A stretch of 64,000 nt of DNA, taken from the NCBI GenBank assembly GCA_030539115.1, contig JAUNSR010000015.1, positions 1 through 64,000 of the forward strand, read 5' to 3'. Shown here in pieces: positions 1 through 64,000 of the stretch. The stretch's first letter is position 1. Each line of letters opens with the position of its first letter. The translations under genes and the position numbers were made by a program. The notes below the pieces were generated by a model. The model was given only the letters and a program-made list of their open reading frames with translations. It was not told the origin of the DNA and ran no database searches. The stretch is from Bacteroidales bacterium (GTDB lineage Bacteria > Bacteroidota > Bacteroidia > Bacteroidales > JAUNSR01).

Positions 1-1200
1 GAAACGGTCGCCAATCTTGGTTTGGAAAGCCGAAAGGTCATTTTCAAGTTTGGTACTCGTAACCTTCGCATAAATTTGAGTTGTGGTTATGTTGGTATGA
101 CCGAGAATCTTGCTCACACTCTCGATAGGCATACCATAGTTCAAGGCTAAAACGGCGAACGAATGCCTGCTTTGATGGAATGACAAGCTTTTTTCAATGC
201 CACATTTCTTGGCTACAGCCTTGATTCTCTTGTTAATCATGCTGTGTGAGCCGATATTGAAAAGGTGGTTGTCCGTACGGAACTGCTCGTATCTCTTGAT
301 AATCCTCATCGGTGCATCAAGGAGCATAATCTGAAACGGTACGTTGGTCTTCTGTCTTTTCGATATTATCCAATTCGTGCCGTTCATCTCAACGAGGTTG
401 TCCGTTGTAAGGTTCTTGATGTCTATAAACGAGATACCCGTCCAACAACCGAAGATGAACAGGTCTCTTGCAAATGCAAAGTTCGGATTGTCCAACTCGA
501 TTGCGGACATGGCTCTCATCTCGTTCTCTGTCAGAAATCCACGCTCCTTGTGGTCGGGATTGACGTAATACTGTGCGAAAGGGTTTCTCGGTATCTTTCC
601 GTTGTAGTGGGCGGAGGTTACGATATGCTTCAAGGGTATGGAGTATATCCATACGGTGGACTGTGCAAGCCCTGCATCGTTTCTCAGATACAGACAATAG
701 TCACGGATGAAGTCCTCGGTAAGCTCGTTCATGGAAATATCAGAACGCTTGTACTGCTTCTTTATGAAGTCGGCAACGTATCTTCTCACTATGACATATT
801 TCTGATAGGTGCGCTGTGCACGGTCTTTGCCCACACGTTTGGCAAAAGCCTCGTTCTCCTTGTCAAAGGCTCTGAGCAGTGTCTCGTATTCCGTACCGAT
901 ACCCTGATAGGCATTGCGTACCATTTCGGCTGTAACGAAAGCCTCACGGTCTGAAATACGCTGATAGTGCTTCGCTATCTGTGCCTTGATGTTCTCAAGG
1001 GCAAAGTTTACAGCCACTGCCTCCTTGCTCTTTCCCTTTGCCTTGTTAGCCTTGGCATCCCAAATGTCCTTTGAGATGGTCTGCTTGCAACTGAACTGTG
1101 CGATAGTCCCGTTGATTGTCACTCGTCCCATAATGGGGACAATACCGTTTTTCTCCTTGCTTCCATTTACATAGAAGACCGTCTTGAATGTACTTCTCAT
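1..1200 (-). CDS. Tyrosine site-specific integrase (partial, runs off left edge)
   Basis: The reading frame opens at the ATG complementary to 1198-1200 and is still open at base 1, giving 400 residues, so only a few C-terminal residues are missing. The N-terminal arm-binding region carries GIVPIMGRVTINGTIAQF, typical of Bacteroidales mobile-element integrases. Catalytic residues visible are H342 and R345 (HQSRHSF), the GHTNI histidine and the nucleophile Y377 (QIYAKV). The first catalytic arginine, usually in TGLR, is absent: the site reads TGIS, as in IntDOT-type enzymes. It should excise or integrate an element whose other end lies outside the window or near 16.7 kb. Composition is GC-rich like the genes up to about 14 kb. 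Confidence 0.93.
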   Translation of the reverse strand, partial: MRSTFKTVFYVNGSKEKNGIVPIMGRVTINGTIAQFSCKQTISKDIWDAKANKAKGKSKEAVAVNFALENIKAQIAKHYQRISDREAFVTAEMVRNAYQGIGTEYETLLRAFDKENEAFAKRVGKDRAQRTYQKYVIVRRYVADFIKKQYKRSDISMNELTEDFIRDYCLYLRNDAGLAQSTVWIYSIPLKHIVTSAHYNGKIPRNPFAQYYVNPDHKERGFLTENEMRAMSAIELDNPNFAFARDLFIFGCWTGISFIDIKNLTTDNLVEMNGTNWIISKRQKTNVPFQIMLLDAPMRIIKRYEQFRTDNHLFNIGSHSMINKRIKAVAKKCGIEKSLSFHQSRHSFAVLALNYGMPIESVSKILGHTNITTTQIYAKVTSTKLENDLSAFQTKIGDRF

Positions 1201-1221
1201 AATCCTAATTTTTTTTGAGTG

Positions 1222-1229
1222 CAAAATTA
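1222..1229 (-). promoter_or_regulatory. Promoter -7 box of the integrase
   Basis: On the minus strand this reads TAATTTTG, a match to the Bacteroidota -7 consensus TAnnTTTG, ending 22 bases before the integrase ATG. No clean TTTG -33 box sits at the ideal spacing. Confidence 0.45.
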
Positions 1230-1560
1230 AAGTATGAGAGTCATAAGACAGGAATGCAAACCTACGCAACACGCAGAAAACAAATCAGTTGATGTTAAAA
1301 GTGCATCTTGTGTCGGGTAATGGTTTGAAAGCGCATCTACTTCTTAGCTTTTCCCAACCGATGTCTTTTTCATCTGTGCCACTTAATGCCAACCACTGCC
1401 TAACTACTCTGACTGTCAGTTAGAAGTCTGCATTTGTCCCTTTTTTGCGTTCTTGGATATTATTTTATTTTAAAATCTCATAAATAATAGGAACAGCTAC
1501 TTAATTTATAATTTGATTGTTAATGAGAAACACATGTAACGAGAGCACGCAAGGCTGCTC
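1230..1560. other. Intergenic, no gene seen
   Basis: About 330 bases between the integrase and the decayed AraC gene. I see no open frame with coding character, no clear hairpin and no tRNA. An attachment site of the element would be expected close to the integrase start, but no repeat pair is visible within the window. Confidence 0.4.
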
Positions 1561-2380
1561 ATTTCAAGCCTTTTTCTATGAGAATGGTGCGGAACCAGCA
1601 TAGGAATAGAGCAACACGTTCTTATATTCTGCCTGTCGGGGCATATTCGTATTACAAGCAATATGTTTGCGGAGGAATAACTGTGCGCCGGGGAGATATT
1701 GTTTATTCCCAGTGGCAGCGATTATCATGGAATGGCACTGAGCGAAACCACTTTGCTTATTCATTATTTCAATAACACGGTGTGTCATATTTAGAACGGT
1801 ATCTTATCCTTTCTCTATACCCACAAGCATATAGAACCTAAAGAGTATAAAACTTACTTTTACAGTAAATTAACGGTTTGCGGACAACTGGACCACTTAA
1901 TGGATGGCGTGAACGGATATATAGATTATGCCACTCACGAACCTGCCTTGTGGAAATTGAAGCACAAGGAGTTGATATGGTTATTCACCAAATACTATTC
2001 TCCCGAAGAGTTGCGCTTGTTCTTCCATCCCATGACTGACGAGGATATGCCTTTCAAAAGCCTTGTTATGGCACACTACTGCAAAGCGTAATATACGGGG
2101 TAAGTTAGCGGCAATGTGCGGCTATGGGCTACACACGTTTTGCAGAACATTCAAGAAAGAATTATCCGTTCACAAATGGCTCACGATGAAACGTGCCGAA
2201 CTTATCCAATACCGCTTGAAGTTCGATTACATTCCCTTTGCCGACATCATAGACGAGTTTCATTTTTTCTCACCGCAGCAATTCAACCGCTTTTGTAAGG
2301 ACAATCTTGGTGATTCTCCATCCGTTTTACGTGCAAGGTATAGAGAAGAGAGTAAGTATCTTTCATCGGATAAGGTGTAA
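1561..2380 (+). pseudogene. Decayed AraC-family transcriptional regulator
   Basis: Frame 1 can be followed from about 1590 to 2091 with only point stops (TAA at 1678-1680, TAG at 1792-1794). It contains a cupin-like stretch (GEILFIPSGSDYHGMAL), the linker EPKEYKTYFYSKLTVCGQ and the helical segment around KELIWLFTKYYSPEELRLFF. A one-base slip near 2085-2091 then moves the coding signal to frame 2, where the helix-turn-helix domain follows (LAAMCGYGLHTFCRTFKKEL, then FSPQQFNRFCKDNLGDSP), ending at the TAA at 2378-2380. The layout matches Bacteroidales AraC regulators of about 270 residues. At least two stops plus a frameshift make it non-functional. Pieces of 50-105 residues that appear open within it are fragments of this one gene. 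Confidence 0.75.
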
Positions 2381-2403
2381 AATAATAATCGGGAAGGCAG
2401 ATT

Positions 2404-2640
2404 TGTATTAAATGCACTGTTTACCGCCAATAGCAATTTGTCAATCTTGGCATTGGTTTCCACTGCTTCTCTGCTTTTGCCGTTCAGCCGGCTTTCCCTC
2501 GGATTCCACAGTTCGGGAGTGCAGGAAAGTTTGCTGCTGAACTGCGACATGGTACGGTTCACGGTAATGCGCCCCATGATGGGAGCCTTGCCCGACTTAT
2601 CCAGTCCGCTCTTTTTGAGGTAGAGCAACACCTTGAATTT
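2404..2640 (-). pseudogene. N-terminal fragment of a second tyrosine integrase
   Basis: The minus strand encodes KAPIMGRITVNRTMSQFSSK and LWNPRESRLNGKSREAVETN, the arm-binding start of a Bacteroidales integrase clearly related to the intact one at 1-1200. No ATG is present: a TAA at 2647-2649 lies just upstream, and similarity stops at about residue 74, where the frame continues as unrelated sequence into the back of the AraC gene. The core-binding and catalytic domains are missing. It abuts the truncated helicase at about 2640, so it marks an old recombination junction. Confidence 0.75.
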
Positions 2641-2642
2641 TT

Positions 2643-3665
2643 CTACTTAACGTAAAGTCAGTTCTGCTAAAAGAGCATTACAGATGCCATCCTACTATTA
2701 TCGGATTCTGCAATAAAAAATACTACAATAATAAGTTGGTTGTTATGACTAGCGGAAATAACCATCCATTCAGAATTATTGAAACAAATATATCAGGCGG
2801 AAGAGGTAATCACAATCAAAGGCAGATAGATGAAACGAATTCCTATATCCGGCAAAACTATGTTGCGGACTATACAAAAGTCGGAGTTATAGCCCCATAT
2901 AGAGACCATGCGGATATGCTGCAAAAGCAACTGTCTGATGGAGTGGAAGCAGACACTATACATAAATTTCAGGGGCGTGAAAAGGATGTGATTATTTTTA
3001 ATACGGTAAGAAACTCAATAGAACCGTTTATAGATAATCCCAACTTGATAAATGTGGCTGTATCAAGAGCTGTAAAGGAATTTATTGTGGTAAAACCTGT
3101 GTCAATGGAACTTCCTCACGGAACAAATATCGGTGATATGATACGTTATATATATTATACTACTGACTTGGAAGAAACAATTATTAGAGGCAGCATCTGT
3201 TCAGTTTTTGACCTTCTGTACAAAGAGTACAACAAGGTTTTTATTTCATTTCTTTCATCAAACAGGAAGATAAAAGGGTCTGCTGCTGAAATTATTATGT
3301 ATAAGTTATTAAGTGACAAAATATTGAACTAACCTCAGTTTTCATCCATTGATATGGTCAGAGAATACAAACTTAGAGACCTTGTTAGAAATTTTGAACC
3401 GTTCTCCGAAGATGAAACCAAATTCATAAGGAATAATTCAAGACTTGATTTTCTTCTGTATAACAAGATTGATAAAACTCCTGTCCTTGCTATTGAAGTA
3501 GATGGTGTATCATACCATGATAACCAGCTACAACAAGAACGAGATACTAAAAAAAATCATATTTTAGAAATTATCGAACTTCCATTACTTCGGTTATCAA
3601 CTGATGGACATAACGAAGAAGCGAAGATTATTGAAAGCTTAAACGCAGCTATGAGACTGTCATAA
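2643..3665 (+). pseudogene. Superfamily 1 helicase-nuclease, C-terminal remnant split by a stop codon
   Basis: Coding similarity begins abruptly at about 2643 with LLKEHYRCHPTIIGFCNKK, a late SF1 (Upf1-like) helicase motif. It continues through VGVIAPYRDHADMLQ, ADTIHKFQGREKDVIIFN (motif V) and NVAVSRA (motif VI). A TAA at 3330-3332 interrupts the frame, but the same frame continues without a break into a DUF2726-like nuclease domain: RLDF, AIEVDG, then QERDTKKN and LPLLRLST, the D-ExK/Q pattern of restriction-type folds. The original product was probably a large helicase with a C-terminal nuclease. It has lost its N-terminal half to the adjacent integrase fragment and carries a nonsense mutation. 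Independent translation of 3354-3665 as a small nuclease cannot be excluded. Confidence 0.75.
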
Positions 3666-3825
3666 TTTTAAAAAATTCCGAATATAGCTTATCACAAATT
3701 GTGAAAATTTAATAATAGTGAGCCGTAAAAAGCTTATCATTTTTTTAAGAATATCTTGATAATTATCCTACTTGGAAAATTAAGAAAATAGGAGCATTAA
3801 ATTCATTGCTGTAACTCTGCTTATT

Positions 3826-4071
3826 TTAAGTGGACAGCAAAGATAGTAAACGACTTAAAATTTTTGGCTTTTGTTCTGAAAAATGTATTTCTTTTTCTTT
3901 TGATATGAAACTATTGGAGATAACAACAGTTCTAATATCCGAAATCGCTTTCTGAAGGAAACGAATAGCTTTCAAACAATCAACAATTATATAGTTTCCA
4001 AAATGATCAATAGGCTCTATTTCGACATCAATACGTTTTGCAATTTCCTCATAATATTGTTTTATAATCAT
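3826..4071 (-). CDS. Hypothetical protein, 81 residues
   Basis: An open frame from the ATG complementary to 4069-4071, AT-rich unlike the operon to its right. It encodes a soluble mixed alpha/beta sequence with a charged N-terminus (KQYYEEIAKRIDVEIEPIDH) and no signal peptide or membrane segment. I do not recognise a family. It sits between mobile-element debris and a zinc-ribbon gene on the same strand, with an opposite 71-codon frame overlapping it. It may be a remnant of a longer gene. Confidence 0.35.
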   Translation of the reverse strand: MIIKQYYEEIAKRIDVEIEPIDHFGNYIIVDCLKAIRFLQKAISDIRTVVISNSFISKEKEIHFSEQKPKILSRLLSLLST

Positions 4072-4189
4072 TTCTCATTTTTCAAAATCTATTTTGTTAG
4101 CGAAGCTAATTCTGATCTATTGTTTAAAAATATTGTTGAGATATCCAATAATGAAAAAAATCAGATTATCTCAACAATAATATTCGTAG

Positions 4190-4699
4190 TTATTTCAATA
4201 ACGTGTATTTACCAATAATGGGCAGCTCTTTCGCCCGTCCATTTATGGCGTTGATGATGCCGATAACACACAACACAGCGAAGACAACGCCTACTAAACC
4301 GATAATGCTTACCAAGAAGTAGAGCCTCCACGAAATGGCAAGTATTATGGTACTTAGTATGCTGTATGCAATGGCATAAATGATACATACGATACAGAGT
4401 ATCAATCCCTGATTTGCATGGTATCGGGCGAATGGAGAATCTTTGGCGGCAAGAATTGGTATCAACACCAGTATGCCGAGGTAAGCCAGCACCCCCATCG
4501 CCTTGTTTTTCTCCACGTCTGCGGGGTCGAACTTTATTGAGGTGTCTGTCGTGTTCATTGTTTGGGAAAATTTGGTTTCAGTATTTTGTTGTTGCTGCCG
4601 GTTCTCTTGGGCTGCGGATGCCCCGGCAGGTGTGCCGCACGAAGGACAGAATCTCACTTCATCGGCAATTTCAGTTCCGCATTTACTACAATAAGCCAT
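4190..4699 (-). CDS. Zinc-ribbon membrane protein with Tic20/DUF4870-like domain
   Basis: The 169-residue product starts with a zinc ribbon (CSKCG, then CPSCG, residues 4-22), followed by a Gln/Asn-rich linker to about residue 60. A hydrophobic domain follows with three to four membrane helices (VLAYLGILVLIPILAA, then LILCIVCIIYAIAYSILS and more). The phrase FARYHANQGL between the first helices resembles the conserved loop of DUF4870/Tic20-like proteins. It is the last gene of the leftward operon, 14 bases after the preceding lipoprotein gene. The zinc ribbon should face the cytoplasm. Function is unknown; two other operon members also carry a single zinc ribbon. Confidence 0.8.
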   Translation of the reverse strand: MAYCSKCGTEIADEVRFCPSCGTPAGASAAQENRQQQQNTETKFSQTMNTTDTSIKFDPADVEKNKAMGVLAYLGILVLIPILAAKDSPFARYHANQGLILCIVCIIYAIAYSILSTIILAISWRLYFLVSIIGLVGVVFAVLCVIGIINAINGRAKELPIIGKYTLLK

Positions 4700-4713
4700 A
4701 ATGTTTCTTTATT

Positions 4714-5364
4714 TTATTTAATCCAAGTTATATTTGTTGTTTTGTCGAAAGCCTCGTCAGGAATATCGAATGACAAGGCAACAACTTCAGTGGTTGTCTT
4801 TCCATCGAGCTTTGTCCGCATGGTAATTCCGTTCCATACTACAATCTCGCCTTGTTTGCCTTCGCGAAATCCATCATAAGCGGCGATGTTCAGATTTTCT
4901 GTCAACTGGCCGGAATAGACATCGCATTCTTTTCCACATATCTTGGTCGTGCCGCTTTTAGAATAACCTTTAGCCGTAAAATATTTTGTAAGATCTTGAA
5001 TTCCATCTGCATAAAAATTATTCACCGATTGACGGGCTCCTATATCTCCAGTTGACCATGAACCATCACCGTAACCGTATCCCGTGTAGCCGTCTCCTTT
5101 GATATAGGTTTCGATATAGACAGATTGTTCACCGTCGGTCTCAAAAATATCCAAACGCTTGCCGCCTCCTTTGCGGGTATAGATATACGTTTCTTCGCCA
5201 ATCCGATACTTCACTGCGAAGCCGCTTTTTTTCATGTCTTCGGATTTGGCTTCAGATTTTGTTTCGGATTTACCATCTGCCGTTTTCTTGTTCGTGTTGC
5301 CAATACAAGCGGTAAACATCGCCACCGTTGCCATGCACATAAGTGCTGTAAAAATCTTCTTCAT
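4714..5364 (-). CDS. Putative lipoprotein, unknown function
   Basis: Signal peptide with lipobox MFTAC puts the mature Cys at residue 20. A low-complexity Lys/Ser/Glu linker (residues about 25-48) precedes a beta-rich domain with KYRIGEETYIYTRKGGGKR and a Gly/Tyr-rich stretch (GDGYTGYGYGDGSW). A Cys pair (KICGKECDVYSG) in the C-terminal half could form a disulfide. The first 20 residues are identical to those of the neighbouring lipoprotein, including most of the underlying bases, so one leader was probably copied from the other. The beta domain resembles the fold style of DUF4412-type proteins but I cannot assign a family. It is expected to be anchored to an inner or outer membrane. Confidence 0.75.
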   Translation of the reverse strand: MKKIFTALMCMATVAMFTACIGNTNKKTADGKSETKSEAKSEDMKKSGFAVKYRIGEETYIYTRKGGGKRLDIFETDGEQSVYIETYIKGDGYTGYGYGDGSWSTGDIGARQSVNNFYADGIQDLTKYFTAKGYSKSGTTKICGKECDVYSGQLTENLNIAAYDGFREGKQGEIVVWNGITMRTKLDGKTTTEVVALSFDIPDEAFDKTTNITWIK

Positions 5365-5386
5365 ATCTGTTATGTGTTAGTTTTTA

Positions 5387-6061
5387 CTATTTTGACATTT
5401 TTTTAAGAGCCTTTTGAACCTCAGGGTCTTCCAATGCCTTTTCAGCATCTTTCATAGTATCGTCAAATGATTTTTGGAGGGCATTTGCCACATCTATTTC
5501 TACTCCCGAAATCACTTTGTCGTCAAATTTTTTATTATCCCAACGTTCTATTCTTACACGCTTTAGAGATCCTTTATACACGAATCCCCACTCGCGATTA
5601 CCCAGTTTTGCCATAAAGCCTGTCTGATTGAGAATTTCGTCGAGTTTCCATTCTGTCATGGCTTCTTCTTTTTTACTTTTCGATTCGTACCCGTAAATGT
5701 TCATTTTGTTGTCAGATACAGCTTTTGTGGCTTCATACACTTTTTTTATCCAAGCGTCATACTCTTCATCGGATAAGGATTCTCCCGAATGTTTTTGAAA
5801 CAAGATGCTACCATGGTTACTATCGCCGTAGTTGGTCATGGTCGATTCGTCGACTTCATATTTCCATTCGGGAGCAAAACTTGCAAGGCTCATCCCGCCT
5901 ATTGCTTTGATGGAGTTTTCTGCGGCTTTTTGGGAGAAGGAATTTACCTTTTCCGCTACTATGTCTTCAGTGTTTGATTTGTCCTTCCTTTTTCCACCTC
6001 CGCAAGCAGTAAACATAGCTACCGTTGCCATGCACATAAGTGCTGTAAAAATCTTCTTCAT
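5387..6061 (-). CDS. Putative lipoprotein, unknown function
   Basis: A 224-residue product with the same 20-residue leader (MKKIFTALMCMATVAMFTAC) as the next gene. After the lipidated Cys comes GGGKRKDKSN, a helical stretch with FSQKAAENSIKAIGGM, a mixed domain, and a charged C-terminal helix (DTMKDAEKALEDPEVQKALK). The mature part is unrelated to that of the neighbour, so only the leader is shared. It is 22 bases upstream of the next gene and 22 bases downstream of the previous one, all on the minus strand, consistent with one transcript. Confidence 0.75.
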   Translation of the reverse strand: MKKIFTALMCMATVAMFTACGGGKRKDKSNTEDIVAEKVNSFSQKAAENSIKAIGGMSLASFAPEWKYEVDESTMTNYGDSNHGSILFQKHSGESLSDEEYDAWIKKVYEATKAVSDNKMNIYGYESKSKKEEAMTEWKLDEILNQTGFMAKLGNREWGFVYKGSLKRVRIERWDNKKFDDKVISGVEIDVANALQKSFDDTMKDAEKALEDPEVQKALKKMSK

Positions 6062-6083
6062 ATCTTTTGCTTTTAATGAGTGA

Positions 6084-6917
6084 TTACTTCTTTTTATTCT
6101 GAGTTTCTTTAAGCAGTTCGAGTAAATTTTTCAACCCTTCTTCTTCGCTTTTGCCCTCGGTGGCATTTTTTATCTTGTCGTTAACATCCTTAAATGCCTT
6201 CTCTGTTTTTTCTAAGTTTTGTTGATTCTCTTCGCGTGGCTTGCCCGTTAGCATCTCCATAAGACCGCCGCTGCCAAGTGCTACACGTTTGTAGCCTGTC
6301 GGAATAGCAAACTTATCGTCGGGTTGTGGGCCTGTTACCAATCTCGACATTTCAACCCTCTTGACAATATAGCCCAATCCATCGCTCTGTTTCATTACCA
6401 GATTTGTAGAGGGGTCTATCCACTGCTCAATTCCGCCGGACTCTTTGTTGCCATAGCGATCTACCGATTCAGTTTCAAATACATAATGATTGAGCTGCCT
6501 ACCGAGAATAAATGTATTGTTGTCGATGAATTTTTTGGAACTACTTCTGCTCACCTCCCAATCAAGTCCTATTAACTTGTTGGTGTTTGAAAGTTTTTCA
6601 AACGGCATTACAAGATACCTCTTCTCATCGGGATAGATTACAAAAACTGCTGCCGAATCGGAGCGAAAGATGGTTATCATTTGTTGTCCGTCTTTGATAC
6701 AGTCGGCACTGATACATTCGCTACGCATATTGAACTTGGCGTTTCCAAGATATTGAAACCATTGACGGCTTTCAGGATCGCCACGGCTACCTTCCACACC
6801 TCCCGTGCTGCCGGAGTTCATCCACTCGGCATAATAGGAGAATGTCACTTTGCTTTGCTGCGCCATTGCTGCCGTTACCAGCAACAGGCTGATTAGGAAT
6901 AATGTTGTTCTTTTCAT
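6084..6917 (-). CDS. Exported DUF4412-like protein
   Basis: An N-terminal signal peptide (MKRTTLFLISLLLVTAAMAQ) is followed by a beta-rich domain with the sequence logic of DUF4412: GQQMITIFRSDSAAVFVIYP, then KRYLVMPFEKL, then a glycine/cysteine-free sandwich with IEQWIDPSTNLVMKQ. The C-terminal 50 residues are a charged helix (KTEKAFKDVNDKIKNATEGK). Length 277 residues. Probably periplasmic; members are thought to bind or sense something at the envelope but no activity is established. It lies within the same leftward operon, 15 bases after the gene at 6933-7601. Confidence 0.7.
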   Translation of the reverse strand: MKRTTLFLISLLLVTAAMAQQSKVTFSYYAEWMNSGSTGGVEGSRGDPESRQWFQYLGNAKFNMRSECISADCIKDGQQMITIFRSDSAAVFVIYPDEKRYLVMPFEKLSNTNKLIGLDWEVSRSSSKKFIDNNTFILGRQLNHYVFETESVDRYGNKESGGIEQWIDPSTNLVMKQSDGLGYIVKRVEMSRLVTGPQPDDKFAIPTGYKRVALGSGGLMEMLTGKPREENQQNLEKTEKAFKDVNDKIKNATEGKSEEEGLKNLLELLKETQNKKK

Positions 6918-6932
6918 TGCCGGAAAATTTAG

Positions 6933-7601
6933 TTACAATCCTGATATCGATACAAGCACCTGACTACTTACAAGTTTCCCTTTCTTATCGTAGTTTTTGG
7001 TGATGATTGGACCGTAACCACGTCCATACCAGATTTCGTGAGACATTTTTGTGCGGACGAAAAGCACTTTTGCATCTTGTTTGCCTTTTACTACGATGCA
7101 CTCTATGTCGTGACCGTCAATGGTTACAGTCTCTTCTCTGTCAACCACTTGGCTGTGCATGGTCGTTTGTGTTTTCACTCCTGCCACATTGAGGGTGAGC
7201 GTGTAGTCATTCAATGTATCGCCGACTTTAAGTGTTGCCGGAAAAACCATATTGTCGCCTTCTACTATAAGTCCTTCAACCACTGAAGAAGGTGCAACTA
7301 ATGATGTGGGGACAAAGGTGGTAACTCCATTTTCTACTGTCACGGGATGCGTTACGTTGAGCACGATTACTTTCTTCGTTTTTAGGTCAATCAGGTTATG
7401 AGAAACCTTTGTCTTGAAATTTTGAGCATCTGTGTAGTCCACATCGGTAACCGTGAGTTCGGTGATGCTGGTGGCTTTGTCCTTTGCATCCCGATTTTCA
7501 CATTTAAGCACTACACCCTGTTTACTGAGATAAAATGGTGTTTGAGCGTATGCCGAGCATACGAGTAGCGATAATACGAATATGGCGTAAATTCTTCTCA
7601 T
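6933..7601 (-). CDS. Exported beta-rich protein (DUF3108/TapB-like)
   Basis: Signal peptide MRRIYAIFVLSLLVCSAYAQ, then a 200-residue all-beta domain. The second half (GDNMVFPATLKVGDTLNDYT, VTIDGHDIECIVVKGKQD, EIWYGRGYGPIITKNYD) follows the DUF3108-like pattern in which a substrate-binding beta barrel carries a W-Y-x-G-x-G-x-I motif. It probably resides in the periplasm. It is a member of the leftward operon, separated from the upstream zinc-ribbon gene by 100 bases, the largest gap in the operon, so an internal promoter is possible though I see no good box. Confidence 0.65.
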   Translation of the reverse strand: MRRIYAIFVLSLLVCSAYAQTPFYLSKQGVVLKCENRDAKDKATSITELTVTDVDYTDAQNFKTKVSHNLIDLKTKKVIVLNVTHPVTVENGVTTFVPTSLVAPSSVVEGLIVEGDNMVFPATLKVGDTLNDYTLTLNVAGVKTQTTMHSQVVDREETVTIDGHDIECIVVKGKQDAKVLFVRTKMSHEIWYGRGYGPIITKNYDKKGKLVSSQVLVSISGL

Positions 7602-7701
7602 TTTAGCTTTTGCTTTTGTTATATCCCATTAAAGCACATCGGTTTAATAAAGATTTTTTGTATATTATAACTAAATAATTTCATCCTTGTATTTAAGTGA
7701 T

Positions 7702-8787
7702 TTATCTGTTTCGTGTACCACAGTTTCCGCAGAACTCAGCACCATCCTCCAAGCGTGTGCCACAGGATGAACAGAAACGGGAGGGCGGTGCAGAGGTCTC
7801 CGCCATTACCGTCTGTGCCGTATGCTCTTGTGCGGTTGCACGTATCACGGGTTCGGCTTGTGCGGTCGGTTCGTTATGTACGGGTGGCGTGGTATCGCCA
7901 CCTTTATCCAACAACTTCTTGAACTTTGCTGACATACCGCTCAGTTTGCCGTACAGGTCGAATGTGATCCGGGTGGATGGAACCACGCTCATATAACTGC
8001 TCATCATCTTTACCAATATCCAACTGTCTATAAAGGCGTATTTAACGCTGTAAGCAAACAACAGCGAGATGACAAAGGCAACAAACATATTCCACTCCAA
8101 CATACGGAACAATCCACCGACCAGCAAGAACGCCACAAGTGTAACGACTATGTAGGCGAAGATTACTACAGCCGTGGTCTTCGCGGCATCTTTGAGAAGT
8201 GTCTTCCAGTTCTGGGCATAGACAACCACGCCGTCTGCTGCACTCTTGTAAGGGTTCTGCTTGTCATAGTAAAATGTATATCCGAGACAGCACTCGTCCA
8301 CATAGCCCAGCGAAATGTCGATAAACTTGTTGGATATGCTCTTTAGAGTGTCAGAACCGGGTACAGCCCCTAACAGCGTGTCGGTAACACGTCCAACCAT
8401 ACGCTGGATTTGCTTCACTGAACCTGCCACCAATTTGTCTATCATAAAATAGACGTTCGATGTGCCGAACCGTTCCTTAACCATCTCTTTGCCCACCGAG
8501 ACAGGACCATAAGGCACAACGCCGTTCTTGAATGCGATGGCAATCACTGCCACGTGTCCTGCCTTGACCAAATAGCCGATGTAGTGGTTGAGCAAAAAGT
8601 TTACTATCCCTGCTCCGGCCAACCAAAGCAAGAACATCAATGCCGTCGCCCCCTCACTCTTAAAGAGGACGGACAAGCCCATAAGCAGGGCAAAGAGCGC
8701 AATGTCAATGATGATATTGAGTACACCAAGCCCCAGCTTTATCCATCCAAAGACAAGCGTCTTTGAGAAAATTTCTTTGGGTGTCAT
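7702..8787 (-). CDS. Polytopic membrane protein with C-terminal zinc ribbon
   Basis: A 361-residue protein. Hydrophobic segments lie near residues 12-40, 48-68 and 210-265. The middle is a soluble amphipathic region (KEMVKERFGTSNVYFMIDKL) and the C-terminus is a cytoplasmic zinc ribbon (CSSCG, then CGNCG) after a Thr/Ala/Pro linker. The family looks like CTL/choline-transporter-like proteins only in general layout (long soluble middle, YDKQNPYKSAADG, trailing membrane pairs); I would not name it so. It is the second of three zinc-ribbon proteins in the operon and the only one with the ribbon at the C-terminus. Confidence 0.75.
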   Translation of the reverse strand: MTPKEIFSKTLVFGWIKLGLGVLNIIIDIALFALLMGLSVLFKSEGATALMFLLWLAGAGIVNFLLNHYIGYLVKAGHVAVIAIAFKNGVVPYGPVSVGKEMVKERFGTSNVYFMIDKLVAGSVKQIQRMVGRVTDTLLGAVPGSDTLKSISNKFIDISLGYVDECCLGYTFYYDKQNPYKSAADGVVVYAQNWKTLLKDAAKTTAVVIFAYIVVTLVAFLLVGGLFRMLEWNMFVAFVISLLFAYSVKYAFIDSWILVKMMSSYMSVVPSTRITFDLYGKLSGMSAKFKKLLDKGGDTTPPVHNEPTAQAEPVIRATAQEHTAQTVMAETSAPPSRFCSSCGTRLEDGAEFCGNCGTRNR

Positions 8788-8820
8788 AGTTTTTGTATAA
8801 TTAATTGTTTATAAATCTAA

Positions 8821-9414
8821 TTATTCACCCGCCGCTTCCATAGCTTTGTTGATAATTGAATCCTTGATGCTGTCCAGTCCTCCCATACTGCTAAGGAACA
8901 GTCCGCCAATAAGCACGATAAGCACGCTCAGCACAATACCGATTAGCATTAGCACTAACATCGCCTTTGCCAGATTGGACTGGTTCACCTTACGGCAACC
9001 ACCGCACGCCCAGACAATCAGCAGAATCAGATTCACTATCGGGAGAAGCATCATCAGAAAAATACAGATAAATCCTCCGGTAGACACAGGAGCATAACGG
9101 CTGCCCACAGGCGGAGGTATTTCAACACCATGCACGATCACCGCCGCAGGTGTAAAGATAGGGACGGACGGTTGCTGTCCTTGTACTGGAGCGGTATAAA
9201 TTGGTGATGGTTGCTGCACAGGTGCAGGTTGCGGTTGAACAGGTTGTTGCACAATTGTTGTTTCCGCAGGAATAGTCTGTCGCTGTTCTACTTTTATCTC
9301 TTGTTGCGGTGACGACACCTCGGTCGCCTCGGCTGATGGTACGGGTGCTCCGCATCCTGTACAGAAGCGTACTCTGTCCGGTAACTTTGCCCCGCAATTT
9401 ATGCAATAACTCAT
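8821..9414 (-). CDS. Zinc-ribbon membrane protein with Pro/Gln-rich linker
   Basis: A 197-residue product. Residues 3-22 form a zinc ribbon (CINCG, then CTGCG). Residues 30-95 are a Pro/Gln/Val-rich disordered linker. Two hydrophobic hairpin segments follow (GFICIFLMMLLPIVNLILLI and AMLVLMLIGIVLSVLIVLIG) around a short Cys-containing loop (CGGCRK). Its start codon overlaps the stop of the upstream gene by four bases, so translation is probably coupled. Small zinc-ribbon proteins of this layout are common in Bacteroidota and have no agreed function. Confidence 0.8.
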   Translation of the reverse strand: MSYCINCGAKLPDRVRFCTGCGAPVPSAEATEVSSPQQEIKVEQRQTIPAETTIVQQPVQPQPAPVQQPSPIYTAPVQGQQPSVPIFTPAAVIVHGVEIPPPVGSRYAPVSTGGFICIFLMMLLPIVNLILLIVWACGGCRKVNQSNLAKAMLVLMLIGIVLSVLIVLIGGLFLSSMGGLDSIKDSIINKAMEAAGE

Positions 9415-10139
9415 TTTTTGTTTGGTATTAGTTTTTCATCATTAAATGCCGCCACCGCAATGTCTGCATAAGCATAATATATAGTGCTGGCGGTCGGTAT
9501 GAAATCGAGGTAAAACCGTCGCATTTTTTGCCACTTGTTAAGTTGTTCCACAGTACCTGCGAAATCTACATTGTATGCTGTGGCAAGCAAACCGACACGT
9601 CGGTCGGCTGTCATAGCCGCTATCTCTACCTCACGTTTGATAATCAGACGCACAAACATACTCAGATAGATACATTGCCATTTGCTTTCAACGAGCCTTT
9701 TAATTCGTGCACTACGTGCTTGTACGTTGTCGCTACAATCGAAATAGAGCCCATACTCGTGCCGCATAGTGCTGTGCATCCATGCCGATTCTACCATCTC
9801 GATAAACGATGGTTTCATTTGAAACATGCCTATCGAAAAATCGGCACTCTGCTTGCCGCCCTGCACATAAAGAGCCCTCACGGCACCCTGCTCCATGTAG
9901 TCACGCAGGTGGGAGTATCTGAGCAGTTCGGGAAACACTATCGCTTCGCATTCACGTGCATCCAAATCGAACTCGGCGAATACCTCGTTCCACATTTGCC
10001 CATTTTCAGCCACGCACTCCATTGCACGCTCCCAATCTTTACTTAAAATCTGCTCATAACTCTGCGATTGGTGATTGACTTTGACAGCTGGAGCAAGCAA
10101 TGAAAACACGCAGACCGCTATCAGAGTTTGTAGGTGCAT
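9411..10139 (-). CDS. Exported transglycosylase-like protein
   Basis: A signal peptide (MHLQTLIAVCVFSLLAPAVK) precedes a 220-residue helical domain. The segment ECEAIVFPELLRYS followed by ADFSIGMFQMKPSFIEMVE matches the way a lytic transglycosylase/lysozyme-like fold presents its catalytic Glu and the following G-x-F-Q-M-x-P-S strand; the Glu of FPE or of CEA would be the acid. A later stretch (GLLATAYNVDF) corresponds to the A-Y-N segment seen in SLT domains. It may cut or bind peptidoglycan in the periplasm. It overlaps the upstream gene by 19 bases and the downstream one by four, so all three are co-translated. Confidence 0.65.
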   Translation of the reverse strand: MHLQTLIAVCVFSLLAPAVKVNHQSQSYEQILSKDWERAMECVAENGQMWNEVFAEFDLDARECEAIVFPELLRYSHLRDYMEQGAVRALYVQGGKQSADFSIGMFQMKPSFIEMVESAWMHSTMRHEYGLYFDCSDNVQARSARIKRLVESKWQCIYLSMFVRLIIKREVEIAAMTADRRVGLLATAYNVDFAGTVEQLNKWQKMRRFYLDFIPTASTIYYAYADIAVAAFNDEKLIPNKK

Positions 10140-11785
10140 TTTGTAAATTCATCGTTACTATAATCGTAAATGATAAATTCTATTTTGTCGGACGAAGCCT
10201 TTACAGCCATCGGGTATAGCGTTGTTCCGTCGTGCAGCGTCAGTGAGCCGTCGCGTGTGTAAACAACCTTGCGTTTACCGCTGCGCGATGTCCACTCTCC
10301 ATACTGTGTAGCTTCACTATTACGCCCGTCCTTCTTTACTGAGAAATCGAACGGCCCGTCGCTACTCAACTTTACGCGCGTGCCGTTCTCCAATTTGTAG
10401 TATTCGTTCACAATCCCGTTACTCTTGGCTATCAAAAGGATCGAGTTATTGGTGAAGTCGTCTAAATTTCCGCTGAATCCGCTCTCGCTCCACAATAGGG
10501 ATTCGCCCTTTTCCAGTTTGAAAAAGGTCTCTCGGTGGACGGGCAGTACTGTTGGCTGCGGGAAATCGGTATAAGCTTCATTAAGAATATCAACACACTG
10601 TGTGACGATGTTCAGCGGCATACGCCCCACCACACATTTCGGGATCATCTGTGCGCTCGCCATGTCGGCATACAGCGTCTCAGCCTCAGACAGCAGCTTT
10701 TTGGTGTTGTCAAGGCGCAGTTGCAGTCCGTTCAAATAGATTTTGGCGGCGCGTGTACGGTAATTTTTCATTATCGCATCGGCTTGGTCATATAGCGCGT
10801 CTACTTTATCCTGATCGCTCTCTGCCCATATCTGATCATAGATGCTTTGGAGTTGCGACTCGTATTCCGAAGCTATCTGCTCGCAACTTTTAACCACACC
10901 CGGCTCGCCTTTGCGTTGAGCCATCACCTTATCGGCAAACGCCGATAGTTTCTGTTCAAGTTGCGCCACTTCGGCGTTTATACCGGCAGTTACATTGCCT
11001 ATACTGTTTGCCATATCCATCATGCCAGACATTCCTTGCATCATCTCTTGGCTCATAGCTATCATCTCTTGTTGCAGACTTTCCCTCTCTTGTTTGTCAG
11101 CAGCCGTAAGCGTTCCTTTTTTCTCTTTCTTCTCCAGTTCGTTAATTCGCTTTTCTATCTGTTCCAACCGCGCTTCGTTTTTTTCGGCTTTTGCCGATAT
11201 GTCGTCAGGGTTTGCACCACCGAGCATGGCATCCTGTATCTTCTTTTCGAGACGGGCACGCTCTGCTTCGGACAGGTTCGAGTCTTCGAGCTTCTTCATC
11301 TCGTCGGGCGTAAGCCCCAGCTTGCCCGACAATTCGTTGTAGAGTTTATCACGCATAACTTTCAACTCTTCATCGTCGCAACCCTGCTGATCGTCCAATT
11401 CTTCGATGCGCATCTCGATGGATACCAATCTGTTGTAGTAAGTTTCGCGTGCTTCGGGCGTGGGGTTGACAATTTGGGATACTGACGGCAGCGATGGCAA
11501 CTCCGACATCAATGCACGTGCATTGGCAGCCGTGCTCGGTTTCACAACGCCGTCCCACGACACCGTTGTGCGACGCAATTTTGGTATGCGGTCGGTAACG
11601 GTGGGAGTTTTTGCAGGCTGAGTCTGCTCGCCGGCTTTGTCGGCCGTGGCATCCTGATCCACACCGACCACTTTGTTCATGGCATTTTCGGCTTTCTGTT
11701 TCATCTTCTTCAAGAAGCCTTGTGCCTGCACGGGTTGCGAAAATGCTACCCCGAGCAATAAAAGCAAATAGAGTATCTTTTTCAT
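10121..11785 (-). CDS. Exported coiled-coil protein of unknown function
   Basis: I start at the ATG complementary to 11783-11785, which gives a signal peptide (MKKILYLLLLLGVAFSQPVQ). A longer frame to 11842 would prefix 19 residues encoded by the repeat region and spoil the signal. After cleavage comes a Lys-rich amphipathic stretch (GFLKKMKQKAENAMNKVVG), then long heptad-like helices from about residue 120 to 370 (KNEARLEQIEKRINELEKKE, then Met/Gln-rich helices). A C-terminal beta domain follows (about 400-554) with GEWTSRSGKRKVVYTRDGSL. The N-terminal style is shared with the OmpA-like protein next door. It is probably periplasmic and tied to the envelope. No family recognised. Confidence 0.75.
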   Translation of the reverse strand: MKKILYLLLLLGVAFSQPVQAQGFLKKMKQKAENAMNKVVGVDQDATADKAGEQTQPAKTPTVTDRIPKLRRTTVSWDGVVKPSTAANARALMSELPSLPSVSQIVNPTPEARETYYNRLVSIEMRIEELDDQQGCDDEELKVMRDKLYNELSGKLGLTPDEMKKLEDSNLSEAERARLEKKIQDAMLGGANPDDISAKAEKNEARLEQIEKRINELEKKEKKGTLTAADKQERESLQQEMIAMSQEMMQGMSGMMDMANSIGNVTAGINAEVAQLEQKLSAFADKVMAQRKGEPGVVKSCEQIASEYESQLQSIYDQIWAESDQDKVDALYDQADAIMKNYRTRAAKIYLNGLQLRLDNTKKLLSEAETLYADMASAQMIPKCVVGRMPLNIVTQCVDILNEAYTDFPQPTVLPVHRETFFKLEKGESLLWSESGFSGNLDDFTNNSILLIAKSNGIVNEYYKLENGTRVKLSSDGPFDFSVKKDGRNSEATQYGEWTSRSGKRKVVYTRDGSLTLHDGTTLYPMAVKASSDKIEFIIYDYSNDEFTKCTYKL

Positions 11786-11812
11786 ATCCGTTCGTATTTT
11801 TAAGTTTATCAG

Positions 11813-12000
11813 GTTTGACGCTCTGCACTTACTGCTTGACAAATTCGCTTCGCGCTTTTGTCGCGCGACTCGGCAGAGCCTTCAAACTTCGTTTGACGCT
11901 CTGCACTCACTGCTTGACAAATTCGCTTCGCGCTTTTGTCGCGCGACTCGGCAGAGCTTTCAAACTTCGTTTGACGCTCTGCACTCACTGCTTGACAAAC
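11813..12000. repeat. 78-bp tandem repeat, 2.4 copies, hairpin-forming
   Basis: Units start at 11813, 11891 and 11969, exactly 78 bases apart; the third is cut at about 12000 inside the OmpA-like gene. The two full units differ at very few positions. Read on the transcript (minus) strand, each unit holds two hairpins: GCAGAGC...GCTCTGC enclosing TCAAAC-GAA-GTTTGA, and TCGCGC...GCGCGA with a GACAAAA loop. The sequence ending the OmpA-like gene (coding for VKQ-stop) is the start of the repeat, so the array looks like a duplication of the gene's 3-prime end with its terminator-like hairpin. Confidence 0.9.
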
Positions 12001-13244
12001 TCCACACGACGGTTCTTGGCACGTCCCTCATCGGTCGAGTTGTCGGCAATCGGTGAGTTCTGACCTTTGCCTACTGAAGTAAGACGGTCTTGCGTGATGC
12101 CTAACTCCACAAGCTTGGCTACAATAGCTGCACTGCGCTGTTCGCTGAGTGTTTGGTTGGAGGCTGCGTTACCTGTGGCGTCGGTGTGTCCCTCGACTGA
12201 GAATTTCAGGTCGGGGTTCTCGGTCATCAGTTGTACGATGCGGTTGATTTCGCCCATTGATTCGGGTTTGATAACAGATTTGCCCACATCGAAAGTAATG
12301 CCGTAGGTGATGAATTTGCCGTCGGACATCATGCGGTCGTAGAGTGGAACCGCGCCTTGAGCGATACGAATATTACGAATATACAATGCTTTATAGCGAA
12401 ATGTACATTGGACAACCAATTTAACGGGCTGTTTAACGTTAGGAAGAGCACAGATACGAGTTTCGTTGGTATAACATTTAAGTGCCCGTTTATTAAATGA
12501 AAGGGAAAAATGATGCCATCCCGGACCACCTAAATTTACAAGTCCGTCAACAGGATTTGAACGTCTTTCTTCATTATTAGGGGTACGAAATCTAATGTCA
12601 AAATTATGCGTTGATACATTTCTCTGAATACAAGTGGTAAAAATGTCACTGTTATTTTCATCCTTCAATATCAATTTTGCAGGTCCGTTCACATCGTCAT
12701 ATTTTTCACCTCCATAATAATCAAATTCAATAGTAAACTTTTCGGGCAAATAGGAACTCATGTCTTTCATAAGAGGACATATCTCAGTGTTTAAATCCAA
12801 CTGAATGGCTTTCATTCCGTCCACTTCTACAATTTCGGCATTGCCTTTTATCAAATCCCATTGCGAAGGAAATTCTCCCATTTGCTCATTTGTTACGTTA
12901 TCTTCAAAGATAATCTCGTCGCCAGCCACAAAGTCGAACTTATTCCAACTCATTTGAGCGGATTTCTTTTGTTGCTGTCCTCCTGCTTCTGCCACTTGTC
13001 CGTCGGCATCCGCAGTGCCTGCGGTATTGGCTGTTTCGCCTTTCTGATCCTTGCCTTTACCCGTTACGGCATCTTCAGCCTTGTCGAAAGCCTTGTCCAC
13101 GGCTTTCTCCGTTTTCTCTTCCACTTTTCGTTTTGCCTTTTCTTCGACCTTTTTACCTAATTTATTGAGCCAACTCTGCGAGTAGGCTTCGGTTGCGCTT
13201 CCCATTATGAAAAGCAACAATGCTAATGTGATAATTCGTTTCAT
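11985..13244 (-). CDS. OmpA-family protein with internal beta-sandwich domain
   Basis: Signal peptide (MKRIITLALLLFIMGSATEA), a Lys/Glu coiled coil at residues 30-75 (KKVEEKAKRKVEEKTEKAVD), and a LamG/concanavalin-like middle domain (about 105-310, with FTIEFDYYGGEKYDD and GWHHFSLSFNKRALKCY). The C-terminal OmpA/MotB peptidoglycan-binding domain follows (FDVGKSVIKPE, VEGHTDATGN, LSEQRSAAIVAKLVELGI, GRAKNRRVEF). It should tether the envelope to the cell wall. The middle domain is encoded by noticeably AT-richer DNA than the two ends, which suggests domain replacement. It is the second gene of the operon. Its stop codon lies in the 78-bp repeat. Confidence 0.9.
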   Translation of the reverse strand: MKRIITLALLLFIMGSATEAYSQSWLNKLGKKVEEKAKRKVEEKTEKAVDKAFDKAEDAVTGKGKDQKGETANTAGTADADGQVAEAGGQQQKKSAQMSWNKFDFVAGDEIIFEDNVTNEQMGEFPSQWDLIKGNAEIVEVDGMKAIQLDLNTEICPLMKDMSSYLPEKFTIEFDYYGGEKYDDVNGPAKLILKDENNSDIFTTCIQRNVSTHNFDIRFRTPNNEERRSNPVDGLVNLGGPGWHHFSLSFNKRALKCYTNETRICALPNVKQPVKLVVQCTFRYKALYIRNIRIAQGAVPLYDRMMSDGKFITYGITFDVGKSVIKPESMGEINRIVQLMTENPDLKFSVEGHTDATGNAASNQTLSEQRSAAIVAKLVELGITQDRLTSVGKGQNSPIADNSTDEGRAKNRRVEFVKQ

Positions 13245-13259
13245 ATTCGTCTGTTTTTA

Positions 13260-13562
13260 TTACGTTATATGTTTATTTGTAAGCATGCTATCATTGAAAC
13301 AGTAACACAGATAAAATATCATTGCCACGCAAGCAATAGTAATAACAGAAATAATCAAGACTATTAAGGTAGCTCGGGCCCAATTGATTTTTGAAACGGA
13401 CACTTTAGACCGGTCGGCATAAGCCAAATATACCAGCATAACGATATTGACCACAGGAATAACCATAATGGTCATAACGGCAATCCATTCATGTACTGAT
13501 ACAAAAGGAGAATCGCCTAAATCATCTCCATTCGTGTACTGATCTATCCATTTCCGAAACAT
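13260..13562 (-). CDS. Small two-helix membrane protein
   Basis: A 100-residue product with a polar start (MFRKWIDQYTNGDDLGDSPF) and two hydrophobic segments (WIAVMTIMVIPVVNIVMLVY and ATLIVLIISVITIACVAMIF) around a basic loop. The arrangement of the helices resembles the tail of the zinc-ribbon protein at 8821-9414 (PIVNLILLI there, PVVNIVMLV here), so it may be a ribbon-less relative. First gene of the leftward operon, directly behind a well-formed promoter. Confidence 0.75.
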   Translation of the reverse strand: MFRKWIDQYTNGDDLGDSPFVSVHEWIAVMTIMVIPVVNIVMLVYLAYADRSKVSVSKINWARATLIVLIISVITIACVAMIFYLCYCFNDSMLTNKHIT

Positions 13563-13583
13563 TGCTCTCTATTTTATCAAGAG

Positions 13584-13616
13584 CAAAATTAGGATGAGAC
13601 CTAAGCTGAAAGCAAA
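13584..13616 (-). promoter_or_regulatory. Promoter of the eleven-gene envelope operon
   Basis: On the minus strand a TTTG (13613-13616) is followed after 21 bases by TAATTTTG (13584-13591), an excellent match to the Bacteroidota sigma-ABfr promoter. Transcription would start about 15-20 bases before the first operon gene, at 13562. Confidence 0.75.
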
Positions 13617-13634
13617 AAATAGGAGTAAGATTAT

Positions 13635-13657
13635 GTAAGGATGGGTACTATCCTTAC
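13635..13657. promoter_or_regulatory. Perfect 8-bp inverted repeat between regulator and operon
   Basis: GTAAGGAT (13635-13642), seven-base spacer, ATCCTTAC (13650-13657). It lies 26 bases after the stop of the 7TM-AraC gene and 19 bases upstream of the operon -33 box. It has no T-run on the minus strand, so an operator for the AraC-type regulator is as likely as a terminator. Confidence 0.5.
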
Positions 13658-13682
13658 AAAAAACAGGCAAAAATGAATAACA

Positions 13683-14819
13683 TTACTTGTTTTGGTGCAT
13701 TTGCAACCATTGAGAGGTGGTCATACCTGTACTTTTCTTAAATGCACTACTGAACACGGCACGGGAGTTAAAGCCACACATCTCAGCCAAAGTATCCAAC
13801 GTGTAATTGTTTTCTTTGTAGGACGGAAGCATAAATTTTGCCTTTTCGATACGCATATGGTTGACCATCTCGAAAAAGTTTTTTCCGATGATGGTATTGA
13901 TTGCTTTAGAAAGATTGTTGTAACTGATACCTGTTGCAGTCGACAAATCGCGTAAGGTAAGTTGGGGGTTAGTATATGCCTGAGTAGTTTGAAGGTAGTC
14001 TAAAATTTGTTCTGCATATTCCTTTAGTTGACCAAGGTTATTGGGTTCAATTGTTGTTTTTTCACCATTTTCAACCTGAATGTCTTCTATAGATAAGGAT
14101 TGCAGTTGAGAAATCCTGATTCCAATCAGAGCGTGATACACCAAATAGCACATTGCTATTACGTTCAAAATCTGCGGTAACCACGCATCCGTACGAGGCC
14201 ACAAAGTATAACCTACAAATACCACAAAGAATAGCCCTGCAAACAGCATTATAAACTTTGGTATCCATAAGTTATACATCCATTCGGTCTCGGAAAGATT
14301 ATCTCCGATAAGTCGCTTTACTCGAATAAGATAAACGAAGATTATTGTAAAATAGACAAACATTTGAATGAACACTATTGCCGCATTGATATCTCCGAGC
14401 CACATATCATCGCCCGTATTTTCGTATATCATAAAGTCGAATCTGTCGGATGTCGGCAGAGAGAAAGTGTAAATCAAATATACAGCTAAGGCCACCGCTG
14501 TCGGAATAAAATGTAGATACTGCCGCGGTGTAAATCGGAATTGTCGATTGAAATTACGATATACAAATAGCCACAACAGAGGCATCAGCATTGTATTGAC
14601 CGAATAGGAAAAAGGTGCGAACCAAGCAGCTGCCTCATACCATTGTTCGCTTCGACATGTATTGTACAAATACGCAGGTATAGTGGTGAGCACTATAATG
14701 GCAGCAGCGTAAGCATTCTCTCCCTTGAATTTTGTTGTTACAAGTAAAAGCATAGCCAAAAGCATCAGCACTAATATTGCAGAGGCATTGATAATTACTA
14801 TGAATTCATTGTATCCCAC
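13683..14819 (-). CDS. Membrane-anchored AraC-family regulator (7TM-type)
   Basis: A 378-residue protein. Seven hydrophobic segments in residues 1-240 (for example INASAILVLMLLAMLLLVTT, PKFIMLFAGLFFVVFVGYTL, ILNVIAMCYLVYHALIGIRI) form a membrane sensor. The C-terminal 110 residues are an AraC helix-turn-helix pair (LTLRDLSTATGISYNNLSKA and YTLDTLAEMCGFNSRAVFSS, ending FKKSTGMTTSQW). This layout is common in Bacteroidota, where the sensor controls the neighbouring envelope genes. It sits immediately upstream of, and on the same strand as, the eleven-gene operon with an inverted repeat between, so it is the obvious candidate regulator. The ligand is unknown. Confidence 0.9.
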   Translation of the reverse strand: MGYNEFIVIINASAILVLMLLAMLLLVTTKFKGENAYAAAIIVLTTIPAYLYNTCRSEQWYEAAAWFAPFSYSVNTMLMPLLWLFVYRNFNRQFRFTPRQYLHFIPTAVALAVYLIYTFSLPTSDRFDFMIYENTGDDMWLGDINAAIVFIQMFVYFTIIFVYLIRVKRLIGDNLSETEWMYNLWIPKFIMLFAGLFFVVFVGYTLWPRTDAWLPQILNVIAMCYLVYHALIGIRISQLQSLSIEDIQVENGEKTTIEPNNLGQLKEYAEQILDYLQTTQAYTNPQLTLRDLSTATGISYNNLSKAINTIIGKNFFEMVNHMRIEKAKFMLPSYKENNYTLDTLAEMCGFNSRAVFSSAFKKSTGMTTSQWLQMHQNK

Positions 14820-14849
14820 TATAATATATTTACATTATCTATTATGCTG

Positions 14850-14881
14850 CAAATATAGTGGAAATTATTGGTTATTACAAT
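14850..14881 (-). promoter_or_regulatory. Promoter of the 7TM-AraC gene
   Basis: Minus strand: ATTG (14878-14881), 20 bases, TATATTTG (14850-14857), which matches TAnnTTTG exactly. The start codon at 14819 follows 30 bases later. Confidence 0.65.
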
Positions 14882-14963
14882 CTTATGTCCACCATGCAAG
14901 ATATTGTACATCGTATTGTATCTGTGTCGTAGTATTTTTTATAAATCATCGATACAATAATAA

Positions 14964-16283
14964 TTACATATCCGTAATATCAAAACAAGTCCAGTCAACA
15001 TCATACTTGTTTAGTACCTTTGTTTTCAGAACTTCTATCTTTGCCTCAAGCAACTGAGGCTTGAAGTTTTTCTTTTGTCGTTTTACTTCAGCTACCAATG
15101 CTCTCTTATTATCCAACGACACGGCTACAATATCTACTTCGTTCTGAGAACCCTTAGGTTCCCACCACGAACCAATAGCCCGATACTCAAAACTTTCCTG
15201 CATCTTTTGCTTTAAGTAGAGTTCCAATGTCTTACCGGAATAAGTCGGATAATCATCATTAATAAAATGGGATAGTCCCTCGAAGTTGCCTAACTCAATA
15301 AGAGTTCTATTTCGCTCGATATATCTGAACCAGAATCGTAGGAAGTTATCCGACACTTCATATCGAACGGTCTGGGAACCCTCTTTTGCAAACAGTGGAC
15401 GATGTTTTTTGATAACCTCATAAACGGTTTCCAATTTATTTAGCTGACCGCCGATACTCTTTTCTCCCATAAATGCCTCAATCTGAGATTGAGTGTTCAT
15501 TCCCGAAGAGATAGCATCTAAAATAGAGAAGTAGTTGCCGTATTTCTTTCCAAACTCCTGAATCAGCAGATTACGCCCTTCATCAATAAACGGAGAGTCG
15601 CTCTGACAGATGTATTTTATCATTTTAGGGATTGTCAGGGCTTTGTTATCGACCAACAATTCAACATATTTAGGTACGCCGCCTGTGTAGGTATATAGAG
15701 CCAATAGTTCATCATTTGTATAGCCGGGCTTATAATCACTCATAATCTCTTTGAGAATCGAAGTCGTAAAAGGAGTGAGCTTAATCATAGCATCTGCACG
15801 ACCAAACAGAGGCTCTTTCTTGTCTTGAAAAATCTTGGTCATCAATGAGTATATCGAGCCACTCACTATGAAATTTATATTCGTAACCGTGCGATATTGG
15901 TCCCAATAGTTTTGAATGTCGCTGTAAACATACTCATTGATATTGATGAACTCTTGGAATTCGTCAATCACCAGCGTAAATTTTTGGTTCTTACCTTGTT
16001 CCAACAGAAAGCGGAACACCTCAATAAAAGAGTCCATCTTGGGAACAAAAACAGATAATTGTCGTTCTATTTCTGTACAAAAGCTACTGCACAAATCAGC
16101 CTCACTTTTTCGGTTCACAAAAAGATATACAATTACATCATCTTTCAATGCGTTTAAAATAAGCGATGTTTTACCTATTCTGCGACGCCCTGTTATCACA
16201 GTTAGTTTGGAGTGATCATTATATGACATCTCCTTTATTCGTTGCAGCTCGGCAATTTCTGATGTGCGATTATAAAACCTCAT
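14964..16283 (-). CDS. AAA-type ATPase with DUF234-like C-terminal nuclease domain
   Basis: I choose the ATG complementary to 16281-16283 because the family begins M-x-F-Y-N-R; a longer frame starts at 16319. Features: Walker A GRRRIGKTSL (about residues 34-43), Walker B TLVIDEFQEF, sensor-like FIVSGSIYSLM, a winged-helix linker (MNTQSQIEAFMGEKSIGGQL), and a C-terminal domain with W-x-x-K-G-x-x-x-E-V-D-I-V and a VAEVK strand typical of restriction-fold nucleases. Such archaeal-type ATPases are frequent in Bacteroidota and are suspected of defence or mobile-element roles, without proof. It is a lone gene with unusual palindromic DNA around its start. Composition is intermediate between the GC-rich operon and the AT-rich remainder. 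Confidence 0.88.
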   Translation of the reverse strand: MRFYNRTSEIAELQRIKEMSYNDHSKLTVITGRRRIGKTSLILNALKDDVIVYLFVNRKSEADLCSSFCTEIERQLSVFVPKMDSFIEVFRFLLEQGKNQKFTLVIDEFQEFININEYVYSDIQNYWDQYRTVTNINFIVSGSIYSLMTKIFQDKKEPLFGRADAMIKLTPFTTSILKEIMSDYKPGYTNDELLALYTYTGGVPKYVELLVDNKALTIPKMIKYICQSDSPFIDEGRNLLIQEFGKKYGNYFSILDAISSGMNTQSQIEAFMGEKSIGGQLNKLETVYEVIKKHRPLFAKEGSQTVRYEVSDNFLRFWFRYIERNRTLIELGNFEGLSHFINDDYPTYSGKTLELYLKQKMQESFEYRAIGSWWEPKGSQNEVDIVAVSLDNKRALVAEVKRQKKNFKPQLLEAKIEVLKTKVLNKYDVDWTCFDITDM

Positions 16284-16303
16284 AAGTCGTATTTTTTTAT
16301 CAG

Positions 16304-16317
16304 CGGTAAATTTTACC
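16304..16317. promoter_or_regulatory. Near-palindrome at the start of the ATPase gene
   Basis: CGGTAAA followed directly by TTTTACC, a 13-14 base palindrome spanning the upstream alternative start. It repeats the half-site of the larger inverted repeat at 16369-16403, so both may bind one protein. Confidence 0.4.
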
Positions 16318-16368
16318 ACTGTTGCAAAGATAATAAAAATAATGCCATAACGTTCTTTTTTGCCTTAC

Positions 16369-16403
16369 TTTTTTACCGCCGTAAAATTAACTACGGTAAA
16401 AAA
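16369..16403. promoter_or_regulatory. Inverted repeat upstream of the ATPase gene
   Basis: TTTTTTACCG (16369-16378) and CGGTAAAAAA (16394-16403) are perfect 10-base inverted arms, with CGTA/TACG extending the symmetry inward. Located about 85 bases upstream of the chosen start. Likely an operator or promoter-region hairpin. Confidence 0.45.
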
Positions 16404-17049
16404 CACTGATTTGATTTTTCTATTTTTTAGTGCAAGGTGCAAATTTATATATAGATATAGTTTACACCTTGCACTTATTGAAAAAGACTGGAAATAAAAT
16501 ATTTATAAATTTCTGAGATATTATGTATATTTGAACCCGAAATAGTTGTAGCAACTAAAGTGCCGAACGAAGCCAAATAACATTATTTGAAATTTGGGGC
16601 TAATTAGTAACCGCGATTTCGAATATAGATATAATAACTTGATTTTTAAAAATATAGGGTCAGAGGTTCATAATACTCTCTTCCCGCTGAACTAACTGGA
16701 CAATAAACAGACAAGTTTCACAAATTCATTGAATTGTGGAATTTTTTTTATGTTCTTTGGAGAACGTAGCGGGGACTAATTGTAAAAAAACACAATTGAG
16801 GCAAATGAATAATTTGTTATTTATGAATAGATGCATTTCCTGAAAAATTAAAAACTAAAGAAACATATCCACTTAGAAGATGTTTGTCAATTATTGATAT
16901 ATTTTCATCTTCTGCCCGAATATGTTCATATTTAATAACAAGTGAATTGCATAATTCCGAAAGATAATAGTAAGCAAGCTCCATATTCTACTATAATAAA
17001 ATCACCTATTATTGATGAATTATAATTGATGGAATATTTATTAATATAA
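16404..17049. other. Gene-poor stretch at the composition boundary
   Basis: No convincing gene. At 16670-16697 the sequence GTCAGAGGTTCATAATACTC followed by TCTTCCCGCT looks like the degenerate T-arm and 3-prime acceptor of a tRNA, as is left at an integration site. A hairpin (TTCACAA...TTGTGGAA, about 16715-16742) is followed by eight Ts and could be a rightward terminator. From here on the DNA is uniformly AT-rich. A 68-codon minus-strand frame at 16932-17138 is rejected because much of it is a repeat copy. Confidence 0.4.
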
Positions 17050-17112
17050 AACAGCCATAACTCACCTAAAGATGAGATACCAAACAAAATATATATAAAT
17101 GAAAGATGTCTC
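17050..17112 (+). repeat. Interspersed promoter-like repeat, copy A (degenerate)
   Basis: Shares CCATAACTCACCTAAAGATG and GAGATACC with the other copies, but the GGTAT arm and the GGCGCATTTGTACC part are eroded. Lies downstream of the nucleotidyltransferase gene. Confidence 0.6.
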
Positions 17113-17125
17113 TTATGTTTGATTA

Positions 17126-17713
17126 TTAAGGCATCCAAGTGACAATCCCATTAACCGGATTTAGTTTGCGCCAGTCTTCAAACTCTTTGTAATTTTTTAT
17201 TCCGTCTTTAATAACAGCTTGGTAATATTCAATTCCCATTATTTTTATATTATCAGGCGTTTCATATTTTAGTCTAATAATAGTTTCTTTTATTTCAGGA
17301 TTTAGACACGCTGAAATCTTTTCAGCCATCTTTTCAAAAAATCCATCATAAAGGGAACCTTTTAATATGTGAATCATATCAATAATCCAAATTCTTTTTT
17401 CTTCATCTTCATAAAAGGCGTGCCATTCAATACATTCTTCTTCGGTCAATATATTGTTGACATATTCTATTTTTTTTATTCTTGGATTTTTTGCCAATAG
17501 GGCCATCGCTTTAAAACTGTCTTCCACATTAATAGTATCAGAATATATATGAAAATCTATATCAAGATGATTCATTAAAAGTCCCATTTTTAATGACCCG
17601 ATCAAGTTAGCTTTAGCGCCAATTGAACTCCAAACATTAATAATGTCAAGATAATTAATGATTTTCCACGCTTTTTTCTGATTATTGTTAGAGAGTTTAA
17701 TTATATTGTCCAT
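17126..17713 (-). CDS. Nucleotidyltransferase-like protein
   Basis: A 195-residue soluble protein. Near residues 33-57 it has GAKANLIGSLKMGLLMNHLD-IDFHI, the G-S-x(n)-D-x-D pattern of minimal (MNT/KNTase-like) nucleotidyltransferases. The rest is helical, with W-x-A-F-Y-E-D-E-E-K-R-I-W-I-I-D, a third carboxylate strand of the same fold. The substrate is unknown. It is a single gene flanked by two repeat copies. It could be a small-molecule or protein nucleotidylyltransferase, or an inactive relative. Confidence 0.6.
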   Translation of the reverse strand: MDNIIKLSNNNQKKAWKIINYLDIINVWSSIGAKANLIGSLKMGLLMNHLDIDFHIYSDTINVEDSFKAMALLAKNPRIKKIEYVNNILTEEECIEWHAFYEDEEKRIWIIDMIHILKGSLYDGFFEKMAEKISACLNPEIKETIIRLKYETPDNIKIMGIEYYQAVIKDGIKNYKEFEDWRKLNPVNGIVTWMP

Positions 17714-17783
17714 TGATAATTAAATATTTATAAAAATTTAAAATTGTATCTGCATTGGAAACAAATCGATATTTGTTAAATAT

Positions 17784-17862
17784 AAAATCGCCAAAACTCA
17801 CCTAAAGATGAGATACCACACAAAAGGTATATAAAAGGCGCATTCGTACCTTAGTGTTAAAT
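17784..17862 (+). repeat. Interspersed promoter-like repeat, copy B
   Basis: Contains AAAATCGCC, GAGATACC, AAAAGGTATATAAAAGGCGC and GTACCTTAGTGTTAA. An ATG follows the TACCTTAG box by 25 bases at 17879 within ATATACAAATGA, exactly as in copies D and F, but it opens only nine codons (MNIVQYIIL, stop at 17906-17908). The esterase gene starts 120 bases further on. Confidence 0.8.
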
Positions 17863-17987
17863 ATTAAATTATATACAAATGAATATAGTTCAATATATTA
17901 TATTATAATTTGAATATATTAATTAAAGATGTTTTATTTATTGTAATTTAGGGAATAAAATTAGGTAATTTTAAAATATATAATTAA

Positions 17988-19193
<1,206 letters not shown>

Positions 19194-19223
19194 TTATTAG
19201 ATATTAGCAAATGATATGCAAAT

Positions 19224-19263
19224 AAAGAATAGAATATCCTTTTTGAGGAGTATTCTATTCTTT
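19224..19263 (+). terminator. Terminator after the esterase gene
   Basis: Inverted arms AAAGAATAGAATA (19224-19236) and TATTCTATTCTTT (19251-19263), followed by G and a run of seven Ts. Confidence 0.8.
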
Positions 19264-19342
19264 GTTTTTTTATTACAATTTGATCCAATTACATATTAAT
19301 CCTTTATAATAGAAAAGATTATGGAACATTTGCAATGCTTAC

Positions 19343-19885
19343 TTATATTATATTTTTCCCCATATTATAAGCATCAATTAATCCTTTGTTATCTTTAATC
19401 TCCCCAGTATGCCAAACACCAAGCCCATAACATACCCCTTTAATAGATGGATTTTCCAAACAATCTAAAAAGCCTGTTATATTCTCAACCGCTCTGTATG
19501 CCTGCTTTTCACTATTTTCAGCTGCTGTAACAATAAAATAAAAGTCTTTGTTCTGCATTTTTGTATATTCTCCACAACATCTATCTATTAATGTTTTCAA
19601 TTGAGCCGACATTGCATAGAAGTATAATGGTGTTGCCATAACAATTACATCTGCATTTATCATCTTCTCTATAATAAATTTAGCATCATCTTTTTGATTG
19701 CATGGCTTATTATAAGTGCTGCATAAATCGCATCCGGTACAATAATTAATTAAGTAATCGGAAAGTCTTATCTTTTCAACAATACTGTTATTTTCTTTTG
19801 TTCCTTTTATAAATTCGTCACACATAGCATCCGAATTGCTTTTTCTTCTTGGAGAAGAGGAAATCACTAAAATTTTCTTTGACAT
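19343..19885 (-). CDS. NADPH-dependent FMN reductase-like flavoprotein
   Basis: A 180-residue flavodoxin-fold protein: phosphate loop ISSSPRRKSNSDAMCDEF at the N-terminus, an iron-sulfur-flavoprotein-like Cys cluster C-T-G-C-D-L-C at about 49-55 followed by KPCNQKDD, then MATPLYFYAMSAQLKTLIDR binding the flavin ring. Such iron-sulfur-flavoprotein relatives transfer electrons from NAD(P)H to small acceptors. Stands alone, oppositely oriented to both neighbours. Confidence 0.88.
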   Translation of the reverse strand: MSKKILVISSSPRRKSNSDAMCDEFIKGTKENNSIVEKIRLSDYLINYCTGCDLCSTYNKPCNQKDDAKFIIEKMINADVIVMATPLYFYAMSAQLKTLIDRCCGEYTKMQNKDFYFIVTAAENSEKQAYRAVENITGFLDCLENPSIKGVCYGLGVWHTGEIKDNKGLIDAYNMGKNII

Positions 19886-20254
19886 ATCTTTTTGAAATTA
19901 TTATTAATAAGTTTTATCACTCCACAAAATGTTATTTTATATGTTCTTTTTTGCAATTTATAATTAACACTATAAATATTGCATATTTTATAATGTTTAT
20001 AACTCTTTGACAAAAATAGATTTAAACATGTTTTTCAATACACACTGTTTTACTGAAAATATTACCATTATTACTGAAATATCAAATTATTCCCTGATAG
20101 ATATATTTTTCTAAGTAAATAAGGCCTCTTTTTTGTCTTGGATGATTAATATGATATGAATTAATCGTTTTAAACTCTTCTATTTGTCAAATTGTTAAGA
20201 GGTTATTGATAAATCCCAACATTTTTACTCTTGTGATTAAAAAGGGTTTATAGA
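19886..20254. other. Intergenic, nothing recognised
   Basis: AT-rich divergent region between the flavoprotein and the ZIP transporter. It must hold both promoters, but no TAnnTTTG box stands out and there is no strong hairpin. Confidence 0.4.
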
Positions 20255-21061
20255 ATGTTTTTATTTATGGATATAAGTATAATAAATAGTTTTTTAGTAA
20301 CATTTATAGCCGGTCTTGCATTAATAATAGGAGCTTTATTGTCTCTTTTTATAAAGTCAGGAAAAAGAGATCTTTTTCCGTTGATTCTTAGTCTTACAGG
20401 AGGAATAATGCTTTTTATATCATTTGTAGATTTTCTTCCATCATCAATAAAGCTATTATCACAATTTTATTCAAATGAAGATGCTTTCAGATTTGCTATA
20501 TTTTCATTTTTCTTTGGATTGTTGACTACAACTCCGGTAGATATGCTTCTTTCTTTTTTTCAAAGAAAATTTCTTAACCGGACAGTTAGGCCTTTACAGC
20601 TTAAAAAAAAACAACATTTCGAATTAAATTTCTTTATTTTTTTATCAATAACGATACATAACTTTTTTGATGGAATAGCAACATTCTTTTCATATTTTAC
20701 TGATTTGTATGTAGCAATTCCAATATTGGTCTCTATAGTTGCTCATAATATACCTGAGGGAGCGGTAATTTTTCTTGTAATTTTTAATATGACAAGAAGC
20801 AAAAAAAAAGCATTTATTTATTGTACAATCAGTGCCTTGGCAGGTCCTTTTGGTGCTGTGGTTACAATATTTATTTTAAGCTTAGGAGTCCCTGCAATGT
20901 TAAATGGAATAATTTTTGCATTTTTAGCCGGCTTAATAGTAAACACAGCCTTAAACGAGCTAATCCCTGCATCTGAAATAAAAGGGACCCATCAACTTTC
21001 AATAAAAGGTATAATTGCAGGCATGTTTTTTATGGCAATTATTATGATTTTCTTCCATTAA
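20255..21061 (+). CDS. ZIP-family metal transporter
   Basis: A 268-residue inner-membrane protein with eight hydrophobic segments. The paired metal-site helices read HNFFDGIATFFSYF and HNIPEGAVIFLVIF, the H-N-x-x-D/P-G and H-N-x-P-E-G signatures of ZupT-like ZIP importers for zinc and other divalent metals. An N-terminal TGGIMLFISFVDFLP helix supplies the usual E/D-x-x-P position. The loop between helices III and IV is short and basic (RPLQLKKKQHFE). The start could equally be the ATG at 20267 (MDISIINSF). No operon partners. Confidence 0.9.
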   Translation: MFLFMDISIINSFLVTFIAGLALIIGALLSLFIKSGKRDLFPLILSLTGGIMLFISFVDFLPSSIKLLSQFYSNEDAFRFAIFSFFFGLLTTTPVDMLLSFFQRKFLNRTVRPLQLKKKQHFELNFFIFLSITIHNFFDGIATFFSYFTDLYVAIPILVSIVAHNIPEGAVIFLVIFNMTRSKKKAFIYCTISALAGPFGAVVTIFILSLGVPAMLNGIIFAFLAGLIVNTALNELIPASEIKGTHQLSIKGIIAGMFFMAIIMIFFH

Positions 21062-21075
21062 AAAATTGAGACCAA

Positions 21076-21564
21076 TTATTTATTCTTTACATGAACTAAA
21101 GATACAGGATTCATTCCTCCATCTTTGTAAGAAAAAATCTGAAAATAAATATATTTATGATCCGGATGTTCCCAAACTTCCACACAGAGAGGAGAATCTT
21201 GATTACTCTTAAATTTTAAAATTTCATCCAAATCATCGTTATGAATAATATTCATTATTTCATCATAAAATCCATTGTCCAAATTATATCTAATAGGCTT
21301 TATCACTTTGCCGCTTTCTTTAATGACAAAATGTCTATTTCCCGAGAGGGCTTTGTAAATGCCAATTCCTAAGAAAATTGCAGCTGCCATGCCAAGAAAT
21401 AACATTAAAAGAGAGTCATAATTATATTCTCTTCCAGAGAACCATAAAAAAGGAATAGATATAATAATTATTATAAAGGAAATATAAGCTTTTTTATATC
21501 TTACTTCTATTTCTCCTTTACTTAATCTTTGTATTTTATCTTCTACTTTAAGAAATGTATTCAT
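21076..21564 (-). CDS. Small membrane protein, paralogue of next gene
   Basis: A 162-residue protein: a cytosolic start (LKVEDKIQRLSKGEIEVRYK), two membrane helices (about 30-47 and 52-70), then a soluble mixed alpha/beta domain with VIKPIRYNLDN, SPLCVEVWEHPDHKYIYFQI. It aligns along its length with the product of 21583-22089 (IKPYRINLNS, SPLSLEIWWKDGHPYAYLQL), so the two are tandem duplicates. Family and function not recognised. Confidence 0.7.
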   Translation of the reverse strand: MNTFLKVEDKIQRLSKGEIEVRYKKAYISFIIIIISIPFLWFSGREYNYDSLLMLFLGMAAAIFLGIGIYKALSGNRHFVIKESGKVIKPIRYNLDNGFYDEIMNIIHNDDLDEILKFKSNQDSPLCVEVWEHPDHKYIYFQIFSYKDGGMNPVSLVHVKNK

Positions 21565-21582
21565 AACAAAAGACTTTTTTCT

Positions 21583-22089
21583 TTATATGTTTTTTAAATT
21601 TTTGATAGAGACTTTTATTATTTCAGAAATTGGCAGATCCCCATCTTTATCTGAAAGATATAATTGTAGATAAGCATAAGGATGACCATCTTTCCACCAT
21701 ATTTCCAAACTTAAAGGACTTGGAGCGTTCACGGTATAGGATAAGGCTTTCTCTACATCTCCACTATTTATTAAATATAAAATATTATCTTTTTCTTGAG
21801 AGTTAAGATTAATTCTATATGGTTTAATTACACCACGAGGAGAATTAAGTACAAAATATTCTCTTTGAGAAAGTACAAAGAAAGCCCCTGTAATAAGAAT
21901 CATTATTCCGATAATGCTTTCATACCAACTTATGCTGTTATTATATGAAGATTCTTTCCCGGCAATCCAGATAATTACGGCTCCGATAAAAATCACAACA
22001 ACGGGTAAAATAGGAAGTATCTTTCTTTTTCTTATTGTTCCTTCACTCAGTTCCTGTATTTTATCTTTTATTTTTATAAATGTTGTCAT
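21583..22089 (-). CDS. Small membrane protein, paralogue of previous gene
   Basis: A 168-residue protein with the same architecture as its neighbour: IKIKDKIQELSEGTIRKRK, two membrane helices (ILPILPVVVIFIGAVIIWIA, then SIIGIMILITGAFFVL), then a soluble domain. The 18-base spacing indicates one transcript with 21076-21564. Identity between the two is modest, so the duplication is old. Confidence 0.7.
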   Translation of the reverse strand: MTTFIKIKDKIQELSEGTIRKRKILPILPVVVIFIGAVIIWIAGKESSYNNSISWYESIIGIMILITGAFFVLSQREYFVLNSPRGVIKPYRINLNSQEKDNILYLINSGDVEKALSYTVNAPSPLSLEIWWKDGHPYAYLQLYLSDKDGDLPISEIIKVSIKNLKNI

Positions 22090-22583
22090 AAAATATTATT
22101 TATTATTTATAATTTGCTAAGTATCCATTACTTATAACAATCTATAAAATAGAAGGTTTTAATTATTTACTTTGAGAATGAATACTCTCTTGATGTTGTA
22201 AGTGTAATTGAGATGGATCAAGGAGTTGATAAGTTCAATTATCAAACAGTATTTATATTGATTATTTAAAAACTTATCACAATGATGGCAAATGTTGCTT
22301 TTGATGTATGCTACAATACGGCGACTTGAAAGACTTGGAGATCATAGCGCTTGTTGAAGAGGTCATTTTTTATCTTGATGCAAAAATTCTTAAACATCTA
22401 AATAAAACTGATGAAGATTTTGAATAATTTGAATTCAACCTATAAATTAAAAAGCACTTTGAGAAAATAAAATTTCCAAAAGTGCTTTTTAATGTGATAA
22501 ACAACAGCTAAAAAAATATTTAATTTCTAATTGTTTTTTAAGGTGTTACAACATACAATTATTTTTTTTGAATAGGGTATAAC
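22090..22583. other. Intergenic with a possible transposase fragment
   Basis: At 22308-22427 (+) a 39-codon frame reads GDLKDLEIIALVEEVIFYLD, which resembles the start of IS982-type transposases (L-x-D-x-E-I-I-A-L), and ends in TAA. Upstream pieces in other frames suggest more debris. No complete gene. The rest is AT-rich spacer apart from the terminator at 22449-22490. Confidence 0.3.
22449..22490. terminator. Bidirectional terminator hairpin
   Basis: Arms AAAAAGCACTTT (22449-22460) and AAAGTGCTTTTT (22479-22490) form a perfect 12-bp stem with A/T tails on both sides. Confidence 0.75.
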
Positions 22584-23786
22584 CTATAATTGATTTTCTT
22601 GAGAGGGTGTAAATATTTCTATATCTCCGGCATCTATTCTATAATATGGTTCATAATTTGAAACATCTTCAATAGATCCATCTTTCATAATCCTATCAAC
22701 TTTGCCATTGAAAGTAACATTCATAATAATATCTTTTTTAAAACTGCAGTTTACAACAGCAAGATAAGTTTTGCCATTCTTTTCTATTATAGAAAATATA
22801 GCATCATCACCATTTGTATTAAAAGAATTCACAAAAGAAGGTAAGTTTTCCAATTTCTTCGTTCCTTCAGGAATAGAATCTCCGGTATGATTAACAGAAA
22901 TAACTTTTGAATTTGCAAAAACAAAAGCACGATTTTGTATCTCTTTATTTAATTCTTTTACTCTATCATAAACAGGACCTCTTTTCTTATTTATAGTTAT
23001 TGGAGCTTGATGGAAATTCCAAGTTAAAGTATCCGGATTCCAATAAGTAAAATATTGAAGCACTTGAGCACCATAAGCAAGATTGCTATACATCTGAAGT
23101 TTTAATTCTGCCATTGTTGGAATTGGATAACTTGAATGAGCTGTTGCAAGAGCAAAAGCCCAGAAAGGAAGATTTGCTTTTCGAGATTCCTCTGAGACAA
23201 TCTCAAGATTCTTATACCAAAGAGGTTTCAGTTCATCGCCAACAACAGGATAGCAGTCGAAAGATACCAACGGGAGTTTTACCTCTTCGATAAATCTTTT
23301 TACATAACCTTGATATGTATCTCCTAATGCCTCTTCAGGAACCTCTACCGGAAGTAAATTAAGATATAATAAATGTGTGGAATCTGCCGCTTTAATTTTA
23401 TCAGCCCATTCCCGTAAATCAGGAAAACCTGAACAAACCGGTTCATCACAAAGAAAATAGCCTGCAAGAGCAGGGTGATTTTTTACAAGATTGACAACAC
23501 TGTCGGTATTTGTCCTTAGCTCATTGCACATAAACATAACCTTAATACCAACTTGTTGAGCAAAATCCAAAGACTTCTTTGCATCTTCTATATTATATAT
23601 ATGAGAAAAATTTATTGTAAAGCCTGCATCTTTAAGTTCTTGATATCTTTCAAGAGTTGCATCTTCAGCCGGGATACTATACCAGGAAAGAATAGGAATC
23701 TCTTCTTTAACTGGTGTTTTAGTATGATTGTTGCAAGCAAAGAAAAAAACAGGAATAATTAATAGAAAAAGAATTAAGCGTTTCAT
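22584..23786 (-). CDS. TIM-barrel glycoside-hydrolase-like lipoprotein
   Basis: Lipoprotein signal (LFLLIIPVFFFACNN, Cys about 18). The 400-residue body follows a beta/alpha barrel: ILSWYSIPAEDATLERYQEL, INFSHIYN, VGIKVMFMCNEL, HPALAGYFLCDEPVCSGFPD (Asp-Glu-Pro at the end of strand 4, a likely acid/base Glu), LPLVSFDCYPV, and ending with a beta-sandwich (FSIIEKNGKTYLAVVNCSFK). This is the pattern of GH42-like clan A enzymes, but I cannot name a family. It is 20 bases downstream of the GH71/99-like gene, so it belongs to the same glycan cluster. Probably on the cell surface or periplasmic membrane. Confidence 0.75.
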   Translation of the reverse strand: MKRLILFLLIIPVFFFACNNHTKTPVKEEIPILSWYSIPAEDATLERYQELKDAGFTINFSHIYNIEDAKKSLDFAQQVGIKVMFMCNELRTNTDSVVNLVKNHPALAGYFLCDEPVCSGFPDLREWADKIKAADSTHLLYLNLLPVEVPEEALGDTYQGYVKRFIEEVKLPLVSFDCYPVVGDELKPLWYKNLEIVSEESRKANLPFWAFALATAHSSYPIPTMAELKLQMYSNLAYGAQVLQYFTYWNPDTLTWNFHQAPITINKKRGPVYDRVKELNKEIQNRAFVFANSKVISVNHTGDSIPEGTKKLENLPSFVNSFNTNGDDAIFSIIEKNGKTYLAVVNCSFKKDIIMNVTFNGKVDRIMKDGSIEDVSNYEPYYRIDAGDIEIFTPSQENQL

Positions 23787-23806
23787 GATAATTGAATTTA
23801 AAAAAG

Positions 23807-25606
23807 TTATTGTTCAGAAAAAACATAATTAAACCTTGCGCCGGGAGCGACATCACCATTAACATAAAAGTCCATAATATCACCCTCATCCTGCATATTG
23901 TCATTCCATTTAAATTCCAAATTGATTTTTTTATTATCGAAATTTAAATCTTTTCTGGCAATTTTGATTGCCATCTTATTTTCTATTTGATAATATTCTG
24001 CTTTAGCAATTTTGTTCCACATCCATTTGCCCTTATAGTTTTTTTCAATAACCACCATATTATCTGAAGGGGAAATATGATTGACAACAAAATCATATCC
24101 ATACCATCCTGTATTTTTATCTCTGTCCGAATCAATAAAGAGCATCATCCAATTATGGTCAGAAGATGGAGTCATGTTATTGTCTGTTTCAACATAAAAA
24201 TAAATAAAGTCATTATCTCTTGCTACTTTAGCACCAACAATATCATTTCTTCCTGAGTTGTTAATATAATATTGATCATATCTTCCTCTATGATTCCGGT
24301 GTATAGTGTTTCCTTTGTAAGATGAAAAATAAGGAGACACACTTTCCCAATCTTTAAAATTTTTAATGTCTATATTTTTCGGCTTTGAAACATTTTCAGG
24401 CTTATTCATTCCTTTAAATTTTCTTACATTATCAACAAGTTGATAATAATATACATCACCTTTATCACCCCAACCTTTATTGGGCTCAATATCACGACTA
24501 CAATCCCAATTATATTGATCGACAAAAGAAAAAGGGATTCCGGTCCATGGGTCCTGCCATTGACCGGCAATATATTCATTCCATCCTGTAATAAAAACAA
24601 GTTCAGGTTGAAGCTCAAATGCTCTATCCCATTGTTCTTGAAAATTCCATCCATACAGATAAGAATCAACTCTTGGGTCAAAACCATTTTTAACTGAATA
24701 ACTTCTACTGTGAGCTCCTTCAAGATTAAACGCACTGCAATGACCTTTTGTCTCCGGAGAAGCATTTTGTGCAACACCCACAGTTACCTCTTCAAAAGTT
24801 CCATTATCTTGCTTTACGTAACCATGTTGAGGATAATTTTCAAGCCAGCCCCATTGATCATTTCTTTTTGGACCATCAACATAGTCAGGCTGACCTGGCC
24901 TAAAAGTGAAAAAGTTTTTAATCTCTTTATCTATGCCTGAATTGGAAAGATTGTCAGGATAGGCCATAATACAAGGTTTTCCCTTCCAATAAAACCAAAG
25001 ATTTTGATATTTCTTTGATTTATAGACATCATTATATAGCTGTCGCAACGATACTAAAGAATTTTCCAGAGGTCCAAAAGGAAGCATAAAAGCAATTTTT
25101 GGAACATCAACACCATCATTCTGAGCTTTATCCCAAGTTTCCATAAGAGCCTCATAAGACTCTTTCCATGTCAGACTGCCATTTGTACAGTCAAAAAAGA
25201 CTGCATCAACTCCTGCATCAGCAAGCATTTCTGCATGTTTTCTCAACACCCATTTATCAGTAGTTTTATAATAACCCAAAAGAGGTTGTTCCCAAAAGAA
25301 GAACCCGGGTTGTTTGTTTCCCCAAGCAGGATGATGATAGTCTTTCATCGCTTCTGGATGTTTCCTTACTATTTCTGTAATATTTTTGACTTGATATGTA
25401 GTATCATCAATACCTTGATGCCATGTCCAATAGAACATAGCAACATATTTATCTTTTTTCTTATCGCCTGCAATATTGTAATCAGAGACTTTTCTTCCAA
25501 GAGCATCAGTTGCGCTCCAAAAATCACTATTTACTTTTTGTGCATTCAAGAGAAAATGTGAAAGGACAAAAACAATTGAGAGAAAGTATATTTTCTTGCT
25601 TTGCAT
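23807..25606 (-). CDS. GH71/GH99/WbsX-like exported protein with CBM9-like tail
   Basis: Signal peptide (KIYFLSIVFVLSHFLLNAQ), then a catalytic-type barrel: FYWTWHQGID, FFFWEQPLLGYY, HAEMLADAGVDAVFFDCTNG, and VFITGWNEYIAGQWQDPW, the W-N-E-Y/W motif that closes the active site in GH99 and WbsX-like proteins. The last 180 residues form a DOMON/CBM9-like module (HNWMMLFIDSDRDKNTGWYG). It likely acts on or binds a plant or host polysaccharide. It is a paralogue of the product of 25686-27719, with the same two-domain layout but shorter. Confidence 0.82.
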   Translation of the reverse strand: MQSKKIYFLSIVFVLSHFLLNAQKVNSDFWSATDALGRKVSDYNIAGDKKKDKYVAMFYWTWHQGIDDTTYQVKNITEIVRKHPEAMKDYHHPAWGNKQPGFFFWEQPLLGYYKTTDKWVLRKHAEMLADAGVDAVFFDCTNGSLTWKESYEALMETWDKAQNDGVDVPKIAFMLPFGPLENSLVSLRQLYNDVYKSKKYQNLWFYWKGKPCIMAYPDNLSNSGIDKEIKNFFTFRPGQPDYVDGPKRNDQWGWLENYPQHGYVKQDNGTFEEVTVGVAQNASPETKGHCSAFNLEGAHSRSYSVKNGFDPRVDSYLYGWNFQEQWDRAFELQPELVFITGWNEYIAGQWQDPWTGIPFSFVDQYNWDCSRDIEPNKGWGDKGDVYYYQLVDNVRKFKGMNKPENVSKPKNIDIKNFKDWESVSPYFSSYKGNTIHRNHRGRYDQYYINNSGRNDIVGAKVARDNDFIYFYVETDNNMTPSSDHNWMMLFIDSDRDKNTGWYGYDFVVNHISPSDNMVVIEKNYKGKWMWNKIAKAEYYQIENKMAIKIARKDLNFDNKKINLEFKWNDNMQDEGDIMDFYVNGDVAPGARFNYVFSEQ

Positions 25607-25685
25607 TTATGTATAATTAAATTTTTCTCATTAAATCGGAAACAAGTATTTTTTCTATTAGAGAATTATAGTTAAAAGAATATTA

Positions 25686-27719
25686 TTATTTATTCCAAAT
25701 ACATCTATAATTAAAGCGTCTGTTCGGAGCAGTATCGCCATCAGTGCAAAGAGATATAGGATCTTTAAGTTCCACCGAATTGTCTGTCCATTTAAAATCA
25801 AATATCACTTTGTCTTTGTTTAGACCAAGTTGTTTTCTTGGAACTGAAATAACCATTTTATTTCCATCAACTATATAATCCAGCTCCTCAACTTTTTCCC
25901 AAATAGATTTTTCCTGATTATATTTCATAAGAGTGGTTGTATTTTCATTCAAGACCTGCTTATTAATTATATAATCATAACCAAACCAACCGGTATCGGG
26001 ATTATTGTCAGCATCAATAAGAAGCATCATCCAATTATTATCCTTATAACTTGTTATATCAGACGCTGTTGAAACAAAAAAGAAAAGATTTTTTTTATCA
26101 AAGGCAACTTTTGAAGAAACAATATCATTTCTTCCCGAATTATTTAAATAATGAATGCCCCCATATCCTTTGGCATCACGATGGAAAACATCACCTTTAG
26201 TATCATAATAGGTAACATCAATTTTATCCCACTGCGAGAAATTATTGTCAAGCTTTATTTTATTTAATCCTTTATTTTCAGGAATTGCTCTTACTCCTTT
26301 ATATTTCCTAATATTCTGAGCCATTTGCATATAATAGTTGTCAGTATAGCCACCCTTCATTGGATGAATGCAACGATTAAATTCAGAATTATATTGATCA
26401 ACAAAAAAGAACGGATTTTTTCTTCCAAGCCACATTGTAACCTCATCATTAATTGGATATTTACCTGCAGTCCATTCATTCCAATCATTAATATATAGAA
26501 ATTCAGGATTAGCAGCTAAAGCCTCATCCCATCTTTCTTGAAAATAAATGCCATAACCTTCAGGATTTTCAACAGTTTTGCCAAGCCAAGGAACATAAGT
26601 TGGCTCAGGCAAGTCATATTCATTGAGTTTCGGTTCTCCATTAGCCTTAGACCAAGACTTTCCAACGCCTATCGGCTCCTTTGTCATTGTAACAGGATGC
26701 TGTGCAGGAGTTACTGCAGCTTGTTCCCTTTTGCCATTATGAAGAGAAAGAAGCTCTTCAGGCTTCAATTTTTTGATTTTTTCATCTGCCATACTGTATC
26801 CGAAGCTCCAATTATCTTCTGTTCCAATAAATCTTTCTCCTGCCCATTTATAATAACCCCACCACATTGTTCTTAAAGTAAAAAAGTTTTTTACCTCATT
26901 TGAATAGTCTTTATAATATTTTTCAGTGTAAAAAGGATTGCCATAATGAGGGTTATTTTTATTAGTAACTGCATCTTCATCATAATGAAGATTAGGATTT
27001 GGAGTGTCTTGCCCATTTGCATCATATTTTGGCCTTCCATTATATAATAGCAATGGCTTTCCATCCCATTTAAACCAAAGATCAGGATATTTATTTTGGG
27101 CATAAATTCTTTCATACAAATCTTGGACAACTGTTATTACAGGCCCATTAAAAGCCCAGAAGCAAAATTGAGGCGTTTTATTTCCTTCGGCTCTCATCTT
27201 CTCAATAGTAGAAAAAGTTACCTCCCATTCATCCCAATATCTTACAGCATTGGTTACATCCATAATTAAAACATCCACACCTGCATCAGCAAGCATTGAA
27301 ATATCTTTTCTTATCACCCATTCATCTTGGCTAAGGAAATAACCCATCTCCGGTTCACCCCAATGATAGGAACCTTCTGTCCAAAGAGGATTATTCGAAT
27401 CAAGTCTTGCCGATGGATCTTTTGTAAGGATTTTAGTAACATCTGCATTATAAGGCGATTTCATATTTGCAAGTCCTTGTGTATGCCAAGTAATATAGAA
27501 AATACCAACTACTCTTCTTTGATCATTTTTTAGAGGTCCCGCTGTTGAAATATCAGGCATTGTTCTGCCTAAAGCATCAGAGGCAACCCAAGTATCAGGA
27601 TATATATCAGTGTACTTATAATCGTTTTGTTGAGAAAATAAATTTCCATTATTAATTAATGTAAGTGCTAATGTCGATATTAGAACAACATTTTTTTTCT
27701 TTATAAATTTGAGTTTCAT
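25686..27719 (-). CDS. GH71/GH99/WbsX-like exported protein, paralogue
   Basis: A 677-residue product with signal peptide (VVLISTLALTLINNGNLFSQ). It carries the same landmarks as its neighbour: FYITWHTQGL, GYFLSQDEWVIRKDISMLAD, VDVLIMDVTNAVRYWDEW, DWNEWTAGKYP, and a CBM9-like tail (NNWMMLLIDADNNPDTGWFG). A roughly 70-residue insertion (about 210-370) distinguishes it. The 79-base gap to the next gene suggests co-transcription. Paralogues with different insertions may recognise different linkages of one glycan. Confidence 0.82.
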   Translation of the reverse strand: MKLKFIKKKNVVLISTLALTLINNGNLFSQQNDYKYTDIYPDTWVASDALGRTMPDISTAGPLKNDQRRVVGIFYITWHTQGLANMKSPYNADVTKILTKDPSARLDSNNPLWTEGSYHWGEPEMGYFLSQDEWVIRKDISMLADAGVDVLIMDVTNAVRYWDEWEVTFSTIEKMRAEGNKTPQFCFWAFNGPVITVVQDLYERIYAQNKYPDLWFKWDGKPLLLYNGRPKYDANGQDTPNPNLHYDEDAVTNKNNPHYGNPFYTEKYYKDYSNEVKNFFTLRTMWWGYYKWAGERFIGTEDNWSFGYSMADEKIKKLKPEELLSLHNGKREQAAVTPAQHPVTMTKEPIGVGKSWSKANGEPKLNEYDLPEPTYVPWLGKTVENPEGYGIYFQERWDEALAANPEFLYINDWNEWTAGKYPINDEVTMWLGRKNPFFFVDQYNSEFNRCIHPMKGGYTDNYYMQMAQNIRKYKGVRAIPENKGLNKIKLDNNFSQWDKIDVTYYDTKGDVFHRDAKGYGGIHYLNNSGRNDIVSSKVAFDKKNLFFFVSTASDITSYKDNNWMMLLIDADNNPDTGWFGYDYIINKQVLNENTTTLMKYNQEKSIWEKVEELDYIVDGNKMVISVPRKQLGLNKDKVIFDFKWTDNSVELKDPISLCTDGDTAPNRRFNYRCIWNK

Positions 27720-27841
27720 GTATTTGAGGTTTATATATTATTTTTTTTCGATAAGAATAAAATAGCTATTTTATTCTAAAGTGTTTTATTCATAATTGAT
27801 AATATAAAATGACATGCTGAATTCAATTCACAAATGCAATT
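27720..27841. other. Intergenic between glycan gene and IS30 remnant
   Basis: AT-rich; no gene. Promoter of the 25686-27719 gene should lie here, but no clear -7 box is visible. Confidence 0.3.
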
Positions 27842-28045
27842 TTAATTGTTTAAAATTTGATTATATTTTTCAATAGGGGATAAAAATCCCAATCTTTTTC
27901 TAGTCCTATTATTCAATCTATCCTGAATGATTTGTATTCTATTCTCAGATAGAGCTTCAAAATCAGATCCTTTAGGAAAAAATTGTCTAATAAGACCATT
28001 CGTATTTTCATTCGCTCCTCAGTCCTTTCCTGATAGAAATGGCAA
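27842..28045 (-). pseudogene. IS30-family transposase, C-terminal remnant
   Basis: The minus strand encodes GANENTNGLIRQFFPKGSDF, ALSENRIQIIQDRLNNRTRK and RLGFLSPIEKYNQIL before a TAA at 27842-27844, the diagnostic C-terminus of IS30 transposases. A TGA interrupts the frame just before GANEN and the rest of the DDE domain is missing. Upstream, an unrelated open minus-strand stretch of about 80 codons (PLERILYRYLRQNHLYFETQ onward, about 28020-28260) has no start and no recognised family. Confidence 0.75.
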
Positions 28046-28285
28046 TCAACGAATTACACACTTTCTTGTCCTTTATGAGAAAATCAGGTACAGCAAGAAC
28101 AACCTGGTCGTATGGCAAATTACATGATTTGCTCGCTTCCGGGTAAATAACATTTTCCTTGTAATCGAGAGCTATTTGAGTTTCAAAATACAGATGATTT
28201 TGCCTCAGATATCGGTATAGTATCCTCTCAAGAGGAGTGCCTGTTTCAAAGAAACACCTTCCTTTTAAGGTTACTATCTAAATAA

Positions 28286-30163
28286 TTATTTTATAGGCAA
28301 CCAAGTACAAATATGTGAGCCATCCCAGCAATTAACAGAAGAGTAATCACTCATTCTTATTTTCCCATCACTGGTAGGTACTTCATATTCAATTCTTGTA
28401 GATTTTAAAGATGGATTGACACGTTTAATCTTTACAATCCTATTTTTATCACATTTTATTTCAACCGGTTTATTATAATTGGAATCAATATTCTCATCTC
28501 TTGCCAAAACAATTGGTCCGGCAACAAGAGCTTTAAAATTGTTCCCTTTTTCATTGCTTCCTTTGGGTGCATCTATTAGATAGCAAGTCATATCAAAAGA
28601 AAGAGTAATTTTATCTCCCTTTTTCCATTCTCTTTTAATGTCAAGATATTTTCCTGCAATGGCATTCTGTCTTTTTCCATTAACCTTGACAACTGTATTT
28701 TTGCTCCATTTTGGTATCCTTAATTTTATTGTAAACAATTCTTTCTCTTCAGGATTTACATCAAGTTGTATTTTCTCTGAGATAGGGAACTGAGATTTAA
28801 CTGTCATATGAAGCTCTTTATTTTTTGGAGTTAAGGTTTTAATTTCTGCCCCATTATAAAGATTAATCACAGGACCATCTTTACTTTGCATTGCACTTAT
28901 ATAAGGAATGTAAGCAAGCCCCATCTGGCCATTTAGATTACAACAAGTAACAGGAAAGCCATCAAAAGTCCAACCCCAACCTTCATTTGTAACCTTATTG
29001 CCATTAAGAAGATTCACATAGCTAAAGCCATCGCCTGATGGTTTCATTGCTCCTATTAGTCCATTATAAATATATTTTTCTATTTCATCAACAGTGGAAG
29101 GATCTCCGGTAAGACGAAGTATTTGAGAGCAAAGTTTCATCCAAGTAACTCCTACACAAGTCTCCATCATTCTTGTAATATTTGGATTGGTTTGTTCTAA
29201 AGCAGTGTTGTCCCAACCTTCCCCGGCAACAGCCGGATGATAGGGTTGGTCTCCACCGCCATTACCTATTATAGTAATTTCATTTTCTTTTATGTTGTTA
29301 TACAGATTAATAAATGAATCTTTATAATAACTATTACCCGTCACTCTGTAATATTCTACCAAACCTTCAAAAAGAGACATCATTTCATAAGCCTTAGGAT
29401 ATGGACCTCCCATTTTATGAGGTGGAACATTATCATGAGCTTGCTGAAAAATATTATATCCCTTTGAACCACCTGAAACCTCTACAATATATTTAGCAAA
29501 ATCCAAATACTTTTGTTCTTTTGTTAATTTGTATAATCTCATAAAAGGCTCTAAAAGTGTTGTAGATTCAATGTGATTGGGACTCCAACCAAGTTCTGTA
29601 ATACTCACTTTAGGAGATTCGCCTATTTGACTGATAATACAATCAGCCTGTTTTCTCATTGATTCAATGACAAGAGGGTCTTTATCAACATTTTCATAAT
29701 ATTCATCCAAACCAAGAAGAACATATTTTCTTTCCCATAAATCTCCTCCTACACCATCCGGCTGTTTATCTTCCTTGACACAGCTTATGCTTCCATTAGA
29801 TTGCTGAGTGGAAAGTAAATCGTAAACAGTTTTCTTAAGAATTGCTTTTAATTCAGGGTCTGAAGTATATCTATAAAACATACATCCCGAACGAACCCCT
29901 TTACCCCACATTTCTCCTAATGCAAATTGAGCTCTTCCTGTTCTGAAAAACTCTACAAATTTGTGATAAGGCAAAGCACTTTTATTCCAATGTTCTATTG
30001 AATTTTGAATATCATTTTCAAAATATCCATTTAGTTTTATTGCCCCTGATGGCAGTGGCATAAATTTATCTTCTTCAGAAGCTAAACAGGAGAAAGAAAA
30101 AGAAGATAATAATAATGACAATAAAGTTGATTTAAAACAAATCAACAACTCTTTTCTTCGCAT
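28286..30163 (-). CDS. GH127-type (DUF1680) beta-L-arabinofuranosidase-like enzyme
   Basis: Signal peptide followed by a 600-residue (alpha/alpha)6-barrel enzyme. Landmarks: FFRTGRAQFALGEMWGKGVR, HDNVPPHKMGGPYPKAYEMM, ETCVGVTWMKLCSQILRLTG (candidate catalytic Glu and Cys region), WTFDGFPVTCCNLNGQMGLA (zinc/thiolate Cys-Cys), then beta-sandwich domains with LRIPKWSKNTVVKVNG. DUF1680 proteins include GH127 and GH146 beta-L-arabinofuranosidases, which use a Cys nucleophile held by zinc. It heads the glycan cluster, but the IS30 remnant now separates it from the other three genes. Confidence 0.87.
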   Translation of the reverse strand: MRRKELLICFKSTLLSLLLSSFSFSCLASEEDKFMPLPSGAIKLNGYFENDIQNSIEHWNKSALPYHKFVEFFRTGRAQFALGEMWGKGVRSGCMFYRYTSDPELKAILKKTVYDLLSTQQSNGSISCVKEDKQPDGVGGDLWERKYVLLGLDEYYENVDKDPLVIESMRKQADCIISQIGESPKVSITELGWSPNHIESTTLLEPFMRLYKLTKEQKYLDFAKYIVEVSGGSKGYNIFQQAHDNVPPHKMGGPYPKAYEMMSLFEGLVEYYRVTGNSYYKDSFINLYNNIKENEITIIGNGGGDQPYHPAVAGEGWDNTALEQTNPNITRMMETCVGVTWMKLCSQILRLTGDPSTVDEIEKYIYNGLIGAMKPSGDGFSYVNLLNGNKVTNEGWGWTFDGFPVTCCNLNGQMGLAYIPYISAMQSKDGPVINLYNGAEIKTLTPKNKELHMTVKSQFPISEKIQLDVNPEEKELFTIKLRIPKWSKNTVVKVNGKRQNAIAGKYLDIKREWKKGDKITLSFDMTCYLIDAPKGSNEKGNNFKALVAGPIVLARDENIDSNYNKPVEIKCDKNRIVKIKRVNPSLKSTRIEYEVPTSDGKIRMSDYSSVNCWDGSHICTWLPIK

Positions 30164-30312
30164 AATTCATGGTATTACTTAATAATTATCTTATTGAACT
30201 ACACAAAAATAATAAAAAAGAGATAACTTAATTAAGGCATGTGGAATTCAATTAGTTGCACCCAATAAAATATCAGTTTCACTCATGTCGTTTTCACTTT
30301 TGAGTATTATGA

Positions 30313-30367
30313 ATTAAATAACACAATAAGGGCTGCCTTAAGAGCAGCCTTTATTGTGTTATTTAAT
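30313..30367. terminator. Long near-perfect palindrome, bidirectional terminator
   Basis: ATTAAATAACACAATAA (30313-30329) pairs with TTATTGTGTTATTTAAT (30351-30367), and an inner GGCTGC pairs with GCAGCC around a short loop. A strong hairpin ending the PepSY-side transcript on the minus strand. Confidence 0.8.
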
Positions 30368-30391
30368 AATATTCATTTTAATATTATTTAT

Positions 30392-30468
30392 TTTTACACT
30401 AAGGTAAAAATGCGCCATTTATATAACTTTTATTGGGTATCTAAACTTTAGGCGAGTTATGGCGATTC
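30392..30468 (-). repeat. Interspersed promoter-like repeat, copy C
   Basis: Reads ATCGCCATAACTCGCC, GATACC, ATATAAATGGCGCATTTTTA, CCTTAGTG on the minus strand. The ATG 23 bases after the TACCTTAG box (30374-30376) opens only five codons (MNIIK, stop) and is followed by the strong terminator. The copy also supplies the last eight codons and the stop of the gene 30441-31313. Confidence 0.85.
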
Positions 30469-31313
30469 CCCTTATCGTCAAATTTTAAAATGATTTCATG
30501 ATCATTTTTTTCTATCTCAATTATATAGACAATTTCAAGAGGGTATTCATACATTTCAGCATCATCTATTCTATAGCCGGGATAATTTGAGGAAACATAT
30601 TCCACTATGTTATTCAAAAGCTCGGCATTAATTAATTCAGTTTTTGTATAAAGCCAATTAATTTTGTAATCAAAAAATATTTCTTTTTCTCTGTTTTGAT
30701 AAATAATGTCTACTTCAATATTGCCCTTCTCCTTTTCAATCTCTAATATCCTTGAATTAGGATATTTTGTGGAAATAAAATCTTTTATAAATGAATATTG
30801 ATCAGATATAGGAGGCAAGATAGATATATTATTATCATTATCATCATCATCATTCTCAGTCTTCAACAATTCACCGGCTTCATTATAAAACAAATCTATT
30901 TCAAAATCATTTTGGTCTATTTCAATAATATACAATGTTTGAAGTCCATTTCTTTCAAGCTTTTCAACCTCTTCAATTCTCATCCCATAATATTGACTTT
31001 GAGTAAATGATGTCTTGACAGCATCAGGCAATTCATTAAAAGTTATGTCTGTTTCAGTCATTTGCCATGAAGATGATTGATTGTCAACAAACCATACTTT
31101 AATTTTTTTGCCATTATATTTAGCCTCTGCAATACTATAATTGCCAGAAACATCCCAATCAACATTTTTTACACCGGGAAATAAAGAAGACAGTTCACTG
31201 TGATATTTATTTGCAGCTTGTTGTTCAAGTTCGTCTTCATGATCATTACATGATATTAATCCAAAACCAACCAACAACATTGCAAATAGCATAAATAAAT
31301 TTCTTTTTCTCAT
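30441..31313 (-). CDS. PepSY-like lipoprotein, double domain
   Basis: Lipoprotein signal (LFAMLLVGFGLISCNDHED). Two copies of a PepSY-like (DUF2874) fold follow, each with the ending Y-I-I-E-I-(E/D)-x-N-D-x-E-I (LYIIEIDQNDFEIDLFY and VYIIEIEKNDHEIILKF), separated by a run of acidic residues (DDDDNDNN). PepSY-like lipoproteins of Bacteroidota are periplasmic inhibitors or sensors of unknown partners. The last eight residues (NRHNSPKV) are encoded by repeat copy C, so the native C-terminus may have been replaced. It is 18 bases after the gene 31332-31778. Confidence 0.8.
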   Translation of the reverse strand: MRKRNLFMLFAMLLVGFGLISCNDHEDELEQQAANKYHSELSSLFPGVKNVDWDVSGNYSIAEAKYNGKKIKVWFVDNQSSSWQMTETDITFNELPDAVKTSFTQSQYYGMRIEEVEKLERNGLQTLYIIEIDQNDFEIDLFYNEAGELLKTENDDDDNDNNISILPPISDQYSFIKDFISTKYPNSRILEIEKEKGNIEVDIIYQNREKEIFFDYKINWLYTKTELINAELLNNIVEYVSSNYPGYRIDDAEMYEYPLEIVYIIEIEKNDHEIILKFDDKGNRHNSPKV

Positions 31314-31331
31314 ATTTCTTTAATTTTCTGA

Positions 31332-31778
31332 TTAATCAAAACCTTTAAAATCACCTTCTTTGTTGAATTTTAGTTCAAGACCGGAAGAAAGCTTTACCTC
31401 ATAGCCTCCTCTAATCCCTCTATTGTTTTCTATATCATAAACTTTAGAATCAGAATGATTCTCAGCTATATATTTTTTAATCTTTGCAGGGATAATTGAA
31501 GATGGAACACCTTCGGAATTCTTCTTGCATTCTACATCCAGCCAATCACCTTTTTTACTAAATTCTATTTTGGAGCCATCTGTAAAAACAATTTTATATT
31601 CTCCGTCAAAAAAATCTTTGTCTTGAGAAGAGAAAGAAATCTTCTTATCATTAAAATGTTCCTTTAAAAAATTTTGTGCCTTTTGAGGAAGCTCATTTTG
31701 TTTTACAGGCATATCTTCAGCAAAAACAGAAAGTGAGAAAATAAAGGCACATACCGGAAGAGCAATAATTCTTTTCAT
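31332..31778 (-). CDS. PepSY-like exported protein (DUF2874)
   Basis: A 148-residue protein with signal peptide (MKRIIALPVCAFIFSLSVFA) and two short PepSY-like halves: LPQKAQNFLKEHFNDKKISF with YKIVFTDGSKIEFSKKGDW, then IPAKIKKYIAENHSDSKVYD with GYEVKLSSGLELKFNKEGDF. It lies 80 bases downstream of the sensor kinase gene, and such proteins are typical companions of this two-component system, perhaps as its regulated output or periplasmic feedback signal. Confidence 0.85.
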   Translation of the reverse strand: MKRIIALPVCAFIFSLSVFAEDMPVKQNELPQKAQNFLKEHFNDKKISFSSQDKDFFDGEYKIVFTDGSKIEFSKKGDWLDVECKKNSEGVPSSIIPAKIKKYIAENHSDSKVYDIENNRGIRGGYEVKLSSGLELKFNKEGDFKGFD

Positions 31779-31858
31779 AATCTTGTATTTTTAATGTTAA
31801 TAATTAATTCATACACAAATAAAGAACCCGATTATGAAATGAATCTGAAATTTTGAGT

Positions 31859-33136
31859 TTAATGAGAAAAATTTAAAGAAAAAATATGTTTTTCTTCAAC
31901 AAAACTATATTCTATATCATATTTATAATATCTGCATATAGATTTTACAATAGCCAAACCAAGTCCTGTTGAATTCTTATTGTCTGAGGAATGGAGAAAT
32001 GGCTCAAAAATTTTATTCTTATCAAGAGCTTCCTTTTTGCCGCTATTCTTGACGATGAGGCTATTGTTGTTTAGTTCTATAATAATCTCTCCATTTTCGA
32101 TATTATGAATAAAAGCATTTCTAACAAGATTGGAAATCAGTGAAACAATAAGTGTTGAGTCTGCTTTTATAAAATATTCTTTATCCATTCCTCTCAATGT
32201 AATATTTATGTTTTTGAAAGAATAAATCTCAGAATAATCCTCAATACATTTCTCAATGATTTCGTTAATGAAAACTTTAGAGTTATTTACAAACTGACCA
32301 TTATCTATTTTAGTGATAAACAAAAGAGATTTGTTTAGTTTTGAAAGATAGTCAAGGCTCTTCTTCGTCTTTATCACTTCATTTAATTGATTTTCGTTTA
32401 AATCGCTGTTGGCGAGCAGCTCAAGTCTGTTTAAACATACTGCAATAGGAGTTTGAATTTCGTGAGAAGCATTTCCTATAAATTGTTTTTGTTGCAGAAA
32501 AACATCTTCATTTCTTTTTGCAAACATTATGGCGGCTTCGTTTAACTTCCTAAATTCAGATATTTCTGTCGGATTATTTAAATCAGCCACATTTTCCCCA
32601 AGTTTGTAATTGTCTATCCAATGAATTAGTTTATCCAAAGGCCTCATATTTCTAAACAAAACCAATCCAACAATAATTAGAATAACTGAGAGCAGGCTGA
32701 CAAAAAGGATTATTACACTGTGGAGAATAGCTTCAATAAGATCTTTAGATTCTACAGTAGGGGTCATCACTGTTATCAAATATTTTTTCCCTTCATTGTC
32801 AGAAAAAGACAGTTTTAAAACTCTTGCTGGTTCATCCTCTTTCTTCTGTGGAATAAAAATATCTTGATTTGAATATTCTCTGAAATGATCAATATCAGAG
32901 TTGTTAAGCTCTTCAATTATATAAGAATTGTTTGTGCCATTCCATGAAAATTCTTTTGTGTTGTTTTTATCTACGAGAAAATTCTTTATTATCTCTTCAG
33001 CAAAAAGGTCAAGATTATCGTCTGTCTCATCATTGACCTCATTAATCATCATTTTATAGAAGAAAAACCCCCATAAAGGAAATACAATAAGCATTAATAC
33101 TGCTACTCTTGTTATTATTCTCCAGATAAGTTTCAT
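31859..33136 (-). CDS. Sensor histidine kinase
   Basis: A 425-residue inner-membrane kinase. Helix 1 at about 8-28, a periplasmic sensor of about 110 residues, helix 2 at 138-162, then a short linker, HisKA with phospho-acceptor H225 in NASHEIQTP, N-box NLVRNAFIHN and G-box STGLGLAIVKSI. Partner of the response regulator at 33230-33907, transcribed in the same direction. A promoter-like repeat (copy D) lies between them and ends 17 bases before this start, so the kinase may have its own promoter. Confidence 0.93.
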   Translation of the reverse strand: MKLIWRIITRVAVLMLIVFPLWGFFFYKMMINEVNDETDDNLDLFAEEIIKNFLVDKNNTKEFSWNGTNNSYIIEELNNSDIDHFREYSNQDIFIPQKKEDEPARVLKLSFSDNEGKKYLITVMTPTVESKDLIEAILHSVIILFVSLLSVILIIVGLVLFRNMRPLDKLIHWIDNYKLGENVADLNNPTEISEFRKLNEAAIMFAKRNEDVFLQQKQFIGNASHEIQTPIAVCLNRLELLANSDLNENQLNEVIKTKKSLDYLSKLNKSLLFITKIDNGQFVNNSKVFINEIIEKCIEDYSEIYSFKNINITLRGMDKEYFIKADSTLIVSLISNLVRNAFIHNIENGEIIIELNNNSLIVKNSGKKEALDKNKIFEPFLHSSDNKNSTGLGLAIVKSICRYYKYDIEYSFVEEKHIFSLNFSH

Positions 33137-33152
33137 TTGTATATCATTTATT

Positions 33153-33227
33153 TTTTAACACCAAGGTACAAATGCGCCATTTATTTACCTTTTGCAAGGT
33201 TTCTCATTTTTGGATAAGTTATGCTTT
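33153..33227 (-). repeat. Interspersed promoter-like repeat, copy D
   Basis: Minus strand: ATAACTTATCC, GAAACC, AAAAGGTAAATAAATGGCGC, ATTTGTACCTTGGTGTTAA, then ATATACAAATG, whose ATG is the kinase start codon. The box TACCTTGG (33161-33168) is 25 bases from the start. An alternative ACCTT-GCAA-AAGGT hairpin replaces the GATACC/GGTAT stem of other copies. Confidence 0.85.
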
Positions 33228-33229
33228 CC

Positions 33230-33907
33230 TTATTTAACAACAAATTTGTATCCAAAGCCATATATAGTCTTTATTTCAACATCAGCATTTGCTTCATCAA
33301 GTTTTTTTCTAAGATTCTTCAGTTGAGCATAAATAAAATCATAGTTGTCACATTGATCTATATAGTCTCCCCACACACCCTCAGCAAGAGATTCTTTAGT
33401 AATAAGATAATCTCTTCTGTTGATAAAATAATAAAGTATATCATATTCTTTCTTGCTTAACACAATAGCCTCGCCATTAATGATAACTCTTTTTTTATCC
33501 GGGAAAATTTTCACATTACCTGCCTCAATAGCCAACTCACCATTGTTTAATTTCCTTCTTACTACGCTTTTAATTCTTGCATTCAGTTCGGCAAGATGAA
33601 ATGGTTTTGCCAAATAGTCGTCAGCACCAAGTTCAAGCCCTGTAACTTTATCATCGATAGAGTCTTTTGCTGAAATTATAATAACGCTGTCGCTTTTTTT
33701 TATGGTTTTTAATTCTTTCAAGAGTTCAAGCCCTGAACCATCAGGAAGCATTATGTCAAGAAGAATGCAGTCGTAATCATATACACCTATTTTAGAACGG
33801 GCTTCATTAAAATTTGAAGCTGTTTCTATAACATAACCATCTTTTTTAAGAGCCGTAGTCATTGTTTCTCTTAAAGACGGCTCATCTTCAACAATAAGAA
33901 TTTTCAT
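33230..33907 (-). CDS. OmpR-family response regulator
   Basis: A 225-residue regulator. The receiver domain has the acidic pocket (VEDEP), phospho-acceptor D51 (CILLDIMLPDGSG), the switch Ser (IISAKDS) and K-P-F. The C-terminal winged helix reads LSKKEYDILYYFINRRDYLI and IKTIYGFGYKFV. Together with the kinase it forms one two-component system. Repeat copy E lies directly upstream, copy D directly downstream. Confidence 0.95.
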   Translation of the reverse strand: MKILIVEDEPSLRETMTTALKKDGYVIETASNFNEARSKIGVYDYDCILLDIMLPDGSGLELLKELKTIKKSDSVIIISAKDSIDDKVTGLELGADDYLAKPFHLAELNARIKSVVRRKLNNGELAIEAGNVKIFPDKKRVIINGEAIVLSKKEYDILYYFINRRDYLITKESLAEGVWGDYIDQCDNYDFIYAQLKNLRKKLDEANADVEIKTIYGFGYKFVVK

Positions 33908-33922
33908 TTTTTATATTTAATT

Positions 33923-33988
33923 TTTTAACACTAAGGTAAAAATGCGCCATTTATATACCTTTTGTATAGTATCTCAGATTCTATCTAA
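33923..33988 (-). repeat. Interspersed promoter-like repeat, copy E
   Basis: Minus strand: GATACT, CAAAAGGTATATAAATGGCG, CATTTTTACCTTAGTGTTAA. The TACCTTAG box (33931-33938) is 24 bases from the response-regulator ATG. The 5-prime third (CGCCATAACTCGCC) is lost. Confidence 0.85.
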
Positions 33989-34214
33989 TTGAATACTATT
34001 AATTTGCATTTTTGAATATAAACAAATTTAATAGAAAGATAACCATCTGTTTACTTTCTCCAATATATTAATTGGTAAATGTATTTTGCAATTCTGAATT
34101 AAATCTGAAGATTTGATGAAAAATATAGTTTTAATAAATTCTTTTATTTGTTTACCTTTTATCCCTAAATTTATGACCAATTACATTATTTATTTAATGA
34201 TAATATCTAATCAT

Positions 34215-34820
34215 ATGAGAATTGCATATACTATTTTGTTTTTTATTTTTCTGTCACAAACAAGTTTTTCTCAAATTATTGATTCAAATATCACGCTTGA
34301 AAAGGCTCTAATCGGCACTTGTGCAGATTCAACAATAATTTCTAATCTTGAAATTATCGATGTGGAATATTATTCTATTGATGATTCTCTTCACAGAGGT
34401 CAGATTATTGTTGATAAAAGATTAACTCAAGACATTAAAACAATTTTTAATTTTATAAAAGAGAATAAAATCATAATCGATATGGTTATTCCCATAAAAT
34501 TTGATCTTCCAAACTATAATACCACTATGGCTGATCTTAACAATTGCTATTCTTTTCATTACAGGCCAAAAACTAATATTTCCGGTTCTCTGTCTTTGCA
34601 CTCTCTTGGTCAGGCAATAGATATCAATCCTTTTGACAACCCATATATTTCACAAAAAGGCGATACAATACCCAAAGGGGCAATTTATGACATAAAAAGC
34701 ATAAAGACTCTTACTAAAGACTCTAAGTTGGTAAAGAAATTTATAGAACTTGGCTGGGTGTGGGGTGGCAATTGGAATGATATTAAGGATTATATGCACT
34801 TCCAAAAGAGATTGAATTGA
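34215..34820 (+). CDS. Exported M15-family peptidase
   Basis: I start at the ATG at 34215, which gives a signal peptide (MRIAYTILFFIFLSQTSFSQ); an in-frame ATG at 34113 would add 34 hydrophobic residues. The 201-residue product ends in the M15 zinc site: SLHSLGQAIDINPF (S-x-H-x-x-G-x-A-x-D) and, near the end, WGGNWNDIKDYMHFQ, with the third ligand His. These enzymes cut D-Ala or L-Ala-D-Glu bonds in peptidoglycan cross-bridges. It stands alone. Confidence 0.9.
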   Translation: MRIAYTILFFIFLSQTSFSQIIDSNITLEKALIGTCADSTIISNLEIIDVEYYSIDDSLHRGQIIVDKRLTQDIKTIFNFIKENKIIIDMVIPIKFDLPNYNTTMADLNNCYSFHYRPKTNISGSLSLHSLGQAIDINPFDNPYISQKGDTIPKGAIYDIKSIKTLTKDSKLVKKFIELGWVWGGNWNDIKDYMHFQKRLN

Positions 34821-35276
34821 GAAACGCAGTTGCTTATTTGGATATTTTAAATTTAGACTATTGAAAATTTGAATTTAACCAATCTTTTTAACCGTTTCTT
34901 TATAATCTTTTGCAACAAACTACAGTAGCCATTTCAACTGTCATATTAATAAACTGAAAAGACTGATTAAAATTTTAATTTCGACGGTCAAAATTAATTT
35001 TTCGATGGTCATAATTGATTTTTCGACGGTAAAAATCGAGAAATTATTGATGGAAAAATACATATTTTTGTAATATGCTTTATTTCAATTAAATATAAAA
35101 ATATCAGATGAAAAGGCTTAACAAAAATCGTAGTGTCAAAGATGACAACTGCAAAATAAATATGAAGATTTTGGAGCGATTTTTAAAATTAAAAGGTTAA
35201 CATAAAAGTTTTTAGATATAATATTTACCTTAGTGGCAGAAAAATTTATCAGGTTGCTTGTTTAATAAAGTGTACA
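34821..35276. other. Intergenic with 21-bp triplet repeat and a possible 30-codon ORF
   Basis: Holds the triplet repeat at 34978-35043. At 35108-35200 a 30-codon frame (MKRLNKNRSVKDDNCKINMK, then ILERFLKLKG, stop) is open, basic and lacks an obvious ribosome site; I do not call it a gene. Confidence 0.35.
34978..35043. repeat. Triplet of 21-bp direct repeats
   Basis: TCGACGGTCA at 34981, TCGATGGTCA at 35002 and TCGACGGTAA at 35023, each followed by an AT-rich spacer (AAATTAATTTT type), give an exact 21-bp period. The same arrangement recurs at 58613-58675. Confidence 0.8.
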
Positions 35277-36737
35277 ATGAATCTTTATACTATAAGAATG
35301 CAGGATGCCATGGCGCGAAATCCTCAAATAAGACTAAAAAGTGAGTCTAATTTTCTGTTAAATAAAAATGAACACATAGCTGTTGTAGGAGCCAACGGGA
35401 GTGGTAAGACACATTTGATTAATATGATTTGTGGAAATGCTCCTCTTAATAAAGGCTCTATAGAATATGATTTTTCCCCTTCTAATTCAAATCTTGCCTA
35501 CGAAAATATAAAAAGCATTGCTTTTAAGGATACCTATGGAGCAGCAGATGCAAATTATTATTATCAACAGAGATGGAATTCTATGGAACAGGATGATATC
35601 CCAACGGTTGGTGAGCAACTTGGCAAAGATTTAGATATTTCATCTTCCCATATAAAAGAATTATATTCACTTTTCGGCATAAATGATTTTCTTGACAAGA
35701 AAGTTATCTCACTTTCAAGTGGTGAGTTGAGAAAATTTCAGCTTATAAAGACTCTTTCCGCTTCACCACGTGTCCTAATTATTGACAATCCTTTTATCGG
35801 ACTTGACACTCCCTCGAGAAATCTTCTTCAAAAGGCTTTATCAAGACTTTCTCATTCGGGTGATATTCAAATTATTTTGGTTTTGTCTATGGTCGATGAT
35901 ATTCCCGATTTCATTACGCATGTTGTTACTGTAGATAATTTAATTGTCGGAGAGAAAGTTGAACGCTCACAATATCTAAAACAACTTACTATCAATACAG
36001 ATAAAGATTGTTTTGAAAAATTGGAGTCTATGATTAATAATATCGAGGAAGATTTTGAGCCACTAAAATCGGATGATATTATTAATATGAATAACATTAC
36101 CATAAAATATGGAGAAAGAACGATACTTAAAGATCTCTCATGGAATGTGAAAAGAGGGGAGAAGTGGGCTCTCAGCGGAGAAAACGGAGCCGGCAAGTCA
36201 ACACTTTTAAGTTTGGTATGTGCCGACAATCCTCAGTCGTATGCCTGCAATATTAGCTTGTTTGGCAATAAAAGAGGAAGCGGCGAGAGTATTTGGGAGA
36301 TAAAAAAACATATCGGTTATGTTTCTCCGGAGATGCATAGGGCTTACAGAGAGAATCTTCCAACAATTGAGATTGTTGCAAGCGGACTGCATGACAGCAT
36401 AGGCCTTTACAAACGTCCAAAACCGGAGCAAATGGGCATTTGCAATCTTTGGATGGATATTTTTGGCATATTAAAATATAGGGATATTCCATTTCTTCAA
36501 CTGTCTTCGGGGGAACAGAGACTTGCTTTGCTGGCAAGAGCTTTTGTAAAAGATCCGGAACTGTTGATTCTTGATGAACCTCTGCATGGATTGGATACTT
36601 GGAACAGGATGAGAGTGAAATTTATTATTGAGTCTTTTTGTAAAAGAAAAGATAAAACTCTTATTATGGTAACCCATTATCAAAATGAACTTCCAAATTC
36701 TATTACCAACAGCAAATTTTTGAAAAAAAATAATTGA
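35277..36737 (+). CDS. Double ABC ATPase, ModF-like
   Basis: A 486-residue cytosolic protein made of two ATP-binding cassettes with no membrane segment. First half: Walker A GANGSGKT (about 38-45), signature LSSGELRKF, Walker B VLIIDNPF. Second half: Walker A GENGAGKS, signature LSSGEQRLA, Walker B LLILDEPLHGLD. This two-cassette arrangement corresponds to ModF/PhrA-type proteins, linked to molybdate transport or photorepair in other bacteria. No permease gene is nearby. The first Walker B has Asn-Pro instead of Glu-Pro, so the first site probably does not hydrolyse ATP well. Confidence 0.85.
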   Translation: MNLYTIRMQDAMARNPQIRLKSESNFLLNKNEHIAVVGANGSGKTHLINMICGNAPLNKGSIEYDFSPSNSNLAYENIKSIAFKDTYGAADANYYYQQRWNSMEQDDIPTVGEQLGKDLDISSSHIKELYSLFGINDFLDKKVISLSSGELRKFQLIKTLSASPRVLIIDNPFIGLDTPSRNLLQKALSRLSHSGDIQIILVLSMVDDIPDFITHVVTVDNLIVGEKVERSQYLKQLTINTDKDCFEKLESMINNIEEDFEPLKSDDIINMNNITIKYGERTILKDLSWNVKRGEKWALSGENGAGKSTLLSLVCADNPQSYACNISLFGNKRGSGESIWEIKKHIGYVSPEMHRAYRENLPTIEIVASGLHDSIGLYKRPKPEQMGICNLWMDIFGILKYRDIPFLQLSSGEQRLALLARAFVKDPELLILDEPLHGLDTWNRMRVKFIIESFCKRKDKTLIMVTHYQNELPNSITNSKFLKKNN

Positions 36738-36757
36738 CATTTTAATTATATACACAT

Positions 36758-36832
36758 GAAATCGCCATAACTCGCCAAAAGAAGAGATACCCCACAAAAG
36801 GTATATAAATGGCGCATTTGTACCTTAGAGGT
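36758..36832 (+). repeat. Interspersed promoter-like repeat, copy F
   Basis: Best-preserved copy: ATCGCCATAACTCGCC, GAGATACC, AAAAGGTATATAAATGGCGC, ATTTGTACCTTAG. CGCCAT pairs with ATGGCG, and ATACC with GGTAT. The TACCTTAG box (36821-36828) is 33 bases before the ATG at 36861, again within ATATACAAATGA. Confidence 0.88.
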
Positions 36833-36860
36833 AACGGTTATAAAAATAAAATATATACAA

Positions 36861-37487
36861 ATGAAAAAGATTTATTTCTCCTTATTTTTTACTTTTTGTG
36901 CATTTATTGCAAGTGCTCAAAATGAGTCGTCCTGATTTAAATGGAACTCCCAAGTTGAACCTGTAAAGCATTTTGAAGGTGAAGTGTTTTTTGGATTTAC
37001 TGAACCTCTTGGCAAGTTTCATGACACTAATAATAAATTGGGAGGTGCTTTAGGATTGGAACTGCGTTATAATCTGCGGGAGCTGCCAATTGATTTGGGA
37101 TTTCAGATTAACATAACATCGGCAGTTCATGAAACTCCTATACATTTGGAAAACAGTGAAGGAAATAGCTCGTGGGGAGAATACTATTACGCAGAACAAA
37201 GTAACCGAACTTTAGGACTTGCCTTAATTGGGGATTGGAATTTCCGTCAGGGCAGACGTGTCAATCCTTTTATCGGTGCAGGCGTTGGATGGGCATCACA
37301 TGATTTGCTCAATGATTGTGTTTATTATGATGGAGATGGTGAAGCAAAGCCATTGTTTATACCACGTGTCGGAGTTGAGTTTTTTCGTCATCTTCGCATA
37401 ACCCTCGCTTCCAATATATCCAGAAAAGGATATAACAATCTCCAGCTAACTGTCGGGTTAGTGTTTGGGGGAGGTATTAAAAAGTAG
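36861..37487 (+). pseudogene. Outer-membrane beta-barrel protein interrupted by a stop codon
   Basis: From the ATG at 36861 a signal peptide (KKIYFSLFFTFCAFIASAQ) is read, then a TGA at 36933-36935. The same frame continues without further stops to 37487 as a small beta-barrel (VFFGFTEPLGKFHDTNNKLG, LGLALIGDWNFRQGRR, PFIGAGVGWASHDL, ending LQLTVGLVFGGG). Removing the one stop restores a 208-residue OMP of usual size. It is driven by repeat copy F. The stop could be a genuine loss of function, an assembly error or (unlikely here) recoding. Confidence 0.8.
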
Positions 37488-37533
37488 CCCTATTTTAGGG
37501 ACATATGTTATATTTATGTTTTTTTTATTGATA

Positions 37534-38418
37534 TTAATTTATTGTCCGATATTCTTGGGGAGTTAATCCGACGCAATTTTTAAACAATCGTGTGAAATGA
37601 GCCGGATATTTGAAACCTAAACTTTCAGATATCTCATTTATTGTGTCGTTGCTTCCCAATAGTTTTTCTTTTGCGATAGCCAATAGTCTATCCTGTATGT
37701 ATTCTTTGGGTGATTTGCCCAACTCCTTTTTTATAAGATCTCCAAAATAATTTGGAGAAAGGCACAACTTGTCGGCACAATAGGCAACCGAGAGAAGACC
37801 TTTTTCAAAGGATGTGCCATTAAGAAAATAATCATCTACAATCCTTTCCAAACGTGAAAGAATATCGCTGTTAACCTTATGGCGTGTGATAAACTGGCGG
37901 GAATAAAAGCGCATGCAATAATCAAGTAAAAGGGTTATGCAGCGTACAACAACTGTATTTGTATAATTATCTATGTTTCGTTCCAGTTCGGTGGATATAT
38001 TTTCAAAGCAGTTCTCAATAATATTCCTTTCTTTCTCAGATAGATGCAGAGCCTCATTAGAATCGTAAGAAAAGAAGGTGTATTCTTTAATAATGCGACC
38101 CAGTTCCGTGCCATAAATAAGGTCAGGGTGGAAAAGTAGAGCCCATCCATGGGGCTGAATTTCTGTTTGAGTTTCAACTCCAAATACTTGTCCTGGAGCA
38201 ACCGTCAATATAGTGCCGTCTTTATAGTCGTAATAGTTGTTGCCATATCTTAATGGACCGCAGTTTACGCTCTTTAAAAAAATAGCATACATATTTAATA
38301 AGGAGTATTCCAATTTCATGGGTTTACAGTTCGACATATTAATTACAGTTACAAGTGGGTGCAATGTATTAACGCCGATATAATCGTTGAAGTCTCTGAC
38401 AGATTTTATACTATTCAT
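37534..38418 (-). CDS. AraC-family transcriptional regulator
   Basis: A 294-residue soluble regulator: a cupin-like sensor (residues 20-110, with YKDGTILTVAPGQVFGVETQ) and a C-terminal double helix-turn-helix (LLSVAYCADKLCLSPNYFGD and NEISESLGFKYPAHFTRLFK, then VGLTPQEYR). It diverges from the operon 38582-41383 and most likely controls it, as such regulators commonly do for aldo/keto-reductase, cupin and flavodoxin clusters. Confidence 0.92.
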   Translation of the reverse strand: MNSIKSVRDFNDYIGVNTLHPLVTVINMSNCKPMKLEYSLLNMYAIFLKSVNCGPLRYGNNYYDYKDGTILTVAPGQVFGVETQTEIQPHGWALLFHPDLIYGTELGRIIKEYTFFSYDSNEALHLSEKERNIIENCFENISTELERNIDNYTNTVVVRCITLLLDYCMRFYSRQFITRHKVNSDILSRLERIVDDYFLNGTSFEKGLLSVAYCADKLCLSPNYFGDLIKKELGKSPKEYIQDRLLAIAKEKLLGSNDTINEISESLGFKYPAHFTRLFKNCVGLTPQEYRTIN

Positions 38419-38519
38419 ATCTGAATTTTTTTATTTGTACAAAAATATTTGAAATTTTATATACTTGATCATTAGTGTGATAGAATCAGTAAAAATGGTA
38501 GAATCTTCAGTATTTTATC

Positions 38520-38551
38520 TTTTACAAAGTACATTTATGAGCATAATTTTG
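38520..38551 (+). promoter_or_regulatory. Promoter at the head of the amidohydrolase operon
   Basis: TTTT (38520-38523), 20 bases, TAATTTTG (38544-38551), an exact -7 box. It points at the aldo/keto-reductase stump at 38582 and presumably now drives the amidohydrolase gene. Confidence 0.6.
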
Positions 38552-38581
38552 TATAAACAAATTAATTTTAAAAAAAAATTT

Positions 38582-38746
38582 ATGGAAAATCTACCAAAAT
38601 TGGCTTTGGGAACTTGGATTGTTTATAGAATCATTAGTAGATGCCATGAAGATAGAACCTTTTATTTTTTTTATTTATATGATTGTATAAATATTAAGTT
38701 AATATCAAAAAAATACTCTAAAGAGCTTACCTTTAGTATAGAATAG
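38582..38746 (+). pseudogene. Aldo/keto reductase, N-terminal stump
   Basis: The ATG at 38582 opens with MENLPKLALGTW, the characteristic start of aldo/keto reductases (L-x-L-G-T-W). After twelve residues similarity ends and the frame runs into hydrophobic low-complexity sequence to 38746. The remaining 300 or so codons are absent. The stump sits just behind a good promoter and in front of the amidohydrolase gene, so an internal deletion has removed the first gene of the operon. Confidence 0.55.
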
Positions 38747-38755
38747 GAATATAAT

Positions 38756-39775
38756 ATGAATCTACAAGTTGCTAAAAATTTCATTTTAAGTGTTATGATA
38801 GTTTCTTCTTTATCATTAAAATCACAAAATATAATTGACATACACAGTCATAATGTTATTAAGGCACAGTTGGATGTTTTGGAAAGACATAATGCTTTGC
38901 TTGAAGAGACATTTCCACTTCCAGCATGGAGTGTTGAAGCACACATTCGTTTTATGGATGAAGCAGGTATTAAAAAATCACTTCTTTCAATGCCGGCTCC
39001 TCAGCCATATTTTGGTGACAGCGATGAATGCTGTAAAGTTATTCGACGATATAATCAAGAAACTGCTGAACTTAAAGAAAAGTTTAAGGATCGTTTTATA
39101 TTTTGTGCTTCATTGCCATTACCTGATGTGGAGGCTTCTATTAGTGAAGCAATATATGCTTTAGATACTTTGAAAGCTGATGCAATTAAATTGCCAACAA
39201 ACAGCAGAGGACAATATTTAGGTGACAAAGAGTTGGATGAATTGATGGAAGTATTGAATAAACGCAGTGCAGTTATAATAATTCATCCACATAAGCCGGT
39301 GCCGGTGAATGATTCGATTATTCAAATTACTCCATTGGCTATGTATGAATATCCAGCCGAAACGACAAGAGCAGTTGTTAATATGATATCCGGAAATGTT
39401 TTAGCCCGTTATCCAAATGTTAAAGTTGTAGTGCCTCATTGCGGCTCTTTTCTTCCTCTTGCAATCCCACGAATGAAGGCAATTCATCAGGCAATGTTAA
39501 ATAAAGGATTGATGGAAGATCTTGATTGGGAGGAGAATCTTTCAAAATTGTACTATGATTTGGCAGGAATGCCAACTTTGGAAATCATAAAGATGATGCT
39601 TACAATAACCACAGTCGATCATCTGTTGTATGGCTCCGACTATCCCTATCAACCAAGTAAAGTGCTTCAATCGAATATTGTAAAGCTGAAAGATGTCTTG
39701 GCAAGTGATGATGATTTGAATATGTGGGTTGATGATGTACTTTATAAAAATGCACAAAAGTTATTTTATAAATAA
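38756..39775 (+). CDS. Exported amidohydrolase (Amidohydro_2 family)
   Basis: Signal-like N-terminus (FILSVMIVSSLSLKSQ), then a metal-dependent TIM barrel: DIHSHNV (HxH after strand 1), ADAIKLPTNSRGQYLGD, VIIIHPHKP, VVPHCGSFLPLAIPRM and LLYGSDYPYQ, the Asp of strand 8. The family includes ACMSD-like decarboxylases and lactonases acting on cyclic or aromatic acids. It is followed after six bases by the ABM-cupin gene. Confidence 0.9.
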   Translation: MNLQVAKNFILSVMIVSSLSLKSQNIIDIHSHNVIKAQLDVLERHNALLEETFPLPAWSVEAHIRFMDEAGIKKSLLSMPAPQPYFGDSDECCKVIRRYNQETAELKEKFKDRFIFCASLPLPDVEASISEAIYALDTLKADAIKLPTNSRGQYLGDKELDELMEVLNKRSAVIIIHPHKPVPVNDSIIQITPLAMYEYPAETTRAVVNMISGNVLARYPNVKVVVPHCGSFLPLAIPRMKAIHQAMLNKGLMEDLDWEENLSKLYYDLAGMPTLEIIKMMLTITTVDHLLYGSDYPYQPSKVLQSNIVKLKDVLASDDDLNMWVDDVLYKNAQKLFYK

Positions 39776-39781
39776 AACGAA

Positions 39782-40582
39782 ATGAAGAGACTTGTATTTC
39801 TTTTAATGGTTTTCACATCATTTATTGATGTAAACGCACAAACTATAAAATCATCAAACAATATGCTGGTAAGAATTTCAGAAATCGAGGTGTTCCCTCA
39901 ATATTTAAAAGAGTATCTTTCTTTTGCCTTGAATGTAGGAGCTGAATCTGTAAAAGAGGAGGCTGGAGTTATTGCAATTTATCCAATGGTTCAAAAAAGA
40001 GATAGTTGTCAGATTAGGATACTTGAGATTTATGCCAATGATGCCGCTTATAGAAGTCATATAAAAACTTCACATTTCCAAACATATAAGCAGGGCACTT
40101 TAAAGATGGTGAAAAACCTGGATTTGGTGGATATGTTCCCTTTGAATGAAGTTGACATGCCTAACCTGTTTAAAAAAATGGCTGAACCGATCTATCATCC
40201 GCATAAAACCGTATTCAAAACCGATGATAAGGCTTCAAATAAATATAATACGGGTGAAGTTTATGTCTCTGTATTAAAAGATAGCGGAGACACAATGATC
40301 ACTTCTTTTCTTTTCAATGAAAAAAGCAGAAATTTTTGGCATTATCATCCAGATGCAGAACAAACATTGATGGTTATTGAAGGTGAGGGATATTATCAGG
40401 AAGAGGGGAAGCCAAAACAAACAATTCGCAAGGGTGATGTTATAATTACTCCTGCCAATGTTCGCCATTGGAATGGAGCTTCTCCTGACAAACAACTTGA
40501 ATGTATTACTGTAACTGAACATTCTATTGAAAATCATGCCGTTCAGCTTAAAGAGGTGAGTGAGAAAGAGTATATGGATTAG
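39782..40582 (+). CDS. Exported ABM-domain plus cupin protein
   Basis: Signal peptide (KRLVFLLMVFTSFIDVNAQ), then an antibiotic-biosynthesis-monooxygenase-like dimeric alpha-beta barrel (VRISEIEVFPQYLKEYL, then EIYANDAAYRSHIKTSHFQT), then a cupin (NFWHYHPDAEQTLMVIEGEG, KGDVIITPANVRHWNGAS) with metal-site histidines. Fusion of ABM and cupin suits oxidation or isomerisation of a quinone-like substrate. It lies in an operon with the amidohydrolase and flavodoxin. Confidence 0.88.
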   Translation: MKRLVFLLMVFTSFIDVNAQTIKSSNNMLVRISEIEVFPQYLKEYLSFALNVGAESVKEEAGVIAIYPMVQKRDSCQIRILEIYANDAAYRSHIKTSHFQTYKQGTLKMVKNLDLVDMFPLNEVDMPNLFKKMAEPIYHPHKTVFKTDDKASNKYNTGEVYVSVLKDSGDTMITSFLFNEKSRNFWHYHPDAEQTLMVIEGEGYYQEEGKPKQTIRKGDVIITPANVRHWNGASPDKQLECITVTEHSIENHAVQLKEVSEKEYMD

Positions 40583-40639
40583 AATTTAATTCATGATAAA
40601 TTTTATAGAAAGTTTGTCCATGAAAATATGTAAAACATA

Positions 40640-41383
40640 ATGATTTATTTAATGAATATGAAACATATTAATTTGTCAATTATATTGACTTTATTGCTTG
40701 TAATTCCTTTTATCGCCTGCGCAAAAGATGATAATAATCTTGTTGATTTAGATGAATCAACAGATAATACAAGCAATGGGAAGTATCTTGTTGTCTATTT
40801 CTCATGTACTAACACGACAAAAGGAATTGCAGATAAAATAGCAAAAATATTGGAGGCTGATGAGTTTAGAATTGAGCCGGCAGACCCATATACTTCTGAT
40901 GATCTTAATTACAGTGACAATAATTGCCGTGCCAATAAAGAACAAAATGATGCAAATGTCCGTCCTGCAATTGTAAAGGGTGTTGATAATATAGGAGATT
41001 ATGACATTATCTATGTTGGCTTTCCTATTTGGTGGGGTAAGATGCCTAAAATAATGTTTACTTTCTTTGATACTTATGATTTAAGCGGAAAAACTATTAT
41101 TCCCTTTTGCACATCCGGAAGCAGTGGTATAAATACTGCAATTAATGAAATAAAATCTCTTGAGCCGAACGCTGAAATTGTAAATGGAAACCGCTTTTCG
41201 GGAGGAACCACTGAAAGCACTATAAAGTCTTGGATTGATAGAGTAACTACAGATATTGCAAAGGTTGAACAAGAAAATGAAAACTCTAAAATAGGCTATA
41301 ATATTAGAGGTCAGGTTATAGATAAAAAAACAACAAAAGAACTAATAATTATAAAGGGAAAGAAATATGTAAATGTAGATTGA
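40640..41383 (+). CDS. Lipoprotein flavodoxin
   Basis: The likely start is one of the ATGs at 40652 or 40658 (MKHINLS), giving a lipoprotein signal with Cys in VIPFIACAK. The body is a flavodoxin: phosphate loop YFSCTNTTKGIADKIAKILE, ring-binding FPIWWGKMPKIMFTFFD, and CTSGSSGI. A C-terminal tail (NIRGQVIDKKTTKELIIIKGKKYVNVD in part) resembles a leftover of another domain. A lipid-anchored flavodoxin in the periplasm would need a dedicated electron donor, possibly replacing a cytosolic partner of the lost aldo/keto reductase. Confidence 0.85.
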   Translation: MIYLMNMKHINLSIILTLLLVIPFIACAKDDNNLVDLDESTDNTSNGKYLVVYFSCTNTTKGIADKIAKILEADEFRIEPADPYTSDDLNYSDNNCRANKEQNDANVRPAIVKGVDNIGDYDIIYVGFPIWWGKMPKIMFTFFDTYDLSGKTIIPFCTSGSSGINTAINEIKSLEPNAEIVNGNRFSGGTTESTIKSWIDRVTTDIAKVEQENENSKIGYNIRGQVIDKKTTKELIIIKGKKYVNVD

Positions 41384-41583
41384 TTGGTGAACTTTGATAA
41401 AACAGAATTCTCTAATTAGTTTTTTGAATAATCTTAAATGAAGAAATCATTTGGGAAATAGATTATCCATTTTAAAACAAATGCACTGAACATATTTTTC
41501 TTTGATAATTAGACTGCTATTTATCTTTGTGAAAATCTGTTTCGATATAATATGAATATTGGTTTATATATTGTTTTTAAATT

Positions 41584-41614
41584 AAAAAAGCTCGGCTTAT
41601 GGCTGAGCTTTTTT
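41584..41614. terminator. Bidirectional terminator
   Basis: AAAAAAGCTCGGC (41584-41596), loop TTAT, GGCTGAGCTTTTTT (41601-41614). Ends both the flavodoxin operon and the DUF4250 gene. Confidence 0.85.
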
Positions 41615-41635
41615 GATAATATATAAAATCAGGTT

Positions 41636-41833
41636 TTACCAGAATTTATTCTGCTGTTGATTGTATTCAAAACCAACTTGGGCAAGTTTTTTTATTAATG
41701 ATTCCTTGTCGGCATTCATGTCATCGCAAAGAGTGTCAAGAGAAGTGTATTCATCCCTGAGCTTCATGTTTATGAAGCTGAATAGTATCATCGGATCTTT
41801 TGGGAAAGATTCTGGAAGCTCTATTTTATCCAT
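41636..41833 (-). CDS. DUF4250 protein
   Basis: A 65-residue protein (LPESFPKDPMILFSFINMKL, then YTSLDTLCDDMNADKESLIK, FEYNQQQNKFW), a perfect-length member of DUF4250, a family of small helical proteins widespread in gut bacteria. Function unknown. A single gene next to tRNA-Asp. Confidence 0.88.
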   Translation of the reverse strand: MDKIELPESFPKDPMILFSFINMKLRDEYTSLDTLCDDMNADKESLIKKLAQVGFEYNQQQNKFW

Positions 41834-41979
41834 ATAATTTTCTTAGTTATCTGTTTTATCATTTAAATATCGGCTTTGAAAAATAAATTAATGCCTAATT
41901 TAAATGATGCGTTGGAATTAAAAAATGGTGAGTTCGGTGAAAAAATAAAAGCGTAAATCACAAAAACCCATTATATCAA

Positions 41980-42010
41980 AAAAGCTCCGGAAAAAATTTC
42001 CGAAGCTTTT
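41980..42010 (-). terminator. Terminator of the tRNA-Asp gene
   Basis: Minus strand: AAAAGCTTCGGAAA, short loop, TTTCCGGAGCTTTTTT; one mismatch in the stem, then a T-run. Confidence 0.8.
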
Positions 42011-42011
42011 G

Positions 42012-42085
42012 CGGTATGGACGGGACTCGAACCCGCGACCCCCTGCGTGACAGGCAGGTATTCTAACCAGCTGAACTACCACACC
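42012..42085 (-). tRNA. tRNA-Asp (GTC)
   Basis: Minus strand folds as a cloverleaf: acceptor GGTGTGG with CCATACC (one G-U pair), D-arm GTTCAGCTGGTTAGAAT, anticodon arm CCTGC-CTGTCAC-GCAGG with anticodon GTC, T-arm GCGGG-TTCGAGT-CCCGT, discriminator G. CCA is not encoded. Confidence 0.97.
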
Positions 42086-42122
42086 GTTTTATTGGTCGTA
42101 ATCGTTTTTCCCGATTGCATTG

Positions 42123-42153
42123 CAAAGATACTGCTTTTATTATTATTTGCAAT
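42123..42153 (-). promoter_or_regulatory. Promoter of tRNA-Asp
   Basis: Minus strand: ATTG (42150-42153), 19 bases, TATCTTTG (42123-42130). The tRNA starts 38 bases downstream. Confidence 0.75.
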
Positions 42154-42379
42154 AGCTGTATAGGATATGAATTTTGATTAATTTTTAAATGCATTGATAA
42201 TAAGGTTTATGTGATTTTTTAATTAACATTATTTTTGAATAAAATATTCTCTTGATTATATAGAATGGTACTTTTATAGCGTTTTTAAGTAAATAAATTT
42301 TGTTGCAGGTAGAGTTTATATCAAAAAATAAATCCAATTTTTTAAATTATGGATTTGAAAAAAACTTTTATATAAAAGA

Positions 42380-42435
42380 CCGGCACCCATTGATTAAGAT
42401 AAACTCTATAGGTTTAATATTTCAATGAGTGCCGG
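42380..42435 (-). terminator. Long hairpin ending the TonB/ABC locus
   Basis: CCGGCACCCATTGA (42380-42393) pairs with TTCAATGAGTGCCGG (42421-42435), and weaker pairing continues into the loop. On the minus strand the stem is followed by TCTTTTATAT, a moderate T-tract, about 105 bases after the DUF4857 gene. Confidence 0.65.
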
Positions 42436-42539
42436 ATTATTGTTTTACTTAAAAAGGTATTTGGATTTTGAGCTGTTATTTTTAAATTCCTTTTAAAGTA
42501 AAATAGAATATATTTAGTGTTATAAAAATTATGATGGGG

Positions 42540-43604
42540 TTAATAACCAATTTTTGGAAACACATATTCATCAAAAGGAGCTTTAAAGTGAAGTTGAACA
42601 GATGATATAAAATCTCCAAATTTGCTCATGAGATTTTCTTTTTCTTTTGGGACTTCATATTTGCTAAGAAGAGAATAATTATTTGCATCAATTGCAAAAT
42701 ATTCAACTTTATCTAAAGATGAAAGTTTAACGGTCCAGTCCATCAAATTGGCATAAATCATCATAGATTGATTTTTTGGATTGAAGGGACCAATTTTTAT
42801 CTCTTCAAAATTGTATTTCGGAAATTCAATGGCATAAAATTTATTCTCTTTGTCGCAGGCAAAAGCCAGAGTCTTCTTATTTCTGAATTCAGTAATGAAA
42901 ATATGCTCTAATACCATTCCATTTGGAATATCAATTTTTCTAAGATATGGACGTCCTTTAATTTGCTTGAAATGGAAAAGCTGAGAATTAGAATCAAGAA
43001 TCACATATCCCTCATCATAATCTTTTTTTACTGACGGGTTGCCCGAAACCTCTTTTGAGGGGAAAACAAATCCCTTTTTAATAAACATATCAGTAAAGAG
43101 TTTACTTTTTTCTATGTTTACTGTGTTGGTTTGACATTCAATAAACTCGATATTGTTGTTTGTAATTCTAAATACGTCGTCAGGAGTTTCAAGTTTAACT
43201 CTTCCGGAAAGAGATTCCAAAAGCTGGTAAAGACCAATCTGTGGACGGTTTATATCCTTTGGATTGTGACGAAAGTAAAAACTTGCTGTTTGGACATCTT
43301 TATAATTTATGGCAATGCCTTTTATAGAATCAGGGAATTTTCCATCATTAACTAACTGCCGTGCATAAAAAAAAGGCATCAGAGAGTCAGCCTCATTTTG
43401 TGAATATAAATTTCCTTTCAGATCATAATGTTTCATTGTTTTCCCATCTGATTCAGAGAAAATAAATTCATTAATAATTGTGCTGTACATTGTGAAAGGA
43501 GAGTTTGAGGCTTGAGAATTAAGGAAGCTGTAACACCAAGGAAGCTGCCAAAATAGAAGTATGACAATCGTTGTTGCCAATAGTATTTTACTAAACTTTA
43601 TCAT
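42540..43604 (-). CDS. DUF4857 protein, ABC-system partner
   Basis: A 354-residue protein with one N-terminal membrane helix (ILLATTIVILLFWQLPWCYS) and a large periplasmic body with beta-propeller-like strands (YVILDSNSQLFHFKQIKGRP, LAFACDKENKFYAIEFPKYN). It matches DUF4857 in length, anchor and gene neighbours: these proteins are encoded with an ABC ATPase and ABC-2-type permease in Bacteroidota. Last gene of the leftward locus, 22 bases after the permease gene. Role unknown. Confidence 0.8.
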   Translation of the reverse strand: MIKFSKILLATTIVILLFWQLPWCYSFLNSQASNSPFTMYSTIINEFIFSESDGKTMKHYDLKGNLYSQNEADSLMPFFYARQLVNDGKFPDSIKGIAINYKDVQTASFYFRHNPKDINRPQIGLYQLLESLSGRVKLETPDDVFRITNNNIEFIECQTNTVNIEKSKLFTDMFIKKGFVFPSKEVSGNPSVKKDYDEGYVILDSNSQLFHFKQIKGRPYLRKIDIPNGMVLEHIFITEFRNKKTLAFACDKENKFYAIEFPKYNFEEIKIGPFNPKNQSMMIYANLMDWTVKLSSLDKVEYFAIDANNYSLLSKYEVPKEKENLMSKFGDFISSVQLHFKAPFDEYVFPKIGY

Positions 43605-43626
43605 ATCTAATCAAATTGTTTATTTA

Positions 43627-44298
43627 TCAGTCCTGTTTTCCCTCTTTGAAGCGGGAAACTGAAAGAAAAATAAATGTTGAGAATAAAAGAGTTGTTATTG
43701 CCATATAAGGAAGAAAACAATTATAACCTTCTCCAACACTGTCAATAAAAAAAATCTTTAAAACAAGCACTGCAATTAGAATATTTATAATTCTCCTTTT
43801 CCATGTTGGCTCAAGAGTTATCCATGCAGTAAAAATATAGGAGGCTATCCCGGCAAGAAACCAGGGAATAGAACTTAGAATAATATGTTTTACAAGCTCA
43901 GGAGCAAGAATTAAGGAAAAGGAGGCAGCAATCAATAATATAACAGCCGAAAATATGATTATCAGGGAAACAAAACCAAAAGAAATCATCACAGCAATCA
44001 TTGTCATGCTGTTGAATGGAAGATGGAGGGTGAGTTTAAGACATTTCTGGTGCATTTCAGGAACATACTGAGTGATACCAACAATTATTCCAATAATCAT
44101 AGGAAGAAAGGTTAGCAAAGAGATGAAAAGAGCATCTTTTTGAATCATTACTTCCCATATGTGAACAGCACCTTTCATCTCGATCATTCTAAAAATATTG
44201 ATGATGCAGAAAAGAGAAAACCCTGCAAGAACTAAGATAGACAGAATAAATGCCCAACGGGTCTTTATCCATTCTTTGTAATATATTGCTTTTATCAT
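43627..44298 (-). CDS. ABC-2-type transporter permease
   Basis: A 223-residue polytopic protein with about six hydrophobic segments (FILSILVLAGFSLFCIINIF, LLTFLPMIIGIIVGITQYVP, MIAVMISFGFVSLIIIFSAV and others) and the coupling-like phrase HQKCLKLTLHLPF after segment 2. Typical of small ABC-2 permeases that act as exporters or membrane-organising pumps. The gene follows the ATPase after 15 bases. Confidence 0.85.
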   Translation of the reverse strand: MIKAIYYKEWIKTRWAFILSILVLAGFSLFCIINIFRMIEMKGAVHIWEVMIQKDALFISLLTFLPMIIGIIVGITQYVPEMHQKCLKLTLHLPFNSMTMIAVMISFGFVSLIIIFSAVILLIAASFSLILAPELVKHIILSSIPWFLAGIASYIFTAWITLEPTWKRRIINILIAVLVLKIFFIDSVGEGYNCFLPYMAITTLLFSTFIFLSVSRFKEGKQD

Positions 44299-44313
44299 TG
44301 TATATATTTTATT

Positions 44314-45207
44314 TTAATATTTGCCGGTTAATCCAATAAAGGCGTCTTCAAGATTTAATTTGTTGAAAGATAGGTCGGAATAGGGAATCATCCTTTCATT
44401 AAAGTAATCTCTAACTGCATCCTCATTAAGAAAAGAATAGACTTCAAACTTGTTTTTTATCAAAGATGGATTGTAAAAGTTGTCATTACTGTCAAATTTA
44501 AAATTCTCAGGCACAATGCATTTAATTTGTCTGAAGTTGTCAAGAATCTTATTGACAGGTTGTTGAATCAATATCTTGCCATAATCCATTATAATGCAGT
44601 CATCTATCAATCTTTCCATATCCTGAATAATATGAGAGGTAAGAAAAATTGTTTTGTTGTCGTTATCTGCATATTCTCTCAGATAATCTACAAAGAGACG
44701 TCTGTATCCCGGGTCCAGACCCAAAGAAAAATCATCTAAAATGAGTAATTCAGGGTCTTGAGCAAGTATTAATCCCAAAGCAACCTGCGAACGCTGACCG
44801 CAAGACATCTTTGATATCTTTTGTTTGGGAGCAACTTTAAGCCTGCCCATTAAATCGTAATAAGCATCCTTTTTCCATTTTGGAAAAAAGGCAGAATAGA
44901 AACGTTCTATCTGCTGAATATTCATAAACTGGTATTGAACATGCCCCTCTATAAGAAGTCCGATATTTTGGCGAAGAGATGGGGCCATTGTTTGAATGTT
45001 TTCGCCAAAGATTAGGCATTCTCCCTCTTTTGGCTTTAAATAACCGCTTAGAATATTTATCGAAGTTGTCTTTCCTGTACCATTTTTACCAAGGAGGCCT
45101 AATATTCTTCCTTTAGGAACGGAGAAACTGAGATTTTCATAAATTTTACGCTTACCATAATAGTGGGTAAGGTTGTTACATTCTATAATATTTTCCATTT
45201 TGGACAA
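44314..45207 (-). CDS. ABC transporter ATP-binding protein
   Basis: A 297-residue ATPase: Walker A GLLGKNGTGKTTS, Q-loop area, signature MSCGQRSQVALG (C in place of the usual S in LSGGQ), Walker B LLILDDFSLGLD (the catalytic Glu replaced by Asp: D-D-F instead of D-E-P), H-loop LTSHII. The C-terminal 80 residues match the extension of exporter-type CcmA/DrrA-like ATPases. The atypical Walker B should slow hydrolysis. Partner of the permease and DUF4857. Confidence 0.9.
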   Translation of the reverse strand: MSKMENIIECNNLTHYYGKRKIYENLSFSVPKGRILGLLGKNGTGKTTSINILSGYLKPKEGECLIFGENIQTMAPSLRQNIGLLIEGHVQYQFMNIQQIERFYSAFFPKWKKDAYYDLMGRLKVAPKQKISKMSCGQRSQVALGLILAQDPELLILDDFSLGLDPGYRRLFVDYLREYADNDNKTIFLTSHIIQDMERLIDDCIIMDYGKILIQQPVNKILDNFRQIKCIVPENFKFDSNDNFYNPSLIKNKFEVYSFLNEDAVRDYFNERMIPYSDLSFNKLNLEDAFIGLTGKY

Positions 45208-45283
45208 AAGCTACGCTGAGAACCCTATAAAAAGGCTCTTTAAAATTGGTTTTAATAAGTATGTTTGTAGTGAAATTTTTCTA

Positions 45284-45865
45284 TCAACTCAGAAAAAGAA
45301 ATATTATTGGAAAGAGAATGCCTATTAGCAGTTCAATGCCACCTCTTCCAATAAATCCTTTTGAACCTTTCATCATAGTAAAACCTGTTATAATGATGAT
45401 TATTACCGCCAAACAGAAGATGTCTGAAAAATATGTCCACCATTTCCCCGGATTGTAGTGAAGAGTTGTCATTTCACTTAAGAATAATCTTTTATGAAGA
45501 AGCTCAAGAGTGGCTTTACCGCTTTTTTGATCAATTTCGAGAGATGAGCCACCCTTTAAGAAAACTTTAAGATGATTTGGCTCAGGATAATAGTGTTTTG
45601 TGTATAAGTTTTCTGAATTTTGTTTCTTAAGAATCTCAACTACCTCATTCTTTTGATATTTTCCATCATAGGGAGTAGTCTGAAACTCAATTCTTTCTAT
45701 CGTATAATGAGGATTAATTTTGTCTCGGTGATTCATAACAAAGCCTGAAACAGCATAAATAAGCAGAATGCCTGAGAAAATAAAGGATAAATCGCGATGA
45801 ATCAGTCTACTCCAACGTCTAAACTTATTTGCGGGAGTGTTACGTCTGTTTTGAATTTCTTCCAT
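45284..45865 (-). CDS. PepSY-associated membrane protein
   Basis: I start at the ATG complementary to 45863-45865 (MEEIQNRRNT); a longer frame to 45913 adds an unlikely hydrophobic prefix. It has a membrane helix after RRWSRLIHRDLSFIFSG, a central PepSY-like periplasmic domain (RIEFQTTPYDGKYQKNEVVE, LEIDQKSGKATLELLHKR), then LHYNPGKWWTYFSDIF and two more helices. The R-L-I-H-R-D pattern is that of PepSY_TM proteins often associated with iron or haem reduction, which fits a metal-handling locus. Confidence 0.8.
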   Translation of the reverse strand: MEEIQNRRNTPANKFRRWSRLIHRDLSFIFSGILLIYAVSGFVMNHRDKINPHYTIERIEFQTTPYDGKYQKNEVVEILKKQNSENLYTKHYYPEPNHLKVFLKGGSSLEIDQKSGKATLELLHKRLFLSEMTTLHYNPGKWWTYFSDIFCLAVIIIIITGFTMMKGSKGFIGRGGIELLIGILFPIIFLFLS

Positions 45866-45991
45866 TCTAAATAATAGAGATAAAAAATAAATATGATTGT
45901 CAAAGTGAAGCAATTAAAAGAAATATCTCTCAACAACATCAGTGATGATTTATTGAAAGCAATTGCTTCTGAAATAGTCCATTTAATCTCT

Positions 45992-46025
45992 CTCAACAAT
46001 ATCATTGATAATTGATATTGTTGAG
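45992..46025. repeat. Perfect 13-bp inverted repeat between locus genes
   Basis: CTCAACAATATCA (45992-46004) and TGATATTGTTGAG (46013-46025). A similar CTCTCAACAACATCA lies about 65 bases to the left. Possibly a terminator/attenuator or RNA-stability hairpin between the lipoprotein and PepSY genes. Confidence 0.6.
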
Positions 46026-46106
46026 GCGGATTAAAAAAGATAATCATTCATTAATGGAACACCCTAATGATAAATCTGGGTATGTATGAACTATATTGTT
46101 AAAGGC

Positions 46107-46694
46107 TTATTCATTAATTGAATATCCTTCAGCAACAACGTGATAGAAAGAAAGATAATTCTTTCCTGACTTTTCATTTCTTTCGGCAATCCTTTTACGA
46201 AACTCAGCAATACGGGCAGAAGGCGAATTTGCTGTTTCACCTCTGGCTTTTTTCTCAGTACTGCAACCCGCTTCACTATCACCATGGTTTTCCTGAGCTT
46301 GAAGAGCGAGCTTAGCTTCCCAATTTTGAAGATATTTCTCATCAATTTTTTCCTCGACAAGTTTGCCTTTAACAGTTACAATACTGTTTACACATTTTTG
46401 ATCAAAGCTTCCTAATTCTCCCGATTCGATTCTTATGGTTTTAGTATCATCACTGCCCATTAGAAAAATCTTTTTTGCGCTGTGTTGGCAAATATGTGTA
46501 CATACACCTTCCAGTTCAACCGATTGTCCAATCAGATTTTCAGCATTGTTAAGCAAATCGTCAACCGGCATGACAGAAGATTTTTGTTCAGCAGCCGGTT
46601 GTGCAGACTTGTCATCGGATTTACTTTTGCCGCAAGACACAAAAAGAATAGACAAAATAGCAAACGCAGTAAAAAGGGAAACTGAATTTTTCAT
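46107..46694 (-). CDS. OB-fold-like lipoprotein (DUF4920-like)
   Basis: Start chosen at the ATG complementary to 46692-46694 (MKNSVSL); an upstream ATG at 46724 adds ten residues. Lipobox LFVSCGKS. Residues about 50-140 read as an OB fold: LIGQSVELEGVCTHICQHSA, KIFLMGSDDTKTIRIESG, VTVKGKLVEEKI. The C-x-x-x-C-x-H arrangement in GVCTHICQH could bind a metal or haem. A helical C-terminal tail ends in FYHVVAEGYSI. It is 60-90 bases downstream of the DUF6850 gene. Confidence 0.75.
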   Translation of the reverse strand: MKNSVSLFTAFAILSILFVSCGKSKSDDKSAQPAAEQKSSVMPVDDLLNNAENLIGQSVELEGVCTHICQHSAKKIFLMGSDDTKTIRIESGELGSFDQKCVNSIVTVKGKLVEEKIDEKYLQNWEAKLALQAQENHGDSEAGCSTEKKARGETANSPSARIAEFRKRIAERNEKSGKNYLSFYHVVAEGYSINE

Positions 46695-46783
46695 AAGAGA
46701 ATGTTTTTTTATATTATTATTCATAATTTGTTTTATTAATAAGTCGTTCTGTTTTTATATTATAAACAATTAGCCGTCGATTG

Positions 46784-48394
46784 TCAAAATGTTACACCTG
46801 TTGATATGGAAACAAAATGACTTTGGGCATTAAAAAAATTGTTTTTTATAGTTTTATTATATTGATAAGAAGCAGATAAAAAACAATTTAAATTTTTTAT
46901 CGGTACTCCCCATCTAATTTTAAAAATAGGCGACAAAGTCGGTGATGTCAGATAATAATATTCCTCTAAAAGAAAACTATCCACAGATATCGGTTTACCA
47001 GAGGAAGATGAAGGGGTGGAAAAAAGTTTATCATTATATTTTTCACCGAATCCATCTTTAAAACCTAAATCCGCTTTTAAAGAGAAAATAGATCTTTTAA
47101 GATGAATATGTTTTGTATAAGCTAAATTAAAAGTGTATAGACTAAGATTTTGCTCTCTATAATAAGGATAAATTATTGAGCTGACTTTTCTTTTTGTAAA
47201 AGAAGAATTAATCTCAAAAGCCCAATCATACAATCCGTTAATCCTCTTCCTTTCAAGAATATAATCGCCTGAAATTAGTAATTTAGATTTATTTCCGACC
47301 TCATTTCGGGCATAATATTCATAAATAGTATTTCCTGAGGAATTTGTCTCACTGCGATAGGAGTTTTCAAAATTGTTTATCTCAAATTTTCTTATTTCCA
47401 GCTCCACTTTATGATCATATTTTGTGGATTTAAGATAGGCAAAGAATCTCTCCTTAAAATCTTTTCCATTATGATTTGTATGTAGAATAGATGACGAGGA
47501 TTGTTTGCCAAAATATCCGTCAAATTTGTTGAAAGATATTTCATTAAATAAATAAAGACTCGAGTTTACTTTGAAATCCAATTGAAAAGCCACCCCATTT
47601 TTGTTGTTAACGTAAGGATTGTTTTCACCTTTTGCAGTAAAGCCATATTGATCAAAAAGTTCATTTTTGCCATAAAAAACTCCATAATTGATTAATGAAT
47701 AGTATAGCTTGTCTGTTGTACCGTAGGTATTGAAAACAATGCCTTCTATATAACGAGAGTAATTATAATTCAAACCAATTGTCAAATACTTATTTAATTT
47801 ATAGCTTCCCCCTAAAGATAAATTCATGTCAAGAATTTTATTCGTATGACGTAAATCTTTTGTCTTGACATAACTTTTAGCTTTATAATCAAGGAAAGCA
47901 CCAAGCGAAAACTTATTATTTATATCATATCCTAAACCACCTTTAATTGTATAAACTTCAAGCTTTGTGCTGCCAACATTTTCATAATCAGTGTTGACAA
48001 TATCAAATGCCATTTCTTCCGGATTAAGAAACGATGATCCATTCTGATTTTTCTCAACTCTGTTTTCATAACCTGCATATCCATAAAGAACGCTCTTGCT
48101 ATTAAGCCTCTTAAAAGTTTCATTATAAACCGAAAACTTAAATGCGTTTTCAGATTCATAATAATTTTTCAGCTTGCCATTTTCTTTTTCCAAAATGATT
48201 TTAGCTATGCCTGCATAATCGGTTGAAACATTATTTAGATAAGCCCAATTATTGCTCTTTTGCCAGCCAATAGAATCATAAGCAAAATCAAAATCATGTT
48301 TAACAGAAAAATATGTCTGTGCATTGCCATTAAAGGCAACACACAAACAAAAAACAACTAAAAAACTAACTCTATTTATGAGATTAATTATCAT
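46784..48394 (-). CDS. DUF6850-type outer-membrane beta-barrel protein
   Basis: A signal peptide (VSFLVVFCLCVAFNGNAQ) precedes a 510-residue beta-rich protein with alternating amphipathic strands and a terminal aromatic-ended strand (SHFVSISTGVTF). Gene order directly after a TonB receptor and a DUF4876 lipoprotein matches that of DUF6850 barrels. No plug domain. Probably an accessory porin or channel for the same ligand. Confidence 0.8.
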   Translation of the reverse strand: MIINLINRVSFLVVFCLCVAFNGNAQTYFSVKHDFDFAYDSIGWQKSNNWAYLNNVSTDYAGIAKIILEKENGKLKNYYESENAFKFSVYNETFKRLNSKSVLYGYAGYENRVEKNQNGSSFLNPEEMAFDIVNTDYENVGSTKLEVYTIKGGLGYDINNKFSLGAFLDYKAKSYVKTKDLRHTNKILDMNLSLGGSYKLNKYLTIGLNYNYSRYIEGIVFNTYGTTDKLYYSLINYGVFYGKNELFDQYGFTAKGENNPYVNNKNGVAFQLDFKVNSSLYLFNEISFNKFDGYFGKQSSSSILHTNHNGKDFKERFFAYLKSTKYDHKVELEIRKFEINNFENSYRSETNSSGNTIYEYYARNEVGNKSKLLISGDYILERKRINGLYDWAFEINSSFTKRKVSSIIYPYYREQNLSLYTFNLAYTKHIHLKRSIFSLKADLGFKDGFGEKYNDKLFSTPSSSSGKPISVDSFLLEEYYYLTSPTLSPIFKIRWGVPIKNLNCFLSASYQYNKTIKNNFFNAQSHFVSISTGVTF

Positions 48395-48461
48395 TTTGAA
48401 GATTACTTTATGGAAATGATAAATTTTAATTGCACAGGCAATAAAAATTTTTGAAAAAAGA

Positions 48462-49778
48462 TTATTTCAAAGATGCTTTTGCCCTTTGATGAAAATCATT
48501 GCTTGAATTATTTGTATCAGAATAAATGATTCTTGCTCCATTTTTTATGGAAGCTTCTGCATCTATACCGCTTGGATCTGTAGAACCGTCCAAGTTTTCT
48601 GTCCCTAAATTATAGTTGTAAACAATCTTGCCTGAGTTTTCTTGTAAAGCTTCAGTGGCATCTTTGTCAACATTCCTGTAAAGAGTATATCCGTAGCCGG
48701 CAGTTAAATCCACTGCGCCGGCATCTACAGAAGATGTAAATCTTTTAGAATTGTTGGAGGCTCCTTTTTTAAATACCTCAACTCCGTCAACAATCCAATC
48801 AACGGGAACTTTCTTTCTTACCTGAGTTGCAGAGCCATTATAAAGTGAAATGTTGTTTGCATCGGCATTAAAAGCCTCAGGGCTACTGTTTTCAGGATAA
48901 AAAATAAACAAAGCCGGAGAAGTGTTGCTAAAAGCCCACGCATTACCGGTGCCATATTTAAAACCAGGAAGATAATTTGAAACAGGTATATTCGAAGATG
49001 GAGAAGGGTGGTATGAAGTGTTTGTGTAAACCTCGGGAGAATAAGTAACATAATACTCAGACCGGCTTAGGTCAACAGAATTTGAATATGTCAAAGTATT
49101 GTCGTTGGCATTATTAAGCACAACAACTGCCTGTTCGCCGGGTTTTAGCTCCTTATCATTGCTAAAATAAAAATACCCAAGACCTGCCGGAATCCAACCC
49201 TCATTTTCATAAAAAAGAGTTCCATTTTGAACATCGGCATTCGTAACTGTCGAATTATATGGTATTGTCATTGCAATACACATATCCTTTAATTGCGCAT
49301 TTTCATCAGAATTGTTATATAGAATAATGTATTTGTCGTAATGGAAACTGCCAGAGCCATCATCCTTTTGACAACCGCCGTTATAAATCTCCTTAATAAC
49401 GATCTGACTTAACTTGCTCTCGACAAGATTTAATGATATTAAATCTGATGAGGTTTCGTTGATAACAACATTGCTTTTAGAGCCGGTAAAAGTTATCAAT
49501 CTGCCGGAATGAACATTCTTGTGGGTTGCTGTAATCTCATAAACTCCGGAAGGAAGGTTAAATTTAGCTTTACTTTCTTCGTCTGTTTTACTTTCATACT
49601 TCACTCCCGAAGACGATGAGGCAAGAATAGAAATATCATTTTTTGATTCTATTGAAGATTCAGTTGGATATACCAATTCAACGTACACATCAATAGTTTT
49701 GTAAGTTAATTTCTCATCTTCAGTGCATGCCGAAGCAATTAGGAGAAAAGCGAATAAGAAATAATAGATTCTTTTCAT
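48462..49778 (-). CDS. DUF4876 lipoprotein
   Basis: Lipoprotein signal (YYFLFAFLLIASACTEDEK). The N-terminal third is a carboxypeptidase-regulatory/transthyretin-like domain (IDVYVELVYPTES, FNLPSGVYEITATHKN). The rest is a lamin-tail-like beta-sandwich (IVIKEIYNGGCQKDDGSGSF, KYIILYNNSDENAQLKDMCI, PGEQAVVVLNNANDN). This architecture is DUF4876. It is likely surface-exposed and partners the TonB receptor like a substrate-binding lid. Confidence 0.87.
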   Translation of the reverse strand: MKRIYYFLFAFLLIASACTEDEKLTYKTIDVYVELVYPTESSIESKNDISILASSSSGVKYESKTDEESKAKFNLPSGVYEITATHKNVHSGRLITFTGSKSNVVINETSSDLISLNLVESKLSQIVIKEIYNGGCQKDDGSGSFHYDKYIILYNNSDENAQLKDMCIAMTIPYNSTVTNADVQNGTLFYENEGWIPAGLGYFYFSNDKELKPGEQAVVVLNNANDNTLTYSNSVDLSRSEYYVTYSPEVYTNTSYHPSPSSNIPVSNYLPGFKYGTGNAWAFSNTSPALFIFYPENSSPEAFNADANNISLYNGSATQVRKKVPVDWIVDGVEVFKKGASNNSKRFTSSVDAGAVDLTAGYGYTLYRNVDKDATEALQENSGKIVYNYNLGTENLDGSTDPSGIDAEASIKNGARIIYSDTNNSSNDFHQRAKASLK

Positions 49779-49878
49779 GTTTTATATTTTATGTTTAAAC
49801 TATTTTTTTAATGATTGTTTAATATCAGTGAACTATTGGTTCATAAGCATTTTATGTTTGCGATTATATTTTTAATTT

Positions 49879-52830
49879 TTACAATTTTATTTTTAGAGAT
49901 ATGCCATAAGAAAATTCAGGAATCCGAGAACTATCATACAAAGTATTTTCAGTATCATTCCATGTGCTTTTTACCCTACTTAAATTGTTAAGGAAATTGT
50001 TTGCATAGAATGATAAAGAAAAGTTTTTGCCCAATTCTTTTGATAAATTAAGATTTGCAGAAAAATATGGCGAAAGTTTATTTGCTTTAAAATAATATGC
50101 CGTATTTGATTTGGAAATTAGCTTTGTCAATTCATTATACAGTGTTATATCATTGCTTTTTGCCCAAAGAAATTTCTCTTCAAAAGGAATCTTTGTTGTC
50201 ATATCATCAGTACTAACGTAATAAGAGGGATAGACAGCAACATATTTCTCGGAATTATAAATATTATAGTCAGTCCCTGTGTAATCGTCCCTTGAATCCA
50301 AAACAACTCCACGGGTTCCGGACCCATTATCAGAAAGATATTGAGTGGAATTGTAAAGTGTTGATTCAATTCTTAGAGAAGCTACCATTTTAACTTTTGG
50401 AATATGAGTGGATATAGTTGCATTTACATTGATTTTCTTAGTCTCACTTCCATTTGAAACGCCGGTTCCACCAACATAAAAACCGACATATTTATATGGC
50501 TGGCCATTAGCCATAGTCTGAGCCGTTGAAGGCACAGAAGAAACAACAGTTTTGTTTATTCCCTTATAATGATAAAAGTTGCCATCAATACGAAATGATG
50601 TATATAAAGATTTTATTTTGCCAAAATCTGCCATCCACTCAATTCCCTCTCTTAAAGTCGGAGAGTTGTTTTCGGCATATATTTCACTCCTAAAGGTTGT
50701 CCTTTCAACATAGGGCAGTTCAACAGAATGATAAGTCCCTGTTTTGTCTGAAACTGTAACTATTCCGCTGTTCTTGTCAACACTGTAAACTCTGTTTTCA
50801 TTAGATATAAATATTCCATCAAGTGATTTTTGATCAGTAAACTTATAAGCAAAAGGAGAATAAGAATTGGCATTCATATAGCCGTTGTATCCTTTATTCC
50901 TATATGCCGTTAAAGAGAAATTAATGCTTCCAATTTTAGAATCTATGCCAATTTCTAATTGCCTTGTTGACTGCCATTTTAGATTTGCGTTAATCAAATT
51001 GTTAGAAGGCATTACGTAATAAGCATAATAAGATGTTCCATTTCCAAGAGCTCCGGGAGCAAATGTCAACTGCTGTTTGTAAGATGGCTGAGGATAAAGA
51101 ATTGCAAATGACGGCAGTTTTACAGCATCACCAATTCCCCCTCTAATTATTAAAGACTTAAATGTTTTATTCTTTGGATTATTGAAAATATTGTATCTAA
51201 AATTAAATCTTGGTGACCAAGCTCCCACGGTTCCATATCCTGATTCGCTTACATTAGTAATATCTTTTCTTATTCCTGCCGTAATCTTTATGTCGCCTAT
51301 ATAAAGAGGAGCAGAAAAATTATATTCACCATAAAAAGCAAGATTATTCATTGACGGAATCTCATCATATCTATATTCCCTCCAAGTTGGAGTATAGAAA
51401 ATATCATCATAATAAACCCCGCGTCCTTTATTGGATGATGAAGTAAAGCTTGCGCCAAAAAGAAATTTGTTGTTTATTTTCCCAAGATTTATGTTATGGT
51501 TTAATTTTATATCAGTCTTTGACTCAACAGGTCGGTCATCCCTGTGTTGAAGCTCATACCAATATCCGGCAGGTATTAAGGCAATGTCGGCACTGACATT
51601 CTCTTTAATATCTTCAGCAACAAAATATCCCTCATTCTTGCCATGAAAAACAGGAGTTGAAACAGAACTTGATTTATTGGTGTTAATATCCTCCTTTTTA
51701 TCAGAATAGCTTAAAGAACTCTTAACTTCAATGCTTGTTATATAAGGTTTTTGCAAGAGCCAGTTTGCAGAAAATGACCCTCTGACAGTGTTGTCTTTTA
51801 TTTTTGTATAAGTATCAGAAAAAGTATCAGGGTCAGCCTTTGAATCATAGCCTCCTACATTGCCGCTTAAAGTGGCTGAAAGATTAAGTGGAATGGAAGA
51901 GCTTTTTCCAAAAGTGTTGCTGTAAATAGCTGTAAATGCATTTCTTATATATGTAGTGTGTGGCGAAGCTATATTTGATGTAGAGGAGGTTCTCTCAAAG
52001 CTTAAATTAACAATGCCTCTATCTGAAAGTAAATCAATGCCTTTACCTATGGATATATTCTTTGTTTTTGGACTTGCCCCCAAGGAAATTTGCAAAGGTG
52101 AACGACCTTTTTGAGTTTTGATTTTAACTATTCCGCTTGCTACATCACCATATTCAACAGATGGAATTCCGGTTATAACCTCAACCGACTCAATATTGTT
52201 TGTTGCAATATTTCTTGAATCAACACCTGCCGTCTCAGTAAAAGATGAGTTGTTTGACAATCTTATCCCATCAATTTCGACAGCTGTCATAAATGAAGGA
52301 TTGCCCATCTCGCCGTTTGAAGAACGAATCTCAAATTTTTTTGATGAACTGTTGGTAAGGTCGCTGTTTATCGCTGTCTTTCCTCCCGGAAGAAGTGTTG
52401 AAAGATCTGTAACACTCGACATTTGATGATGATCAAGTGCTGTTTTGTCAATTATATAAGATGAAGCGGCATTGTTCCTGTTCTCCTGAGCGGTAATTAC
52501 AATCTCTTTAAGAGTTAGATTTTGCGGAGAAAGTCTAAAATTTAAATTACAAGTGTCTTTATCGATACTTATTTTTACCTCCTCTTTGGCATAGCCAAGA
52601 CAGGAAACGTTCAGTATATAATCACCTTTGGGAACATTGCTGAATTTATAGATTCCATCATTGTCAGATATTGCCCAGAGCTGAATCTCATTAATAATTA
52701 AAGAAACACCATCAATCGGTGCTCCCGTCTCCTTATCGCTTATTTTCCCAACAATGTTGAAGCTTTTTGCCAATAAAGAAACGTTAGCACAAATTGAAAT
52801 TGCCAAAAAAAATATAATTCTAACTCTCAT
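49879..52830 (-). CDS. TonB-dependent receptor
   Basis: A 983-residue outer-membrane receptor. Signal peptide; carboxypeptidase-regulatory-like domain (about 24-112, GKISDKETGAPIDGVSLIIN and LNVSCLGYAKEEVKI); plug (about 120-250, including LSTLLPGGKTAINSDL and VEVITGIPSVEYGDVASGIV); and a 22-strand-type barrel ending FSYGISLKIKL. It imports a large ligand with TonB energy. It is the first gene of the eight-gene locus. A Bacteroidota -7 box lies upstream. Confidence 0.95.
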   Translation of the reverse strand: MRVRIIFFLAISICANVSLLAKSFNIVGKISDKETGAPIDGVSLIINEIQLWAISDNDGIYKFSNVPKGDYILNVSCLGYAKEEVKISIDKDTCNLNFRLSPQNLTLKEIVITAQENRNNAASSYIIDKTALDHHQMSSVTDLSTLLPGGKTAINSDLTNSSSKKFEIRSSNGEMGNPSFMTAVEIDGIRLSNNSSFTETAGVDSRNIATNNIESVEVITGIPSVEYGDVASGIVKIKTQKGRSPLQISLGASPKTKNISIGKGIDLLSDRGIVNLSFERTSSTSNIASPHTTYIRNAFTAIYSNTFGKSSSIPLNLSATLSGNVGGYDSKADPDTFSDTYTKIKDNTVRGSFSANWLLQKPYITSIEVKSSLSYSDKKEDINTNKSSSVSTPVFHGKNEGYFVAEDIKENVSADIALIPAGYWYELQHRDDRPVESKTDIKLNHNINLGKINNKFLFGASFTSSSNKGRGVYYDDIFYTPTWREYRYDEIPSMNNLAFYGEYNFSAPLYIGDIKITAGIRKDITNVSESGYGTVGAWSPRFNFRYNIFNNPKNKTFKSLIIRGGIGDAVKLPSFAILYPQPSYKQQLTFAPGALGNGTSYYAYYVMPSNNLINANLKWQSTRQLEIGIDSKIGSINFSLTAYRNKGYNGYMNANSYSPFAYKFTDQKSLDGIFISNENRVYSVDKNSGIVTVSDKTGTYHSVELPYVERTTFRSEIYAENNSPTLREGIEWMADFGKIKSLYTSFRIDGNFYHYKGINKTVVSSVPSTAQTMANGQPYKYVGFYVGGTGVSNGSETKKINVNATISTHIPKVKMVASLRIESTLYNSTQYLSDNGSGTRGVVLDSRDDYTGTDYNIYNSEKYVAVYPSYYVSTDDMTTKIPFEEKFLWAKSNDITLYNELTKLISKSNTAYYFKANKLSPYFSANLNLSKELGKNFSLSFYANNFLNNLSRVKSTWNDTENTLYDSSRIPEFSYGISLKIKL

Positions 52831-52900
52831 CTAAATATCCTGCTAAAAAGTGATTTAAAAAGAAATTTTAAATACATTCTTTTTATCTCTTTTGCCGATA

Positions 52901-52908
52901 CAAAGATA
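52901..52908 (-). promoter_or_regulatory. Promoter -7 box of the TonB-receptor locus
   Basis: Minus strand TATCTTTG, an exact TAnnTTTG match, about 70 bases before the receptor ATG. The -33 region is T-rich but has no perfect TTTG at 19-21 bases. Confidence 0.6.
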
Positions 52909-52940
52909 TTTCCGCTAAAAATCAAAAACTATCCCTAAAA

Positions 52941-53001
52941 AAAGGGAAAATCAGCATCTCTCTAACCATTTTTGGTGAGTAAGAATGCTGATTTCCCCTT
53001 T
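52941..53001 (-). terminator. Terminator after the YeaQ-type gene
   Basis: Minus strand: AAAGGGGAAATCAGCAT, 27-base loop, ATGCTGATTTTCCC, then TTTTTTT. It separates the small stress gene from the receptor locus. Confidence 0.8.
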
Positions 53002-53114
53002 ATTATAGATAAATGGGTTTGTATTATTGATTGTATTATTCTCTAAATTGCCATTGTTTTCAATATTAAAACAAACGGATTAGTTTACAAATAAATAATA
53101 CACGGGGTTGTTTA

Positions 53115-53354
53115 TTATTTCTTTAAAAGTGAAACAATCCAAAGAAAAACTATGGCACCAACAACAGAAGTGATTAGACTTCCAATTAATCCTCCGGAAT
53201 GTAAGCCTATCAATCCAAAAAGCCATCCACCGAGAAGACCTCCGATTATACCGACAATTAAGTTAACGATAAGGCCCGACCCGGCACCTTTCATAATTTT
53301 ACTTGCAATAAAACCTGCAAGCGCTCCAATAATTATAAACCAAAGAATGCCCAT
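53115..53354 (-). CDS. GlsB/YeaQ/YmgE-family stress membrane protein
   Basis: A 79-residue protein with three hydrophobic helices and the family glycine motifs (GALAGFIASKIMKGAGSGLI, then VNLIVGIIGGLLGGWLFGL, then LITSVVGAIVFLWIVSLLKK). Members accumulate in the inner membrane under stress; biochemical role unknown. It is a single gene with its own terminator. Confidence 0.93.
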   Translation of the reverse strand: MGILWFIIIGALAGFIASKIMKGAGSGLIVNLIVGIIGGLLGGWLFGLIGLHSGGLIGSLITSVVGAIVFLWIVSLLKK

Positions 53355-53748
53355 AGTAAAATAATTTTGAGTTGTTGAATAATAGTTTGTTAATATTTGC
53401 TCTTAACAATCCTTTAATATTAAAAATTGATTGATAATATTAAAATTGTTGTCAATTTAATCATTTTATTTTCTATTTTGTAGTAAATAATTACATAAAT
53501 TATAAATAAAGATATAAATTAGCCTCAATTTTAAGATAAAAGATACAATCTATCGGTATCTGTTGCATTTAAGAATAGATACTGATATAGATTCGAATAA
53601 AAATCCTTAGAAAGTCAAATAATATATTTAATATAAAAAATATACTCATCACATTCTATTGAGGCTACTATTTAATTATATTGTCTTCTAAGTTAAAACG
53701 TTAATCTTAATTTTTGGTTGCTTTGCTTTTATAGAAATAATAATACTT
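53355..53748. other. Intergenic with a terminal-inverted-repeat segment
   Basis: No gene. A 148-base segment (53520-53667) is bounded by TAGCCTCAAT and its complement and is described separately. The paaK promoter must lie between it and 53749. Confidence 0.5.
53520..53667. repeat. 148-base segment with 10-bp terminal inverted repeats
   Basis: TAGCCTCAAT (53520-53529) and ATTGAGGCTA (53658-53667) are perfect inverted ends. Inside, AATCTATCGGTATCT (53547-53561) faces AGATACTGATATAGATT (about 53577-53593), an imperfect hairpin. It could be a small non-autonomous element or a long RNA-like fold. Confidence 0.5.
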
Positions 53749-55053
53749 ATGGAATACTTACATCCGGAACTGGAAACAATGGAAAGGGCTGAGTTGGAAA
53801 AATATCAGCTGAAACGATTAAAAGAGGTGCTTGAAAAGGTTTCAAAGACACCTTTTTATTCAAAAAAGTTCAGTGAGGAGAATATTGATATCGATTCAAT
53901 AAAGACTTTAGACGATATAAGAAAACTTCCCTTTACTACAAAAAATGACTTAAGAGAAAACTATCCTTTTGGACTCTCTGCAATTCCTATGGAGCAAGTT
54001 GTCAGACTTCATTCTTCAAGTGGTACAACAGGTAATCCAACTGTTATTCTTCATTCTCAAAAAGACTTGGATAATTGGGCAGATGCCGTGGCTCGGTGTT
54101 TGTATATGGTGGGATTAAGAAAGAGCGATGTGTTTCAAAACTCATCCGGCTACGGAATGTTTACCGGAGGTTTGGGATTCCAATATGGAGCTGAAAGATT
54201 AGGAGCTTTAACTGTGCCTGCTGCTGCGGGAAACAGTAAAAGGCAGGTCAAATTTATTGTTGACTTTGGAACGACGGCAATACACGCAATACCGAGTTAT
54301 GCAACAAGATTGGCAGAGGTAATGCAGGAGGAGGGATATGGAGTAAATGCCAAGCCTACTAAATTAAAAACCCTTATTATCGGAGCTGAACCACACTCTG
54401 AAGAACAAAGAAAAAGAATTGAGAAGCTTTTAGGGGTGAAAGCCTACAACAGCTATGGTATGTCTGAAATGTGCGGTCCGGGAGTTGCTTTTGAATGCAA
54501 GGAACAAAACGGAATGCATATCTGGGAGGACTACTACATTGTTGAAATTATTGACCCTGTCACTCTTGAACCGGTTAAAGAGGGTGAAATTGGCGAACTT
54601 GTGCTTACTACTCTGAAAAGAGACGCAATGCCGCTTATAAGATATCGAACAAGAGATTTAACACGCATTCTTCCGGGTGAATGTCTCTGCGGACGCACTC
54701 ATAAGAGAATCGATCGGTTTAAAGGAAGAAGCGATGATATGATTATTCTCAAAGGAGTAAATATTTTCCCTATTCAGATTGAAAAAATTCTTATGCAATT
54801 CCCTGAATTAGGCAACAATTATCTTATCACTCTTGAGACTGTCGGCAATAATGATGAAATGACTGTAGAGGTAGAATTGGCTGATTTGTATTCTGAAGAC
54901 TATAATGTTCTGAAAGGCCTTTCCAAGGAGATTACCCGTCAGTTGAAAGATGAACTTCTTGTTACACCTTTGGTTAAATTGGCAAATAAAGGCACATTGC
55001 CTCAGTCGGAGGGCAAAGCTGTTAGAGTTAGAGACTTAAGACATATATACTAA
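53749..55053 (+). CDS. paaK: Phenylacetate-CoA ligase
   Basis: A 434-residue adenylate-forming enzyme of normal length: P-loop HSSSGTTGNPTVI, YNSYGMSEMCGPGVAFECKE (AMP site), IRYRTRDLTRI and the C-terminal RIDRFKGRSDDMIILKGVNI. It converts phenylacetate (or a related aryl acid), CoA and ATP to the aryl-acyl-CoA in the cytoplasm. A lone gene with a terminator behind it. In gut anaerobes it usually serves aromatic amino-acid fermentation together with indolepyruvate ferredoxin oxidoreductase, whose genes are not in the window. Confidence 0.93.
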   Translation: MEYLHPELETMERAELEKYQLKRLKEVLEKVSKTPFYSKKFSEENIDIDSIKTLDDIRKLPFTTKNDLRENYPFGLSAIPMEQVVRLHSSSGTTGNPTVILHSQKDLDNWADAVARCLYMVGLRKSDVFQNSSGYGMFTGGLGFQYGAERLGALTVPAAAGNSKRQVKFIVDFGTTAIHAIPSYATRLAEVMQEEGYGVNAKPTKLKTLIIGAEPHSEEQRKRIEKLLGVKAYNSYGMSEMCGPGVAFECKEQNGMHIWEDYYIVEIIDPVTLEPVKEGEIGELVLTTLKRDAMPLIRYRTRDLTRILPGECLCGRTHKRIDRFKGRSDDMIILKGVNIFPIQIEKILMQFPELGNNYLITLETVGNNDEMTVEVELADLYSEDYNVLKGLSKEITRQLKDELLVTPLVKLANKGTLPQSEGKAVRVRDLRHIY

Positions 55054-55082
55054 CTAAGTTAGTTAAATTATTGAACCTATAT

Positions 55083-55118
55083 AAGGCATCTCATTTTTTA
55101 TTATGGGATGCCTTTTTT
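55083..55118 (+). terminator. Terminator after paaK
   Basis: AAGGCATC (55083-55090) pairs with GATGCCTT (55107-55114), followed by T-run. Confidence 0.82.
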
Positions 55119-55262
55119 GTGGTCATAATTAGTTTATACCATGTTTTAAAGTTGTATTTGCACCTGTAATTAGATAAATTTGGTGTCGGTTTTATACTTT
55201 CTTCAAAGAATAAAGGTCCGTATAAAACAAAACATTAAAAAACAGGGAACATATTTTTTGAA

Positions 55263-55751
55263 ATGATAATTAGAAATGCAACGATAAGCGAGATTGATGA
55301 CATAATGGAGATTTATCATTATGCTTCAAAATTTATGATAGAGACAGGCAATCCCAACCAATGGGTAAACGGCTATCCTGCAAAGGAGAAAATCGTGAAT
55401 GAAATTCTTTCAAAACATTGTTATGTAGTTGAAGAAAACAGTAAAGCCTGTGCAGTTTTTAGTTTTAATATTGGAAAAGATCCTACCTATTCTGTTATTA
55501 CTGAAGGTCAATGGCTTAATGAAAACAAATATGGAGTTATTCATCGATTGGCTTCGAATGGAAAAATTAGAGGTGTGGCAGATAAATGTATTGAATGGTG
55601 CTTTTCAAAAATAGACAATATAAGAGTTGACACGCATCCTGACAATAAAATAATGCAGAAAATTTTTAAAAGAAATGGGTTTATAGAATGCGGTCATATA
55701 ACAACCGAAAATGGTTCTGGAAGAATAGCTTATCAAAAATATTTGAAATAG
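55263..55751 (+). CDS. GNAT-family acetyltransferase
   Basis: A 162-residue protein with the GNAT plan: IIRNATISEIDDIMEIYHYA at the start, an acceptor-side loop (GNPNQWVNGYP), beta-4 strand around VIHRLASNG, K-I-R-G-V-A in place of the classic Q/R-x-x-G-x-G/A CoA loop, and FKRNGFIECGHI at the end. The substrate is unknown. A 9-bp inverted repeat (GTTTTATAC...GTATAAAAC, 55189-55228) lies upstream. Confidence 0.88.
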   Translation: MIIRNATISEIDDIMEIYHYASKFMIETGNPNQWVNGYPAKEKIVNEILSKHCYVVEENSKACAVFSFNIGKDPTYSVITEGQWLNENKYGVIHRLASNGKIRGVADKCIEWCFSKIDNIRVDTHPDNKIMQKIFKRNGFIECGHITTENGSGRIAYQKYLK

Positions 55752-55808
55752 AAAAATTGCCGGTAAAAAATTAATCTTAAATTTAGATACAAATTAACTT
55801 AATAAAAA

Positions 55809-57047
55809 ATGGAATTGACAAAATCATCACAATCACTGACGCGCATAAGATATGCCGTTCTTACAATTTTTATTGCCCAAGGATTATGCTTTTCAAGCTG
55901 GGCAAGTAGAATACCTGACATAAAGGCAATATTTGAAGTTGATTATGCATTGTTATGGGGTATGATATTGTTCCTTATTCCTGTGGGCAAGTTTGTTGCA
56001 ATACCATTGGCGGGATACCTTGTCTCCAAGTTGGGCTCAAAAATAATGGTTCAGGTTAGCATCTTGGGTTATGCATCAACTTTGCTTTTAATAGGCTTGG
56101 CTCATAACATATATTTATTAGGCGCTTTTTTGTTTTGTTTTGGAGTTTTTTGGAATCTGTGTGATATTTCTCTAAACACACAGGCAATAGGCATTGAAAG
56201 AAGAGCCGGCAAGACAATAATGGCTACTTTCCATGGAGGGTGGAGCGTCGGAGCTGTGCTTGGAGCTTTGATTGGTTTTGTTATGATTGTGATGGGGATT
56301 ATTCCCACATGGCATTATATAATTATTACATGTGTAATTTTTGTTGCAGTGCTTATTAATAGAAAATATTTGCAGAATGATGAAACTGCATCTCAGAGTG
56401 AGGAGAAAAAGCTGCAAAAGGAGGAGCCTGCATTGATGAGTTTTGTGAAGAAACCTGAGAAACTTTTGCTTACATTGGGCTTGCTCGGACTTTTTGCCTT
56501 GATAGTTGAAAGTGCCATGTTCGATTGGAGCGGAGTGTATTTTGAAGAGGTTATCAAGGCTCCTAAATCTTTGCAGATAGGTTTCCTTGTTTTCATGATA
56601 ATGATGGCAATAGGCCGTTTCCTTACAAACTTTGCCTACGAGAAGTTGGGTAAGCTTAAAGTTGTGCAGACAGGAGGCTTTTGCATTTTTATCGGTTTCT
56701 TTATCTCTTCATTGCTAACAGGTATTTTTGACTCAATGATTATAAATGTAATTATCAATTCAATTGGATTTATGCTTGTTGGATTAGGCATTTCTTGTAT
56801 GGTGCCTACAATTTACAGTCTTGTCGGAGCCTATTCAAAGACTCCGGTAAGTATAGCTCTTACAATACTTTCGAGCATTAGTTTTATAGGATCTCTTATT
56901 GCCCCAATTTTGATTGGAGGCATTATCTCAACATTTAATATGAAATATGCATATATGGTGATCGGAGTTCTCGGCTTGTGCATAGTTTTGATAACATACA
57001 TGTTGCCGAAGGTTGATACAGCTAAAGTGGCTGAAACTGCAAACTAA
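55809..57047 (+). CDS. Major facilitator superfamily permease
   Basis: A 412-residue protein with twelve predicted helices. FSSWASRIPDIKAIFEVD between helix 1 and 2, then GMILFLIPVGKFVAIPLAGY, LGSKIMVQVS and FHGGWSVGAVLGALIGFVMI mark the FucP/YbjJ-like subgroup of sugar or drug MFS carriers. The substrate is not deducible. It starts 57 bases after the GNAT gene and may be co-transcribed. Confidence 0.88.
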   Translation: MELTKSSQSLTRIRYAVLTIFIAQGLCFSSWASRIPDIKAIFEVDYALLWGMILFLIPVGKFVAIPLAGYLVSKLGSKIMVQVSILGYASTLLLIGLAHNIYLLGAFLFCFGVFWNLCDISLNTQAIGIERRAGKTIMATFHGGWSVGAVLGALIGFVMIVMGIIPTWHYIIITCVIFVAVLINRKYLQNDETASQSEEKKLQKEEPALMSFVKKPEKLLLTLGLLGLFALIVESAMFDWSGVYFEEVIKAPKSLQIGFLVFMIMMAIGRFLTNFAYEKLGKLKVVQTGGFCIFIGFFISSLLTGIFDSMIINVIINSIGFMLVGLGISCMVPTIYSLVGAYSKTPVSIALTILSSISFIGSLIAPILIGGIISTFNMKYAYMVIGVLGLCIVLITYMLPKVDTAKVAETAN

Positions 57048-57064
57048 GTTTATGGCTAAATATT

Positions 57065-57111
57065 AAGGCCTGAGTTTTAAGTGATAATTCTTAAAACTCA
57101 GACCTTTTTTT
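57065..57111 (+). terminator. Terminator after the MFS gene
   Basis: AAGGCCTGAGTTTTAAG (57065-57081) pairs with CTTAAAACTCAGACCTT (57090-57106) with one mismatch, followed by Ts. Confidence 0.85.
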
Positions 57112-57158
57112 ATTCTTTTATAAGAATATATAAAGAAACATCTGTATCGATAATTTTG

Positions 57159-58064
57159 TTAAATCTCAGGATATTTCTCCTCTGAATTTTCCATTACATT
57201 AATAATGTCTTGGTAAGAACCTTTGAAAGGCCCTATATTCTCAATTTTTAAAGAAGAGATAGCGGCAGCAAATCTGCCGGCTTGCTCAAGAGATTCACCC
57301 AAAGCTCTTTTGTAAAGATAGCCTGTCATGTATGTGTCACCGCATCCGGTAGCATCGACAACCTCTTTCGGCTTATAGGCAGGAATGCGTATATATTCAT
57401 CACCTCCTGCATATATTACAGAACCAAGACTGCCCAATGTTATCAGCACTTCTTTAACTCCCCAGTCATAAAGCTGTTTGGCGGCACTTTTAACATCGTT
57501 GTAACCGGTAAGAACCTCCATTTCAAGTTCGTTAGCCTTAAGAAAATGTATATGTTTTAGAGCTTCAAGCTTTTCAGTCCAATCTATAGGATAAACTTTC
57601 TTGCCTCTGACCTCTCTAAGATAGCCTTGAGAATCGACCGAAACTTTCGATTTTGAAGCTACATATTTTAATACATCGAGTGAAAAATCATCAGCCATTA
57701 ATGAACCGAGATGTATAATATTTGCTTCAACATCTTTTACGCTTTCAATTGTGAAAGGATCGGCTTTGGCTAAAACATTCTGAGTTCTGTTGTCTTGGTT
57801 TTCGCCATAAATATTTTCAAAGAAATGAGAATATTTACTCGGCATGGCAGATACATTTATACCCTCACTGCGAAGCTCTTCCACTACAGAGTGCTCGTTT
57901 TCGCCAACCGCTGTTATTAGTTTGTAGTCAATACCTTTTAGGTTTTTTATGGCATGCGTAAAATAAAATGCTGTTCCTCCGGGCATGTGAACCGTATTTT
58001 TAGGAGTTACAACTTTATCTAATGTTATGTGTCCTACGCAGCACAAATCATGTTTCTTTTCCAT
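57159..58064 (-). CDS. PfkB-family carbohydrate kinase
   Basis: A 301-residue ribokinase-fold enzyme: CCVGHITLDKVV start, substrate-site PGGTAFYFTHAIKNL, KANELEMEVLTGY, EVLITLGSLGSVIYAGGDEY and the catalytic VDATGCGDTYMTGYLY (anion hole and base Asp). It phosphorylates a sugar or nucleoside; the close family in Bacteroidales is unassigned. It stands alone. Confidence 0.92.
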   Translation of the reverse strand: MEKKHDLCCVGHITLDKVVTPKNTVHMPGGTAFYFTHAIKNLKGIDYKLITAVGENEHSVVEELRSEGINVSAMPSKYSHFFENIYGENQDNRTQNVLAKADPFTIESVKDVEANIIHLGSLMADDFSLDVLKYVASKSKVSVDSQGYLREVRGKKVYPIDWTEKLEALKHIHFLKANELEMEVLTGYNDVKSAAKQLYDWGVKEVLITLGSLGSVIYAGGDEYIRIPAYKPKEVVDATGCGDTYMTGYLYKRALGESLEQAGRFAAAISSLKIENIGPFKGSYQDIINVMENSEEKYPEI

Positions 58065-58858
58065 TTATAAAACTTTGAATTTGTATTAATGCTGATTTTT
58101 TTCTCATAATTAACAATAGAAATCATGAGCTTTAAGTTTTCTATACTCCAAATTTAATGAAATTCATTTGTTTAATAAATTAAAGTATAATTTTTACCCA
58201 TTAACAACTACTTTTTAAGCCCTTATGAATAAAAATAGTTCTCTTTTTATTGAGCAACCATATATTTGTGGTTTAAAATTTTAAAAAAGCTTTATTTTAA
58301 ATTCAATACCTTAAACTTTGATATTTTAAATTAAAATATTACATTTGGTTGTCAATCAGGTGCAAAGGTAAGATTTAAGTGTTTTTTTGTAGTAGATCGA
58401 AAAAGGTTTAGGCTTAGAATAAAGGTCGCACCTACAATTTCCCTATCAGTTTTATATTTATGCTTATTAATTGTTTTAACAGATTTTCCTGCCAAATTAA
58501 CAATTACTGTCAGCCATACTTTCGTGAAAATAGTTGCTTTTTTTCTTGTATCAATTATATAAACTTGTTTTTAAATCACTCTTTTACTAAGATATACTTA
58601 AGTATTTTGAATTTTTCGACGGTCAAAATTTTACTTTCGACGTTCGAAATTTTATTTTGACTGATGAAAATTTAAAAACAAGAAATTGAATATCTTTTTT
58701 GGCTTTTAATAAGCTGGAAACTAATTAGATAGGTGATTGGGGTTTTGGATTGTATATAAAAATGTCAGATTTTAGAACAACCATTGTTTTAGATGTTCTA
58801 AAACCTGCAAAATATATAAATCACAATTTGAATATTAACAAACGATTTAACATTTGAA
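58065..58858. other. Long intergenic region with the second 21-bp triplet
   Basis: Nearly 800 AT-rich bases without a credible gene: a 66-codon plus-strand frame at 58460-58660 is low complexity. The 21-bp triplet at 58613-58675 is the only ordered feature seen. Confidence 0.5.
58613..58675. repeat. Second triplet of 21-bp direct repeats
   Basis: TCGACGGTCA at 58616, TCGACGTTCG at 58637 and the weaker TGACTGATGA at 58658, each followed by an A/T spacer (AAATTTTACTT type). Same period and motif as at 34978-35043. Confidence 0.7.
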
Positions 58859-59515
58859 TTAGAAAACTAATTTTCCAAAACTGTCGGGATAGACCATTGT
58901 GGGAGAGGGGCTGTTAACAGGATTCCAAGTAAGGAAGTGTGGCAAAGAGGTTTGAGTGGCAATTTTGCCAAAATTACATTCCATATCTTTTGGAAGATTT
59001 AGGACATCGACATCTATTAATGAGAGAGGCAGAGAGACTGTGATTTCCCAACTAAAAAGACCCTCCATTTCATAAAAAGGTCGCTTGCCGATGTCGGAAT
59101 ATCTTTTTATAAGATTAAGCTCCTCTTTTTTGAAAAGCTCCATTGCGTTTGGGTCTGTGCCTTTAGAGGCAAAGCAAGTGCCGATACAATTAAAATCGAA
59201 CAAGTAGTAATTGCTGTTGATTGGGTTTTTTAAAGCAATTGATATTGAACTATCCTCTTCAACGGGAGTTTGGTCGCATGAATTTACAGCCTTAAGGGAA
59301 TTGCCGTTGATGGAAAAAGAAACAAACAAATTTTTTTCTCCTCTTGCAAATTTTACATAGGTAATAGGCTTGTAGGAGTAAATTTTAGGCCAATTATTGC
59401 ATTCAATTATTTGAGAATGAACTTTATCATCAAGAAAGTTTGATATTTTGTCAAGATCTATATTTTCAATCTCCGGCAAATAAGTTATTTGCGTAATTTG
59501 ATTTTTGTAGTTCAT
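58859..59515 (-). CDS. CBM9-like family protein
   Basis: I prefer the ATG complementary to 59513-59515 (MNYKNQITQITYLPEI); the frame is open to 59554. The 218-residue product follows the carbohydrate-binding family 9-like/DOMON pattern: an early V-H-S-Q-I-I-E-C-N-N-W-P, KPITYVKFARGEKNLFVSFS, NPINSNYYLFDFNCIGTCFA and PLSLIDVDVLNLPKDMECNF. No signal peptide. It overlaps the end of the LysE gene by 50 bases, so translation is coupled. Function unknown. Confidence 0.8.
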   Translation of the reverse strand: MNYKNQITQITYLPEIENIDLDKISNFLDDKVHSQIIECNNWPKIYSYKPITYVKFARGEKNLFVSFSINGNSLKAVNSCDQTPVEEDSSISIALKNPINSNYYLFDFNCIGTCFASKGTDPNAMELFKKEELNLIKRYSDIGKRPFYEMEGLFSWEITVSLPLSLIDVDVLNLPKDMECNFGKIATQTSLPHFLTWNPVNSPSPTMVYPDSFGKLVF

Positions 59516-60197
59516 AAAGCAATTCGGTAAGGTTTTGATTTTTAGTATTTCCAATTTTCTTTATTTCAGAGACAGATCCTAATATAAAGCCAACAATAGA
59601 GACAATTACCATAATCAAGGCAATGATTTTATTGACAAGAAAAAGACTTCTTATATTGAAGTGATTTCTTGCTTTGTTCATGGCATAAGTGATGAACAGC
59701 CACCAAGAAAGAGCACCTACAACAATTGATGCATAGCCGATAATATATTGCCACCAAAAGTTTACATCAATAAGAAAATTTGTCCTGGCATAAAGAGCAA
59801 GGTAGAAAAATATAATAAGAGGGTTTGACAGAGTAAGAATTAATCCTGTTGCAAAGTATGTGGCATGATGGCTCGTTTGGGCAGGCGTCTTGTTAAGATC
59901 CTGAACCGGATTTTTCTTCCATAAATAAAATCCGAACAAAAAAATGACAATACTGCCGACAATCTGCAATGAAGATTCATTTGCAGAAATAAAATCAACA
60001 ATAAACGATAGTCCAAGCCCTGAGACCAATGCATAGAAAAGGTCGGAAACTCCGGCACCTAATCCGGTCATTAAGCCTGCGCGTCTGCCTTTATTTAAAG
60101 TTCGTTGAATTACAAGCACACCAATCGGACCCAAAGGCGCCGACACTAAAATTCCTATAAGGATTCCCCAGATGACAGTATAAATCATCAAATTCAC
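59466..60197 (-). CDS. LysE-family exporter
   Basis: A 243-residue inner-membrane protein with six helices. The N-terminal SAPLGPIGVLVIQRTLNKGR contains the LysE/RhtB G-P signature, and GLILTLSNPLIIFFYLALYA the second conserved S-N-P. It exports an amino acid or related metabolite. The last 35 residues (KKIGNTKNQNLTELLYELQK and onward) extend past the usual end and overlap the next gene, so a late frameshift or natural overlap is possible. Confidence 0.9.
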   Translation of the reverse strand: MNLMIYTVIWGILIGILVSAPLGPIGVLVIQRTLNKGRRAGLMTGLGAGVSDLFYALVSGLGLSFIVDFISANESSLQIVGSIVIFLFGFYLWKKNPVQDLNKTPAQTSHHATYFATGLILTLSNPLIIFFYLALYARTNFLIDVNFWWQYIIGYASIVVGALSWWLFITYAMNKARNHFNIRSLFLVNKIIALIMVIVSIVGFILGSVSEIKKIGNTKNQNLTELLYELQKSNYANNLFAGD

Positions 60198-60293
60198 AAT
60201 CTTTACTCTTCTTTTGTTATCTAATTAAAATACCTTGAATGCAAATATAGCTCGAATAAATTTCATTTCATACAAAATGTTTGCTGTTTCTCT

Positions 60294-60323
60294 TTTGTCA
60301 GATTAAGGTTTTGATTAATTTTG
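60294..60323 (+). promoter_or_regulatory. Promoter upstream of purL
   Basis: TTTG (60294-60297), 18 bases, TAATTTTG (60316-60323). Leaves a 5-prime leader of about 110 bases before the purL ATG; no recognisable riboswitch in it. Confidence 0.6.
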
Positions 60324-60442
60324 CAAATCATTTTAATAAGAGAATTAAATTCTTTTTAGTATCGTCTCATAATTTTTATTTAAAAATTGCTTCGATATAA
60401 AAAATTACGAATCTGTTATTACTAACAAGTAACCCAATACAA

Positions 60443-63400
60443 ATGATTCTTTTCTTTAAAACCCCTGAAAAGAATGTGATTGCAGTTAATGCAGATCACA
60501 TTTTGTCTTCCAATGAAATTGAAAAGTTAAGTTGGCTTTTTAGCAATGCCACACCTCTTGAAGAACAACAACTATCCGGATGGTTTGTTGGACCCAGAAA
60601 AGAGATGATAACTCCTTGGAGTACAAATGCTGTGGAGATAACTCAGAATATGGGTCTCGCAGGCATTCTAAGAATAGAGGAGTATTATCCTGTAAGTTCT
60701 TCTGAGGCTGAACACGATCCTATGCTTCAGCGTCTTTACAATTCTCTTACACAGGAGATTTTTACTATCAACAAAAAGCCTGAGCCAATAATTCATATAG
60801 AAGATATAGCCGCATACAACCTTAAAGAGGGTCTTGCTTTAAGTCAGGATGAGATAGATTATCTTAATGAGGTAAGCAAAAGAATTGGCAGAAAACTTAC
60901 AGACAGTGAAGTCTTCGGTTTTTCTCAGGTAAATTCAGAACACTGCCGTCACAAAATATTCAATGGTATATTTGTTGTTGACGGTGAGGAAAAGGAGTCA
61001 TCTTTGTTTAAACTCATCAAAAAGACCTCTGAAACAAATCCAAATAAACTGGTTTCTGCCTATAAAGACAATGTTGCCTTTAACGAAGGACCGGTAGTTG
61101 AGCAGTTTGCTCCTGCCAGCGCAGACAAACCTGATTTCTTTGAAGTGAAAGATATTAAAACAGTAATATCCTTAAAAGCTGAAACTCACAACTTCCCAAC
61201 AACAGTAGAACCTTTTAATGGTGCAGCCACAGGTACCGGCGGTGAGATCAGAGACCGTTTAGGTGGAGGTAAAGCATCTCTTCCTATTGCAGGAACTGCT
61301 GTTTATATGACTTCATATCCTCGTACAAAAAACGGTCGCAAGTGGGAACTTTCCATGAAAGAACGCGCATGGCTTTATCAAACTCCGGAACAAATTCTTA
61401 TTAAAGCTTCAAACGGTGCCTCAGATTTTGGTAACAAGTTCGGTCAGCCTTTGATTTGCGGATCTCTTCTAACTTTCGAGCACGAAGAAAATCTTAAGAA
61501 ATTTGCATTTGATAAAGTTATCATGCTTGCCGGTGGGGTCGGTTATGGAACACTTAGAGATGCCCTTAAGGGTGACCCGACTCCGGGCGACAAGGTTGTT
61601 GTAATGGGAGGTGATAACTATAGAATCGGAATGGGAGGCGGCGCCGTTTCTTCTGTTGAAACAGGAGTTTATGACAATGCCATTGAGCTTAATGCAGTGC
61701 AAAGAGCTAATCCCGAGATGCAGAAAAGAGCGGCAAATGTTGTTAGAGCACTTGCCGAATCGGATGTAAATCCTATTGTCTCTATCCATGACCATGGTGC
61801 AGGCGGACATTTAAATGCACTTTCAGAACTTATTGAAGCAACCGGAGGTATTATCCATATGGATAAATTGCCTGTTGGTGATCCGACTCTTTCTGCTAAG
61901 GAGATTGCAGGAAATGAGTCTCAGGAAAGAATGGGTATGCTTATCAAGGAAAAGGATATCGAAAAGGTAAATAAGATTGCTGATCGTGAGCGTGCTCCTT
62001 TCTATGTCGTTGGTGAAACAACCGATGATATGAAATTTGTTTTCGAGCAGGGTGATGGTGAACGTCCTATAGATCTTAAGCTTGAGGATATGTTCGGCAA
62101 AGCTCCACGTACAGTAATGAATGATAAAACTGTTGAGGAAAACTACTCAGACCTATCATATTCGGAATCAGAAATCGATACTTATCTAAACAATGTGCTT
62201 CAACTTGAAGCAGTAGCTTGTAAAGATTGGTTGACAAATAAGGTTGACCGTTCGGTAACAGGAAAAGTTGCACGTCAGCAGTGTCAGGGAGAAATTCAAC
62301 TTCCTTTGAGCGACTGCGGTGTGGTAGCTCTTGATTACAGAGGCAATAAAGGTATTGCAACCTCTATCGGTCATGCTCCTCAGGTTGCTCTTGTTGATCC
62401 CGCTGCCGGTTCTGTAATGGCAACTGCTGAAGCCTTGACAAACATCGTTTTGGCTCCTTTAAGCGAGGGCCTTTCAAGTGTTTCTTTAAGCGCAAACTGG
62501 ATGTGGCCATGTAAGAATGAGGGTGAAGATGCACGTCTTTACAAAGCTGTTGAGGCTTGTTCTGAATTTGCATGTGAACTTGGCATTAATATTCCAACAG
62601 GAAAGGATTCACTTTCTATGACTCAGAAATATGGTTCTGAGAAAGTTTATGCTCCTGGATGTGTTATTATTTCTGCAGGTGCAGAAGTATCGGATGTTAA
62701 AAAAGTTGTCTCTCCCGTTGTGGTAAATGATGAGAAATATCCATTGTATTATGTCGATTTCTCTTTTGATTCTTTCAAACTTGGAGGTTCTGCTTTTGCT
62801 CAAACAATGAATAAGCTTGGTGTAGAGACACCAACTGTTACTGATTTTGAGTATTTTGGCGATACATTCAATACAATTCAAGAACTTATCTCAAAAGATC
62901 TAATTGTTGCAGGCCATGATATTTCAGCAGGTGGTATGATTACAACATTGCTTGAAATGACTTTTGCAAATACTAAGGGTGGTCTGAATATAGATTTATC
63001 ATCTATACCTGAGACTGACTTGGTTAAGATATTGTTCAGCGAAAATCCGGGTATAATTATTCAGGTAAACAATCCTGCTAAAGTTGAAAAAATATTTGAA
63101 GAGGAGGGTGTAGGATTCTTAAAACTTGGTAAAGTTTCTGACAAACGTGAGATTGTAATCAAGAAAGATTCTAAAACTCTTAATTTCGACATTGACAAAC
63201 TTAGAGATGTTTGGTATGAATCCTCTTATCTTCTCGATAGAAAGCAAAGCGGTGAGACTTGTGCTAAAAACAGATTTGACAATTATAAGAACCAGCCTCT
63301 TGTTTATAGCTTTAACAAAGATTTTAATGGTAAACTTTCCAAATATGGTATCTCTGCAGATCGTAGAGAGAGAACAGGAGTTAAGGCAGCCATTATACGT

Positions 63401-64000
63401 GAAAAAGGTGTGAATGGAGACAGAGAGATGGCTTATTCGCTTTATCTTGCCGGCTTTGATGTGAAAGATGTTCACATGACTGACTTGATAAGTGGACGTG
63501 AGAATCTTGAAGATGTTAATATGATTGTATTCTGTGGCGGTTTCTCAAATTCCGATGTTTGTGGCTCTGCAAAGGGTTGGGCAGGAGGATTCCTTTGGAA
63601 TGAAAAAGCTAAGAAGGCTTTGGATAATTTCTATGCTCGTCCTGATACTCTTTCGTTGGGTATTTGCAATGGCTGTCAGCTGATGGTTGAACTTGGACTG
63701 CTTACTCCTGAGGATGACAACAAACCGAAGATGCTTCATAACGATTCTCATAAATTTGAATCAAACTTTGTCGGACTTACTATTCCACAAAACAATTCAG
63801 TAATGTTTGGCTCTTTATCGGGAAGTAAACTTGGCATTTGGGTTGCTCACGGAGAAGGAAAATTCTCTTTGCCGAAAGATATCGCTCATTATAATGTAAT
63901 TGCAAATTACACTTATAATGCATATCCTGCAAATCCTAATGGTTCGCCGGCTGCAATTGCAGGGATAGCTTCCAAAGATGGACGTCATTTGGCAATGATG
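60443..64000 (+). CDS. purL: Phosphoribosylformylglycinamidine synthase (partial, runs off right edge)
   Basis: The ATG at 60443 starts MILFFKTPEKNVIAVNADHI, and the frame is open to the window end: 1186 codons of an expected 1230 or so. Domains in order: PurS-like N-terminal; FGAM synthase with FSQVNSEHCRHKIFNG, LKAETHNFPTTVEPFNGAAT and GTGGEIRDRLGGGKAS; a second AIRS-like half (around 61780-62990); and a glutamine amidotransferase with nucleophile Cys in SLGICNGCQLM and the preceding VFCGGFSNSDVCGSAKGWAG. It catalyses FGAR plus glutamine plus ATP to FGAM in purine synthesis. Fused large-type PurL is usual for this phylum. Confidence 0.96.
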   Translation, partial: MILFFKTPEKNVIAVNADHILSSNEIEKLSWLFSNATPLEEQQLSGWFVGPRKEMITPWSTNAVEITQNMGLAGILRIEEYYPVSSSEAEHDPMLQRLYNSLTQEIFTINKKPEPIIHIEDIAAYNLKEGLALSQDEIDYLNEVSKRIGRKLTDSEVFGFSQVNSEHCRHKIFNGIFVVDGEEKESSLFKLIKKTSETNPNKLVSAYKDNVAFNEGPVVEQFAPASADKPDFFEVKDIKTVISLKAETHNFPTTVEPFNGAATGTGGEIRDRLGGGKASLPIAGTAVYMTSYPRTKNGRKWELSMKERAWLYQTPEQILIKASNGASDFGNKFGQPLICGSLLTFEHEENLKKFAFDKVIMLAGGVGYGTLRDALKGDPTPGDKVVVMGGDNYRIGMGGGAVSSVETGVYDNAIELNAVQRANPEMQKRAANVVRALAESDVNPIVSIHDHGAGGHLNALSELIEATGGIIHMDKLPVGDPTLSAKEIAGNESQERMGMLIKEKDIEKVNKIADRERAPFYVVGETTDDMKFVFEQGDGERPIDLKLEDMFGKAPRTVMNDKTVEENYSDLSYSESEIDTYLNNVLQLEAVACKDWLTNKVDRSVTGKVARQQCQGEIQLPLSDCGVVALDYRGNKGIATSIGHAPQVALVDPAAGSVMATAEALTNIVLAPLSEGLSSVSLSANWMWPCKNEGEDARLYKAVEACSEFACELGINIPTGKDSLSMTQKYGSEKVYAPGCVIISAGAEVSDVKKVVSPVVVNDEKYPLYYVDFSFDSFKLGGSAFAQTMNKLGVETPTVTDFEYFGDTFNTIQELISKDLIVAGHDISAGGMITTLLEMTFANTKGGLNIDLSSIPETDLVKILFSENPGIIIQVNNPAKVEKIFEEEGVGFLKLGKVSDKREIVIKKDSKTLNFDIDKLRDVWYESSYLLDRKQSGETCAKNRFDNYKNQPLVYSFNKDFNGKLSKYGISADRRERTGVKAAIIREKGVNGDREMAYSLYLAGFDVKDVHMTDLISGRENLEDVNMIVFCGGFSNSDVCGSAKGWAGGFLWNEKAKKALDNFYARPDTLSLGICNGCQLMVELGLLTPEDDNKPKMLHNDSHKFESNFVGLTIPQNNSVMFGSLSGSKLGIWVAHGEGKFSLPKDIAHYNVIANYTYNAYPANPNGSPAAIAGIASKDGRHLAMM

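Follow-up and report, generated by a model that had tools for sequence, protein, structure and literature searches.

An eight-gene operon of a Bacteroidales bacterium very probably encodes an iron-scavenging machine made of an exchangeable surface receptor and a conserved inner-membrane unit

The system described here is already known, without a mechanism, from expression data on a syntenic locus of Bacteroides thetaiotaomicron: BT3625-BT3633, which was given the label of a putative fimbrillin locus and no mechanism, is up-regulated 37-128-fold when iron is low and 14-19-fold in mice with colitis (PMC10434189). Likewise, PG1019-PG1022 of Porphyromonas gingivalis, which comprises a DUF4876 gene and a receptor gene, is up-regulated 21-215-fold under iron depletion (PMC10434189), bearing in mind that chelator-based depletion could lower other metals too, and the DUF4876 gene responds to haemin (PMC10470040). 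We analyzed such a locus in a 64,000-nt stretch of DNA (positions 1 to 64,000 of contig JAUNSR010000015.1, hereafter the window) from a Bacteroidales bacterium. Its eight neighbouring genes very probably constitute one iron-scavenging machine, in which an exchangeable surface receptor is combined with a conserved inner-membrane unit. BT3625-BT3633 is the same kind of system: the order and the families are the same (DUF4857, permease, ABC ATPase, PepSY, DUF4876 and TonB receptor) and it is iron-regulated, the difference being an extra fimbrillin-like gene. The new elements are an operator shared with other genes, a two-module history, ABC motifs that hold family-wide and peptidases beside stand-alone receptor modules. 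The preliminary description of this DNA had missed the known iron-stimulon locus of B. thetaiotaomicron, the exchangeable character of the outer-membrane module and the presence in this genome of another receptor module, next to an M16 peptidase gene.

Other described systems share part of this make-up. XusABC (BT2063-BT2065) also combines a TonB receptor, a surface lipoprotein and a PepSY inner-membrane protein and is induced by iron limitation, but XusB is a DUF4374 protein, whereas the lipoprotein of the window is a DUF4876 protein with no DUF4374 match in Pfam, and Xus is devoid of the ABC unit, DUF4857, the DUF6850 barrel and the OB lipoprotein. The Fus/PqqL-YddB systems are iron-regulated and bring together a TonB receptor, an M16 protease and a gene for an inner-membrane transporter, a combination found here in paralogous and distant versions; the operon of the window has no M16 gene, however, and Fus has no DUF4876, DUF6850, PepSY or DUF4857. 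NosDFY-NosL-NosR resembles the locus in arrangement only, i.e. an exporter-class ATPase and a permease together with a probable third subunit in the periplasm and a lipoprotein that is likely to bind metal, with a NosR/NapH-like membrane ferredoxin in distant versions of the present locus. By contrast, the third subunit here belongs to a family of its own (DUF4857, E 1e-100) with no NosD-type match, the lipoprotein differs from NosL, N2O reductase is missing and the regulating metal is iron. Finally, ExsFGH of Bradyrhizobium offers a parallel in which iron is released reductively in the periplasm next to an exporter, but that exporter is an RND pump with an adaptor and an outer-membrane channel, not an ABC complex.

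The preliminary description had read the eight ORFs as one leftward unit, and this holds: all lie on the minus strand, between 42540 and 52830, separated by short gaps, and their order recurs in dozens of Bacteroidales genomes. From the promoter onwards, they encode a TonB-dependent receptor (TBDR; 49879..52830, 983 aa) with CarboxypepD_reg-like, Plug and barrel domains; a DUF4876 lipoprotein (48462..49778, 438 aa, Pfam E 6e-23); a DUF6850 outer-membrane beta-barrel (46784..48394, 536 aa, 6e-39); a Cys/His OB-fold lipoprotein that we call CHLIP (46107..46724); a PepSY_TM_like_2 inner-membrane protein (45284..45865, 193 aa, 1e-13); an ABC ATPase of the exporter (DrrA/NosF/ABCA-like) class (44314..45198, ABC_tran, 2e-23); an ABC permease with about six TM helices predicted from hydropathy (43627..44298, 223 aa); and a DUF4857 protein (42540..43604, 1e-100). 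The permease and CHLIP of the window matched no Pfam family. Homologue length favours the ATG at 45865 as the likeliest start for PepSY and that at 45198 for the ATPase. Just past the 3' end of the operon, on the opposite strand, lie genes for a cupin/ABM-domain protein and a flavodoxin_4 lipoprotein (39782-41383); flavodoxins are iron-starvation genes in Bacteroidetes.

The eight genes form a real, conserved operon. A DUF4857 alignment led us to 80 loci from named genomes, most of which have the order receptor, DUF4876, DUF6850, CHLIP, PepSY, ATPase, permease and DUF4857, with an optional surface gene inserted before CHLIP. Among the 59 loci with at least 9 kb of sequence upstream of DUF4857, the ATPase was present in 58, the permease in 56, DUF4876 and DUF6850 in 55 each, the TBDR in 54 and the Cys/His lipoprotein in 52, and median spacers between neighbours were -14 to 32 nt. 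PepSY was found in 46/59; as several loci have none nearby, it is dispensable in some places. Chance does not explain the gene set, and the families named in the preliminary description do travel together: in 89 Bacteroidales genomes, DUF4876 occurs in 18 and DUF4857 in 13, and 12 genomes have both (Fisher p = 9e-10), with DUF4857 found without DUF4876 in a single genome and DUF4876 without DUF4857 in six.

The promoters of the operon in relatives share the pattern ACCTAn4TnGGTATTG, followed by N20 and TAnnTTTG, and the orthologous operons of B. fragilis, P. vulgatus and Parabacteroides carry this operator. The 20-nt spacing between operator and promoter box was observed in 26 of the 28 promoters with at most four mismatches, and sites with at most three mismatches numbered 37 in the fetched loci versus 0 in the reversed control, the sites of related genomes being non-independent. 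We scanned four Bacteroidales genomes for the operator and assigned the downstream genes by reading their translations. These include feoAB (L111), an HmuR-like receptor (L112), a hemerythrin (L123), a Fes-like esterase (L131) and ahpC (L135), as well as siderophore and FecA-like receptors (L125, L136 and, in the window's own genome, L110). An operator that also precedes feoAB, receptors for haem and siderophores and a hemerythrin gene assigns the operon to an iron-limitation regulon. The copy in the window is degenerate: the site (52929..52946, minus strand, CCCTTTTTTTAGGGATAG) has four mismatches to the family pattern and lies exactly 20 nt upstream of a Bacteroidetes-type -7 box (52901..52908, minus strand, TATCTTTG), an arrangement with P = 0.013 in shuffles of the upstream region of the window. 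In the same genome, the siderophore-type receptor at L110 has a good operator copy, and none was found upstream of the genome's own feoAB. Our search of the literature turned up no named Bacteroides Fur box and no regulator for this motif; the window genome contains two Fur-family genes. The operator was also seen upstream of enolase in B. fragilis and in a Parabacteroides (L133 and L124), which suggests that a glycolytic gene may be under iron control.

Given these data, the operon is, with high probability, an iron acquisition system. The hint at metal or haem in the preliminary description is thus borne out, the metal being iron as judged from the published regulation of the syntenic locus and from the shared operator. 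Both lines of evidence point to regulation by iron and not by glycans only. A glycan system was also considered and rejected, as Pfam searches revealed neither SusD nor glycan enzymes in the operon.

We then compared pairwise protein identities across 40 loci. TBDR, DUF4876 and DUF6850 correlated with each other at r 0.93-0.97 (outer-membrane module), and CHLIP, ATPase, permease and DUF4857 at r 0.90-0.94 (inner-membrane module), with which PepSY correlated at r 0.92-0.97 in a set of 32 loci, whereas correlations between the modules were only 0.4-0.7. Two loci from the window's own genus (L022 and L025) are a case in point: their inner-membrane modules are 77% identical and their receptor modules 20%, so the cassette has been exchanged. 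The identity patterns indicate that receptor cassettes are swapped on a constant inner-membrane core. In one Bacteroides locus (L041:4142-17532), two divergent receptor modules surround a single inner-membrane module.

Co-variation among neighbouring genes can partly mirror linkage. Partial correlations, computed over 28-40 loci, were 0.60 for TBDR-DUF4876, 0.63 for TBDR-DUF6850, 0.73 for CHLIP-PepSY, 0.45 for ATPase-permease and 0.50 for permease-DUF4857, all stable under subsampling, and near 0 across modules. Adjacency alone does not account for these values, because PepSY and the ATPase adjoin with a partial correlation of about 0, while the receptor and DUF6850 do not adjoin and yet reach 0.63; the adjoining DUF4876 and DUF6850 give 0.2. 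As pairs of loci are non-independent, such values suggest protein contacts and do not prove them. The contacts that the two-module structure predicts are receptor-DUF4876, receptor-DUF6850, PepSY-CHLIP and permease-DUF4857.

Within the receptor module, DUF4876 is a probable surface ligand-binding partner of the receptor: the lipobox Cys18 is invariant, and a solved structure, 4q1z, is matched by the family profile (E 8e-72). We asked whether 4q1z is the DUF4876 protein of B. fragilis; the two proved to be relatives only. As to the ligand, the cargo could be an iron- or haem-bearing protein or peptide that is imported whole and digested in the periplasm, in the manner of Fus/PqqL; this proposal, which is compatible with the mechanism that we favor below, is a serious candidate, if somewhat short of an even one. 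It draws on seven receptor modules with no ABC unit nearby (L026 and L157-L162), five of which are followed, on the same strand and in the same gene run, by peptidase genes. In the window's own genome (contig C59, L026:3517-11974), TBDR, DUF4876 and DUF6850 genes with no ABC/PepSY unit precede a 932-aa M16 peptidase by an 8 bp gap; L157 has M16 and S46 peptidases, and L158-L160 encode clan CD proteins that resemble gingipains and show His-Gly and Cys motifs. Moreover, distant ABC-linked versions (L016-L019) carry M16 together with a NapH/NosR-like membrane ferredoxin, and the pairing of a TBDR with M16 is a hallmark of Fus/PqqL systems (PMC6793856). However, the operon of the window and those of the Bacteroides type are free of peptidase genes, and M16 and S46 genes are common in Bacteroidota.

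The clan CD proteins deserve a separate mention. Encoded directly downstream of DUF6850 (L158:11401-15783, L159:5115-7307 and L160:5450-7636), they are about 730 aa long and combine a clan CD domain (HG and DAC-x-NG motifs) with HEAT repeats; as their matches to Pfam C25 are only weak, they possibly represent an undescribed peptidase family. A papain-like (C1) protein whose C-terminal part weakly matches HmuY is encoded beside the DUF4876 receptor module of L160 (3861-5435).

In the inner-membrane module, CHLIP is a likely metal-binding protein on the basis of residue conservation. The C-x-x-x-C-x-H string noted earlier is real (C75-x3-C79-x-H81), but the part conserved in the family is H77-x-C79-x-H81 plus the distal C154 and E157, C75 being replaced by V or S in several relatives. 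The AlphaFold model (pLDDT 84.9) is an OB fold (match to VIA with Z 12.5, 87 aligned residues, rmsd 2.2), a generic fold whose matches are mostly nucleic-acid binders and were not read as function. CHLIP may be related to DUF4920/tRNA_anti-like proteins: a DUF4920 match (6.8e-12) was obtained for two distant members, but no family match for the protein of the window, and the CHLIP profile gave only chance-level matches in the PDB.

The co-varying PepSY protein (PepSY_TM_like_2, E 1.2e-13; PepSY_TM, E 2.3e-7) is a probable haem-bearing ferric reductase. His23, His46 and His136 are conserved in 28-29 of 29 sequences, alongside three TM helices predicted from hydropathy. In a P. aeruginosa PepSY protein, two haems are held by conserved His residues, and XusC, also a PepSY protein, is described as the reductase of a TBDT/lipoprotein/PepSY system (PMC13142918). 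No sequence match to a solved PepSY reductase was obtained, and the PepSY profile had no usable match in the PDB. The FsrB-FeoAB route of Bradyrhizobium provides a precedent for reductive iron release in the periplasm (PMC10760861). Note that the CHLIP-PepSY spacer (45914-46106) is about 190 nt long in the window genome only, compared with 14-19 nt in relatives. It contains a 23-nt inverted repeat (45982..46035), single-copy in the genome, with a very stable predicted RNA structure (z -5.95), which is possibly an attenuator or an inserted element.

The ATPase has a normal Walker A motif, a Walker B of the form LDDFSxGLD, in which the catalytic Glu is replaced by Asp, and the signature MSCGQ. 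These motifs had been called degenerate; they do deviate, but they are not broken, for the Glu-to-Asp change is present in all 78 ATPases in which the motif was found and MSCGQ in 69 of the 78. Decay of the ATPase was accordingly rejected, the unusual motifs being kept across the family, and general knowledge of ABC ATPases suggests that the conserved Asp makes for a slow catalytic site. As to its probable partners, 29 permease homologues gave only chance-level Pfam matches, and neither the permease nor the DUF4857 profile had a usable match in the PDB. The AlphaFold model of DUF4857 (pLDDT 89.7) has an N-terminal TM helix followed by a periplasmic beta-rich domain, for which the best matches are beta-propellers with Z up to 8.8 and TM about 0.3, a weak and generic resemblance from which nothing beyond a propeller-like arrangement can be claimed; longer relatives have extra C-terminal TM helices.

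NosDFY and MacB are mechanical ABC devices. We tentatively propose a mechanical role on the periplasmic side for the present complex too, rather than that of a pump, because the operon contains no gene for an adaptor (membrane-fusion) protein or an outer-membrane, TolC-like channel, because the evolution of the ABC subunits tracks the redox/metal pair, and not the receptor, in the partial correlations, and because the conserved Asp suggests a slow site. The same data bear on the main alternative, a conventional exporter that, once the iron has been reduced, would expel the carrier now free of it (an apo-siderophore or what is left of a peptide), in the way that pyoverdine is recycled or ExsFGH exports xenosiderophores. 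Although the ATPase is of the exporter class and a periplasmic reductase beside an exporter has a precedent (PMC10760861), we hold this to be unlikely: besides the lack of a membrane-fusion protein and a TolC-like channel, the co-variation of the sole non-receptor barrel, DUF6850, is with the receptor rather than with the ABC subunits, and receptor cassettes that differ greatly share one constant ABC unit.

The operon might instead acquire copper (or zinc), like the proteobacterial copper systems with a TBDT and PepSY_TM or the NosA/NosL/NosDFY machinery. A Cys/His lipoprotein is present, PepSY_TM genes follow copper receptors in >75% of crtA loci (PMC12914433), NosF is among the many relatives of the ATPase (E 6e-20, the permease being without a match) and NosR/NapH-like ferredoxin genes occur in distant versions. 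We nevertheless consider this reading improbable, given an operator common to feoAB, haem and siderophore receptors and hemerythrin and a syntenic locus induced by low iron. A fimbrillin synthesis or transport locus, as the B. thetaiotaomicron label has it, is hardly credible: a fimbrillin-like gene does exist in BT3630 and close relatives, but the inserted gene is variable (Fib_succ_major or DUF6383 elsewhere) or absent, as in the window, while the other eight genes are constant.

The explanation towards which we lean is a two-module system for TonB-dependent iron acquisition, induced by iron limitation, with reductive release in the periplasm and the ABC-DUF4857 complex as a periplasmic device. 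The DUF4876 lipoprotein would capture an iron-bearing ligand on the cell surface and pass it to the receptor, to which the DUF6850 barrel would be an accessory, and TonB energy would move the ligand into the periplasm; the cassettes exchanged between strains probably take different iron sources. PepSY_TM, as a probable haem-containing electron conduit, and CHLIP would act as a redox/metal pair, reducing ferric iron, setting it free and keeping hold of it, after which ferrous iron would enter through FeoB, which is encoded elsewhere in the window genome. The ATPase, the permease and membrane-anchored DUF4857 would form a single ATP-driven complex on the periplasmic side, a mechanical device of the NosDFY/MacB kind and not an importer, that may drive iron handover or remove the spent carrier. 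The transport logic, which had been called unexplained, is now resolved in part: fresh evidence comes from the two-module structure and the redox/metal pair, and for the ligand and the job of ABC-DUF4857 we offer proposals. A bolder version, in which swappable TBDR-DUF4876-DUF6850 cassettes importing proteinaceous iron would dock on an engine made of ABC, DUF4857, PepSY and CHLIP with NosDFY-like mechanotransmission, and would define a new class of iron piracy, strikes us as quite doubtful.

The two-module structure is a testable design principle, in which receptor cassettes would swap on a fixed release engine. It also raises the pointed question of why iron uptake should call for an exporter-class ABC complex in which Asp replaces the catalytic Glu throughout the family. 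In the inflamed gut, Bacteroidales and pathogens are rivals for iron. Although this locus belongs to those that iron scarcity and colitis strongly induce in B. thetaiotaomicron, it has been assigned no function and filed as a fimbrillin locus.
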